Assembly: GCF_032062135.1 (NCBI RefSeq)
Contig: NC_092859.1
Span: 25,765,602 to 25,829,601, forward strand
Reading direction: 5' to 3'
Source of the DNA: Pyxicephalus adspersus
Lineage: Eukaryota; Chordata; Amphibia; Anura; Pyxicephalidae
DNA length: 64,000 nucleotides
In this document: positions 1 through 64,000 of the stretch, one piece after another
Layout of the letters: every line of letters starts with the position of its first letter
Position numbering within the stretch: position 1 is the stretch's first letter
Position numbers and translations under genes: made by a program
The notes under the pieces: generated by a model
What the model was told of the DNA's origin: nothing
Database searches by the model: none
What the model saw: only the letters and a program-made list of their open reading frames with translations

Positions 1-36
1 TCTAATGGGCTGGGAAGAAGTCACTGTGCAGGCGGG

Positions 37-1450
37 ATGCAGGATGAGGATCACAAATCCGCACTCCGAAGACCCAGAAATTCCCCCTTTCCCAAAGGGG
101 TTGATCTTAGTGCATGGACGTTTGCCCTTCCAGCCTTGGTGGCAGGTCTGTGCTTTGCAGGGTCTCTTTTTGGGGAGTTTGTCCATGACGATATCTGGGC
201 CATCCTCAATAACCCAGACAGCCGAGGGGAGACCAACCTTAGCAGTGTCTTCAGGAACGACTTTTGGGGCAAAGCCATGAAAGACAACACGAGTCACAAG
301 TCTTACCGGCCACTGTGTGTGCTAAGCTTCAGGTACCCAAGAGGAGCTTAGTGTTCCATATCTAAGCATGCTTCAGCCATGTATCTGTTGGGTGGAGGGG
401 CAATGCTGGGACTTATGGTTCCCCTGCACTCCTCTTGGTATAATTTTGTGTTGACTACTCTATATTTTCTAATATTTATTATATGTAGCAGTACAGAGCT
501 GGTTTAGGGCCTTTGTTGAAGGGCATTATGCATGTATCAGTGACATCAGTTTAAAGTGCTTCATTAAGAAGTCCTTAAAAGCTGCATCTGATTTGATTAA
601 ATTGGGTTCCCCCCCTGTAGAGCCTGATTTATTAAGGAAGAAGAAGATGAACTTGGGTGATCCAGCAAACCTGGAATGGGTTTCAGAAAAAGTAATTTGC
701 TATTTGTTAGCAAATGTTTTCATTCCTGGAACAGATCAATTCCAGGTTTGCTGGACCACCCAGCTTCACTGATGAAAGTGTCTCCTCTCCAGGCTTGGAG
801 AGCGTTAATAAATCAGGCCCATAGACTTTTATGGGAATGCCCACCTTGTCTAATGTGAACAAAAGCCCATCAACAATAGTTGTCACAGTAGGTGCAATAT
901 ACATTTCTAGAGCCCTGACATATTCTGTTGGTGTGGAAATATTATGATATATATCATGATTTATACATTCAACAGTTCCATAGGAAGCGATTAGGGACAT
1001 TGGGGGGGTTGATTTACTAAAAAAATTAGGCTGTTCACTTAGCATTGTGAATTGTCACTTAGCTTGGTGAATGTGGCCAAACTCTACTGACTTCAGCCAT
1101 CCGATGACATGAAAACTAAAATCCAATTTTTACAATTCCATGGGTGTTCTTTGCAAAGTGGATTTTAATGTAAGCCTCCCTTTTATAGAAAGAGGCATGG
1201 GCTATCATCCCATTAAATAATTGGCTCTTTTGACCTTGGAAAACATTATGGACCTGATTATAGGATAGAGGTTGTTACATACGGGGGAATCAGAGGAGGG
1301 GACATTGTGCTGCTGTATACTGGATATTACATGATTACAGGTAGTACAATGACCATCAGAAATCATGAAATCAGAGATTAGGACATGATTCTGTACAGCA
1401 GGAAAAAATAAAAGTAGCAATGACAGGGACATGGTGTTGCTGAGCATTGG

Positions 1451-1482
<32 letters not shown>

Positions 1483-4400
1483 GATAGGAACGTAGTGTTA
1501 CTGTGCAGTGGCTGACTTTTATAAGTTCAGTGATTACTGTTTTTGGTGCTATGCAAATACTTTATCATATTCATAATGATACATTTTTTATGGATAATTA
1601 CAGCTAAACTTTTGTTAAAAGAAATCTCTTCAATGTCAGGAAATTATCTTCTAATATCAGTGTCATGTGAACCCATTAGAAGATTTCTCCTCTATCCCTG
1701 TTTGGGTGACACACTTTTTTTTTCTTCCATCATCTCACAGCCAACAATGGATACAGAAAAAAATTGCCTCTCCATCCATACCTAAATCAGGATTTAAATA
1801 CACTTTAAATACAATTTCCGTATGTATCCCTCTCCTGTGGCTGCGGATTTGTATGAGTAACAGTAAAAGTTAGGAGGGGGGCACTGAATGTGTTCTGTAC
1901 ATATTAGGGGAGTATAGATTCCCCTAAGGCAGCCCTTAAATTTTTAATACTTTTGGCCACAGAAAGAACCTTAAAGGTGAGAAATCAGGAAAACAGAAAA
2001 AAATCATAGTAAGCTGTCAGCTATGACGGCAGGCACTGGGGGTCTGCAGGGATTCATTGCCAAGGTATTTGAGAAATGTGTACACTGACAAGCATGTGGT
2101 TTGCCCGTGAGCGGCCCAGGACGTCTATAAACAAGGCGTACACGTTTATTACCCCATAGCATGGCTCAGCCTGCAGAGTAAAATGGTTTCAGATGTCGGC
2201 CTTGGTGTATAAACAATGTCTCCCTCCTTTCCTCTGGCCCAGATAACACAGAGGCTTTTCTTCTAAATAACTTTCTCCAGTTACATTTGTACCGGCCTGG
2301 TTACAGTTACTGAAATGAAAGGGGGAATTCCACTTTATACCACACTGGGCAGCTGAAATTCTTGCTGTCAGCTGTAAATTCTCTGTAAACAGGAGCTGAT
2401 CAACCAAGATTTTGCTGCTGTGTATACTATAGATTTCTGTGTACATTTGCTGCACAATATAGATCCTTACATAATAATACTGCAAAATGTAAACACATAA
2501 AGGAACCCTAAATAATGCCAAAGAGAGGGGAACAATTATTATAACCTTTCCTGCCCTCCCTAATGAAAGGCAAATCAGAACATATTTATTCTTGATAGAA
2601 ATTTGTGCAACAGATGCCTGATATTCAGTTGTCATTGGACAGTTGAAAACTTGGGGCAGTGATCAGGAGCCTGGGCAAAAATCTGACATGTGTACAGCAG
2701 TACCCCAACATCATCTATCAGTCAGCCACGTGCCAGATTTGCTTGTCTCAGGTTAAAATCTGACATGTGGCCGGTTGATTGTTGATCACATGTCCGTCGT
2801 CGTTTATCAGTCCACTGTGGCAGATTGATGAATGACTTATAGGGAATGATTGCTGTTCGCTTCTATGTAGGAGAGTAAAGCGGAGTGCTGCTCACTCATT
2901 CTCCCCTCTCCTTTCTCCAGGTGCTCTGTGTACAGTGTTCATTATTCTGTTACTGGAAATGATCACAAAATATTCTTTCCAGAGACAATCATCTGGCGTC
3001 TGCATGAGGCTTAAGTCTCAGGCCAACTTAGAGGGAACACCAGTTAATCTACCAGTATGTTTTTGGAATGAGAGAGGAAACCAGAGTACCTGAAGGAAAC
3101 CCACATAAACACAAGGAGAACTTTTACCTGTAATGTACTTTAAGTTTAAAATATTAGAACTTTTTTGTTCAGCATGTAACCTAAAAACTCCAGCTGAAAC
3201 ATTAAGCCTTATTTGTCCTAAAAACCTAAATTTGTTAGAATACACCAAAAATTGATTGAAAAAGGTCAGACCAACGCACCACACACTGGTCGGGAGAAGA
3301 AGGGGGTTTTATTATGTTGGCATGGAATTGATTAAAATGTATCTCGAGACCCAATTTTTTTTTTTGTTTTAGCAGAGACCCTTGCCGGATCCTTCTAATG
3401 GTACTGGTTCAGTACACTTTATTGCCCAGCCCTGATGAGGAGGGAACCCTGAAATGTGTTGGCCTTTTAGGATTCTGAAAAAACTCCATCTGGGCTTTAT
3501 ATGTTCAGTTTCGGGGCCTCCCTATTTAAGCCAAAAGCTGACCTTTGTCCACTATTCCTGGGCAAACCATCGCCTCTACACTGCTTAAAATCTCATTAAA
3601 AACATTTGCTAATTTAGGAAATCCAGCATCCCACACTTTTCTTCTATTTCCTGAAATAAACTTCTGAAAGGGATTCTCTCTAACGAAGTCCTGTATAGCA
3701 TTAAAAAAACACATTAATTGTTAAGAAAATATGTTTTCCTTAACGCACATGCTATAAATATTACAGACATTATACAGAGTATTATATTTTTATAAACTTT
3801 ATCTAACTTTGAATAGGAATCAGTTTCCTTTCTAAAGGAAACCTCCATGTCCCAATATTCCTTGTATTGTGTGTACTTTTGAAGTCTCTACAGCACAATG
3901 GTGTGGCTACAAATGAACTCATTCCAAACGCAGCATGATTTGTAGCCACAGGCATTGAGTAAATGCAGATCTCAGGAAAACATAAAGGGTATTTGCATAA
4001 ATGAACACTTATTTTTAAAGCAACAGAATGCAATGCATCATTAAGACATAAAACAAATATGATCTTTTTGGTTTTGACGTTTAAACATGTGTTTAGTGAT
4101 CACAGGCTTAGACTTTAAATAGTAATTGATCATTTCATGCATGAAGCTTCAAATGAAACATAGTGCTTTGAAGATGCTAATTGCTGGATAAGCTACAAAT
4201 AGTAAAGACATTTGTAGGCAGATCACAATACACCCTTTCAGACTTAAATTAGAACAAAACCACATTGAAAATGTAAACATATTATCAAAGCTAAGCCTCC
4301 AGCTCTCTGCAGTAGTGTGCTGGGAGATATGTAATAAGATCTCTTCTGTGGGATTTTGCCTGCATTAAGACTTCAGTGGGAATGTTTATTTCTGTACAGA

Positions 4401-7400
4401 ATTTGGAGGAAATCCTAAAAATTTGTGGCGTTTGCATATTTTTTATTTTAACATAAAATAAAAAACAAAGTCTTTTATGATGAATGCATTTGATAAAGGC
4501 AGATTATGTGTTTGGTTTGCAGACAGGAAAAACAACCCGAAAGTCTCAACATGATGGGGGGGTATTTGGATGGATCCAGTATTTGGACTTTCTTTTTGGA
4601 CTGAACATTCTATAGGAAAGAGTTCATTGGCTGGGATAAATTCATCCTGGCCAATAACGCTTCCCTGTGCAAATCCAAACACTATAAATTCTAGGTGGCT
4701 ATAGATTTTTTCCCAACGATTATTAAGCAAAGTTGAAGTAAAGCCAAAACTTTTTCTTTTCGTTTTGGAGGATTATTGTTGTTGTAGATTATGGCCATGG
4801 ATGCATTAAGCCAGTTAGGAGTTCAAGTGATATCATATACTGGCTAATTTATAATGGTTGTAAACCTGATAATAAATAAAGAGTAAAACATCTATCTGTT
4901 TTATATGTATCACTGCCCTTTTTCCAATGAAAATCATTTTTTGATAATTTAGTTGATTCTGCCAGTCATTCTGACTTTATTATTATTATTATTTTTATTA
5001 ATAATAATAATAATATTATTAATAATAATAATAATAATAATAATAAACAGTATTTATATAGCTCCTCTTCTCCTCCTGCATCACTGTCTGTGTCTGTCTA
5101 TCATTTGCAACCCGTATTTAATGTACAGTGCTGCATAATATGTTAGCGCTATATAAATACTGTTTATTAATAATATAATAATAATAATAATAATAATATT
5201 GCAAACATATTACACAGTGCTGTGCATTAAATAGGCGTTGCAAGTGACGTACAGATACAGACAATGAAACCCTGCTCAAAAGAGCTTCCAATCTAAAAGG
5301 AGGGGTGAGTAGCACACAATGTAGGGGCTTTTAGATCCAAGCATCCAGGGTATCTTCGATCCCTTCTAAAGGATTTATACATTTGGATACAGTGGAGAAG
5401 AATTAGTCCCCACTGGAGAGAATTATTCTTTCTATTTGTCCTGGTGACCGCTGTCATTAAAAAACAATTGCAATGAAAAATCCAAAATGCTGGGAAATCT
5501 TCCAATGGAGATACCGGTTCCAATCATAACTATATTAAAGGAGAATATCTATTGCTTTGTAATGACTTCCTCCTTATTCCTGTTACATCTTTAGAATAGA
5601 ATTGATGTAAAATCTCCCCAATGGTACAAATGTAACATACCAGACATATAGAGTGGGTTTAAACCCGCCCTAACCCTAAAAATTAAAAAATAAGTATTGG
5701 ATATCCACACACTATCCATGTAAACTCGACTAATCTTATACGTCCTTATAATATATTTAACTTTTGATTTCTTCTTTTCTGACACAGGATGAATGTATAT
5801 TTTTGGGGCCTGGATCCCTTCTATTTCCACATGGTGAATGTTGTGTTACATTGCCTGGTCAGCTCCTTGCTCTGTTATGTGTGTAGTAGCACCGTGTTTG
5901 AGGACCGCCGACTGGCGCTGGGCACCGCCCTTCTCTTCGCCGTCCATCCAGTTCACACAGAAGCTGTAAGTGTCTTTTCTTTAGACATGTATTCTGTTAT
6001 TCTTTAATATTCATGACCTTAAAAAAAATAATACAAGAAGGGTATTATTGCATTTTATTGCAGAAGAGACATTTTTCTTTTGCGCTATAAAGGATTCTTG
6101 CCTTCCCCCATATAAACAGTACAACCTGTACAATAGGCAGAGGACAATAACTTCCCCTCAGGTTACAGATCCTGCATGAGCATGAAATTAAGAACGTCAT
6201 TTTATTCTTCAAAGCCTCTGACCAGCATTTTTCCTGGTTTCCCCGCAGGTGGCAGGCATTGTGGGCAGAGCAGATGTCTTGGCCTGTTTGCTGTTTCTCT
6301 TGGCATTTCTCTCATATGTAAGGTATGTCTTCTGTTTATACCTGGATATATTTCATAAGCTGTAGCCAATGATACATTATAACAGAAGTAAAAGGAAAGG
6401 AAGGAACTGCATTTTTGGTTTGGATGTCTAAAAATTGAAAGCCATAGAGGTCAGGGGAATGTCAGTTTCTTTTCTGTTACACATTGCCAGCGATGCACAT
6501 GCAGAATTTTTATTGTGATGATAGATGTGTGGCTACCATGGGGTGTGGGCTTGCACCAGATTATTGCATTCACCATCAAATGAATTTGCTACGTGCTGTT
6601 TTCTTGATGCAGGAGCGTGGAGACGGAGTCAGCCACAGATTGTGTTCCTGGTACAAGATCGCCGTTCCTCCTTCTGCTCAGTTTGCTCCTGGGCACCTGT
6701 GCCATGCTGGTGAAGGAGACAGGAATCACGGTGTTTGGCGTGTGCCTTGTGTATGACCTTCAGGTCCTGTGCTTGCGAAGGCTGCAAAGGTATGTTCTGG
6801 GCTTTTTTCCACACCATCGTTTGCCTACCTATTATTCTAGACCAGGGATCCTCCAGAAGTTGCCTGAGAAATGTGTGCCTCCTAGTTTATATGACATCAA
6901 TGATCTTTTTTTTAGCCATTTGTACGGGTGACATTCTTCCCACTGGCCATGAATATAAATGGCATTCTTCCTACTGACCACCACACTGATGTACTGTGAG
7001 CTGTAGATATAGTAATTATAGTAGGGGTTCCCTGACCGTTATTTTAGGGGGTTCCTTACATTGGAAAGGTCTTAAAAGGCTGCTCTAGAGGAACTACACG
7101 TCTTAGCCCAGGTAATCTGTAACATCTTTGTTCCTCAGTTGAGCCTTTCCTACAACATAGGCAACCTTGACCACTGACATTCATCTGAAATTCTAATCTA
7201 TTCCATACAATATTTTTATTCTCCGGCTTTAGTACTGGCATTTAAACTAAGCCCTTATATTAGGAATTATCAATTGCCTTGCTGCATGCTTGCAGGTGCA
7301 GGTTATCAGGAGTCCTGATTTTATTCTAGAGTTTATTGGTGCATGATTGTCCAATTGCAATAGCTCAAATATTAATATAAATAGAGGATGATGGTGACAA

Positions 7401-10400
7401 CCAGGCACCTACAGAAGGAGGTCAGTGTTTCTCAAGTACAGATGTGTTTAAGGCTTCATGCAGAGAAAAAAAATCAGAAATCTTTGATACAAGTGATAAT
7501 TTAATATGAATGTTTTAACCCATTTTTCAGACATCCTGTTTAAAAAAAAGATCAGTTAAGCTTTGCCAAAAAATCAAAATGTGAATGGCACCCTAACACT
7601 CTGATTTGATGCACCCCAAAGCACCTGCACTACACAGTATGGTAATGTAATAGCGTTGTGGTGCTCTGTGTCGTACATACAAAACACAGCGTACATTAAT
7701 ATATGTTCATTCTTGCAGCCCAACACAATATTTGAATGGGCTCTCAGATTAGCTGACTTTTATATGTAGTGGCTGCATTTGTTTTCTTTTTTCTTTATAT
7801 TCACCTAGTGAACCTGCAGTAATCCTATACTAAACTATAGGTTTGGTATGTATGAGCAGAAACATTGTATTTTTAGGATAGAACTACAGAACATTTCTTT
7901 TACTCCATACCAAAAACACAAAGTGGTTTTCTGTAGTCCAAATAGACAGCTAGGAACAATGTCACAGATAAAAGTCAGCACAGACAGAAAGTGCAGCTCA
8001 GATGATTTCTTTCAGAATGAGGAAGTATTTTGTGCAGCTAGTGAATATGCATAACAACACTTTCTATGGTATAATAAACAGACCAGAAGATAGAAGGTAA
8101 GATAAGTTCACTCTATAAGCTGTGGTTGTAGTTGTAAGCTGGAAACAATGATGACGTCCCAGCAGAACATTTGGATAAATAGTTGTAAGATACATGCTGT
8201 GCAGAGTGACAGGTCAGCTGACTAACAATAACATTTCCATTCAGTGGTGACAGGTCCTCCCTGTCAGTATGTACAAGGTTCCTGTATCACCTCTCCCTCT
8301 CCATGACCTTTAGGTTGCCGTCTCTGGAGCACCCTGTAAAGGATCTGCGGGCTGCGGCCGTTCCCTTCCTGAGGAGAGCAGCGCTGGTTTCCTGCCATGT
8401 GAGTGGAATGTGGAATATCACTCTGTGTTCAGCCATTCTGCCTCCTCCGCCTGCATGAGTGGGGCCCCTCACAGCCAGAGCCAAGTTACATGATGTATCC
8501 TGCTGGGGGGGAATGGGGACTGCCAGGAACGCTTTACAAGCTGATTGTTTTTTATGTACTAGCCCAATCTGTGTACAAATACAAAGTAACAGTCTTCTTC
8601 AAAGGGCAGCACAAGCAAAATCAATCAGCATAAATGCCAATATCAAAAAAATACTCATCATTTAAATGTAAAGCTTTGTACATACGTCAGATGATTGTCA
8701 TCCAAGGTGAATGGTCAGGGTGAAAATCTGACATGTATAAAGTGATCCTCTGACCGATTGGGAATGGCCGCTATTCACTCCAATGGAGGATCTCACAATC
8801 TCAGTCATTCTCCCACCTCGCCTCTCCATTGCATAAAGCAGAGCTGTGTATACAGTGCTCATTTATTCATCTGTCACTGGAAAAGATCTTTTCCAGCAAA
8901 AATCGTCAGATATCTATGTGACTTCCATATGGGGCTTTAGACTCTCTCTTTTATTTATTTCTTTTCACTATCTGCCTTTTTCTGTTTCTCTTTTTCCTCT
9001 GTCTCCTTCTACTTGCATGTTGTGTCCTACATCTTGTTTTCCCTCTACATACTATACACGTTATTTTTGTCTGTTCTTTCTCCATTACTGTCTCAATTCC
9101 TCTCTCCCTGTTGTCCCACGTTTCATTATTTCTCTCAACTTCCCTCCTCAATTTCTCTACAACTCCTATTCCTTATTTCTCTCTTTTTACTTCTCACATG
9201 CCTCATTTTTTTTCCAGTACTCACCCCTTTCCCTCCATGTGCATGTTTCTCTAACTCCTTTTTACACTACAATATGTTTCCAAAATTAGCTCTAAATTAG
9301 CTCTAAGCAGTAAATAGTTATACATTCTTGGCTCTTCTTTATGGCTTTACACTGCCAGGCTGCACCCATCAAATAGCTGGCTGTATGTACATTCAATGGC
9401 TCATATTGTCCTCTTGCTGTCACTTGTACAATAGGAGCAGTAAATATGCCAGCTACACCCAGCCTTGGCTTTGCAGGAGTCACAGTGCTGCCTATGATTT
9501 GAATATTTGATCGGAACCTTTTCTCTTGCAGGTGATGGTGGTGTTGGGTTTCCGTGTCCATATGATGGGAGGCTCCATGCCATTGTTCTCAGAGCAAGAC
9601 AATCCAGCTTCCTTCTCACCTTACATCCTCACCAGGTACGTGGAGGAGAACCGTGGCCCAGGGCCAGCATTTCTTTGTCTCCTGCGGTTGGATAGGAGCT
9701 CTGTCCTGTCTCTGCAGGTTGTTCTAGCAGCCCTTAGGAATAAACAGGAATTCAGCCACGCCATAGAAAAATTACCTTTTATAGCCTTACTGACAAGGTG
9801 AAAGATCTACCAATTGCCCCCCATAAATTTATTGCAGTGAGACCAAACAAAGAATAAGGAATTTTCTCTGCAGCATGTTGCCTGGGGACCGCCACAATGA
9901 CTGCTTTTTATCTTTCCTGTAGGTTCCTGACCTTTTCCTACCTTTTGGCTTTCAATGCCTGCCTGCTTCTGGCCCCTATCACCCTGTGCTATGACTGGCA
10001 GGTAGGGAGTATACCACTCATTGATTCCCTTTGGGACAGACGTAACCTGGAGACACTCTTCACAATGGTGGTGCTCGTATCTCTGGGCCTGCACTGCCTG
10101 GCATCAAGAAAGGTAAAGAGGCTACTTCTGCCATTTGTACTGAAAGAGAACTGGTAAACCATTAACAAACCTTAGGCATACACCACAGTGCCAAGTGTAG
10201 TCTAACAAGCAGTTGGCATGTAAAGCTTCGTACAAACATCAAATGATTGAAGGAACATGTGTACAGAGGTCTCCTGATGTCATTCGTCAATCTACTATGG
10301 CAGATGAACTACTGATGGAATGACCAGTGTGCAATCCCATGGAGGAAAGCGCACCAGGGTGCCGCTCTCTTGTCCTTCACCTTCCTCTTCCATCGGACAC

Positions 10401-13400
10401 CTACCTGCACAAGGCTTTACAGACCATGCATTGGGTGGATAGTCATACAGGGAAGGAGAAAATTGTGTTAGATCTGTGGATACTTAGCTTAGAAAATATG
10501 GAAAGGACTCAACTCAACAGCTTGCATTTGTTAGGGGTTGATGCCCCCTTCAAAGATCCAGACTGCAGCCATGAGAAATTAGAATTAGGGTGTCTCACTA
10601 TTGCAGTGCAGAGTTCCTGGGTCTTAAAACCAATGTGATGGGTTTTCACTATCCCTGCTCTGACTTTTTGGGTGGTTGCACACCAACTGAGTCACTACCA
10701 ATTCTGGTGAGTTCTGCAACTACACACCTTCGATACCCATTATAAGATCTCTCACCATCACCATGTAGAATATAACAGAAGGAGCTGGGACACACTCAGG
10801 AACACTCAATACTTTCTTGTTGGCAGGAACAGAGTTAATATTGGTAGAAAGAGCTAGATGAAGATAAAGCATAAAACATAGGTCGATTTAGCCAATCAGA
10901 CTCATTCTATAATTAACCTATAATTTCTGGTGAAGCTGGCTCCTTGGAATGACTATACATTTTTTATAAGTGGAAAATATATTTTATTATCATGTTAGGC
11001 ATTTCAATGTTAACTCAAAAAGTTTACTAATGGAAATACATGTTCCCTTCCAAAACCATAACTTGTCATGATTTGGAGAGGAGTACCACACCCTCAGGAG
11101 TAGGGCGCCAGTTTGATCTATGGCGATTTGTTTGTACGGGAAGTTTTTTTACTCACTTTCCTCCTCTTGCCGTCACCTCCGCCATATTTGATCGTTATCA
11201 CCTCAGCAGGAAGTCTATTTATTCATTGCTCCACTCACTTACCAGCTCCTGGAAACTTTCTCTTCAGCTGCCAGAACAATGCTGAGTTTTTTTCACAGCT
11301 TTCCATGATGTTGTCAGTGTTCATTTATCAGTGTCACAGTAAACCAAGTCACCAGTGTTATAAGAATCTGGTTATATGTCAATAATGCACATTAAAGGGA
11401 TTGTCAGCGTGTGTTGCAGAACTTGTTCTGCTATTTTCTAATAATTGAATTATTGGAATCTGCAGACTGATTAAACAAATGTAACATGTGCTGTCATTTT
11501 TAGATCTAAACTAAACAAGAGTTAGTAAAAGGTGACACAACTATAATCCTACAGATATTTTTACAAAAAAGTCACTTTGACAGGGATTAAAAAAACACGG
11601 TCACAGCAAGGGGCATTGTGCTTGAATGCTTATAGCTGATGTTTAATCTGCATATATCTTGCCCTTACTGGTTCTTCCTTTTCATACTCATCATCACAAA
11701 TAGTACACTCTTCTGTTTTCATTGCATAATATGCATAATCATGATTTCATTGCATCATTGCATAATATGCATAACCATCTGGTCTGTGTACTTCAGGTAG
11801 ATCATGGTGGGTCGCAGGGGGTCCAGATATGTTTCTGCAAACAGAACACTACTTTAGGTATTACCCGCCAGGCAACAGCATGTACAGTATGTAGAGAGGG
11901 GGAGAGAGGCGTTGGTGATGAGTGGAGTTTTGTTGTTTACTCAGGAATTAGGATCATTATTTCTTAGGGATCTGGCAAGAGTACATGGAAATATAATTGG
12001 CTGATGAGCTTCTCACAATTTATTGTACAGTGCTGGGTAATATGTTGGCGATATATAAATCCTGTTTATTAATAATAATATTAATAATAATAACAATAAT
12101 AATAATGCCGTTGACGATCATGTCTTGCAGTTCTCGGTTCTGTATATGCATAGTGTTTCAATATTTTGCCCCTTGTAAAGTGATATTTTACTTACAGCCC
12201 TGTGCCGTTTGTCTTGTATGCTTTAGCAGTCTTGCCAAAATTTCCATTCTGGTTCTGGTGATTACACATACTACTGTGTGCTCCAGCAGCTCCTGTTTTA
12301 GCATAATTTAAAAATCAAATATTAAAAATTCAGCTGGTATTGAGGCAGTCCCTTATAATGAGCACATTTAAAGGAACTCAATGCAGGGATAGTAGAAACC
12401 CCTTATAATGGGCACAGCAGGTGTGTAGACCCAGGAATTCATTGCAGGGATAGTGGGGACCCTGATAAAGGGCACAACACATATACAGACCTGGGATGTC
12501 AGTGCAGGGATCTGCCCAATAGAGCCATTGAGGGATAGAAAATACTGAAGAAACTGCATAAATATTATTTCCTTTTGGGTAGACTGAATGTTTAATAGTT
12601 GTGTTACTGCCCCTTACTAACATTCGGCTTGTCCTGCAGAGGAGTGAACATCGGGAGGTTTTGGTGGGTCTTCTCTTCCTAGTTTTCCCATTCATACCAG
12701 CCAGCAATCTCTTCTTCAGGGTGGGCTTTGTGGTGGCGGAGCGAGTCCTCTACATGCCCAGGTACGTCTGAGATTTTTTATGAAATGTTACATATTTGTA
12801 TAAACCTGAAATGTCAGGGGGTCAGAGAATTACTGTTGTTAGTATTCTGTCCTCCAGGTCCTGAAAGTGCATGATAAGTCCCATAAAAAGCATATATACA
12901 TAGATAACTTCAGGGCTCCATGTTAGCAAAGTCAGGAGCAAGTTAAGCTAGAATAGGGGGGGGGGGGGGTAACATTCAGATATATCTGTACATGAATAAG
13001 CAGATTATTCAAAATTTGTCCTGCACTTCTTTATTGACACGGGTTGACACATTAACCAATGGGCAGATATATTGAAATAAACACAAAACATCACCAAGAC
13101 TAAAATTCCCCCTAATTATATTACAGTTGCTGCAATTAAACACATGTTTATCTGTCTGAGCCGAGGCCAAAACACACAATCTTTAAGAGGTTGGATTCAA
13201 TGTCTCTGGAAGTCATTCAGTCGAGAATCTGGGCTGTGTTCTGTCTTGGCGGAGAGGAGGACATCACTGCCAATGCATTGCAGGATTATCACCAGCCAGG
13301 ATGTTATGATGTGTGTAATCCAGGGGCCTCGTTCCGGATACAGTTACAGAAACACAACACTGAGCAAAGTATCATTATTATCCCAATAGCACCAAAACTT

Positions 13401-16400
13401 TTGGTGTATTTCCCAGGGCCAGGGTCTTGTACTAAATAAATATCCATTATATCTCTGTAACCAAGCAGCAACTTTCCAGGTCAGTTGTATGCAGCGTATA
13501 ACACATATTGCCCCCATTTTGTTGCATGGTGAATTGTGTATTAGTACCTTTGTTACTTTAAAATTGTATTTAGGGAGTGCACAAGACAGTGGCTTAAACT
13601 TCATTCAGGCTTACATTAGGAGCAAAGCCTGTGCAGCTCCAGGAGGTTGGCATCTTACCTGCTGCTTGGCTGCCCACATCACTAAAGAACCAGCATTTGC
13701 ACATTTTTATATTGGGCGGTATTGAACTCTTCACTACAGGTATATCATTTAACAGGAAAGAAAATTTGCCACAGTTTTTTTATTATTATTTACTTGAGAA
13801 AAAAGCATGCAGTAAGAAATGAAGCCAACACTGGTTTACATAAATTAAAAGGATTATGGTTAAAGAAATAATTATACATTCAGGAAGGCATTGGGTACAC
13901 TCTACATTACTTTTTTTTCATTTTCTCAAGTGAGCCTGTTTGTTTTGTTTTTTGCAGTATGGGTTTCTGTATCCTGTGTGTCTATGGAATGAAGGTCCTT
14001 TACACCCGAACTTGCACACGTGCGTTTTCTGCTCTCATATTCAGCTTTTTCCTCCTGTTGCTCCTTTTCTCCTGGAAATCTGTGTCACAGAGTGAGTGCT
14101 GGCGGTCACGGGAGGCTCTGTTCAGGTAAGTATCTATCTTACTGATCTGGTTTTCTGATCCCAATGTGTGCCCTTCCTCACAATTTTTTCTTGTCCCAGG
14201 TCCGGTGTGCAGACCCTTCCACACAATGCCAAAGTGCATTACAACTATGCCAATTACCTAAAGGACCAGAACCGAAAGCAGGAGGCCATAGACCACTACA
14301 AAACTGTACTCAGGTAACACCTCAATTTATCCAGTGTCAATAATTATTACACACAAATGATTATTATAAATTTGATGATGTTAGATTTGGATTCAATTTA
14401 TTATATATTTGGAGGTCCTGAGCCAATTGGTTTCAGTGTTATTTTGGGTTGCTTGGATTTACAGATGGAAAATGGGATCAAAGGCTATTTCTGTCTTATA
14501 TCTTCTTCTGCTGTAATAAAGGTTTTAGTTTGATCTGGATTCACAGTTAATGGCCCATTTTATTTGTACCTGCAAGGAGCTGATGGGACATATAGTCAAG
14601 CCTGTTCCCATTGCTAGTTTAAAGCTGCCTTTTTCATACACCTTATCATGCTACATTTTTATATTCATGCATCATGAATTCTGCTTTAGTCTCTTGCTTT
14701 TTTTATCCCTAGGTTGTATCCAAAACACTCCAGTGCCCTCAACAATCTCGGCACGCTGACTACCAATGCTACTGCATCTGAGGAATATTACCGCAAGGCC
14801 CTAGAAATCAGTCCACAACACAGCCGGGCGCTCTTCAATCTCGGCAACTTGCTTCGGTAAGGAAAAGGCCATAAAATTCAGAGGCCATACTGGCCAATCA
14901 CATATAATCTTAATTAGTTGTACACAGTCAGAACTTGTGTGGTCTTTGGCTAAGTAGTTACAATTTCTTATGATACCCATCAAATGTTAAAATAATCCGC
15001 ATAACAACCGACTTCCTGCAGGAGGGGGATAAGTGGATGCCAGTGGGTCATCTAAATATTAATTTTCCGGGAGGTACCATAGTTTTATTTAACACCATGA
15101 GCACATGTATTTGTTTTTGAGTCAGGAAATCAGGTAGTCATAAAAATGTTACACAGAAATGTGACAATTACGTCTTTGTCTCTTCTGTAGGACACAGGGG
15201 CGGAATGAGGAAGCAGAGCTCCGTTTGCAGAAATCCATTCTCCATGGTCCATATTTTTCAGACGCCTACTCCAGCCTAGGATCACTACTGGCTGATCAGG
15301 TGAGATTCTTCTCCATGTCACTGTTCTTGGTATATTAGTGGCTGGTGTTGGCAGAATCCTAAATTGTGTTGATGACATCAGGTTGGTATCAATTTGTGGT
15401 GCTTCTGAGATCATTTGAAATTCATTGACAGACGCAACCTTCAGGTAATCCCAATCTGTTCTACTTTTGACATGCTTCAGTTTTGTTTTGCATTCAAAAA
15501 GACATATAGCTTAAAGGCAATTTACACAGGTACTTAGTCTTTCATAGGGGACAAAAACACCGTCATTGCTTATCATTCCTGAAGAATATGATAGTTGCTC
15601 AGTTGTCATGTTAAACTTTCAACTTCAGTCCTTTGAGTCATTGACCCTGAAGAAATATACAGTCTATAACATCTAGGTGATGTGACTTACAAAACAACTC
15701 TGCCAGAAATTCATAGAGTACAGCATGGGAATTAAATTTTATTACAGTGAATGCATACATTTGTGCTGAAATCAATTCATTCAGTCTAGGAGGATTCAAG
15801 CTATTCATGGAGGAGATCTGCAGGAACAGAGATGGGTGAGGATCTGGGATCTGAAATAGTAGGCTTGAAGAATAATAAGGTTGGTTGGGTTATGGTCCAC
15901 TACTACATTTATAATTCTCTTTTTACCTGAAGCTTCAGAAGAATACCTTTCTACAGCCATCTAGTAAATGAGCGTGTAATGATAGCAGTTGAGTCTCTCA
16001 TTTATGTACACATTGTTAAAGCCAATAATTCTTCAAATCATAGTAATGTGGGAGAAGGTTCACTAGGGAGAACATACAAATATGAGCAATATCCTAGGTG
16101 GGGATTGGTACCTGGGTCCGAGAGCCATGTATCCAATTAGTTATTTAGCTATTTAATTAGGAATTACTGTGGAAAAAAGAGCCCATTGGCTTCTAATAGG
16201 CTATTACTAGTGCCAGTTATTACTACAATTCTATTCTTACTGTTTTGGGACTGCACTAAGATTGAAACTATTCTAAAACTACAGCTAAAGAACTTGTTAC
16301 TTAAAAATCACAGTGTTCTAGATCTCAAATAAGTGTCCTGCCCTAAAATCTTCTTCCCCAATCTTTTCAGAAACGTCAGCGAGAAGCAGACGAGGTCTAT

Positions 16401-19400
16401 GTAATGGGAATTAGGAACTGTCCAGACAGTTCTGACCTACAGAACAATTATGGAGTGTTCCTGGTGGATATTGGTGAGTAATTTTTTTAATGTAATTTAA
16501 GCTTAAAAAATGTGATTTCTTTCCACCAGTAGATGACCTTGGTCCTCAGGATTGAATAACGTCCTTTATCACTCAATCATGTGTATACTTTTACAAAGCA
16601 GAATTTAGCCTAGATACTTCTAATAAAGTTGTCCTAATCTTTTCTGTTTCTTATTACAACTTACTATACTCAGCCATTATACCCCCTCCAGCCACTTTCA
16701 CCTGCTTTCACCATTATCCAGTCCATCTGTACTTCATTAAAAATCTCATTGTAGCTGGTAAGCCTTTCTGTGTAGCATTAAAATATATTTATTATGTTTT
16801 GAATTAAAACTTGTCTGGACTCTTTTCTTCATTTTTTCCTGCAAGTTTTTGTGCTGTTTTTTCTACCATATACAATATAATTGATAATTTATTGGTTTCC
16901 TAGTATAAGGGGACAATGTTCTATCCTTTTTTTTCCCCAGTGTCCTGTGTTGTCAATCTGTGGCATGCACTCTCAGTGAATACTTCTGGCTGATTCCATT
17001 GCACAGGCATGGTCGGCTGTTATCACCATCATGAAATATACCTTAATCTATGCCTTGCAACCATTGCTGAAGTTCCTGTTTGCAGGAAGTAAATGCAAAG
17101 AGGACAAAGAATATCAGCATCACTGAGGTAGAAATTGTTTTTGATGCACTTGTGCTAAGAGCTAACACTTCATCTTCCTGTTTGTTCCAGGAGCTCCACA
17201 GAAAGCAGTATCTCACTATCTCCTAGCGCTACAGCTGCGCCCTAATCACCATGTGGCCATGCTGAACCTCGGCCGCCTCTACCGCTCACTGAACCAAAAT
17301 AGTGAGGCTGAGAAATGGTATAAGAAGTAAGGCACTTTAGATATTTAATTCCATTAATGCATTAAACCAATAGCTAAACATCCCTTATAACCATATTGTG
17401 GCACACAGGTTAAACTGGTATTTTTTATTATCCTAGTGCAGAAACCTGGGTATTATCTGTGTATCTATAAAATCTTCACTGTTCTGCACATTCTGTGCTC
17501 TGTGGAAGCCACTTGTGTTTCTTCTTGGGAAGCTCATCAAACCATGTTTTATTCAAGTTGGCTTTATGCACAGGGAACAGAAAAGGAGTTTCTTTCAACT
17601 GTTACCACAAGGTTGAAAGAGCATGATTGTCTAAATGTCTTCATATGCTGTAGAATGAACAGTACTCCTCACCGGGGAAACCTAAATTATTGATTTGGAG
17701 GGGGGGTTCCCATACTTTCAGCCATATATTGTTGATGTGATGGACCACAAGATATGTGGTAGTGTCCACTAAGGCCAATATATGGTAGCAGAAAAGTGGC
17801 TTTATTAATTAAAATATTCAGAAGATGATAATAGTAGGCAGTCAGCTTCTGCCTAATATTTTGCTATGCTGTGGTGTTAAATGAAAAAAAAAAAATATAT
17901 ATATATAGAACAGCTATATGAACAGTAAGAACAGTGTTTCCTTTCATATACCAGTGTTTTCCAGTTTTTAAATGATTACCCTGCATATTACTTACCAAAT
18001 TTTGAAACAAGTTTTAACTTGTATGACTTTTACTATCTGTGTCTTGATTAGGGCATACCAGATATCTCAGGACATTGATGTCATTACCCCCCTTGGAGCC
18101 CTGTATTATAATACGGGCAAATATGATGAAGCTTTACATCTGTATAAAGAAGCAGGGAGACTACACCCAGAAAATGTCCAGACACGTCTGTCATTGGTAA
18201 GTCATTGTAATTGTTTCTAGCAGGGTTTCCCTGGGCATACTTAAAGTAGGCAAAGAGAAGATATAGTTCATTTAGCTACTTCCAGCCCCAAATGAAGGGT
18301 TACATTTTCAGAAGCTTTTTTCTGTCTCAGTTTATGCAATGCAGAACTTACCTCACACTACTCATCTATCCCCATTCCATTTCAGTGCACCACCATCTTC
18401 CTCCTTTTTTATTACAAACTTCAAACATTTTAATTAGCTGTGCCGGGTATAAGTGCGTGGTTGTTCGTTCATTCCCAGTAGACTCGAGGGAAGCCGGGAT
18501 TGCTGGCTTTCTTTTGCAACCACCGCTAAGCTATGTATGACCAGCTCAGCTTCTTTGACATTTTCCTGTCGTGATCAGGTAGGTAAAGTAGATTATTGCA
18601 GAAGGGACATCCCCTGTCCCTTTCTGCAATAACAACCTTCCTGATCGTGAATTTTTCTAAGTGCAACTTTAGTTCCACTTTAAAGCACTACACAGAATAA
18701 TAAAAAGCTTTGAGAAGAGAATGAAGACATGGCTTCATTTTCACTTGTTACCTGAGCTAATAAGTATTGAGACTCCTCTCATCAGCGTCTCTTACCTCCT
18801 TCTTCACCATAATACTACTGCTAAACTAAGTATCCACATTTTATCCAGCTGCCCCAAACACTAACAACCAGTAACCCCCATGGTATATATGGCACACATT
18901 TTAAAATCAAGCCTATTTTCTATATACATACCAGTTTGTTAGCATTTTTTAGTCATTGTGAACACTTTACCTTATTTTCAATTTGGATCAGTTTTCTTCT
19001 CTTCTATTGTCTACTTTCTCCTATAGGCCCAAGTCCAGGCAGTGATGGGTCAGACAGATGAAGCAGAGAGTCTAGCTCATCAGATAGCAGCAAATTCCCC
19101 TGACTGTATAGAATGTTACCGTCTCCTGGCTGCCATCTACAGCAAACAGGAGAAGTATAACAAGGTACTGGAATTTTCCTAACACATTTGTTGTCATGTG
19201 GCTTCTAGTCTCAACCTGCTCTTAGCATGAGGATTTCCTGTAACCAACATTATCGCACAATAAGCAGACACGTGAACGGGGCCACATTAGATGGGGATGC
19301 TACAAGCAGAATTCCAGCACTGGGAAGTTAGACTAAGTCCAGGACTTTTTGAAATAAAATTGGAGCGTTTCACAGAACCAATTTGGACACAAATGTCAGT

Positions 19401-22360
19401 AGATACAAAACCTACTATCATATTGTAGCCTTTGTGTTCAGGTATAAATAAGATACTATTAAGGAGGTGAGGTATATTCTCTTAACTGACAAGAAGAAAG
19501 GGAGGAGCTCTATCCAGTGCTTGACAGCCAATTTAGATTAACCCCCTTAGCGGTAATCCTGAGTGTGACTCGGGGTGAATTTACCATGCAAAAAGCGGTA
19601 ATGCCGAGTCACACTCGGGGTTTCTAAAAACATTAAAAAAAACACTCACCTTGTTCCGTTGGTGTCCTCCCAGGCCCTGCTGGTCCTTGCAGGTCCTCAG
19701 GACACGTCTTCTTCCTCTGATCTCCAGCCGGCGACTGCAGAGACGTTCTCCGGGGTTTCCCGGTGACGTTGGTGCATACGTCGGTGCGGGCGGGAGGAGC
19801 GACGGGAAATTCAAATAATTTTGTATTAGAGTCAATACAAAATAGCTGTATTGAGTCCCAATACAAATCTTTATATAAAGATTTAATATTGCATTTATTG
19901 AATATTGGACATATTTTGGTGAGTTATGCCCAAGATTTATAGGCCTACAATGTAAAATAAATTTCCATGCAAAAAAATGGAACGCTTTTTGCGTGGAAAT
20001 AGGGACAGAATTAGAATGCTAGGGGGGTTAAATATACATCTGAGTCCAAAGTGGCAGACAAACCACAAATCCCAACTGTAGATCCACCACAACAGATAAC
20101 AAAAGCAGGAAATAAAGAAATCAGGTACCAACCAGCTGTAATAGGAAGGCAGCTGTGCAGACATGAAAAATAAGTGTCCCAAAACACTTAGAAAGGGGTT
20201 GGCTCCAACAATCCACAGATACCTGAGTCCTCTAACCGTATGTTTCATGTACACCTAACTGTATATTAAATGATTCAATACTGCTGGCATATCTCAGAGA
20301 ATTTATAACCCATAGTCTAGGTTTTCAAATCTGTCAGCTTTTTTTTTTCCCTTTAGACTAGTTGACCATCTGTGTCATCTCTAGGCACAGGAGACCATCA
20401 CCAGAAACAGCAGCTAGAAAGTTACCTTTAAAATATGATAACACCTTATGTCTTTCTATTCTGCAGGCTCTAGAAATGATTGATATTGCTCTGCATATGA
20501 AGCCAAAGGACTCCAAAGTAATATCTGATCTTTATTTCACAAAAGGCAACCAACTGCGAGAGCTCAACCAGCTGGACAAAGCCTTCCAGGTATCCAATAA
20601 ATCATGAAATACTCTATAGATAGTTTGTGAATGTTTGACCAAACACCTAGGTAAGCTTGTTGGGCATTTTTTTCTAAACATATGGACAGTGATATTGATC
20701 TGCCTCACTTTGTGGGTAAAACAGCCTCCATTTTTATGAGAAGGCTTTCTGCACAATTTTGGAGAGTTCCTGGGGAAATTTGTGGCCATTTGTGTTGTCA
20801 GGTACTGAGGCTGGATGAGAAGACCTGGCTTGCAATCAGAACTCTAGTTCATTCTGAAATATTCAGCAGAGTTGAGATCAGGGCTCTATTGAGCAGCCCA
20901 TAACATCCAAGTTTAATACCCTTTAATACCAACTTACTCTAATTTTTCTTTATAACATAAGAGGACCCTTATTATTATATCTACAGCTCACAGTACATGT
21001 AGAATTGTGATTAATGGGAAGAATGTCTTCTACATTGCTAGCCAGCGGGAAGAATGTCTCCCTTACAGATAGCCAAATAGATCATTAGTGTCACTTAAAC
21101 TGACCTGAGAGGCACAAACTGCTCATTTCTCAAGGAACTCCTAGCAAACTCTGGAGGAATCTTGGTTGGGAAACACTGATTTAAGCAGTTCCAGTGAACA
21201 GTAAGAACAGTTTTTAAATTTTATACCAGCACTTTTCCAGATAAAGCAGGGACACTTGCCTAAATGCAATAAAAAAAAAATTGTAATTTGATAATTACCT
21301 TGATTTTTTATTTACCAGGCAAAATGAAAAAGAAAAGATTTGGAGTGTTTTCACTGAAAAACTAAATTTTATTTGCTAAACATTAACTCAATTAGAAATT
21401 GACGCTTGCAACACAATCTAAAAAAATTTGGACAAAGGCAAAGTAAGACAGTTATACAAATAACATTTGGTATGGTTCTTCAATAAGCAGGTTAACTGGT
21501 AACAGTTGTAGATATCAAGTTTGGATTTCAAATGAGTATCCACCAAAGGCACTTTACAGTGCTGAGCCTTATGAGAGAATTGTCTGTCATTAAAAAAATG
21601 TTTTGCAGATTTCTCCTCACTTCCCATTTGTTAGAATATTTGTGAGGGGAAATCAGGTAATGAAACTTGAAGATAAGTAAAACACAACAGATGTTTAATT
21701 CTTCTACACTTTATCCAAAACAAGAAATAAAAAATACACATACATTTTGTTAACCTGCACTTACTGCCTGATTTTGTATGAAATCTTCTTTGTGTTCTTT
21801 TCAGAGTTACAGCCTTGTAGCTGACCTAAGCCCCAAGCAAGCCCAGGCCTGGATGAACATGGGAGGCATTAAACACATTCAGGTAAAACAGTAAATTAGA
21901 ATTGGTGCAATCTGTTTGTAGGGTCATTTGGCTCATGCTAAAATGCATTATATATATATATTTATATTCTAGCTAGCTAAAATATAATAATTGCTCTGGT
22001 TCATAAGGTGGGTACAAGTATGTGACCTAAAGGTTAAAAAAATAATTTTCAGGTCCTTTGTAATGGGTCTTTACACTTTTATTGTTGCAGGGGGATTACA
22101 TTGCCGCCCGAACCTATTATGAAAAGGCCGCAGTCTTGGAACCTGACAGCAAATTGCTAAAAGAGAATTTAGCAAAACTGGAGCGCTTGGAAAGCAAAAT
22201 ACATGGAGCAAAGGCAAAAGGTTCTGGTGGACAGTTAATGAAAGAAGAGAAAACCCTTACCAAACAGGAGGACAGGATATCAAAACGAACCGTTCAAGAT
22301 AAAGAGTCTGGAAGTATAGGACCGCAGAAGATGAAAAACAGAAGAATGGGGCAGATTTGA
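37..22360 (+). CDS. tmtc1: TMTC1, ER transmembrane O-mannosyltransferase with TPR repeats (19 exons)
   Basis: Exons read from the sequence: 37-332, 5788-5965, 6249-6322, 6613-6789, 8314-8398, 9532-9635, 9923-10112, 12640-12761, 13958-14125, 14200-14313, 14713-14856, 15191-15299, 16371-16473, 17191-17326, 18052-18196, 19027-19164, 20467-20589, 21805-21882, 22091-22360. All introns are GT-AG, and the lengths sum to 2754 bases, exactly 917 codons plus TGA. The family adds O-linked mannose to cadherin-type proteins in the ER lumen. TMTC1 is preferred over TMTC2-4 because of [31 protein letters not shown]-like [41 protein letters not shown] and [17 protein letters not shown]. The frame is open to the left edge, so the ATG at 37 is a reasonable but unproven start (human protein about 880 aa, from memory). 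The next gene is ovochymase-like on the same strand, as in human. The gene looks intact. Confidence 0.95.
621..820. mobile_element. Fold-back (long inverted repeat) element, copy 1
   Basis: The left arm starts gcctgatttattaa and the right arm ends taataaatcaggccc. Inside, gatccagcaaacctggaatgg on the left is mirrored by attccaggtttgctgga on the right, around a centre reading taatttgctatttgttagc. The element is short, has no coding capacity and is present six times in the window (see 46150, 49064, 51253, 58086 and 63651). It behaves like a MITE. The superfamily cannot be set from these copies alone. Confidence 0.85.
1452..1480. repeat. (TA)n microsatellite
   Basis: A clean alternating TA run of about 29 bases in TMTC1 intron 1. 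Confidence 0.95.
2690..3013. repeat. Dispersed repeat ('tctgacatgt' family), copy in intron 1
   Basis: The segment contains aaaatctgacatgtgg, ctcactcattctcccctctcc, tgtgtacagtgttcattattc and tactggaaatgatca. The same ordered blocks recur at 8668-8939, about 10210-10420 and 47878-48155. It is non-coding. The best-preserved copy (8668-8939) has inverted ends taaag...cttta, suggesting a non-autonomous DNA element. Confidence 0.65.
4975..5310. mobile_element. Two opposed SINE tails with (TAA)n between
   Basis: A plus-strand SINE 3' tail lies at about 5065-5170 (tgtacagtgctgcataatat ... gctatataaatactgttta). A minus-oriented partner lies at about 5180-5310 (aagctcttttgagcagggtt on the minus strand). 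Both abut TAA-rich simple sequence (4975-5045 and 5166-5200). The tails match the full-length SINE at 50337-50637, so these are 5'-truncated insertions, head-to-head around the simple repeat. Confidence 0.7.
6833..7060 (-). mobile_element. hAT-like non-autonomous element with cagtgtttctc ends, copy 1
   Basis: In TMTC1 intron 4, oriented opposite to the other copies: accagggatcctccagaagttg, then acgggtgacattcttcccac, then gagctgtagatatagtaatt and aggggttccctga. These blocks are the reverse complements of those at 20930, 31795, 41120 and 41758. The copy is degraded and has no open frame. Confidence 0.7.
8668..8939. mobile_element. Short non-autonomous element of the 'tctgacatgt' family
   Basis: Begins taaagctttgtacatacg and ends atatggggcttta, imperfect inverted ends. 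The interior includes aaaatctgacatgtataaag and cagtgctcatttattcatctg, shared with the copies at 2690, 10210 and 47878. It sits in TMTC1 intron 5, just downstream of exon 5. Confidence 0.65.
8940..9262. repeat. Long pyrimidine-rich tract
   Basis: About 320 bases of mostly C and T on the plus strand in TMTC1 intron 5, interrupted by short purine-containing words. It produces spurious frames rich in Leu, Ser, Phe and Pro on both strands. No gene is supported. Confidence 0.8.
12010..12110 (+). mobile_element. 5'-truncated SINE tail
   Basis: ttgtacagtgctgggtaata, ttggcgatatataaatcctg and a TAATAA-rich end match the 3' tail of the full SINE at 50337-50637 (reverse-oriented there). No A or B box is present, so this is a 3'-end fragment. 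Confidence 0.7.
12350..12510. repeat. Three-unit tandem repeat, ~50-61 bp period
   Basis: Units begin at about 12350, 12400 and 12461. Each starts with c(c)ct(t)ataa(t/a)gggcaca and ends with t(c/t)a(t/g)tgcagggat. Units differ by an internal insertion (period 50 then 61). Located just upstream of TMTC1 exon 8. Confidence 0.75.
12956..12969 (+). repeat. G homopolymer run
   Basis: Fourteen consecutive G in TMTC1 intron 8. Such runs are prone to sequencing-length error. Confidence 0.9.
15300..16370. other. TMTC1 intron 12, nothing recognised
   Basis: AT-rich intron sequence between exon 12 (ADQ) and exon 13 (KRQREADEV). I see no repeat family shared with the rest of the window and no exon-like frame. 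The introns at 16474-17190 and 17327-18051 are similar. Confidence 0.6.
19542..20027. mobile_element. TTAA-flanked non-autonomous element (piggyBac-like ends)
   Basis: The 486 bp element is bounded on both sides by TTAA (19538-19541 and 20028-20031), with inverted ends cccccttagc and gctagggggg. Sub-terminal inverted words include gagtgtgactcgggg and gagtcacactcgggg near the left end, and gcaaaaagcg paired with cgctttttgc. TTAA duplications are typical of piggyBac-type elements; the family is inferred from that alone. It lies in TMTC1 intron 16 and has no transposase frame. Confidence 0.85.
20930..21181 (+). mobile_element. hAT-like non-autonomous element, copy 2
   Basis: Contains tatatctacagctcacagta, cttacagatagccaaatag, actgacctgagaggcacaaa and ends ggttgggaaacactg. 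It belongs to the seven-copy family described at 41758-41947. Located in TMTC1 intron 17. Confidence 0.75.
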
Positions 22361-25040
22361 TGAAAAAATATGGGCTTGCTGTAGCTGGATAGGTGTTCAG
22401 TTACAAGGAGAAGCTTCAGGCCAGAACAACAGTGATCTGACGGAAGAAAGCACACGATGAATGGGCAGTGATGATTCAGTAGAATTATTCCACAAATCGC
22501 GATATAGTGGCAAAAGAAGTTACATGAAAATTTTTAAAATGTCTTGTAAAAGTTTAACCATCTCTAAGTTGTCCTTTTGGTCACTGAAACCACCTGTTCC
22601 ATTTAAAGCTTAAAAGAAGTCAAATGTAGCCTTGGACAAGCTAAAAGGCAAGATTTCCATCTGGACACCTATCCATGCACTGATACACCACAAACTACTC
22701 ACATCCATGGGCCCAGATCATACAGGGCAGCCATTTTGAACTCTGGCCTGTGTCGTTGAAGCATTGATTGCTTCTGATACCTATTGCAGGAAGTGAATTT
22801 GACCACAGCATTTTAGATGAAGGAAAGGCAAGAAAACTTCCACATTTTGTGTACAGCCTGACTTAGAAGGAGGATTTCAAGAGGTCCTGACAATGTATTC
22901 ACACCCACAAAACTTAGCAAGACATCAGCCTGTGTATGCCTGCCTTATTTTTAATATTGGTGGTCAGAGAAGGATAAGCATTTCACAGGTAGCCCATATT
23001 TGCTATATAGTACAACTAAAACATTCTACTTCAGTTTTGGAACCATTTTATTTTCAACTAAGTCTCACTGAAATCCTGTTCCATTTCCTAGTATGACCTA
23101 CTTTCATAACAGAGAGTAAAACACTGGGTGGTCATTCCGAGGTAAGACCCATACACAAATATATAGAATTTCAACAGCTATAAGAATTATACAGATACAA
23201 CCCGGCAACATGTATTTAAACTTTTTGAATTGTTTTTGGGATAATGAAGACTGGATTAGGGCGGCATGACTGCATTTCCATTCCAGCTAAGGAATAATTC
23301 AGCTAATACTTCTGTCCTAGAATTCAGTAGTAGAAGACACAGCTGTCAAGTATTGTTAGCTAGGGTCCAAATTTGTCATAATAGTTCTGGTGTTAGTCAT
23401 GGCCATTAATAATTAAATTAAATTATAAGAACAATGTCCTACCAGTAGAAAACTTAACACTGGATGGAAGCCTTGGCCGTTACCTGCCAACCCCCCTTAC
23501 AATAACCCCTTTCCTATAATAATCCCTCCAGTATAGGCACTTAAGGTTTCTTAGTAAGATAAGGTGTTTTGGCAAAGAGACAAAATGGTCGCCCTAAGGG
23601 CAAGAAAAACTTACAGGTTGAGTTAATTACAGCATACAGCAGTTAAAGATTTCCTCCTACAAAAATATTATGCTTCTATATTTTTATAGAAACATTAGCC
23701 AAGTACATGTAGAAAGAATAAGGACCACAAGGATTGTATGACTTTTTTTAAAAAAATGTTTAATTCCAAAAGTGTAATTCCAACTCTGTTCAAAGACCAG
23801 GTAAATGTCAGAAGTTTTTATTGCTGAGTCCCTGACTGGGAGATTCTTTCGCACTTTTTTGGTAAATTTGTAAGGTTATACCAGGGTTACAGCAACTAAG
23901 GATGAATCTTCTAATTCACAGCCTTTATAAAATTTAAAGAAAAGTTTTTGACTGAAGTTACACTTTAGTCTTAGCAGAGATAAAACGTAACAATGTCTTG
24001 AAGACACCCAGATGTATGTGGATGGCAATTATCCATGTGTATATATGTAAATACAAAGACAAGGAAGTTTTATGTGAAGTTTATGGCTATTGGCATTAAA
24101 AGTTCTGGGATGAAGAAAGAAAAATGTATACCGCACAAAAGCTTTAAAACAAAGAATCCCAAAGTTTTTCTTTTTTCTTTAGGTCAGGTATTGGTATCAG
24201 TCTGATTTTGTTGTTGTTTGTTGTGAATGGAGTGTTCCCTTTGCTGCATGCAGAGTGTTTGGTTTTTAATATTTAAATGTTGGGCTCTAAGTCTGTATAT
24301 CAGGTGAATTTAGCCAAAACTTTCCTGAAAACATTTTTTTCTAGAATTCTTCTGTAATGTTTTGTGGCACATTGAACACAGATATAAAAATCTAAGCTTC
24401 AGTCCAGCTTCTTTGGATTACAATAAAGTGGAATCACCTACAATGCTGTCCCTGAAAAAGTAAAGAGTAATACTGCTTCACTAAAGAGAATATATAAAAA
24501 TAGTTTCCCTTATATGCTATATATATACCTTTTTGCCTGGATTTTTGCTTTAGAAGTGTTTCTAAGCCTCACATTTTTGAAATCATTAAATTAGACACTG
24601 CAACCTATTCTGCAACCTTGGCTCAATCAATTTAGAAGGACACAGTTAAAACAATAAATTACTAATTTTTTTTAATTCTAAAAATAAATTACAATGTATG
24701 TTTGACATTTTCCATCCAATATTTATTTTTGGGAAGGGAATTTTTTTTATTTTTATCATTGGGAAGGGAGGTCTGCAACATACGTGATTGTTTTTATGCA
24801 AGTATCACTTTAAAGTGATAAAAATAAATCCCAATTATTTACAAAGCACAGTACCAACCCTACAGATGTAATATTACCCTCATAAATTATTATATGTATG
24901 TATTGGAAAATGTAAAGTTTTATACATTTTGCTGAATTATTTTTTTACAGTGGCATATCGATCTATTTAAAATGTCTAAAACGTGAAATAAAGAATATTT
25001 TTCCTGAAAGAAATATATAAAATAACACAGTAGATATACA
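22361..25040 (+). other. tmtc1: Probable TMTC1 3'UTR
   Basis: Non-coding AT-rich sequence directly after the TMTC1 stop. AATAAA hexamers occur at 24422-24427 and 24987-24992, either of which could end the transcript. The true 3' end is not determinable from sequence alone. Confidence 0.45.
24422..24427 (+). terminator. Candidate TMTC1 poly(A) signal
   Basis: AATAAA about 2.06 kb after the stop codon. A second AATAAA lies at 24987-24992. Choice between them is a guess. Confidence 0.35.
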
Positions 25041-28000
25041 GCTTCTATAAGAAATTGTAGCACAAATATAATGGAATTTCAAAATGCAAAGACATTCGCC
25101 GACCACAGCAGACTTAATCATTGTCCTGTTTTAATATATTGAATTTTCCGCTTTTAACAATGCAACACTTGTTTATTTTTGGAAGGAAAAGTATTTGATG
25201 GATTTTGGTGTTAAGAATGTCATATTTTTACCCTCTACCTGGCTGTGTGATATGGTCTTGTGATATGTCAAATAAAGAAAGAATATATTTGGAGATGTGT
25301 TTTTGAATAAATGTTCACCCTTAAACTGGAACTCCAAAGAAATCCATTGTAGCAAATCATAAGGTGAAAGTTTGCAGGAATGATCAGTGAACACAACCAG
25401 GAACTGAACAAGGCTCGGAATTTTGACTTTTTGTGCATCTCTGTCTAGAAAGTGCATGAATTAAACCTGAACAATAACGGGGCTGTGCTTCTGGAGAGAA
25501 AAGCCAGGTATCTATTAAATGTAATACATACCTGCAAGTGTTACACATTACTCAGCATGCATCAATTCAAAATAAATATATATTTAATGACAGGTTCACT
25601 TTAAGGCATCCTTTCACATTCCTGAGCTCATGATCAGCTGGCTATACTCTGCACACCTGATAAATGTGAATGGTCAGCCCCATTTCTTGGAACTATGGCA
25701 CTTTGTACTTTGTTCCTTGCTAGCTTGCTCCTTTCAGGGGGTGAGATAATATGATTATATGAATCAAATTTCTCTAAACATTAACTGTATTTATAGAGGG
25801 CAATAGACTTTGTGGAAAGGGTCATTTTTGCTATGGCCTGCATGGGTATTTTTTTTGATAAGCTAAAATAAGCCACAGGTATTACAACAATACCAATTTA
25901 AACAATACAACACACACTATTGTTGAAGATTTGCAAACAACACAAAGTTTGTAGCATTGCATAGCTCATGGATGTATCTAAGATCAAGAACTTTTTAGAA
26001 ATGGGAGTAATCATTACATACATATTATCCTTTATGGGGGATGCAATGGCCATTAGGGTTCACCTGGTCAGAGTAATATGCAACCTTCTTACAATAGGCA
26101 TAGGGGTGTATGAAGGAATATAAAAATACCTTACACACAATTTAAAACAGATGGGTCTTCATAATACATCAGAGACTGTTTTACCAATATTACCACCTAA
26201 TGACTGCAAGGGTTGGGAGCAGGCTCACCAAAAGAACAAAATTAACCTCCATTTATTATTAGGCTAAGGTGTTAAAAGCATTAGAGCATTCACCAAGACC
26301 AGGTAAGATTTTTTTTACCCCAATCAATAAGATCTAAACCCATTCCACAAGATGAGGAGCATAGATAGGCTTCCAATAAAAATAAATCCACATGCCTTTC
26401 TTAATTTTAAACAGTGACCTGGGTATGGTTGACAAATACATAATTTGGGTTGTAGCCAAGATCATGGACCAAGACAAATCATCACAGAGGTTTCTATAAA
26501 TAACTGCTCAACTTTTTAATAATTGTAACTGACTAGACTGATTTCCAACAAGATCACTAATTCTTCCATACATACAGCTGTCTTTAGCCTGAAACTGCCC
26601 AATGGGTCCCCTTTGCTGATCTCCAGAAGGCGGTTTGCATCACGTAATAATCAAGGTAAGTGCTTCCTGCATGTCTGTACACATTTGCTGGTCATTAAAT
26701 GTTTCCGGCAGTGATTTATATGAATACATGGTGGTAGGTCTGTTAATTAAAGGGCCAGAGACAAGAAAACAGAACATTGAGCTCTGAAATGAATTCTATC
26801 AATGATAAAGTTGGACTTTTTTTTATAATTAATGGAAGTAAATTTTTAGTGTGTATCACATGAAATAGCTGGCCAGTGAGAAGAATGCCACCCTTTTAAA
26901 ATTACCAAAATTAGTAAACTGACCCAAGAGGCACAAACTGCTTATTGCTCAATGAACCCCCAGCAACCTCTGTAAGAAGCCTTGTTAAGAGACACTGATC
27001 TAGCAGATACCAAAATGTATGGGGTCTAAGGCTGTGAAGAAAAGAAATCAAACCATATGGGCTATATGGTTAATTAATTGCAGCTTCATCACACTGCTAG
27101 AATCTCATATCAGTCTCTGCATAACCCTACTTTTAATGTGAGCCGCTACATAGAAGATTTTCTGTTGCAAGACTGAGTTATCTATTGCCTATGAATCCAC
27201 AGAATTATACATATAATGATTAATGAATTTATTCATACTCCCTGGACATCAACTAGAGCTGTGGATAATCATCAAAAGTGTATGTCAGAGCAAAATGTGG
27301 AAAAGAAAAACATACACATATGTAGGAGAACAGAAAAATGCCTGCTGATATGCCAGTATTATACTAGGTTTCTAAGGTTTTTTAGTGAGTTGGCAACACA
27401 CAGCGTTGTTCTGGACTTAAAGCCTTCCCAGTTTTATTTTGCCAACTCCTTCGTATCTCTATAACACCAAAGCAATGGTATAAATGGGTACAGAGCCTTC
27501 AATTAATGGGTTGAGCTGGCATAAAATGCATTTCAGCTACACAATCATGGAACTTATCAAGACTTTGCAGAAGTTGGCACCTGCTCTGCTATAGACATTG
27601 GTAGTCCAGGTAGAGTCTAATGCCACCCTTTTGTTTTTTTGTTTTTGTTTTTCAAAAGCCTTTATTGTCACCTCTCCTGAAGCCTATTTCTCCTACCTTG
27701 CCTCCGTTTTGTAATACATCAGGCAAGCAAGCCGAGATTGTATATCCAGATTCTATAGTGTATGGCTAAGAGGTCTTTTATTACAAGGAAGTGGCAACCT
27801 GGCAACTGACAGGGTCGTTTGAACTGTTAATGGTATTTTAAGTCCAATGACTTGAGTAGGGAGCCCAATATTTGCCATCCCCACCACCTCCTGCCATTTC
27901 CATTGTTAGAAATGGTAAAGTAGTAACAGTAGCTGACCTCTCTTTCCCTTGTGATAGCAAAGAAAGAGAGTATTAGTTTCCTTTTATTATAGGGGGAGTG

Positions 28001-28557
28001 TTTGGACACAAAATGAATTAAATGGTAATGCTACCAAAATGTTAAACAGCCTAATGGTATCCCTGTCCCAAAAAATTCTCTAACTAATACCTCCTAACAC
28101 TCAACCCCCTTCCTACCACAAAACAACAAATCACAACAAAAAAAGAGTGTGCCTGAACAAAACGAACCCATTCTGCACATCTCTGCCATACATGCACATT
28201 TCCTACAAAAAACACTGCAAGAAATTGTATGGATCTTCTCTATAATCTCAAGCAATGTTCTAAGCCCTGTCTAGTTCTCATCTGATGTATTTCAGGCACC
28301 ACCATAAATAAGAGATGTTCAGTTCTAAAAGTCCTGCCCAAGTGAAGTATAGTTCACCCCCCTCCCCATAGCTAAAAAGCGAGAGAGAAAAAGAATGGGG
28401 CTCTGTAGTCCTAACGCTCTTCTGTCCCAGGGTAACGGTTTTCCTCTATAGATACATGAAGGGTATGTGTTGCACTAGAACACTAGTTGAAAATAAACTC
28501 TCCTTTCATAATGGTTCTAATTTGGTGTAAACCTTTCAATTTCTCCCTAACCCTTAG
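25041..28557. other. Intergenic region between TMTC1 and the ovochymase gene
   Basis: AT-rich sequence with one partial hAT-like copy (26868-27003). I searched it for a signal-peptide exon that could start the ovochymase gene and did not find a convincing one. Short frames here have no recognisable similarity. Confidence 0.6.
26868..27003 (+). mobile_element. hAT-like element, truncated copy 3
   Basis: Contains agtgagaagaatgccaccct, aagaggcacaaactgctta and ttaagagacactgatc, the right half of the family. The left half is missing. Confidence 0.65.
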
Positions 28558-31500
28558 AAATGAAGTGTGGTGTTCAACCAACAAAGATGATGGCTAGAGA
28601 CTTTTTACAAGCAAACTCTCGTATCATTGGGGGCGAGGATGCTGAGGAAGGCGGGCAGCCTTGGACGGTATGTTGGATGATAGAAGCATGGGTGCTCTAC
28701 AGTGAAGGTGGCACAAGTCATTGAAAAAGAGCAATTCCAAGTAACGTGTGTAATTACTGAAATGGAAATTGTACCTAGGATTTGTTACTAGCCAGTAACC
28801 CAACCAACTCGTTTTTTTATTTTTCCCACTTTACTGAGCTCCAGACAACCTGCTAAAATCAGTATAACTTCAAAGAAGTGTTTTCTGCTTTACTTGCCAA
28901 AGAATTTTCATTTCTGTCCAGCCAGTTCTTTGGTCCAGGCATTTTTGCCACACCATAAAGCCAAACCCTAGACCTATCTACAGATTATAGCCAATACAGA
29001 GAAGAAATAAAGGTTGCTCTAAGATTCCTATTGCTCGAGATAATTGTTTGTAAGTGTATTAGGTAAATCTAGCATTTATTAAGCTAGCCTCCCTTTTCTA
29101 ATGGTGAGGATGCAGCAGTCTACCCACCAGCATATTTATGAGGTAATTGATTGTATGTTTATAGTCAACTAATCTTAGGACTAGATTGGGTACTATAGTG
29201 GAATNNNNNNNNNNNNNNNNNNNNNNNNNNNNNNNNNNNNNNNNNNNNNNNNNNNNNNNNNNNNNNNNNNNNNNNNNNNNNNNNNNNNNNNNNNNNNNNN
29301 NNNNNNNNNNNNNNNNNNNNNNNNNNNNNNNNNNNNNNNNNNNNNNNNNNNNNNNNNNNNNNNNNNNNNNNNNNNNNNNNNNNNNNNNNNNNNNNNNNNN
29401 NNNNNNNNNNNNNNNNNNNNNNNNNNNNNNNNNNNNNNNNNNNNNNNNNNNNNNNNNNNNNNNNNNNNNNNNNNNNNNNNNNNNNNNNNNNNNNNNNNNN
29501 NNNNNNNNNNNNNNNNNNNNNNNNNNNNNNNNNNNNNNNNNNNNNNNNNNNNNNNNNNNNNNNNNNNNNNNNNNNNNNNNNNNNNNNNNNNNNNNNNNNN
29601 NNNNNNNNNNNNNNNNNNNNNNNNNNNNNNNNNNNNNNNNNNNNNNNNNNNNNNNNNNNNNNNNNNNNNNNNNNNNNNNNNNNNNNNNNNNNNNNNNNNN
29701 NNNNNNNNNNNGTGGATTTATATATTGTAGCATCACAACCTAGCACAAACCAGAGCTTTCAGTTGATTGGTATATAGTAGAGATTTATCAATGTCTCTTG
29801 ACCATCTGCAGGTCTGCCTAAGCTGTTACAAGGCAATGCCATTCTATGTGTGAATATTTTTTATTTTTATTTTAATATCATGCATGGCAGAAATTAGAAT
29901 ATTCAGGTAGCAAAGATTTAGAATAGCAAGTTCTCAAAACTGGAGTTCATTTTGAATATGAGAAGCCAGCAGGACCCTCTTGAGACCTTCACCAACTGAT
30001 ATAAACAAGTCAATGGGTTAAGGGTCAACTCCTCTTATCTCTGGCCTACAGGATTTGGTATTCAAAAACACTTTATAGGGATAAGGTCTGGGAATTTTGG
30101 GACAGCCAGGCAGATGGCTTGTTAGGCTGCACAAGCAAAATGACTTGTTGGGGTGCATTCTAACCTGTGGGTTGTATGTTGACCAACCTAGTTTTTGAAA
30201 AATGCGAGCTATTCTGGAGTTACTACTTCCCCTTTGATTTCTTTATTTTGTCAGTGAGCTTAGTCACTTGCAAGTCATTGCTGGAGAATACAATCGGACT
30301 GCCATAGATGCTGAACAGCAAAATATCTCCGTCTCCGGAGTGAAGATCCACCCAAAGTACCGTCCTGATGGAAGTATGACCTACGACATTGCATTACTTT
30401 ACCTCGCTCAATCAATCACCCTGGGTGAGTCAATTGGCATTACCAATTTTAATTAAGACAATTGAGGTTCAAAGGAAAACTTGGTAATATTCACTATATC
30501 TACAGTTAATGGAACATTAATGTTATCAGTAAATTAGGAAGTAGAAACAGATTTTACCAAAACTAATAATAATAATAACATCATGAAATAAAATGAATAG
30601 TAAAGAAAAATGGTAAACCTAAGGACAAAATACTTAAAATATGCAAAATTTTAACATTGATTTAGTTTAACCTGAAGGGGATGATTTTTCTCTGCATAAT
30701 GTTAACTCCCCTTTTCTCTTCTTTACAGGTTCAGAGGTGCAGCTGATCTGTCTACCACAAGTGGGGGAAGAAGCTGAAATTGGGACATTGTGTGTATCTA
30801 GTGGATGGGGAAGAGTTGGGGAAAGTAAGTTTTACATGCATTTTAATTAGGCTACTCTTATGGCTCATTGATTTTTTTATTTGAGTTGTGCAGAACCATA
30901 TGGTCACAGTGTTGGTGATTTGGGTGTTGTAAAATGTGTCTGGTTGATTCCTGATTGTCCGATTTGATTGGTTGATGAGGAATAGCCTCTATGATTAACA
31001 TTAGGGGGAACAGGGTGGGCTAAATCCTTGCAAGAAAAATCAAATTTTGCATAGAATTACCAAAGATTATAATTGCAATCATAAACTGATTTTTATGAGT
31101 GATGACTTCCCTTGTTTTCTGTTTGCAGATGCAGAATTTTCAAATGTCCTGCAGGTAGTGACGCTTCCCATTCTAGATTCCACTATGTGTGGTTCAGTCC
31201 TAAACTCTATGGGACTGCCAGCTTTGCACAGCTCCATGCTATGTGCAGGCTTTCCAGGTGGGGGTAAAGATGCTTGCCAGGTAGGTGCAAAAAAAAAAAA
31301 TTGTGTGTGCATGTTGTAAGTAATCATTAGTGTATCCAAATTTTTGTTACCAGTTCTGGATTGCTTTCTGTGTCCTGTGGGAAATTTACCCTTTCTATTT
31401 GTCCTTGAGGCCATCCAAAATTGTTGTTGGATTAAGAAGTTAAACAAAATATTCTAGTGTAGACACCTGTTTAGATGACAACTGTCTAAGATGATTTACC

Positions 31501-34500
31501 CCCTTTGTTACCTAGCAGAACTAATTGAATGTTTTACAGAAATACGTTACAGTCTATGGGGATAGGGGGGATTCACAAAATGCAGCAAAAATGCAGATCC
31601 TATGATCTGCCTGCTCAATGAAATTAAAAAAATTAACATTAAAAAAGTATTTTGTTTTGCCAAGTCACTGCTTAATAGCCAAATATGGCAACGTTTTAAG
31701 CCAATGAAAGCTTTGTAAACATTTATGATGTTGCTTTATAATTAAATATTACAATAAAAAGTTATTTTAATGTTTTTAATAACAAAATGTTATTGTGTGG
31801 CCGTCAGTAAGTAGAATGCCTCCTACATTGCTGGGCAGTGGGAAGAATGTCACCCCTACAGATAGCCAAAAAATAATTATTTTCAGTTAAACTGACCTGA
31901 GAAGCACAAATTGCTCAAAGAGTCCCTTGCAACCTCTGGAGGAACCCTGGTTGAGAAACACTGGTCCAAGGCATAAACGTCCGCAATCCCTAAGTAGGCT
32001 CCCAATGGTGGGAGAAGGTGTTGACCCCTTCTCTAGACCATATAACCGTTGAATCCAATCTTCCTGGAGAGTAGAAGTTAAAGAAAGGTGTCTAAATTAT
32101 TGTTGGAGTTCTAAGGAAGGAAGTGCAATTCCACCAAAATAAATACCCCAAAATTGATGAGAGACACATAGATCATCCACACTTCATATTTTTTTATTAT
32201 TTTTTTCCTATTGTCTTCCTGTCATTCAGGGAGACTCTGGAGGTCCCTTGGTATGCCAGCGGAGATCTGGGACTTGGTTCCTGGCTGGAACTACCTCCTG
32301 GGGAGTTGGTTGTGGAAGAGCTTGGAAAAAGCCACCAACTAGCAGTGAGACTCTGGGTTCTCCAGCAATATTTGCAAGGATTTCTGCTGTACTGGATTTC
32401 CTGAGAAACTCAACGACTGACAGTGAGTAAGAAAATCCTCCAAGATGACTTGTTAGTTTTTTATGATTTTTTAACATTCCAAAGAAAACTGACAATTTCT
32501 TAAATAATTAAATTAAAGTTAAATTTAGTTCTTAAGTTAATTTAGTTCTTAATTAACTAAATTAAAGTTTCAGACATATATATTTAAAAGTAACTTTGAA
32601 ATGATAATATTATAAAATTTATATGAGATTTCCATCATCTCCTGTGATCCTAGGCCATTTAAATTTAAGCATACAATAAAAACAACTGTCTCCAGTATAA
32701 ATGTCAAAATTATCAGTAGTGCTGGAGTTATAGACATCTGAAAATATATGTAGATTTACTTTTTAATTTTGTAAACTTTACCTTTGGCTTTATCCTTCCC
32801 AGCTTCAGAGGCTCTCTGTTGGTCATTCATACAATCGATGAGATTAGTGGTTGGAAAAAAAACAAACCCAAGTTCTACCTAAATTGTAAGCGAGAATGGC
32901 CTGTGTAAATTCGCCGATCGAGCTTTAATTAAAAAAAAAAAAAAATGTCAAAAAAAAAAAATCACGGGCTGCATTCATTGATCAGCTCAGTGTGCGATCC
33001 CTGGCACTAGAGGTTAAATGGGGACAAGTCTCCCCATTCAAAACCTCTAGTGCCCTCTGATTGGCCAAGGAAGGCTTTCCTCAGTCAGAGAGCACTAAAG
33101 GTTTTGAATAGGGAGACTTGTCCCCATTTAACCTCTAGTGCTGGGGATCTCACACAGGATTCCCAGGGCTGCTTGAAGGAATGCAGCCCTGAGAATCCAC
33201 TGTGATCCTGGGGCACTAGAAGTTAAACAACCTCTAGTGCCTGGGGATCGCATTGGAACTGCAGATGAACTCTCAATTGAGTTTCTCCATTGAGAGTTCA
33301 TATGCAGTTGGGCCGGGTTTTTTTTTGGGGGGGGGGGGGGGGTTAGACTTTGGTTGTAGTTTGTTTTCTTTTTAATAATTTTGTGTTTATTTTCAGTTGA
33401 CTTTTGCAGACTTTGCTGTGGAGTTCCAGGAGGAATGCCTATATGACCATGTTTCTGTGTACAGCGACATTGACCATACACAGCTCATTGGTAGGAATTT
33501 TTTAGTTGACCGAATACCAGATAAAGTCAAATAGACATTTTAAATACAGTAGGTGCAGCATACTTGCACACTTTTTAATGTTAAAATATTTTTGATTCTG
33601 TTATGTCAGTCTTAACACCACATTTCATTTCCATACTGCAAAGCCAAATAATTGACACCACCCTTAACTCTTTTGGTTGCACAGCTTCCCATATTCCCCT
33701 CTTTCCTCCATCCTCTTCACTGGGCTGAGGTCCACCCTGGCAGTAAGCTTCTGAAACTCATTTACCTTCAGTGTCTAAAATATGTTAGGATGGCAGCTCT
33801 GTGCCCCTGTCAGGCTTTTATTGCTGTCTGTGTTCCTGCTGGGAAGATTCACCCTTTTTTTTAACCTGGTGATCATTATCACTAGAAAGTGATGGACTAT
33901 CTAAAATCATGCAGTTGTCACCAGAACAGAGGGGACATGGTCTAATGGGAACAATTGTTTGATGAATATACCCTTTTAGGAGGTTCAAGGAGAGTCCCCC
34001 CCAATGTGAAATGGAAAGAGTTTGTTTTCATTACCTACTCTATTCAAAAATACATTTTTTTCTTTTGCTGTGTACAAATGTAATGATTAGCAAATGATTT
34101 CATATTTAAACTAACATGTGGATTTTATGTTTTTCTGGAGTTCTGCTTTTATGATTAAAGAGCCCAATTATTACAGTCATTGTATATAAGTCCTTTCTTT
34201 ATATAGTAACTTTATGTGGATATTCTGTGACGGAGCCAATCTTCAGCCCAGGGAATATTATGGTCATTGTATTCGAGAGTGATGCTGAAAATAATTTCTT
34301 CGGCTTCAAAGCCATGTTCAAATTTTTAAATCCAGGTAAGACCTGCCAGGCAAGTAATAATATCTATCAAAGCCATTATTGTTTACTAATTATTATTGGG
34401 CACACAAAGCCAGGTATACAACACCAGGACTTGCAAATGTCTAAAAACTGCAAACAGTGTCCCCTTCCAAAAGTTTTGTTGGTCCTATAATCATGGGTGT

Positions 34501-37500
34501 CTATGGGAAATTTTCCAGGAAAAATCCCCTGTGAACCACAGAAGCTGTTTAAAGAAACCAATAATACTTTATCTACGTTAACCTTATTTTAATATTTCAT
34601 TATAATTAGCATTTTGATGTAAGTGCTGCTATAATTGACATGAGAGGTATGCCAGCAGTTGGAGCATAATGTGAAGCCTCATAAAAGAATAAAAATGCTG
34701 CAAATTCATACTCATAATGACACATATGGGTGTAGCTATATAAGTGCAGGTCTAGCAATGACTGAAACACATAACCCCCAGCACTGGTATTCAGCAGGGA
34801 TGAGCGAGCGAGTTTTTAAAACTTGATCTCGTGGCGAACTCGGCCTTTCTCCCTTACCGAAATTGTAAGCGAGAACGGCCGGTGTAACTTCGCCAAACAA
34901 CATCAATTAAAAAAAAAAAAAAAAAAAAGATTGCGGGCTGTGCTGATCAATGAATGCAGCCACAGCTGATCAGCTCAGTGTGCGATCCCCAGCACTAGAG
35001 GTTAAATGGGGACAAGTCTCCCCATTCAAAACCTCTAGTGCTCTCTGATTGTCGGAAAGCTTTTTTAGCCAATCTGAGAGCACTAGAGGTTTAGAATGAG
35101 TAGACCTGTCCCCATTTAACCTCTAGTGCTGGGGATGAAGGAATGCAGCCCTGAGAATCCACTGCGATCCCGGGGGACTAGAGGTTAATTGATAAGTATA
35201 GCTCAGTGACCGTGGAAACTTTGCGGTCACAGCTGATTGGAGGCACGCAAGTGCCTCCAATCAGGTGTGACTGCTGGCGAACTCTCAATGGAGTTTCTCC
35301 ATTGGGAATTCATCTGCAGTTCAGTTCCCGCGGTCAGCAGGCTGTACTTATCAGCATGGTCACTGTGGAAACTGAACTGCAGAATCACTCTCAATAGAGA
35401 AACTCAATTGAGAGTTCATCTGCAGTTCCACTGCAATCCCCGGGCAGTAGAGGTTAATTAACCTCTAGTGCCAGGGATCACAAACTGGAGGATTCCCAGG
35501 GCTGCATGAATGAATGCAGCCCTGAGAATTCACTGTAATCCAGTGGCACTAGAGGTTAATTAACCTCTAGTGCCGGGGATCGTAATGATTTCCTCAATCT
35601 TCCGATGGTTTCATAAAATGGGTACGCCGAAATTTCACTGACCCATCGTAAGTTCGAGGAAATTTCCATGAGAATGCCAGAGGCATTCTCGCTCATCCCT
35701 AGTGTTCAGTAGTTTTACTTGCATGGTGCATGCACTCCAGGGAAGCTTCTTCTCTCCTGTGGGACATTGTTTAGCATCCAGGGGGTGAGGATAAATCTGG
35801 CAGCCATGTATACCCATCAGTGAAATGTCTCTTACCTTCTCCTTGTCCATCATGCAGCTGCCAGTGCTGGTGATGTGACATAATACTGCAAATACAACAT
35901 TAAAATAACATTATTTTGCTTAATTTGAAAAACGTAAGGCCCTTTTATACCTGCAGTGGAAAATTGCATGGTTGGCCACTCCTAGGCACAAAGCGAATTC
36001 TGTTGTGTCCCCAGGAGTGGCAAACTGCACTGCACATAAACACATTTGTGCGCAGTTGCAGTGTGGTTGGAGAAAAAGCAACTGAGTGTCCAAAAGCGAT
36101 TTGTGACCCAATCTGGCCACATGCCTTCAGTTGCACAATGGTTCCCAACTACCATCATTCAATTGAATGGGAGTGGTTGGGGCTGCAGTTGAGCTGGCAG
36201 AAGAATGTTGTGGGCAACCAGAGATCTGTAATGACCCTTAATAAAAAAAAAGTGCTGCCTAAGTGTAAAAAACAGAAATAAAAGTGAAGTGAAATAAAGT
36301 TTTTTCCACACTTTATTTCAAATATAGAAATAAATATAATCACCATAATACAAATTATGCAAAACATACAGTATAATATTGTGGATAACCAAGAACAAAA
36401 TCTTTCAACACAATGGGTATCAGCTGAGTAGAAAAGAAACATACAGGAGAAAAAATATATATAATATACGTTATAGCTAATAACAACCACGACTCTTCCA
36501 TATTCCTAAATCTTTGTTGTATCAAGAAAATAGACCTCAATTCAAATTATTGATTAAACTTTTATACACATCAGAATAGAAAAAAAGTGACCCAGGGCCC
36601 TCAAGTTTCTGTAAATGTATCTGCTTTATCAAGGGAGATGGATCTATATTCTTCCATCATATAAATGTCCTGCACCTTGTTAAGCCAACTCTTAATCAGA
36701 GAGGCGACAGAGGATTTCTAAAACATTGGAATCTGGCTATGAGCCGCATTCAATAGACGTAGGGTTAAGGGGGATCTGTATGAACCCAGAGATTCACCCC
36801 AATCATATAGCAGACATGCCGAAGGGGAGAAAGGGATCGAGAACCCAATTATTTGGTGGCCAATGTTACAAATTTGGCTCCAATATGTCTGAATAATCAG
36901 ACATGATGATACCTCCAGCATAGATCTGAAGACTCCGGGTACTATTTATGTATGTAATCCGGGGTAGCATACCATTGTGTCAAACTTTTGTACGAGGTTT
37001 CTTGCAATTTAGTACTAATGGAGCACTTGTGTGCCATCATGCACATATTATGCCACTGCTGGTCAGAAAATTCTACCTGGAGCGCTGACCAGGATGCCTT
37101 TTTTACCTTTACCTTACCAGGGACAATAAGAAAGCGACAAAATGAGAAACTAGATCAGAGGGAATCACCAAACAGGCTTTTTGTAAAGTAATATTGGGCG
37201 TCCTTGGTGTCTTCCATTAACAAATATTTATAACCCAAACTTTCTTGCCTTTAAATATAGTTTAATCAAAATTTTTTTAAAGGTAAAATTGTTAGATTTA
37301 CTTCATTTGACTGTCCTATAAGCCAAATACATTTATTTTTCCAAACTGAATCATTACCTCTAATAACATATTCTTTACTTCATTTTTGCTGTATGTACAT
37401 TTACTACAGAGGAAATTAAGCCGCTTCCCTTTTCTGGTCTTCGTCGTGTTCCAGATCTCAAACGCATCAGTAAAAGTAAGTAATGGGAAATATGTTTCTA

Positions 37501-40500
37501 CTCAATAGGAACAGGGAACGTTTACAAAAAAAGGACACAAAGAATATTCCCTTTTACAAACTGGATCTGCTGAAATATAATGGGATACATCCATAATTTC
37601 ATACATTTATGCTGTATATGATAAATCTAAAAAAAAATAACATCTGTCTATCAAAACGGAAATGAAACGTTAGCAAATCAGATCAGTTTTCCATTTTTCA
37701 GGGGACTTGTTACAGGCATAATTTTGATTTTGATGTCATCACAATGACCATTACATGATCACCATGCAATCACCATGCTTTCTGTGGGTCCTAGGTGTCT
37801 GTGGAATGGCCCCTCTCTCCACCCAGTGGATTCTGAATCGGATTGTCGGTGGGGAGGAAGCTTGCCCCAATTGTTGGCCATGGAATGTGGAGCTGATGTT
37901 TCAGGGAGGTTTTGTGTGTGGCGGGGTAATTCTGTCACCAGAATGGGTGCTGACTGCAGCCCACTGCTTACTGTAAGTTGCAATCAATTTAAAGTCTTGA
38001 ATAATGGAGTAATATTTAAGTTATATATAAAACCAAAACTTTTACACATTCGGACCACTATCAGGCTTTTTCATGCTGTGTGCCAGGAGAAATTCCATCT
38101 TAGAACCTTGTCACCAGAAGATTCCCCAAATACAAATGTCTCCTGTTACAGTGACAAGTAAAATTTGTATTTACCTTCAGCTTGTGAATGGATTTTTCTT
38201 GATCTCTTGTCTTGTCATAAATGGTGAGGGTGAATCCCCTCCATGGAGAAACAGTCAGCAATAAAAACCTGATAGAAGTTCTAACTCTTCAGCATAATGT
38301 AAAATAATTATTTTATGTTTTCTTGGTAATGCTGGCACAGGTCCCCCGATCCCTCCTTGTATTTGATAATTGGTGGCATCCATGACAGATTCCTAAACGC
38401 ATCCAATGAACAGGTCAGTTTTCTTTTGGTCCTATCAGGCATGCTAGGTGCATCAGTGATCTGAAAGGGATTCTTTTAACATCAGTAAGTCTTTACTGCA
38501 AACAAACCATAATTATTTGGCCCAGGCAATTAAAATTCACTGGGTTGACACTTGAGATAAGAGAGGTGCCAATTGGTTGACCAGAGTCTAATTGTGAGGG
38601 ACCTGGAGACCATTCTTCACTTGTAAGGGGTTCTACTATCAGGGGATATACAATACGAAGTAAGGATTCACATGTCTTATCAGAACATACTTATTGAGTC
38701 CAGAGTTCAGCTTTTTTATGTAGATATCATCCAAGGATCCACCAAGGTGTGAATAGAAAATACAGTCCAGAGGTTGGAATTGGTTAATGGAGTTTAGTTG
38801 TAAGCATTTTCTAGCTCTGTCTTTTTATCTCCTGCAGAGAAGAAATGTCCTGGCTATCACTGCTCATGAAAACTTTAATATCCTCACCTTTAACTATGAC
38901 GTAGGAATGCTACGCGTGGAGGAACCATTTGTGTTTAATGACTTTGTACGTCCAGTCTGTCTGCCCAGAAAGAATGAGCCCATTGAGCCATCTTCCTTAT
39001 GTGTGGTCACTGGTTGGGGTGGCACTGGAGAAGGTGACTGCACACAGAATAACCCCATCATTGTGTGTTTATGATTGCAGCTTCTAGTTTCATGTTTTCA
39101 TGTGTTCTGTATCTAGTTGGAAATTTTTCCAGCCGATTGCAGCAGCTACAAGTCCCCATTCTCAATACTGAGGTGTGCAATACCACTTACTATCCCGGGA
39201 TGATCTCAAAGCAAATGATCTGTGCAGGGTTTCCAGAAACTGGTGGAAAGGATGCTTGTACGGTAAGACAATTTGTCAATATTGAGCCTAAACCAAGACT
39301 ATTGAAGTGGATCTTTCATTAAATATGCATTCCACTCCTAGGCACAACATGCATTCCTATAAAATTCTGCATGAAATAGTTCTTAATTTGTCACAATATA
39401 CAGCAACAAAAGCTTCATATTTTAGCCACTATTGAGCTGCAGTCCAGTGACTTTGCCTACGCTGGGATTATTTCATCAGTGTGCTACAGGCAGTATGGAG
39501 CATTTCTAAGTTTCCTCTCCACCTACGATCCTGCAAAATCATAACATTATCTAGATCTGCAGGGGCAGATCTGTCAGAGAGTTGTTAACACAACCAAGAA
39601 CTGCACAAACACCAGAATTTACAGTGTGGCTTAAAAGTTTATACACCCTGTACAATTTTCTATACTTTTTTAAAAATTTGAAAACATCTGGTGGGGACTC
39701 CACCAATCAACAGGTCTTGTAACCTTTTCCAGGTTTATGAGCATCAACAACTCTTTTTCCAAAGGTTCTCAGACACCCCGTTTCTTTGAGCCATGATAAA
39801 GGTCCATAAATACGTTGTATGTGTGATCAGACTTTGATGGATCTCCATTTTACTTTACACCTAATTGTCATTCCATTGATTGAAAACACCGCACCAAATT
39901 TCACCTTCAAATGTGTTCTCCCGGGAATTTTTTTTCAAGCTGGGTTGGAAGTAGCCTTAGGCTGGTGGCAGCCCCTGTATTGTGACCCAACTTTTCAGTA
40001 ACCACTCAAAAACAACTGGTGCGCCCAGCTAAACGGTGCTGGGGAGAACACTGAATATTATAATACTAAGGATTCATTTACTTTTGCCACATGCAAATAT
40101 GTTTTCGGATAATTTTTGTTTTATTTATTACATTTCATTTCATATTCTACTTTTAGGACCTGTTTGAATATAAAATTATGTTTTAGGTCACATTCATACA
40201 AAAGAATACCAAGCTTTCAAGCATCATTGTACATGATTATGTCACCTTTAGGGTGGCATCTTAACCCAGAAAGTAGGTAGTGACTCTGGATCAAGACACA
40301 ATCAATCACAATCAAGACAATGGTAGAGCATTCCAGGGTAGTGAGTGTCCATACGGTTCTTTACAGCCTCCACTGGAAATACATAAGACATAGGACTGCA
40401 ATCGTGAGACCAAAGGCATTTTTTAAAGACTTTTGTAGATGTAAACTTATTTTTGAAATTACATAACATAAAGATTGGGCTTAGATCTTCTTGACCTAAC

Positions 40501-43500
40501 AATGTTATACCAAGCATAGTGACCTCTAGTATCCAGATTTCAGAGCGGTGAATTGTTAGTGGTTCATATAGGTTACTGCTCATTTTCCTTTCCTTCCAGG
40601 GAGACTCCGGAGGTCCTCTGGTCTGCCTCAGTACCAACAACTCCTACGTGGTTTATGGCATTGTAAGCTGGGGTGTTGGATGCGCCCGGGCAAAAAAGCC
40701 GGGAGTGTATGCCAGGATCCGTTCTTTACTGAGCTGGATAGAAGACACTCTACAAGGTCAATGGTTTGGATTTGGAGTGACTTTTTAATGGAGAATGTTT
40801 TTGACCAATATAATTGTTATCTTGTATTTGTTATAGAGAGGAACGACCAAATAAATTACCATCTGACCCTGCCAGAGAGACCAGTGGAATTACCAGCGTG
40901 GAATGACATCCCTAGCGTTCAAGGTGGTAGGTAGCCAGTAAAAAGAATGGCAGGAATTTCAGCTGCCATTTTGTATGTAGTGTATGTGTAGATTTGTTCG
41001 GCAAATAAGTCTGCAAGGTGGTATAAAATAATATTGAGTCTGCCCACTTTTTTAAATTAGCCTATAGCTATGTGAACATATTTTCTCCTCTTCCTTTTTA
41101 ACATCAACATTAATTGTTTTAAGGAAACAATTTTCAATTCTTCAGGGACCCCCCTGCTATGATTACAATATCCACAACTCAAAGTACATTAGCATTGTGG
41201 TCAGTGGAAGAAAAGTTCCTTACATTGCTGTCTGGTGAAAAGAATGTCACCCTTACAGATAGCCAAAAAGATAACTGGATCAGTTAATTGACCGGAGAGC
41301 CACAAATTGCTTATTGCTCAAGGGACCCCTAGCAACCTCTGGGGGAACCCTGGTTAAGAAACACTGATCTAGAGCATTAACAGCTTTCACAGCCATAGTA
41401 TAAAAATTACAGAACATCTCGACCCACGGTATAAAGATAAGGAGGGATCAGTAGTCAAAATCATGAAAGGTGACAAAGCTGGTCTTCCACAGACAGAACA
41501 GTGAGTGAGTTTGGTCCCACTAGGACAGGAAAAGTGTTATGCTTAGGAAAATTAAGAAAACAACTAATGGAGTCATCACATAGTAGGACTGGTACGTACG
41601 TTGTAATATAGACCAATTTTGCTTGTAGCATATTAGATACACTTTAATGAGAATTAATGTCCACGTTGGATGTTTAATTCCAGTTTTTTTCATCGGTTCT
41701 CTTGTTTGTAGAATCGGTGCAAAAGGATGACAGCCTAACTGGCAAATATGTCTAAGGCAGTGTTTCTCTAACTTGCTATACTTTCTATATCCACAACCCA
41801 CATTAGTCTGGTGGTCAGTAGAAAGAATGTCACCCTTACAGATAGTTATAAAGATAACTGGTGTCACTTGAACTGAGAGGCACAAATTGCTCATTACTCA
41901 AGGAGCCCCTAGCAACCTCTGGAGGAACCCTGGTTTGAGAAACACTGATCCAAAGTGTACTGGCAGACTTTTCATAACATTACAATCCGATACAAAGTTA
42001 GTGTTATATATATTCTCATAGCCCCCCCATCTCTCATTCCCAGCAGTGCAGTTTTCTTACATAAATACAAAATACAATGGTATTCTTCTCAAACATATCA
42101 CATCTACTTGGGTCCAGGTTGTCCTAGTCAAGCCGTCCTCCAGGCTGGGTCTGGCGATCTGAAATCTCCTGGTTATCCAATGGCCTACAAGAAAAACCTG
42201 GACTGCTGGTGGAATCTTTATGCTTCCCCAGGCCGTCAGCTCCGGATTGTGATCATAGATTTGGCCTTGGAGAAGTCACCAAACTGCACCTGGGATGCTC
42301 TGACAATTTACGATGGAGCCAATAATCAGTCACAGTTATTAGGTAGGTGTTTTATTGGGGATAGTAGGGCAAATGTACCCTGACACCTATTACATAAGGA
42401 GGATTAGAATAAAGTGACTCGGTTACCTACCTGTGTATAAATGCCGGGTTGTATTCCCAACACCTATTTGAACCCAGGAAGTTACTTGGATGAATGCATT
42501 TGTATGCCAGGTGGTCAAGCAGAGGATTTCTCCTAAATGTCGTGGCAACAAATTAGGATTTGGGAATTTCCATCATTCACTGTCCCAGTGACAAAGGCTG
42601 GCACGCTCCCAAAAACCTGCATGAGTTAATTACTGCAGCACTGAATCCCTGTGCAGGTAAGTATTTTGCCAAATTCTGATCAGCCATTTTTTTAAGTGTA
42701 TGTCAAAGCAAAATGTGTTTTAGTCCTCAATGGAATGGTGAAACATGATTCTTGTCTGTGTCCCCATTGTCAAGTTGGAAATGAGGGTAATCCAATGTTT
42801 ACATATTCAGAGTAAGAAAAGAAGGCAAATCATCCAATGGGGTAAATGCCCTGGCTAAAGTTGAAAGTTTCCTCACTTTGGGAAGATTCTTTTTATTTTA
42901 ATTGTCCTATTGTGTCTGTAGTATACTTTGCTTTCATCAACATACTGTTTGTACTGCAAAACAACTGATGGGGTCCTTGTACTGGTTCTGCCTTCCCCCA
43001 ATTTACATTTTGCTGTAGAGGCTATACTTCAGTATAAAACCTAGTGCATCCAATCTCTTGTATAGACACCAACAAAAGTGGTGTTTAATCAGTCGACGCG
43101 TTTCGCGGCAAATGTGACAGTTTCTTTAGGACATGTCAGGAGATCTACAATATATTGACATATATTCAACTTTACAAAAAAAAAACTATAATATAATACA
43201 TAGTAAAAATACATACCTTTCAGTTCAATAAAGAACCATAGTTGTAACAATTATTACCTACAATGATGAAAATGCTCATAATTGTCCATACAACTTTCCG
43301 CACATTGTGTAACAACAAGCAATAGAAGGCAGCAAGAAACACAAGCGGCTCCATAAAAATCCTATCAAGTTCCTGGATTCCTGAAGAAGCGGTCACATTT
43401 GCCGCGAAGCGCGTCGACTGATTAAACAGCACTTTTGTTGGCATCTATACAGGAGATTGGATGCTCTATGTAAATAGTTTTTTATGCAGCTGCTACTATC

Positions 43501-46500
43501 ATTGTTGCTGCTTTTTTGTACTTGAATAAAAGTTTTATTGTTTTTATACTTCTAATTGGCCCCAAAAGTCCCACTATTGTGTGTTTTTGTTGGAAGTATA
43601 GCTTGTATCGGGGATGTGGCCTTGTAAATTGAATTATAGAGGAATTTTACCTTTCACCTTTTTTTGCTGTAGAGGCACTGAGAGACACCGATACACATTC
43701 AGTCATGAATGTAATTATATATTAATGGATACAGAGCTACATTATTTTGTGTCTTTTATTTCGTCCCCGTTTTTAGGTTGTGTTCAAGTGTTACCCACCT
43801 GTTCTCTTCAGATAACATGTCTTTTGTGTTTTTCTAGTTACCCTATGTGGAAATGTATCTGATTTGACTTTGCAGTCCAATGGCAGCCACCTAACACTTC
43901 ACTATCAAACGAACTTGTCTATGACCGGCCATGGATTCCACCTAAAATATAACTCTGTTAATGAAGAAACACCCCAGTCCCAAAAAATGATCATAACAAA
44001 TAGTAAGTTTTGATCCTTTATGTTTGTTTGGATTTGTGTGTAATACCAAATTTAAAATAAATGCACAATGTACAGTTCTAATGCTTCCCTACCAGATATA
44101 AAAAGTTGCTTTCATAATGAAAGATATAAAGTAATAATAAAAATATATATTCATAAATAATAATATAGATAAAGGTTACCATTCACCCTATTACTCATTT
44201 TATTTTTTAACAAATGCCTGGATGCAAAGTTTATGCTAAACTACAGAAATTTAGAGATGTGTGTGATTCTCTATGAACGGACAAAACTTTTATCTTAGTT
44301 TGTTCCTGAACACTTTTTTTTTTTGCATAAATTGTTTTAAGTTTTTTTTAATATAAAATATTATAATTACTTTTTTCTAACCATAATGTATGTGTAATGT
44401 GCCTTTTAAAGGTAGGTAGCTTATACTTTGTATTTTTAAGGAAACTGTGGGTGGACATTGGTGGATCCTCTGGTGGCAGGTGGACCCAAGAAAATACCAG
44501 AGATTGTTACCAATGAAACAAGGACAGTGCGGGTGGTTGGAGGCCAGGTCGCCCCCTGGAATTCATGGCCATGGATAGCCAGCATGCAAAGCATGAACAG
44601 GACACACTACTGCGGAGCAACAATCATCCACGAAACATGGCTAGTGACTGCCGCACACTGCAGATTTATGTAAAACAGATACTTTATTTTTATTCATTGT
44701 GGAACATTATTATATTAATATGTATTTGTGTTTTGTTGACATACCATGACTTTAGTTAATGAATAGATACTTTATTATTCATTTGATAATATTTGGAAAT
44801 GTGATTCATATACATTTTTAAATACTTTGTTGTAAAGCACTTGGTTTGCCCTATCTCCCCCAAGAAAGCCAAATGGCAAAACGCATTAAGAATCGAGAAT
44901 CTTTTTTGTATTTTATGAACTCTTTAATTTCTCCTTTCCCATCAAGTGATGCATATACTAATACATACATAAAATTGTGGCAGGTGAACTCTATATAGAT
45001 TTTGCCTATTTTGTAGAAGCTCCCTATTATGTAGAAGCATATCAATGACTAAACATATCTAAAGTGCCAAAAAAACCCTCCTTTTTTAGAATCTTTCCTT
45101 GTTTGCATATGTAGTTCCAGGGGGTTGGCATAACTCTATTATTACTACATCAAACAAGGAACCAGAGCTATAATTTATTGTTTGACAGTCAGAGCAACCA
45201 GATCCTCCTCTTTGTTGTCCATCAAAGAATTTTTTAAAGGAAGTGGCTGCTTTTGCTATTTGGCCACATCACCTTGTTAGGTCCAGTTGCCTGGAGCTTT
45301 TCAAACCAGTAACTGTGCATTCATTTTGTGGAAAGTGATTTGGTTTTCTTTTGATTTTACCAGGATTTCTGGTTTGATATTCCAAACTTCTGCTGTACCA
45401 CAACTGATCGAACTTTCCTATTATTCCCTTATCCTTTCTTAGGAATTGCTTTTTTTGTGAGCAGACAACAAATTATGCTCTCCATGCCCTTACTACTGTA
45501 AAAAAGAAAGATGAGACAATCTTTAAAGTTTTTTTCTGAATAACATAAATGTAATTCATTTAATTTATATTCACAGTGTTGGGTTTGACAGAGTGTTTGT
45601 GGGAATAAATAATCTGTCACAGCCAGAACAAACAGAAGTCTTTGTAAAACGCACATTCACGCACATTCTTTATGACCCTGAATATATTCCTCCAGAACAC
45701 GACCTCCGTTTGCTGGAGCTTAAGACTCCTCTTGTTCTTGGTAAGAAACATGAAATAAATGTAATTAAATCAATAAAACAATTTCCTGTAGACACAGGTG
45801 AGAAAAGGTAGAAAGTGATAAAGGTGCCATCCTAGACAACAGTCACTGTAACCATATAATGCCAATTTATTAAAAAATGGGGCCCTCTCATTCCATGTTT
45901 ACTCAATATTAACTAAATATTGGTCAGAAGTTCACATTTTTAGCCCAATAGATGTAATTCCCCTGCTCAGACCATCATTATTTAATACAGCAGGTGGAAC
46001 ACTCCAAAGAGCTGGGTGGGAGGCATTACTCATGGTGGTATCCATGTAAATGATTTATATGTGGAAGATATTGATCCTTTATATTAGTGTATGGCCACAA
46101 TAAGACACCTAAAGGAACTCAATTACAAATGTGCTAAGCAGAGTTTACCATTCTAGGTTTGCTGGATCACCCAGATCCATTGATGAAAGTTTATCCTCTC
46201 CAGCCTTGGAGAGCTTTAATAAATCAGGTCCAATCTGTCAACGGGGCCCTGGAGAAAGTGGAGATCTTCTAAAACCTAAAACTGACTCTAAAACCGGTCC
46301 AGCTCAAAGAAAATAAAGGAGCCCTTCTTTAGCTACCCTTATTTGCAAAGCGAATTAGCAAATGGTGGATGTAACCACTTGGTGCCAACAGTGGGATAAA
46401 CTAGTTTACTGCTTATTGAAGAATTAATGTAGCAGTGACGTGTTTTATAGACTGACATAGTTTAGTAATTAAATAAAAAGCCATTCGGCACAGTCCATAC

Positions 46501-49500
46501 GTTATGTTATGGTGTTTTCACGTTTGTTTTTTCATCACATACATCCTGTGTATGCAACATGGCAACTGCTCTTTTGGGATCACATGGTCTGTGCGTTTAT
46601 ATGACCTACCAACCTTTCATATTGAAACTATTTAGCTGCACAAACATATTTCACCTCCAATACAATCTGCTCCAAATGATTGTTGTCTGCCATGGCACCC
46701 AGTGTTACCAGCTGGTTACCAAGCTACAGGCTCCATGGTTCCTGAGCCAGTAGCAGACCAGAAGCGTGGTGCAAATTTATATGTGTATGTTGTACTGATC
46801 AACTTATAGGCAGTAGGATGAAGTGCAGGGAATAATGAGGCCACATTACATGAGCATGGTATACATAAACAGTTACCCCCTCCTCCCAGATATTTTGACC
46901 ACTGAGGGCAGAATGTGTGCTGCTTTTTCTTCTGTGGCACTGACATATGTTTTAATGAAATGTTAGACCGGAATCCTTCAATTTTGCACCCTTTTTTAGG
47001 TGCATCAGTTGGTATAATGTGTTTACCCGAGAAAGAAGAAGAATTTACAGACAATGAATGTCTGACAGCGGGGTGGGGAGCTGTAAAAGGTAACCAGAAC
47101 TTTTATAATGTATGTGTAATCAACTTTACTATTTTGCCGTCCTGTTAGTGTATAAAAATACCACAGACAGTGCTGCACTGTTAACAGTTCTCAGCTATAT
47201 CTGGGAATACAGAATACATTTCTTTATGGTATAGAGACGAGGAGAGGGATAGTCTTTCCGTAATCCTTTTACAGGCTGACAACACTCCTTCATATATACT
47301 GTACAGGGAAAGTTATCATCCTAGAACAGGCAGTTTAGTACTTATCACTAGATGAAAAAAAAACAGAGAAAAATCCTGAAAAAAATTCTAAGGCAGCCAC
47401 AGGTGAACTGCGATATATAATAATAAATTGTTAATTTACTCATTGCTAAACAAATGAAGGAACTACAGAGGCAAAAAGTAAATGATTTCATTTTATTAGG
47501 GTTTAGATACAGATGTTAAAGTAATAATAATACACGTTTTTTATATTATGTATTTCTTAAATTCATAAATGTATTTTAAATGCAATCTGCTCTGTAATAC
47601 TCGGCAGAGGAGAACTAGGAGAGGAAGTATTGTAAACCAAACAATGAGTAAGCTTCTTATAGTAAGTACAGGATTGTTTGCTTTACCTGTAATTTAATCA
47701 TATAGTGCTGACATATCAAGTCCATAGGCCATTCCATAGTCATTTGTCATTAACACAGTCTAAGGCCAATTTTTAGGGAAAGCCAATTAACCTATAAATC
47801 TTTATACAAACTCCATGCAGATAGTGGCCTGGCTGGGATTGGAACCTGGGTCTTAGCCTAACACAATATGGACACCCTGTCCTTGCAGTGCTATGTACAC
47901 ATGTGCAATGGTTCTCGTCTGATAATCGTCTCAGACCGTTCTGACAGATCCACGGACAATGGACGACAAATGATGTTAATGCAAGTGAAAGGGAGAGAGC
48001 GCAGCGGGGTGCTGCTCCATCGCTCCCCCCTACCCTCTCCATAGAGCAGAACGGTGCTTAATGTACAGCACACATTCATGCATCATGCAATAATAGTTGT
48101 TGGAAAGGATTGTGAAAGATCCTTTCTGAAAACAATTATTGCTTGTGTGTATGTAGCATTACTGTACCTTTGCTGTCTAATCAGAGGCTGTGATCAGACC
48201 CCTGACCCGGCTGTATTGTTTTACCTGCAGTGAAAAAAATTCAGGTCAGGAATTTGTCTGTGCTGTCTGGCAACGCTGAGAAAATCTGAAAATCGGCTAA
48301 ACAGAATATAATAGATTTTAGGTCTTTGTCCTTTTGTATACTTTGTTATACATAATGTTATCTGAGGACTCAGAATTGGATCAGAATTTTGTCAAAAATT
48401 AAAAAAAACTTCTGTTGTATCAAACTGCTGGATACAATTCCCACTATCCGGTTGTATACTACTCCCTTCATCAGCTATATATGTGCAGGTTTTCCATCTT
48501 CTATTAGAATAAGTAATTCCTAGAAGACTATCTAGCTCAATGGTTCTCCTGCTATCATAGTAACACAGCTCCAACAATACTCAGTTGGTGGTATAATGAC
48601 GTTCCTGTTTTTTAGGTAAACAGTTTCCCAAGATCCTGCAGCAAGCGAAGATTCCTCTAGTGACTAAAGAAGAATGCATGAAAATCTGGGGCCCGGACAT
48701 AACCGAGGGCAACATGTGTGCGGGAGCAGCTGGGGCCTCATCTTGTGTGGTGAGAAAAATTATTATTTTTAATGTTGCTTTAATGTTATGCATCAATGTT
48801 TGCATCAAAATCTAATATGTGCAAAGTCCTTGGTTCACTCAATAGGAGTAACAGTAGTAGTTGAAGTGGTCTCCATGCAGAGGTCTGGCATGCTCACTGC
48901 TGTTGAATCTATAATTCTTTAATCAGCAAGTCCATGCTCCTTCTGATTGGAGAGATATAACTCATCAGAGAATGCTGCACAGAGACCACTGTATCTATAT
49001 AAAGAGCAACGCTCCAATCCTACAGTACGCTGGTGGGCACAGGTTTTTCTACTGATATAATACAGCTCTCTAAAGCTGGAGAGGATACACTTTTATCAGT
49101 AAACCTTGATGATGCACCAAACCTGAAATAGAGTTCTTAATGTAATTTGCTATTTGTTAGAAAATGTTTTTTAACGTGGACCAGATCCATTGCAGATTTT
49201 TTGGATCACCCAGGTTCACTGATAAAAATGTATTCTCTCCAGTTTGGAGAACTTTAAACCAGGCCATATGTGACAACTAGCAAAGTTTCTCAAAATTCAA
49301 AAACGTTTCAAAAATTTCAAAAATCTCAATGAAGTTGGATATCCCAAAATGTCTGAAAACAATGAAAGTTTAGGGTTACTAGTTGAGTAAAATATTTTAA
49401 AAAATGTTAAGAAAAAAACGCTAGGTTTAAAATGACCTTGTTTCCAAATTAAACTTGTTTTAGTAGTCCTGGCTTTTTCTTTTTTAATCCAAAACTGTTT

Positions 49501-49949
49501 TTGTCACCTGAACAAGAGCCAGGGGTAAATATTCTAGGAATGTTTGTTTCAGTGACAACTTACCTTTGTAAGGCGCTTCTCTCACCCCTAATTGCTTCTC
49601 TGGGGCAGAAAGTAAAGGCAAATCTTACCTATGGGTTACTGACAGCAATACACTTTAGAGTTATTTTAAAGTTTTAATTCTCCCCAAAGTATCTAAAACA
49701 AGAGACACTGCTGTTAGTATTTACTGAGTTTTGTATCATGATCTATGGCATTACTGTGTTCAGCTTTACTTTATATCTTTTTTTTTTCAGGGGGATTCTG
49801 GAGGTCCATTAATTTGTAAAGTAAAGAACAGGTACAAGCTGGTGGGAATAGTCAGCTGGGGGAGCAATCTTTGTGACCCCAAAACTCCAGCTGTTTATAC
49901 CTCATTATCTAAATACAGAGATTGGATACAAGAACACACAGGAGTGTAA
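28558..49949 (+). CDS. ovch1: Ovochymase-1-like polyprotease: S1 - CUB - S1 - CUB - S1
   Basis: Exons seen: 28558-28667, (His exon not seen; assembly gap 29205-29711), 30255-30424, 30729-30824, 31129-31280, 32230-32422, (first half of CUB1 not found), 33397-33490, 34207-34335, 37410-37475, 37795-37972, 38341-38413, 38838-39033, 39117-39262, 40600-40756, 40837-40923, 42118-42342, 43838-44002, 44441-44669, 45577-45740, 47000-47089, 48616-48749, 49791-49949. Visible exons give about 1000 codons, all with GT-AG borders and compatible phases; the stop is TAA at 49947. Ovochymases are secreted trypsin/chymotrypsin-like polyproteases with CUB domains, first described in frog eggs and oviduct. OVCH1 is chosen over OVCH2 because TMTC1 lies immediately upstream on the same strand, as in human. 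The signal-peptide exon was not found. The three protease units each have an Arg just before their new N-terminus (SR-IIGG, NR-IVGG, VR-VVGG), so trypsin-like cleavage would activate all of them. Confidence 0.92.
29205..29711. other. Assembly gap (507 N)
   Basis: A run of 507 undetermined bases inside the intron after the first ovochymase exon. The exon with the first catalytic His is expected in this interval (28668-30254) and is not visible in the sequenced part. Confidence 0.98.
31795..31968 (+). mobile_element. hAT-like element, copy 4
   Basis: Contains gtgggaagaatgtcacccct, tctggaggaaccctggttg and ends gagaaacactgg. It is in the ovochymase intron between exons 31129-31280 and 32230-32422. 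Confidence 0.75.
32870..33330. mobile_element. Hairpin-rich composite element, degraded copy
   Basis: Shares with 34797-35699 the words aaattgtaagcgagaa, gatcagctcagtgtgcgat, cactagaggttaaatgggga and repeated aacctctagtgc/gcactagaggtt inverted pairs. It lacks the terminal gggatgagcgag. It ends beside a 16-G run (33327-33342). It occupies the interval where the first half of the first CUB domain would be expected. Confidence 0.75.
33327..33342 (+). repeat. G homopolymer run
   Basis: Sixteen consecutive G, 54 bases upstream of the CUB1 exon at 33397. Confidence 0.9.
33397..34335 (+). other. ovch1: Ovochymase CUB domain 1 (second half only seen)
   Basis: Exon 33397-33490 reads [20 protein letters not shown], typical of the CUB core (hydrophobic strand, then C-x-YDxV). 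Exon 34207-34335 reads [20 protein letters not shown] and ends [13 protein letters not shown], the closing CUB strands. The N-terminal half (first two Cys and the G-x-I-x-SPxYP segment) was not found between 32423 and 33396. One weak candidate exon starts at 32803 (TSEALCWSF...) but it runs into the repeat and meets a stop. CUB domains bind proteins or carbohydrates in extracellular proteases. Confidence 0.8.
34797..35699. mobile_element. Hairpin-rich composite element with agggatgagcgag ends
   Basis: Inverted ends agggatgagcgag (34797 on) and ctcgctcatccct (up to 35699). The interior is a series of nested palindromes built from cactagaggttaa, acctctagtgc, gagaaactcaattgagagtt and tcagctgtgaccgca-like words. 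No transposase frame. It lies in the ovochymase intron 34336-37409. Related pieces are at 32870-33330 and, for the tcacagctgattggaggcac word, at about 60235-60370. Confidence 0.8.
35936..36240. repeat. Probable short inverted-repeat element
   Basis: Begins aaggcccttttatacctgca and ends agatctgtaatgaccctta; internal gttggccactcc and ggagtggttggggc are near-mirror words. It is non-coding and sits in the same ovochymase intron. Confidence 0.4.
37410..37475 (+). other. ovch1: Ovochymase basic linker exon between CUB1 and protease 2
   Basis: A 66-base exon coding [20 protein letters not shown] and SK. It contains two dibasic sites (RR, KR) that a furin-like protease could use to separate the CUB1 and protease 2 parts. 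That processing is inference. Confidence 0.7.
37795..40756 (+). other. ovch1: Ovochymase protease domain 2 (trypsin-like, complete triad)
   Basis: Exon 37795-37972 has SVCG then [20 protein letters not shown] and the His box VLTAAHC. Asp102 is in NYDVGMLRV (38838-39033), where the usual DIALL reads [15 protein letters not shown] ends that exon, and exon 39117-39262 ends [12 protein letters not shown], so residue 189 is Asp. Exon 40600-40756 carries [27 protein letters not shown] (Gly226) and the final helix LLSWIED. All three catalytic residues and the trypsin pocket residues are present, so this is the clearest active trypsin-like unit. Confidence 0.92.
41120..41373 (+). mobile_element. hAT-like element, copy 5
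   Basis: Contains gacccccctgctatgatta, cttacagatagccaaaaag, aagggacccctagcaacct and ends ttaagaaacactgatc. It is in the ovochymase intron 40924-42117, 0.4 kb from copy 6 in the same orientation. Confidence 0.8.
41758..41947 (+). mobile_element. hAT-like element, copy 6 (ends best defined)
   Basis: The left end cagtgtttctctaac and right end gtttgagaaacactg form terminal inverted repeats of about 11-15 bases. The flanking octamers gtctaagg (41750-41757) and atccaaag (41948-41955) agree at 5 of 8 positions, compatible with an old 8 bp target duplication of the hAT type. At 190 bp it is an internally deleted family member. Confidence 0.75.
43033..43468. mobile_element. Fold-back element with ~75 bp arms (gtcgacgcg motif)
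   Basis: The left arm (about 43033-43115) contains ccaacaaaagtggtgtttaa, tcagtcgacgcg and cggcaaatgtgaca. The right arm (about 43385-43468) contains the inverses (gtcacatttgccgcg, gcgtcgactgatt, cagcacttttgttgg). The ~270 bp centre is AT-rich. It is located in the intron between the two CUB2 exons. Confidence 0.85.
46150..46231. mobile_element. Fold-back element, half copy 2
   Basis: Only the right arm remains: ctaggtttgctggatcaccc, then cctctccagccttggagag and taataaatcaggtcc. Same family as 621-820. Confidence 0.75.
47700..47880 (-). mobile_element. tRNA-derived SINE, degraded copy
   Basis: Reads on the minus strand in the order seen at 50337-50637. Shared words on the plus strand include tagtcatttgtcattaacac, acaaactccatgcagatagt and gggattggaacctgggtct (the B-box region). 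It lies in the ovochymase intron 47090-48615. Confidence 0.7.
47878..48155. repeat. Dispersed repeat ('tctgacatgt' family), degraded copy
   Basis: Contains gtgctgctccatcgctcccc, ctctccatagagcagaac and ttggaaaggattgtgaaag, in the same order as the copy at 8668-8939. It abuts the SINE copy at 47700-47880. Confidence 0.6.
49064..49265. mobile_element. Fold-back element, copy 3
   Basis: agctctctaaagctggagag on the left and ctctccagtttggagaactt on the right, with taatttgctatttgttag in the centre. Same family as 621-820, more diverged. Located in the last ovochymase intron. Confidence 0.8.
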
Positions 49950-50151
49950 TAAAAATTGATTTCAACATTATTTGATGTTAATCAATCTGCATGGCTTTTG
50001 TATCTGCCTCGCACCATACTGTACATATCCACATCCCAGTAATGTCTCCATGATAAAGGTTCTTTTTACTCTTTATAGCCTATGGATCTGCGTTCAGTTA
50101 GATGATTGCAAATGCCTGTAGTTTGCAGCTTACTTTGCTGCTGTTATTGCT

Positions 50152-50157
50152 AATAAA
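50152..50157 (+). terminator. Probable ovochymase poly(A) signal
   Basis: AATAAA 203 bases after the ovochymase stop codon, the first such hexamer in the 3' flank. Confidence 0.6.
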
Positions 50158-50336
50158 CCTATATGTAGTATTTATAAGATCAGTCACATCCAAGACCCCT
50201 ACACCATTTTTCTGGTAAACCTTCACATGTCACTCTCCAGTGTAAGCTAATGCAAAATTGGGGAGAACTGCCGATTCAGCACCATGGACAGCACAGAAAT
50301 TAGTATCATACACTGGCACCACATACAGAGAGGAGA

Positions 50337-50637
50337 CATTAATAATATTACACAGTATTTATATAGTGCCAACATATTATACAGCACTGTACAAAGTCCA
50401 TAGTAATGTCACTAGCTGTCCCACAAAGGGGCTTACAATCTAATGTCCCTACTATAGTCATATGTCATTACTACAGTCTAAGGTCACTTTTATTCGGGGA
50501 AGCCAAGTAACCTGGAGGACACCCAGGTAAACACTGGGGGACCTCCTACAAACTCCATGCAGATAGTGTCCTGGTCAAGATTCGAACCTGAGACCTAGCG
50601 CTGCAAAGGCCAGAGTGCTAACCACTGAGCCACCATG
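50337..50637 (-). mobile_element. Full-length tRNA-derived SINE
   Basis: On the minus strand it starts ggtggctcagtggttagcac (A-box-like) and has caggttcgaatcttg (B-box-like) about 45 bases on, the layout of an RNA polymerase III tRNA promoter. The body continues through ctgcatggagtttgtagga and ends gcactatataaatactgtgt plus a TAATATTAT-type tail. It is the reference copy for the tails at 4975-5310, 12010 and 53620, and the heads at 47700 and 63572. Confidence 0.85.
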
Positions 50638-51252
50638 CAATCTGTTGCAAGTGGCATTCAACTTTTAAAAAGTATAGACAATTGTATGATTAAAAAACAA
50701 ACAACAACAAAACAAATAACTTTGTTTTTTAAAATTTTATTATATTGTAGAAATTTGTTCACACATTGAGTTAGTTAAAAACAAAAATATATGTGCAAAC
50801 TAATAATTAGAAACATATTCTTGTCTGTATGCATGTGCTATACATGTAATTATACATTTCATAGGCACACAAATATGGTTTGGATATAGCTCTGTATATT
50901 ATACATTACAACTATAAATGCAATATTAAACAATATATATATATAATAAATATATATATTCAGGTTGCAAAATTATATATTTCATATCATATATATAATA
51001 ATTTTGGTCTTATCATGGTCTTTATTTTTTAAGTTTTCCTATCTTCTAAAAAGTAGATCTGGAAATATTCTCTTATTTTATTTGCCTATAATCTAAAATC
51101 AGCAATAGTTTGGTACATATTCTTAAAAAGAACATTTTTTAAAATGTATTTATTAACAATAATAATAAAATATTTATTGCTGGGTGGATTGATAGGTTTC
51201 CGGAGCAATATATATTCTAAGGGCCACAGATGCAGCAGCAATGTATAACATA

Positions 51253-51459
51253 GGGCCTGATTCTTTACAGCTCTTCAAGACTGAAGAAGATTAACTATCA
51301 TGGGTGAATCTGGGTGATTCAGCAAACAGGAAATTGATCTGTTCCAGGCCAGAAAACATTTCCAAATAATACATTATTTTAAGAAATCTATTCCAGGTGT
51401 GCTGGATCACCTTGGTTCACTCATTCCCCAGTCATGTAGTGCTTTAATAAATTGGGCCT
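51253..51459. mobile_element. Fold-back element, copy 4
   Basis: Starts gggcctgattctttacagc and ends gctttaataaattgggcc, with tctattccaggtgtgctgga inside. Diverged member of the 621-820 family. Confidence 0.75.
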
Positions 51460-51865
51460 ATACTTCCTCAGGGCATCTTTCTCATAGCTCTGTCCAGTGA
51501 AGGCTAATGCAAAATGGGAGAGGATTGCGGCTTCAGCACCATGGACAGCAAGATAAGATGGACTTTCCATTATTTCTATTAGTCAGGAACCTCACATACA
51601 TATCCTACCAGTGCTGTGAAGGTCAGGATTAGGCAAAGAGGATGATGTTTACATTTGGTTAATACAAGACATCTTCACTTTTATCATCCCAGTTACAAAG
51701 GGAAATGTTCCACTTCCTTTCACCCTGGAGGATGCTTACCCTTTCCTCTGTTTCAGCATCTGCAAAATAGATTCAGGCATGGAGGAGTATGTGATCCCCT
51801 TTGGCTTGGAATAATTGTTGTAACTCTACTGCCTGTGTTTTGGTTCAACAGCCTTTGTGAGTCTT

Positions 51866-52114
51866 GCCACTGACACTGGAGGGTTTTTTTCTGCCCACTG
51901 ACACTGGAGGGTTTTTTTCTGCCCACTGACACTGGAGGGTTTTTTTCTGCCCACTGACACTGGAGTATTCTTCTGCCCAATGACTCCAGGGCATTCTTTT
52001 GCCCATTGACACTGGAGCGTTCTACTGCCCACTGACTCTGAGGCATTGTTCTGCCCACTGACTCTGGAGCATTCTTCTGCCCATTGACACTGGAGCATTC
52101 TTCTGCCCACTGAC
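51866..52114. repeat. Minisatellite, nine 26-28 bp units
   Basis: The unit is ccactgacactggag followed by a T-rich spacer and ctgc. Units 1-3 are identical 28-mers with a seven-T spacer; units 4-9 are 26-mers with att(c)ttctgc spacers and point differences; a partial tenth unit ends at 52114. The antisense frames rich in Ser, Gln, Trp and Lys are a by-product of the repeat. Confidence 0.92.
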
Positions 52115-52494
52115 CGCTCACCTTAACATGTAGTCCAATATTTGAGTATGTTATGATTACTGTGGATTTAGTGCAGGATACACCGTGAATACATTCAGAG
52201 TTTATTTAATCAAGGCCCCTAAGCCATGTGCAATATTTAGTTCTATGCAGTCATGCCCACTGTTCTCTGTAGTGCACCACCTTCAGATGCCTTGCCAGTG
52301 TGTCCTTCCTTCTCATATTCTCAATGAGTGATGACGTTTGAAATATGGCACCTGATTATTATTTTATAGCCAGCCTACCAACATTACTAAGCTGACGAGT
52401 ATAAAGTTCACCAACTATCTTTCCTTGTTTCTGCAAAAACAAACACAATAAAAATGCAGTAGGGAAGTTAAACTTCATTGCATTCTTCTCAGCT

Positions 52495-53270
52495 ATGGCA
52501 TCTGCTGCTCTGAAGAATGCTGCAATGTTCTATCTGTTTGTACCTATTTAAGGATCCTGTAATGCTGAAATGTGGACACAGCTTCTGCCAGGATTGTATC
52601 ACTCATGAGTCTAAAGCAAATGTGTTGTATGAAGGTTATACATGCAGGTATGCAGTCTATTCCTGTCCTGTGTGCAAAGAAAGGTTTCACAGTTTAGATG
52701 ATTTCATACCGAATATAAACCTGGGTAATATGGTGGAAGGTTTATGACTGCTTCTGGAAATATTTATTGTAATGACTTTTCTATACCTTCTGTTCAATTC
52801 TGCATGCATTGTGAAACTTCTATGTGTGATAAACACCTGAAAGCCCACAGCAAGTCAGTAAAACACATCTCCACTGATCCCATTGGTCAACTGGAGTTCA
52901 AAAAATGTTCTGACCATAACAAGGCTCTGAAGTATTACTGTACTATGGATTCTAAATTAATCTGTCTATATTGCTATTTGATTGGGGGTCATAAAAGACA
53001 TGAGACAATTGGGTGAAGACCTCTGGAAACAACCAGAAGACACAGACATAACCAGGACTGTGATCTCTAGGCATGAAGTATGTCATTCCCACCAAGCCAA
53101 TAATCTAATTCAGGAGCAGAAAATAAAGACGGCTGATCCCTCTGTTGAGATTCAGCATATTAAAGGGGAGTCTTGCAGGACTGGTCAAATGTCTGACCTG
53201 CAGGGTTCAGGTAAATTCAGTAGAACGATAGTGATGAACATTACAAACAGCTCCATAATAAAGTAAGTCT
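52495..53270 (+). pseudogene. Broken TRIM-family copy (RING plus two B-boxes)
   Basis: The ATG at 52495 opens MASAALKN, then a frame change leads into [20 protein letters not shown] and FCQDCI, the first half of a C3HC4 RING, with SCPVCKERF closing it. A TGA at 52745-52747 ends that frame. The next frame carries a B-box-like stretch (CMHCETSMCDKHLKAHSKS) and a B-box 2 (CSDHNKALKYYCTMDSKLIC, then GGHKRHE). After 53016 the frame is lost again and no coiled coil or SPRY domain follows. TRIM proteins are RING ubiquitin ligases, expanded in fish and amphibians. At least two frame breaks argue for a pseudogene, possibly processed. Confidence 0.82.
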
Positions 53271-53619
53271 GGATGTATTGCTGACATTAGAAAATGGTAA
53301 ATTAAGGTTTATCTCACCTCACAGTAAGCGTATATAGTACAAAACACCAGAGCAGGAAGTGAGGATGAAACAATGAAACAGCAATGACAGCAATGAACAC
53401 TCACTGGTGTTACTAAACTTTGTTCAAGTATTAAGAGTTATAAGTTATAAGTTTGTTCAGTTATTTTTCATAAACTGCAGAACAGCTAACCCCCAATGTT
53501 ATGAAGTGGGGAGGTAGGGAGGTGTTCTTTATTCTAAAACATTTTCTGTCCTATGTGACGGTGTTTCTTCTGCAGATACAACACAAATACAGTGTTGTCA
53601 CCCTAAAACAGAAGTTTCC

Positions 53620-53800
53620 TACTGCTAGATTGTAAGCTCTTCGGGGCAGGGTCCTCTCCTCCTGTGTCACTGTCTGTATCTTTCTGTCATTTGCAACCCC
53701 TATTTAATATACAGCGCTGCATATTATGTTGGCACTATAAAAATCCTGTTTATTATTATTATTATTATTTTTATTAATAATAATAATAATAAAAATATTG
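53620..53800 (+). mobile_element. SINE 3' part with (TTA)n/(TAA)n tail
   Basis: tagattgtaagctcttcggg, tcatttgcaacccctattt, tacagcgctgcatattatg, then TTATTATT and TAATAATAA simple sequence. 5'-truncated member of the SINE family at 50337-50637. Confidence 0.75.
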
Positions 53801-54052
53801 ATAATAATAATACTAATACTGCTTGGTTCACTAGATAAAAATAAAGTAATAAAGGATTGATAAGAATAAAATTAATGCACCCACCAATAGGCTGCATTAT
53901 ACTACATTATTTTGGTTTCAATACACTTTATTCTGTCTAGAATAGAACAGAACAGAATAGAACTGAATCCTGGAGTAAATATGTGCAGTTATTGGCACAC
54001 AGAAATTACCAGATAGCCATCCAAGGTAGAGCATCTTTTAATTCATTCTGAA

Positions 54053-54463
54053 CAGTGGTCCCCAACCCGTGCATGCGCAGAGAGCCATGAGTTACTCAAA
54101 GGGGGAGAAACATCCCCCATATGGACATCATGATGGCATAACCCAGCCCACTTACCATCACAGATCTGAGCCTGCGACGTGGTCCATGTCTCTGGCCAGT
54201 GCCCCCCCCAGCAGGGCCCTCTCCGGACCCCGTAGGGGTGTGCACCGGCCAGAGCCACCCAAATTTTCTTTTCGGACCACCAGTGGTACACTCCTGCCTG
54301 ATGTCATGATACCAGAACCCACCCACTCTCCCATCACAGGTCTAAGCCTGCGATGGGAGACTGGACAGGTTGTGTTCAGAGAGACAAGCCACCCAACGCC
54401 CTAGGCCTGCAATTCCATATGGGAGACATAGTCCGTGGCTCTGGCCAGAGCCGCAGACCACTA
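54053..54463. mobile_element. hAT-like element with cagtggtccccaac ends
   Basis: Left end cagtggtccccaac, right end gagccgcagaccacta, the usual hAT/Charlie-type termini. The G+C-rich interior repeats ctctggcca(g)agcc and cacaggtctaagcctgcgat-like words. It gives misleading frames on both strands. Flanking octamers do not match clearly. Confidence 0.65.
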
Positions 54464-54589
54464 AAGAATTATTTGTAATATAGGAGTGGGCACACATGCC
54501 CATTCCCGGAAAAAGTGAGGGCACAGTGTTAATGTTCACCAGTTATTGTTTAGATCTACTACTATATATATTTTATGTCAATAATAATA

Positions 54590-54955
54590 TCTCCAGATCT
54601 GAGAAAGGACCTTGAATGTTCCATCTGTTTGAACATTTTTAGGGATCCTGTGATGCTGAAGTGTGGGCACAGCTTTTGCCATGACTGTATCAATTGGAAC
54701 CTGGAAACACACAAGGTATTGGAAGGTGTTTTCTTTATGATGGAACTGCACTGTGAGGCTTCCATGTGTGATAAACACCTAAATGTCTACAACAAGTCAA
54801 TAAAACACATCTTCCCTGGAGATGAAAAAATGTTCTGATCCTAAATAAGTCCTGAAGTATTACTGTACTGAGGACTCTGCTCGGATCTGTATTTACTGCT
54901 GTCTGATTGGGGAGCACAAAGGACATAAAATAGTCATCAGAGGAGGCTATGAAGA
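54590..54955 (+). pseudogene. Second TRIM-family copy with internal deletion
   Basis: [20 protein letters not shown] and [12 protein letters not shown] open a RING like the copy at 52495. After [10 protein letters not shown] the frame jumps directly to [19 protein letters not shown], so the second half of the RING is deleted. The first frame stops at 54836. The B-box 2 remnant (YYCTEDSARICIYCCLIGEH) continues in another frame up to about 54930. It lies 2 kb from the first copy in the same orientation; the two are clearly related and neither could make a whole TRIM. Confidence 0.82.
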
Positions 54956-54992
54956 ATGATGCAGTAAAGGCTTCTTCTAAATTTTACATTCA

Positions 54993-55520
54993 ATGCAAAA
55001 AATTAATTCAACAACCAATGATCCCATTACACATACACCAACTCCACTCTTAGGCGTTTTATCTGTGCTTAAAAGAAACAACAATGGAGGGAAAAGTTTA
55101 GAACAAAATGTGACCGGTATGGTCATCCATTGCTTTGCCTCAAAAGTCATTCCTGAGGTTGGTCTCCCCTTGGATGTCCAGGTTATTGAGGATCCCTCTT
55201 ACTATGTCAATATCCGGTCACCCCCACTGCTCATAGTAACATCACCTGTACCATCCACAATGTGGGCATCTCTGCTTTCCATGGCCGCAGGTAGTGCCCA
55301 CGTCATCCACAACACAGACAACTGGAACGCTCTGTTTATGGAGCGTTTGAGGCCACATTACCATTTCCAAGTACAAGCAGAATGTAATTTCTACCATTCA
55401 TCACCTCTGCGTTGCCCAGGTCACCCAGGCGTTGTCTCATCAATACCCGCAGAACATCTGAAACATCTCTGCAGACATCACTTGAGACTTCATAGTGTAT
55501 TTATAAAGCAGAGAATATGA
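54993..55520 (+). CDS. Unrecognised 175-codon open frame
   Basis: Opens MQKINSTTNDPITHTPTPLL and ends HSVFIKQRI with TGA. I do not recognise the product and see no signal peptide, transmembrane segment or motif. It starts just after the second TRIM remnant and might be part of the same transcript's downstream region or repeat-derived DNA. His- and Pro-rich with scattered Cys. It is longer than most chance frames here but nothing else supports coding. Treat as hypothetical. Confidence 0.2.
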   Translation: MQKINSTTNDPITHTPTPLLGVLSVLKRNNNGGKSLEQNVTGMVIHCFASKVIPEVGLPLDVQVIEDPSYYVNIRSPPLLIVTSPVPSTMWASLLSMAAGSAHVIHNTDNWNALFMERLRPHYHFQVQAECNFYHSSPLRCPGHPGVVSSIPAEHLKHLCRHHLRLHSVFIKQRI

Positions 55521-56629
55521 CTTTCACTGAAACATCCCCTGGTAGAAAATTTTTCAGGTCCATGCGATTCTAAATCAGGTGTCTATTCTCCACAATTCAA
55601 TGAATTCACTGCTTTATAAATAGACCCCTTAGAATGTAATATTTCCATATTCTGTATATAATCAGTGTACCTATGTTATAAAATGTATCAACACCTAATA
55701 ATCATTTATTCATGTTCTGTGTTTATGTAACATTTCTGGGTATTTTTTTTATAACCACTTACTACCACTTATCTACCACAGTATTCCCCCTGACAATGCC
55801 CTCATCTGCTTTTCTCTCCACGTAGACAAAACCATCTTTTTTGGGCAACATACAGAATATTCTGGACTGAGATGATGGATAAGTGATGGCACATTATATT
55901 AGTCCCTGTGCTAGATCCATCATTGGCACAGATCACACAATTATAAAAGGTGGAACTTTATTGAAAAGACCATTGGTATGACAATTACAAGGAACATTTT
56001 CATTTACCATCCATAACATACTTGTTAAAAAATAAATGGAAATCATAAAACAGTCAAAAAATAAATACATAAACATATTGTAATAAATGTAATTTTTTAG
56101 TTAAAATAAAATAGTTCATATCTAGTAGTAGTAGTAGTTCACAACTCTTAAGGCTGGTGATATAGTGTGCTGGGTAACTTTAAATTAAGGTCCTCTCCTG
56201 CTGGGGACAATGATCCCTGCATTGATGATTGTAAATGAAAAGCACCAGGGGGACACTCCTCAGGGGTGGTCCCATGACACCCTGCATTTACTGTATGTCT
56301 GTTTAATTGAATGAATATGACCATCATTCAACTCAAAAGACTGAGGACATCTTGTGGTGAAAATTTAGTGCTGCAGGAGGTGCTGCAACTGGTCTTAACA
56401 ACCAGTTTAACATGTGATTTTTAAAAATATGCCTGTCTCATCTCTTCAGAAACAAAAAAAAAATTACAGAAGATTTGGTGATTTTGAATATTTCTGAAAA
56501 TTTTAATATATACATATATATAATATCTCCAAAAACAATTACATATTTGCCTTCGTACCCCTATATAAATGTAACAGTCAATTCATTGGTGGGGGACCTC
56601 ATCATTCTATTTCTGCCGCATTGAAGACT
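55521..56629. other. Non-coding flank; probable 3'UTR of the minus-strand depolymerase gene
   Basis: No gene seen. Minus-strand AATAAA (plus-strand tttatt at 55957-55962) lies about 670 bases after the depolymerase stop, so 55940-56629 may be its 3'UTR. Confidence 0.4.
55957..55962 (-). terminator. Candidate poly(A) signal for the depolymerase-like gene
   Basis: TTTATT on the plus strand, AATAAA on the minus strand, about 670 bases past the stop at 56630. Other AT-rich matches are possible. Confidence 0.35.
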
Positions 56630-57054
56630 TTAATATTGTCCCAAAGTCCTCAGCATCATCCTTTCAACTCCGGTCATCTGGTATCCATTCTTGTTAGCTG
56701 AAAAAAACGACAGCAGGGTAAATGTCACTGAAAAATACAATTTCTTGTTCTAGGAGCAAATGTAGACACATAGGAGTTATTAGAAGGATTTATTTATAGA
56801 TAATTGTACTAACAGGAAGAAGGGGCAAATGGGCTTTATTTGTCCCAGAGAACAGTTTATCTGATACCCACCCCCCCCCCAAAAAAAACAAAAAAAAATG
56901 TTTCTTACCATAATATATACTGCTGAATCCCCACCTGTTGGAGAAAGGAAAACATTTTCATTAAACCTTCTGTAGCTGGATAAGATTTTTGTCATTATTT
57001 CATAATAAAATATTTTTTTTTACTTAGAATATGACACTTGTATCTATGACATTT

Positions 57055-57102
<48 letters not shown>

Positions 57103-58606
57103 TATATATATATTATTATTATTATATATATTATATATATTACAAGTATATATTATTATATATACTTGTTATAAAGCAACTTTTCTCAATCTTTTTTAAC
57201 ATGGGAAACCCTTGAAATAACTTCCAGGTCTTCAGAGAACGCCTACTATATTTACAGATCATAGTACCGTGTTTCCCCGAAAATAAGACAGTGTCTTATA
57301 TTTATTTTACCTCTGAAAATCTCATTAGGGCTTATTTTCAGGGGATGTCTTATTTTTCTCACAAAAAATCTATATTTATTCATGTACAAAAATCTGTATT
57401 TACCAAAACCTGTAACCAATATTACTATAGAACGATACCTCTGTGTTACCTGTGACCTGTCAAAATCACAGATTTCTTCTGTTATATACAAGAAGTCATG
57501 AATAAGAATTGACATAAATGAGTAATGAAAAAAAACACAGAGTTACATGTTAAATCTGAGTAAAAGCAAAAAAAAAAAATCAATTAATAAATATACATTG
57601 CTGCTAATGAATAAAATACCAGCAAGGACCTTTTGAAAAGAGAATCCACCAACCTCTTAGTGCTAGTGTCACACCAGAGTACTGTAGGTTAATTAACCCT
57701 GCGATTTCTTCATCCCTTTCTCCAGTGCTTTTGAAATCTCCTGCTCTCTCTCTCTGCTCCCTCCTTCCTCTTGGTATCCCTCCGTGTACCACGTGACCAC
57801 ACCCTCCGAAGAAGCCAATAGGGCTTACTTTCAGGGGAGGGCTTATATTTCACCCTTGCATGATTAGCATGCTAGGGCTTACTTTCGGGGTAGGTCTTAT
57901 TTTCGGGGAAACATGTTACATTAATAGGAGGTCAGTAGGATGAATGCCTTTTACATTAATGGTTGGTGGGAAAAATGTCGCCCTTACAAAAAGCCAAAAA
58001 TGTAATTGGTGTCACCTTAACTGACCTGAGAGGCACAAATTGCTCATGGGTCTGGAGGAACCCTAGTTATGAAAAACTGATATATAAGTCTGATTTAATA
58101 AAGTTCTCTATGTCAGGAGAAGATACACTTTTTACAGTGAAACTGGATGATCCAGCAAACCTGGAATGGAATTCTTAAAAGTAATTTGCTATTTGTTAGC
58201 AAATGTTTTCAATCTTGGACCAGACCCATACTGGGTTTGCTGGATCACTCAACTTCACTGATAAAAGTGTAACCTAAAAGCTTTAATAAATGTATTATAT
58301 ATATTAATATAATGTATCAGTAACATTACCAGTCCCAGCATCCATTGGGGTTGGACAGGTTGGATTTGGCTTGAGGGTAGAGGATAATGAAATTGTTCAG
58401 ATCAGCGACTTGGTTGTATCCGGTGTTTCTGGCGTATTTATCACCGAGCTTCTCTCTGGAAACAAAAAACGCAACTTGATAAAAAAAATCATTCAGTGGG
58501 CACACAGATATACATTGTCTGCAACACTCTGCACTGCCCATGCACCACAGGCCGTGTACTACTACAATACTAATAGGGGGAGGCAATATGCGGTGTCTCT
58601 TCTCAA

Positions 58607-58650
<44 letters not shown>

Positions 58651-61600
58651 TGTATTTTTCTTCCAGGATTAGGATTTATGTATTTACCACTGACTCCCAT
58701 CCTTTTCACCACGGAAATTTGTAACATGCAGCATGGTATATGAATGATTGCAGATCATATGGTAGGAGCACAGAATTCACCTTCACACAGCTCACAGATT
58801 TCACAGATGTATTTGAGTCTGAATGTAACCAAGACTTTGTTTTTCTTATAAATTAGAGTCAGGTTTTCTCGGTCCCTTTTTTCTGGTAAAACCAATAAAC
58901 ACAGGAGAATGCTGTACTTTGCATAGCTCACATGGTTTGAATTAGCCCTCCCATTGTGCACCTCATTCAGGGGTTTACAATGTTTTTCTTTTTTTTTTTA
59001 AGAATTGCACATAAAAAAGTAAAGAATAGAAAGTTCAAGAAGAAAACAAAACTTGTTTGAAGTGCCTCCTAAAAAATCAGCTCTCATTCCTTTCTTTTAG
59101 GATTAGTATTGAAGCTTCCTTACATTTCACTTTTTGCTTTATCTCCAGGACAGGATGTGGAAGGAAATTCCTTGTGAAAATTACTTTTACTATGCAGAGC
59201 CATAAACAGTTTTCATAAAGCTGCTTTACTACTATGCTGTAAATAGACCTAACAGAGCTGAGATCAGACTGGAGCTTAAATTACACGCATAGCTGAATGA
59301 GCCCAAAGAGAGACACCCTCCTCAATCTCATAGCAGGAATGTATCCCTGGGGATTTTCACCTTGTATAAGCTGTGAACAAGTGCCAAGGGAATTGCTGGG
59401 ATTTCTCAACTTTTTGAATGTACAAAATTGTACAAAAAATGAAACAAAGATATAAATCATCTCTCTATAAACCTGTAAAGACATAACCTAGTGTGAATTC
59501 CTATATACAATATCTTACCTGGCCTGGAGACAGCCGTGGAATACAATGTGCAGTCTGCATCCTAAAAAAAAATCATAAGGGATTTACAAATCATAAAGAT
59601 TAATCGTAGAGCTTTAAGGGAAAGGGGACTATATGGCATTTCATAAGAAGCTTGCACTCCTTTTACTAATTTATTGCCCTCCCAAATCTGTAACTAGTTC
59701 CCAACTAGGTGCCCTTTTATTCCAAAAAATAATTTTTGGCCTGAGATACTGGAAGAGGTTATTGTTATAACTGACTAATAATAATACATTTTTGTGCTCT
59801 ATCATGTTATATGAACAGTTTTATGATATTTATCACTAGTAGTGTTGAATATCTCACTACTCGATCCTTTGGCTATTCAAGCAAACAGAACAATTTTGTT
59901 TGGACAATCGAACATCGAATTTGAACACAAGTCAATGGGGGGAAAATTCGGGTTATTTTTCGGGACTGTGTAGAGCTGACCCCTGCCAGCCAGGATTAGA
60001 CTGAATCGACCAGGGGGACATTAGGCCAGAATGGACTACTGGCTAGGCAGTAACTGGCCTAAAGGCCGGAGTTTGCCTACCCCTGGTATAGAGCTTCTAC
60101 AGCCTCCAAATACATTTAAAAAGACATGTCAAGATTCCCTCAGCTCTGCACAACACTGTACAAGGCAAGACAAAAATGAGGAAGGCGTACTTAACTTATA
60201 TGACCTCTCAATGAAGAGGTTCAGTACTCTTGCGGTCACAGCTGATTGGAGGCACGTGCTGTGCACCCACGTGCTTCCAATGAGCTGTGACCGCAGGTTC
60301 CCTTGGTCCAGGTTCCCACAGTCCCTGGGCTGTATTTATGATAAGTACAGCCCAGGGACTGTGGGAACCTCATTTTAGGTGAGTTAGTTTGAAAATAGGA
60401 AAGTAATAAGTAAGTACACACAAATCACTAACATTTATTAAAGAATAAATTTCATTAAAGTCTGGATTATTTGCACTTATATTTTAAGCTTTCAGGGAAC
60501 CAGTAAGGGGTAATATGTACCCCTGTACTTATTCCCCATGGTTGGACATTTGAGAGTCGTCTTTTTAAAGGGAACTTCTGGATTCTGGAATTCAGAGCGC
60601 CAAATTTGCGGCGTCGAATCCTGTGTTTTTCGGGTCGGATCTATATGAATTTGAACCATATTCAGGTCAAATATAAGGACAACCCGAATTCAAACACCAA
60701 CACTAATCACTAGTCAAGAAAATAGACAAACTTCTGGTCTGACGGGGAGAGAATACATCACAATAAATAATCACACACAAGTACTTTCGAACACAGTGAT
60801 TATTCAGATTTTTACAGACAACAATATTTATGTTAGCCTGCTGAGTGAATAAACTGATTCACTTACTTGCTCCACTCTGGCAGGAAGCGGGAACATAAAT
60901 GTATCCAGCAGTGTCCATTCCATAAGTGGAAGCGGCGGCCAGTTTAAAATATTCTGACTGGTCAAACAGGATCAGCTAAAAGAGAGAGAGATGAGCATAT
61001 TCCATGGTGAGAACAGTAAGATGGCTACTTATGCCCTGATATTAAAGGTTAAATTGTTTATTTTTAAATGGGGTGTTAGAATCTCTGCTCAGATTCTGTT
61101 GCTTTCTACTAGACAGTAAAAAAGGATCAACAGCACACTGATCAGCACACCTCTCTGACACGCTACCTCAACTCCTATTGGGTGCATTGCACACCCCTGA
61201 CTGGCTCCTTTTGCTGCTTCTCCCTCTTCTTCTAAGCTTTGCTGTAGGAGTTGCAAGAAGCTAAAACCAAGTCGAACTTGGATACTTGCACTAATTGTTT
61301 CAAAAATACATTTATTGAAGGAAAAAAATTAAAGTACTAAATTAGGTTGTGTCTTTTATATCAGATTTCAAAACTCTAGCCGTAAACATTTTCCTTTTGT
61401 TTTGAGTAGAGTACTTTGATTGCTGTCTGTAGAGATTTTCCCACACTTCCTGTTCTGATGGTCAGATATTTATTGGGGAAACACAGAGGTAAAATACCTT
61501 AGTGTGCAGTGTAAATTATATTCACACAACTTTCATCCACTATTCATATAATTACAGTTGGGTGTACTGCCACTAGATGGCGTCATGAACCCATAGATTG

Positions 61601-62921
61601 TAATTGTAGTTCCCTGAATGTACTGCCAATAGAAGGGAGCCAAAAAGATTATTAGAGACCTGCACAAAATATTTACTCCATCTGTATATGGGATACAATC
61701 TAACTGAGGGTATAAAAATGCTGTGAACATATAAAACTTTAGATACTGGAAAAATGATATATATAGAAAAGGAATATTTTTAATTTACTTACCTGTCCAG
61801 TTAGAGCTGCTCCGGGTGTTGGTTTCTATAAAACAAAGAGTTGTGTAAATCATTTATATTTTTATAAACCCTAACAATGGACATCGCTAATTCATTACTT
61901 ATTGGTCTGGTAATAATACCATTTAGAATGTTTTGTTATATCTAAATGTGCGAAGTCTTTTTACCATTTACTACAACCCTTCTGCAATGCAAAAGTCCCC
62001 ATTTGCCCAATAATATTATCAGGTTATAATATTTCCTTTACCAGGCCCTGCCTATGCTGACCCCTGAAAGCCTCATTCCATACAAAGGACATTTAAGTTT
62101 TGCATGGTCAGAGCAAATTCCTGAATGATTGATGTTAGAAAACAGATTACAACATAAGCCACACATTGACTGAATGTGAATTATGACGCTGTGCAATATA
62201 TTTCGTCAATTAGTTAAAGTTATTGACCAATAATTGATGGATATTGGCAGATTGTGAAATGAAACAATTTCATTAAACCATAGTAATAGAAATCAATGAT
62301 CAAACAAGTGGATGGAGCATTGTGGGCATCATAAAAGATCAATTTGTGGTGCTGATCATAATATCAATAAAACATAAAATTAGGATGAAATCACATAACA
62401 TAACCCTGGTGTACAGATCCATTGAATGCAGGAGAATGGCAGCTTTAAGATGCAGCACGGGATGGCAGCAGTGATTTGATTGAAATAAAGGCAGATGCTT
62501 ATAACATAGAGTTTTATCAAAGTGGAGTTTTCTTCCACTATAAGAGATCAGAAAACTGATCAATGGAATCCGATCACGTTTCCATGTGCAGATGATGATC
62601 AATTCCTTATAGCACTGGAGTCTCATCTCACCTGGAGTCCCCCATAGATGTGGTTCAAAGCCTCGTAGGCACCATTGTAATTGCAGTTGTTGATGTATTC
62701 CAGGTTGGTGGTCCCGCAGGCCCCTCCGTAAAAGTCAGTAGGCTGTAAATAGAAGAATTGTTATTTCACCGTACGGTAATCAATAGATAACTATCAGATG
62801 TCATTGGTAAATATTAGAGGCCTGCTCACCATGCCGTGCTCTGCTGGTACATCATAGACGGTCTTAATGTTTGCGGGATTTGTGTATTTTAGGTAATATT
62901 CCTCCTGTTTCTTCACCACTC
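56630..62921 (-). CDS. Poly(3-hydroxybutyrate) depolymerase-like esterase, last eight exons
   Basis: Exons in transcript order: 62830-62921, 62632-62742, 61793-61825, 60867-60975, 59519-59561, 58330-58455, 56909-56934, 56630-56697. All introns are GT-AG, phases fit, and the joined frame gives about 200 residues ending LRTLGQY and TAA. It matches the secreted fungal-type PHB depolymerase (circularly permuted alpha/beta hydrolase) as I know it: EHGMPTDF (catalytic His before PTDF), YGGACGTTNLEYINNCNYNG, GMDTAGYIYVPASC, CRLHIVFHGCLQ, NTGYNQVADLNNFIILYPQA, NPNGCWDWWGF and NGYQM. Paired cysteines of the family are present. The nucleophile Ser (GLSxGG) and the Asp are upstream in that family, so their exons and the signal peptide should lie beyond 64000. 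The family hydrolyses short-chain polyhydroxyalkanoates outside the cell; the substrate in a frog is unknown. Neighbours give no functional hint. Confidence 0.88.
57059..57170. repeat. (TA)n and related AT microsatellite
   Basis: A pure TA run at 57059-57097, then TATTAT-type AT sequence to about 57170, in the depolymerase intron 56935-58329. Confidence 0.9.
57177..58079. mobile_element. hAT-like element, copy 7, split by another transposon
   Basis: The left part (57177-57269: ttttctcaatctttttta, then cttccaggtcttcagagaac) and right part (57914-58079: aaatgtcgcccttacaaaaa, acctgagaggcacaaattgc, then ctggaggaaccctag) are one family member, interrupted by the insertion at 57270-57913. Confidence 0.75.
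57270..57913. mobile_element. DNA transposon derivative with tgtttccccgaaaataagac ends
   Basis: Terminal inverted repeats tgtttccccgaaaataagac at 57270 and its inverse ending 57913. Inside each end is a second related copy of the word (agggcttattttcagggga on the left; gcttactttcaggggagggc on the right). No transposase. I recall the same termini in reptile genomes but cannot name the family. It is younger than the hAT-like element it interrupts. Confidence 0.8.
58086..58291. mobile_element. Fold-back element, copy 5
   Basis: gatgatccagcaaacctgga on the left, ctgggtttgctggatcactc on the right, and taatttgctatttgttagc in the middle. It lies 39 bases downstream (gene sense) of the donor of exon 58330-58455. 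Confidence 0.8.
58611..58641. repeat. (TA)n microsatellite
   Basis: Alternating TA run of about 30 bases, 155 bases upstream (gene sense) of the depolymerase exon 58330-58455. Confidence 0.9.
59838..60709. mobile_element. Probable composite inverted-repeat element
   Basis: Left end tagtagtgttgaatatctc and right end caacactaatcacta are roughly inverse. The interior holds a strong hairpin (tcacagctgattggaggcac against tgcttccaatgagctgtgac, and cccagggactgtgggaacct against its inverse). The tcacagctgattggaggcac word is shared with 34797-35699. It lies in the depolymerase intron 59562-60866. Confidence 0.55.
62632..62921 (-). other. Depolymerase exons with catalytic His and cysteine loop
   Basis: Exon 62830-62921 (VVKKQEEYYLKYTNPANIKT, then VYDVPAEHGM) and exon 62632-62742 (PTDFYGGACGTTNLEYINNC, then NYNGAYEALNHIYGGLQ). 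The intron falls between EHGM and PTDF, right behind the presumed catalytic His. In the fungal enzyme the equivalent segment is H-x-x-PTDF followed by a Cys-bridged loop and an NCNYDGA-like motif. The conservation here is the strongest single argument for the family call. Confidence 0.85.
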
Positions 62922-62964
62922 CTGCAACGCACAGAATAATACATAGAGATGTGTGAATGAAGAA

Positions 62965-63459
62965 CAGGGGTGTCAAACTCAAATACACAGAGGGCCAAAA
63001 TTAAAAACTTAGACAAAGTCACGAGCCAAACTTGAAATTTATTAAAAAAATCTAGGAAGTTTTTCCTTCTCATTAGATATAAAACCTTTTCATATGGAAA
63101 CAAAGAGGTTTTTCTTAACATTCAATCTGGAACAAGCTTCAAATAGATGAATAGCACCGCTACTAGAATTCGAAAACAGTCCAATGCGGGGCTTAATGTT
63201 ATGAGTGGCTGGAACTTCCTTTTCACTGAAATAGCACCACTACTACAATCCCTGCATCTATAAAACATAAAAATCTAATGCGGGGCCATGCATAGGCAGA
63301 GAGGCCGCTGGTCTATAGACGCGAGTGATGCCGGGAATGGTAGTAGCATTTCAATGCAGCGGCGGGCCAGCTGCAATTCATATTTAGAACTCCTTTGTGG
63401 GTCAAAAAAAGGATGTACTGGGCCAGATTTGTCCCGCGGGCCAAAGATTAACACCCCTG
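62965..63459. mobile_element. hAT-like element with caggggtgtcaaactc ends
   Basis: Begins caggggtgtcaaactc and ends gattaacacccctg. Flanking octamers atgaagaa (62957-62964) and atgtagag (63460-63467) match at 6 of 8 positions, as expected for an 8 bp hAT target duplication. Interior words gagggccaaaattaaaaac and ggccagatttgtcccgcggg are near-inverse. It lies immediately upstream (gene sense) of the depolymerase exon at 62830-62921. Confidence 0.8.
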
Positions 63460-63571
63460 ATGTAGAGTCATAATTCCACCTATCTAGGGTGCAGCAACAA
63501 TGTAGTCAAAAATTATTAATTTACTAAAAACAAGTAATTTCCAGATTTTCCAAAGAATAGAATATTCTAAC

Positions 63572-63960
63572 AGGCAGCACAGTGGCAAGGGTCCTGGGTT
63601 ATAATCTTGGAGAATGTGTTATCTACATAAAGTTTGCATGTTCTCCCAATGGGCCTGATTTATTAAAGCTCTTCAGCAAACCTAGAATAGATTTCTTCAA
63701 AGTAATTTGCTATTTGCTGATTGTATGCCGTGAAATCAAGAAATCCTGGACCACATACATGTCAGGTTTTCTGGATCACCCAGCGTCACTGATAAAAGTA
63801 TATTCTTTCTAGTCTTGGAGAGCTTTATTTAATCCAGGCCCTATGTTTGAGTGCGATTCCTTGGATATCCTAAAAGTATACAGATAGGCTGATTGTTCTA
63901 GGACAATGTTAAGGACGGTTACAGACATGTTACCAACTATGGGCCCTTCACAGAACTGTG
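63572..63960 (+). mobile_element. SINE head interrupted by the fold-back element
   Basis: The left part (63572-63650) reads ggcagcacagtggcaagggt and aagtttgcatgttctccc, the head of the tRNA-derived SINE. The right part (about 63842-63900: gtttgagtgcgattccttg, cagataggctgattg) resembles its continuation. The fold-back element 63651-63841 sits between them. Confidence 0.6.
63651..63841. mobile_element. Fold-back element, copy 6 (nested in a SINE)
   Basis: Clean ends gggcctgatttattaaagct and gagctttatttaatccaggccc-type inverse. Central words taatttgctatttgctga and tctggatcacccagcgtcac. Its insertion inside the SINE makes it younger than that SINE copy. Confidence 0.8.
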
Positions 63961-64000
63961 TATGTGTTGGTTCTGTATAAAGGTATGACTGACAAAAGAG

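Follow-up and report, generated by a model that had tools for sequence, protein, structure and literature searches.

A predicted type 2 polyhydroxybutyrate depolymerase gene in the frog Pyxicephalus adspersus, probably inherited from early animals

A reading frame with the signatures of a poly(3-hydroxybutyrate) (PHB) depolymerase in a frog genome raises the question of whether it is an intact gene, what its product may do, and how it came to be present in a vertebrate. PHB is a plastic-like polyester that serves bacteria as a carbon store. A sequence-only reading of a 64,000-nt stretch of Pyxicephalus adspersus DNA (contig NC_092859.1; the entire stretch is termed the window) described part of a “fungal/bacterial-type” depolymerase gene and offered two origins, an old horizontal transfer or an ancient animal gene. 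The analysis given here points to a type 2 PHB depolymerase that is predicted to be secreted and is likely to cut bacterial PHB into 3-hydroxybutyrate units, with the gut as a possible site. The gene probably descends from early animals, with loss in most other vertebrates. Taken as a whole, this reading is moderately probable.

Eight exons are found at positions 56630–62921 (Table 1). All are where the sequence-only reading had placed them; the strand, which it did not state, is the minus strand. The splice borders show AG at all eight acceptors and GT at all seven donors, and the exon phases join to form a single stop-free frame of 201 residues with a terminal TAA. The seven signature motifs quoted in that reading are all present in the joined protein. 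Comparison with full-length orthologs shows the window piece to be 201 of 328 residues, which agrees roughly with the description “C-terminal two thirds”. The catalytic Ser and Asp are encoded by 5′ exons outside of the window, and a tblastn search for upstream exons gave no separate match at 62962–64000. A second copy was sought in the window by tblastn with seven queries, with no match at E < 0.5 outside of the gene. An Rfam scan also gave no match.

Table 1. Exons and candidate poly(A) signals of the depolymerase-like gene, in window coordinates
Feature	Position	Strand	Length	Product or motif	Borders and phase	Remarks
Exon 1 (of eight in window)	62830..62921	-	92 nt	VVKKQEEYYLKYTNPANIKTVYDVPAEHGM	AG acceptor, GTGAGC donor; first base(s) inside split Gly codon	Product identical to P0009; carries catalytic His, aligned to His155 of 2D80
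Exon 2	62632..62742	-	111 nt	PTDFYGGACGTTNLEYINNCNYNGAYEALNHIYGGLQ	AG/GT; phase 0 at both ends	
Exon 3	61793..61825	-	33 nt	KPTPGAALTGQ	AG/GT; phase 0	
Exon 4	60867..60975	-	109 nt	LILFDQSEYFKLAAASTYGMDTAGYIYVPASCQSGA	AG/GT; end phase 1	
Exon 5	59519..59561	-	43 nt	RCRLHIVFHGCLQA	AG/GT; phases 1 to 2	Carries oxyanion-hole Cys within HGC, at position of Cys250 of 2D80
Exon 6	58330..58455	-	126 nt	REKLGDKYARNTGYNQVADLNNFIILYPQAKSNLSNPNGCWD	AG/GT; phase 2 at both ends	
Exon 7	56909..56934	-	26 nt	End of Trp codon (position of Trp307 of 2D80), then WGFSSIYY	AG/GT; phases 2 to 1	Not in P0009; WGFSSIYY same in Mantella P0001 and Rana P0002
Exon 8	56630..56697	-	68 nt incl. TAA	ANKNGYQMTGVERMMLRTLGQY	AG acceptor	Not in P0009; product same as Mantella P0001; Rana P0002 differs at one position
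Candidate poly(A) signals	56302..56507	-		ATTAAA at 56507 and 56307		From motif scan; past the stop, with more beyond

The gene is already named “poly(3-hydroxybutyrate) depolymerase-like” in NCBI records.

The NCBI model for P. adspersus (P0009) stops at the end of exon 6, in the motif CWDW, as if TGG-TAA were read across the exon 6 donor site (genomic sequence GACTGGTAATG). This truncation, together with the 5′ exons not shown by the window, could be taken to indicate a decaying or inactive gene copy. The truncation is accounted for by two overlooked exons (7 and 8) that have AG/GT borders. Joined, they encode 30 residues identical to the C-terminus of Mantella P0001 and with a single difference from Rana P0002. 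In addition, the eight exons are free of stop codons and frameshifts and the catalytic positions are retained, all of which makes decay extremely improbable.

Assignment to the PHB depolymerase family, as proposed from the sequence, holds in several searches. A phmmer search against the PDB gives E = 5.4e-38 to the PHB depolymerase of Penicillium funiculosum (2D80), and the best frog ortholog of the window piece is found at 5.4e-126; these values and the intact joined frame exclude a chance reading frame. The NCBIfam model NF050059 (extracellular catalytic domain type 2 short-chain-length PHA depolymerase) has a curated cut-off of 280 bits. P0009 (338.3), P0001 (367.2) and P0024 (360.6) are all above it, and one lamprey, one hemichordate and one choanoflagellate protein pass as well. 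The match spans residues 27–321 of P0001 (328 residues), and the window piece alone (201 residues, 61% of the length) scores 232.4. With the type 1 PHA depolymerase model NF050058, P0009 (89.1) and P0001 (87.4) are both below the cut-off of 150. PF10503 (Esterase_PHB, gathering score 23) aligns over part of the model, with a score of 24 for the window piece and full-length scores of 20.2 (P0009), 19.0 (P0001) and 22.3 (P0024). The Pfam search of these three proteins shows no further domain. A linker and separate substrate-binding domain, usual in the type 2 family though not part of its definition, are absent.

The Ser-Asp-His triad and the oxyanion Cys are kept in the full-length record and in orthologs. 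Evidence for Ser and Asp comes from the public record P0009, and that for His and Cys from the window exons. The Ser, Asp and His of P0009 align to positions 39, 121 and 155 of 2D80, and the lipase box GxSxG (hydrophobic first x) is GLSSG in P0009. The HGC motif is at residues 250–252 of P0009, C-terminal to Ser35, Asp121 and His155. Position 43 is Tyr in 2D80 and most frogs and Ala or Cys in salamanders and the lamprey; position 40 is Ala in two of 18 frog rows. The row of the amoeba Pelomyxa is without the catalytic Ser. A predicted model of the frog protein closely matches the fold of the Penicillium enzyme, and the structural alignment is 40% identical. The N-terminus of P0009 is hydrophobic (best 10-residue mean hydropathy 3.16), and from this secretion is predicted.

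Family, active site and modelled fold together make hydrolysis of PHB or its oligomers likely. The fold and triad are common to other esterases and thus do not fix the substrate. The protein could be a secreted carboxylesterase with the depolymerase fold that acts in gut or skin on plant, algal or cuticular esters or on small lipids, which we regard as fairly unlikely.

Named amphibian matches come from at least 21 species, among the 120 listed of 153, and the P. adspersus record is on a contig of 160.9 Mb. Contamination, which the sequence-only reading had also excluded, is very unlikely in view of large contigs in many amphibians. Among the species compared, several have two copies, which suggests old paralogs. 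Xenopus laevis has a full-length copy. The copy in Eleutherodactylus coqui scores 299.6 with NF050059 (cut-off 280). E. coqui is not known to have a feeding tadpole, and its retention of a copy that passes this model argues against a tadpole-only role.

The named vertebrate matches are from frogs, salamanders and lamprey only, and no named jawed fish, reptile, bird, mammal or caecilian is present among the best 120 of 153 matches, nor among the best 120 of 936. The protein search requires shared exact words, and many matches are metagenome contigs. The vertebrate absences are thus absences from the matches listed, not proof of loss, and it is from them that we infer loss in other vertebrates.

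Two trees bear on the origin of the gene. Tree 1 has 75 rows of 206 proteins (60 with a named organism or sponge-type gene name, seven with other eukprot-type names, eight without name), with some named isoforms, partial models and species left out. Tree 2 has 77 rows, i.e. tree 1 minus the eight nameless and six frog rows, plus 11 fungi and five bacteria chosen from another list of 120 matches. Long branches are present in the trees, e.g. Pelomyxa, Photobacterium, Capitella and Cyprideis, and call for caution. Tree 1 shows two early frog branches, one with weak support.

The sampled vertebrate copies form one clade within animals, with one sponge-type row and choanoflagellate rows outside. 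This is evidence against horizontal transfer from bacteria or fungi to an amphibian or early vertebrate ancestor, a reading that the patchy vertebrate spread and the common occurrence of the family in bacteria and fungi (among the 120 matches listed) would otherwise favor. The fungal rows adjoin those of Burkholderiaceae and Myxococcales in tree 2. A fungal origin is rejected by an AU test that joins vertebrates with fungi. A wider test of amphibians with bacteria rejects strongly but was given no weight, since the bacterial rows do not form a clade; two narrower tests were therefore run, and these reject a grouping of the amphibians with either of the two bacterial groups tried. The fungal grouping was taken from the sequence-only reading; the remaining AU groups were defined after the tree had been seen, and stand on weaker grounds. 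Transfer is rejected for the donors sampled, and on the whole very improbable. Of the two origins offered, the better supported is descent of an ancient animal gene with loss in most vertebrates, and the term “fungal/bacterial-type” is apt for the family but not for the frog gene, which is placed in the animal branch.

Exchange may have been earlier. Vertebrates group with a long-branched annelid row in tree 1 (90/80) and with protostomes in tree 2 (98/93), apart from amphioxus, hemichordates and starfish, and a millipede row is the partner of one hemichordate copy (100/84). Rows of amoeba and other eukaryotes are near the choanoflagellates, and the eukaryote spread is patchy. These features would be expected if there were old or multiple transfers among early eukaryotes or animals, the animal spread then reflecting exchange or hidden paralogy, not plain descent. 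Against this, AU tests do not reject vertebrates with deuterostomes (p 0.232) or animals as one clade (p 0.273); in tree 2 the molluscs are a single clade, as are the starfish and the amphioxus rows; and the old paralogs suggested by the two copies noted above also count against it. Early transfers are accordingly considered unlikely, and descent from early animals is preferred.

Odd isoforms bear on intron positions. In the lamprey isoform P0065 the sequence picks up again at EKLGD and an insert follows CWDW; both places are frog exon borders, although the gap starts inside frog exon 4. In Xenopus, model P0030 carries additional sequence close to the exon 3/4 border. Judged from these isoforms, shared intron positions in lamprey, Xenopus and the frog are suggestive only.

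If the enzyme works as its relatives do, a PHB chain would lie on the surface that surrounds the conserved Trp, and the catalytic Ser would attack one of its ester bonds; His and Asp would relay the proton, and the backbone at the equivalents of Ser40 and Cys250 would stabilize the intermediate. Release of (R)-3-hydroxybutyrate or short oligomers would follow, which a vertebrate could use as ketone-body fuel. A broader proposal, tentative and somewhat short of an even chance, is that amphibians and lampreys have kept a digestive PHB depolymerase from the first animals, by which PHB of swallowed bacteria is turned into (R)-3-hydroxybutyrate fuel, and that the ability has disappeared from jawed fishes and amniotes. 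The gene would be a clear example of an early animal enzyme that lamprey and amphibians retain and that seems to be lacking in other vertebrates. Should the enzyme work as predicted, some vertebrates can digest a polymer whose breakdown is usually ascribed to microbes, bacterial carbon stores are linked to ketone metabolism, and there is a bearing on bioplastic breakdown in animals. The full-length X. laevis copy makes the PHB question testable in laboratory frogs.

With respect to known systems, a recent preprint reportedly deals with PHA depolymerases in marine invertebrates, and novelty of the animal family is for this reason not claimed. The amphibian “poly(3-hydroxybutyrate) depolymerase-like” records are orthologs and paralogs, at most 93% identical to the window piece among the matches listed; Rana temporaria LOC120932811–LOC120932813 are grouped with them. 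No functional work on these amphibian proteins was found in the literature searched, and the statement that no vertebrate enzyme of this kind has been characterized stands as far as the searches could show. The sole lead to an animal or amphibian enzyme is a sea cucumber paper (PMC3735544); the words “depolymerase” and “frog” do not occur in the main text of PMC13342648, and passages of PMC3741128 gave nothing of use. In the sea cucumber, a “polyhydroxybutyrate depolymerase-like” sequence (isotig27384) is down together with digestive enzymes in the regenerating gut, and, of days 3, 7, 14 and 21, it enters the top-ten list at day 14 alone (PMC3735544). It is of the same family by name, kinship being that of the authors' BlastX label. 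By analogy with its expression, the frog enzyme perhaps acts in the gut, a role that the sequence-only reading had offered as speculation and that gains indirect support from the sea cucumber.

NF050059 is a model that serves prokaryote annotation. Many of its bacterial and fungal members among the matches listed have FN3 or CBM1 domains, which the frog protein lacks, and the named animal proteins listed are likewise without an extra carbohydrate-binding or fibronectin-type domain. The closest solved comparison is the Penicillium funiculosum enzyme (2D80/2D81). Fungal rows and the animal branch are well separated in tree 2, and, as a further difference, the frog gene has at least nine exons. 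The solved Penicillium chain (2D80) is nevertheless a single domain of 318 residues, similar to the frog protein, which has no separate binding domain.

The minus strand of the window displays eight exons, from position 62921 down to 56630, which encode 201 residues followed by a TAA stop. The splice borders are AG at 8/8 acceptors and GT at 7/7 donors and the phases are compatible, as the sequence-only reading had proposed, and it is virtually certain that this is a real gene. The first of these exons starts within a split codon, and there is therefore at least one further exon upstream; from 62962 to the window end, tblastn gave no separate match with frog, salamander, lamprey or mollusc protein queries. 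A protein search shows 100% identity across 85% of the 201-residue window piece to P0009, the NCBI record of the same gene, named poly(3-hydroxybutyrate) depolymerase-like [Pyxicephalus adspersus]. The off-window 5′ part, taken from P0009, has a hydrophobic N-terminus, a GLSSG box and the Asp.

The C-terminus of P0009 is CWDW, which coincides with the exon 6 donor site, where the genome reads TGG-TAA. Beyond exon 6 the window has a 26-nt exon and a final 68-nt exon, together encoding WGFSSIYYANKNGYQMTGVERMMLRTLGQY. This sequence is identical to the C-terminus of the Mantella ortholog and shows one difference from the Rana ortholog P0002. Thus the 3′ end proposed earlier holds, and it is fuller than that of the public P0009. 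The models P0022, P0029 and P0032 also derail at the CWDW position.

Other features of the window are listed in the table. The TRIM-like exons beside the gene score 51 bits (PF13445) and 39.2 bits (PF00643), and the second RING 45 bits (PF13445); their domain matches suggest a TRIM family that is repeated or partly broken. The 179-codon stretch is possibly a decayed coding piece.

Features of the window other than the depolymerase-like gene
Feature	Position	Strand	Remarks
TRIM-like exons: RING finger then B-box; second RING copy about 2 kb further	52514-53016 and 54554-54838	+	Pfam
179-codon open stretch	54981-55520	+	sub-threshold Pfam PCO_ADO, 14.7 bits vs 27
Apparent short tandem array	~51750-52200		open frames read as repeats, e.g. 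SVSGQKK, QWAEKNPP
Assembly gap, N run of ~0.5 kb	~29195-29715		distant from gene

The claim of a poly(3-hydroxybutyrate) (PHB) depolymerase family is upheld by profile and structure. Full-length frog proteins exceed the 280-bit cut-off of the NCBI type 2 PHA depolymerase model (P0009, 338.3; the Mantella ortholog P0001, 367.2; the second P. adspersus copy P0024, 360.6 bits), and the window piece alone gives 232.4. With Pfam PF10503, of which only part was aligned, the window piece scores 24 against a threshold of 23 and the three full-length proteins fall below it. The nearest solved structures are 2D80 and 2D81, of the Penicillium funiculosum PHB depolymerase.

Asp121 and Trp307 of 2D80, which we take to be active-site positions, were added to the ligand contacts of 2D81; a chain-to-entry numbering of plus 20 was assumed for 2D80, consistent with the entry's own residue range of 21-337. 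The tables of PMC7034887 give Ser39 as the 2D80 nucleophile and 39, 40, 43, 123, 124, 155, 250 and 251 as the 2D81 contacts, the ligand being an R3HB trimer according to the PDB title. At these ten positions P0009 departs from 2D80 at 123 alone (Val for Thr), and the window exons themselves carry the equivalents of His155, Cys250, Leu251 and Trp307. The frog protein very probably has the depolymerase fold and an intact triad. Family, site and fold make it fairly likely that this putatively secreted serine hydrolase would cut PHB or its oligomers, yielding 3-hydroxybutyrate.

Among 36 amphibian and lamprey models (isoforms counted), Asp and His are each kept in 35, the oxyanion Cys in 33, Trp in 32 and Ser in 26. 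Eight models do not have the Ser stretch, and two Anomaloglossus isoforms with another N-terminus have a different residue in place of Ser. The salamander model P0032 has Cys instead of Trp, at a garbled end, and two frog rows (P0005, P0007) carry Ala directly after Ser. Six frog models (P0008, P0015, P0017, P0022, P0025, P0029) start at MANQFH, directly after the catalytic Ser, probably through an overlooked first exon. In P0108 of the amoeba Pelomyxa schiedti, the two Ser positions are Ala and Asp, with Asp, His and Cys retained; judged by these residues the protein may lack activity or use another mechanism.

Among vertebrates in the matches listed, the depolymerase is found in lamprey and amphibians (21 amphibian species) only; none of the named matches is from a jawed fish, an amniote or a caecilian. 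Other animals listed are amphioxus, hemichordates, starfish, molluscs, an annelid, a rotifer, an amphipod, a springtail, a millipede and an ostracod, and the non-animals named are a choanoflagellate (two proteins), an amoeba and bacteria; these group labels are our own assignments from the species names. The eukprot row P0147 has an Ephydatia-style gene name and is presumably sponge.

Nine frog species have at least two proteins each on contigs of equal size in the matches listed, P0009 and P0024 (the latter 71% identical in the protein search) each being on a 160.9 Mb contig, and the Rana and Bombina copies have consecutive locus numbers; a tandem cluster is therefore likely. No second copy was found within the window by tblastn. 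The 75-row tree displays two early frog branches (97/89 and a weaker 92/34), with one Bombina and one Rhinophrynus copy on each.

Lamprey, salamanders and frogs form a single clade in both this tree and one of 77 rows including fungi (branch supports 100/93; 99/99), nested in a bilaterian clade (97/89; 96/85) with a sponge-type row immediately outside. Fungal rows adjoin Burkholderiaceae and Myxococcales. AU tests reject grouping vertebrates with fungi (p 2.4e-58); for amphibians they reject a grouping with the Roseobacter and Photobacterium rows (p 0.003) and one with Pseudoduganella (p 7e-5). A single clade of all animals is not rejected (p 0.273). Thus, of the two origins first offered, the ancient animal gene is favored by the nesting, and transfer from fungi or the two bacterial groups tested is opposed by the AU tests. 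In the 77-row tree vertebrates group with protostomes, away from other deuterostomes (98/93), which counts against a simple history, although the AU test does not reject the species-tree grouping with deuterostomes (p 0.232). This placement would be explained either by an old duplication followed by uneven loss or by exchange; we favor duplication and loss. Descent of the frog gene from an early animal gene is likely.

Frog records already bear depolymerase-like names in databases, and the gene therefore adds a new, uncharacterised member to an enzyme family already known. The notable point is that a vertebrate has a bioplastic depolymerase which is apparently intact and likely of animal descent; taken jointly, family, PHB action and animal descent are somewhat favored.

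By analogy the gut is a candidate place of action, which we believe and doubt in equal measure. Gene-bearing animals are mostly feeders on detritus, films or bacteria, which fits a gut role. P0174, from a metagenome contig, combines the same catalytic domain with a downstream Peritrophin-A domain of chitin-binding type (PF01607, 33.5 bits); peritrophin domains occur in gut linings, and this is perhaps an animal protein, a gut enzyme anchored to the peritrophic matrix. Eleutherodactylus coqui, which has no feeding tadpole, retains a copy (P0029), and adult frogs therefore probably use the enzyme too. A single expression datum was found, from sea cucumber intestine, for a gene that is likened to the frog gene by its label. 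This “polyhydroxybutyrate depolymerase-like” gene does not appear in the lists in PMC3735544 for days 3, 7 and 21 of regeneration; at day 14 it is fifth among the reduced genes listed (log2 -7.35), adjoining alpha-amylase and lipases (PMC3735544).
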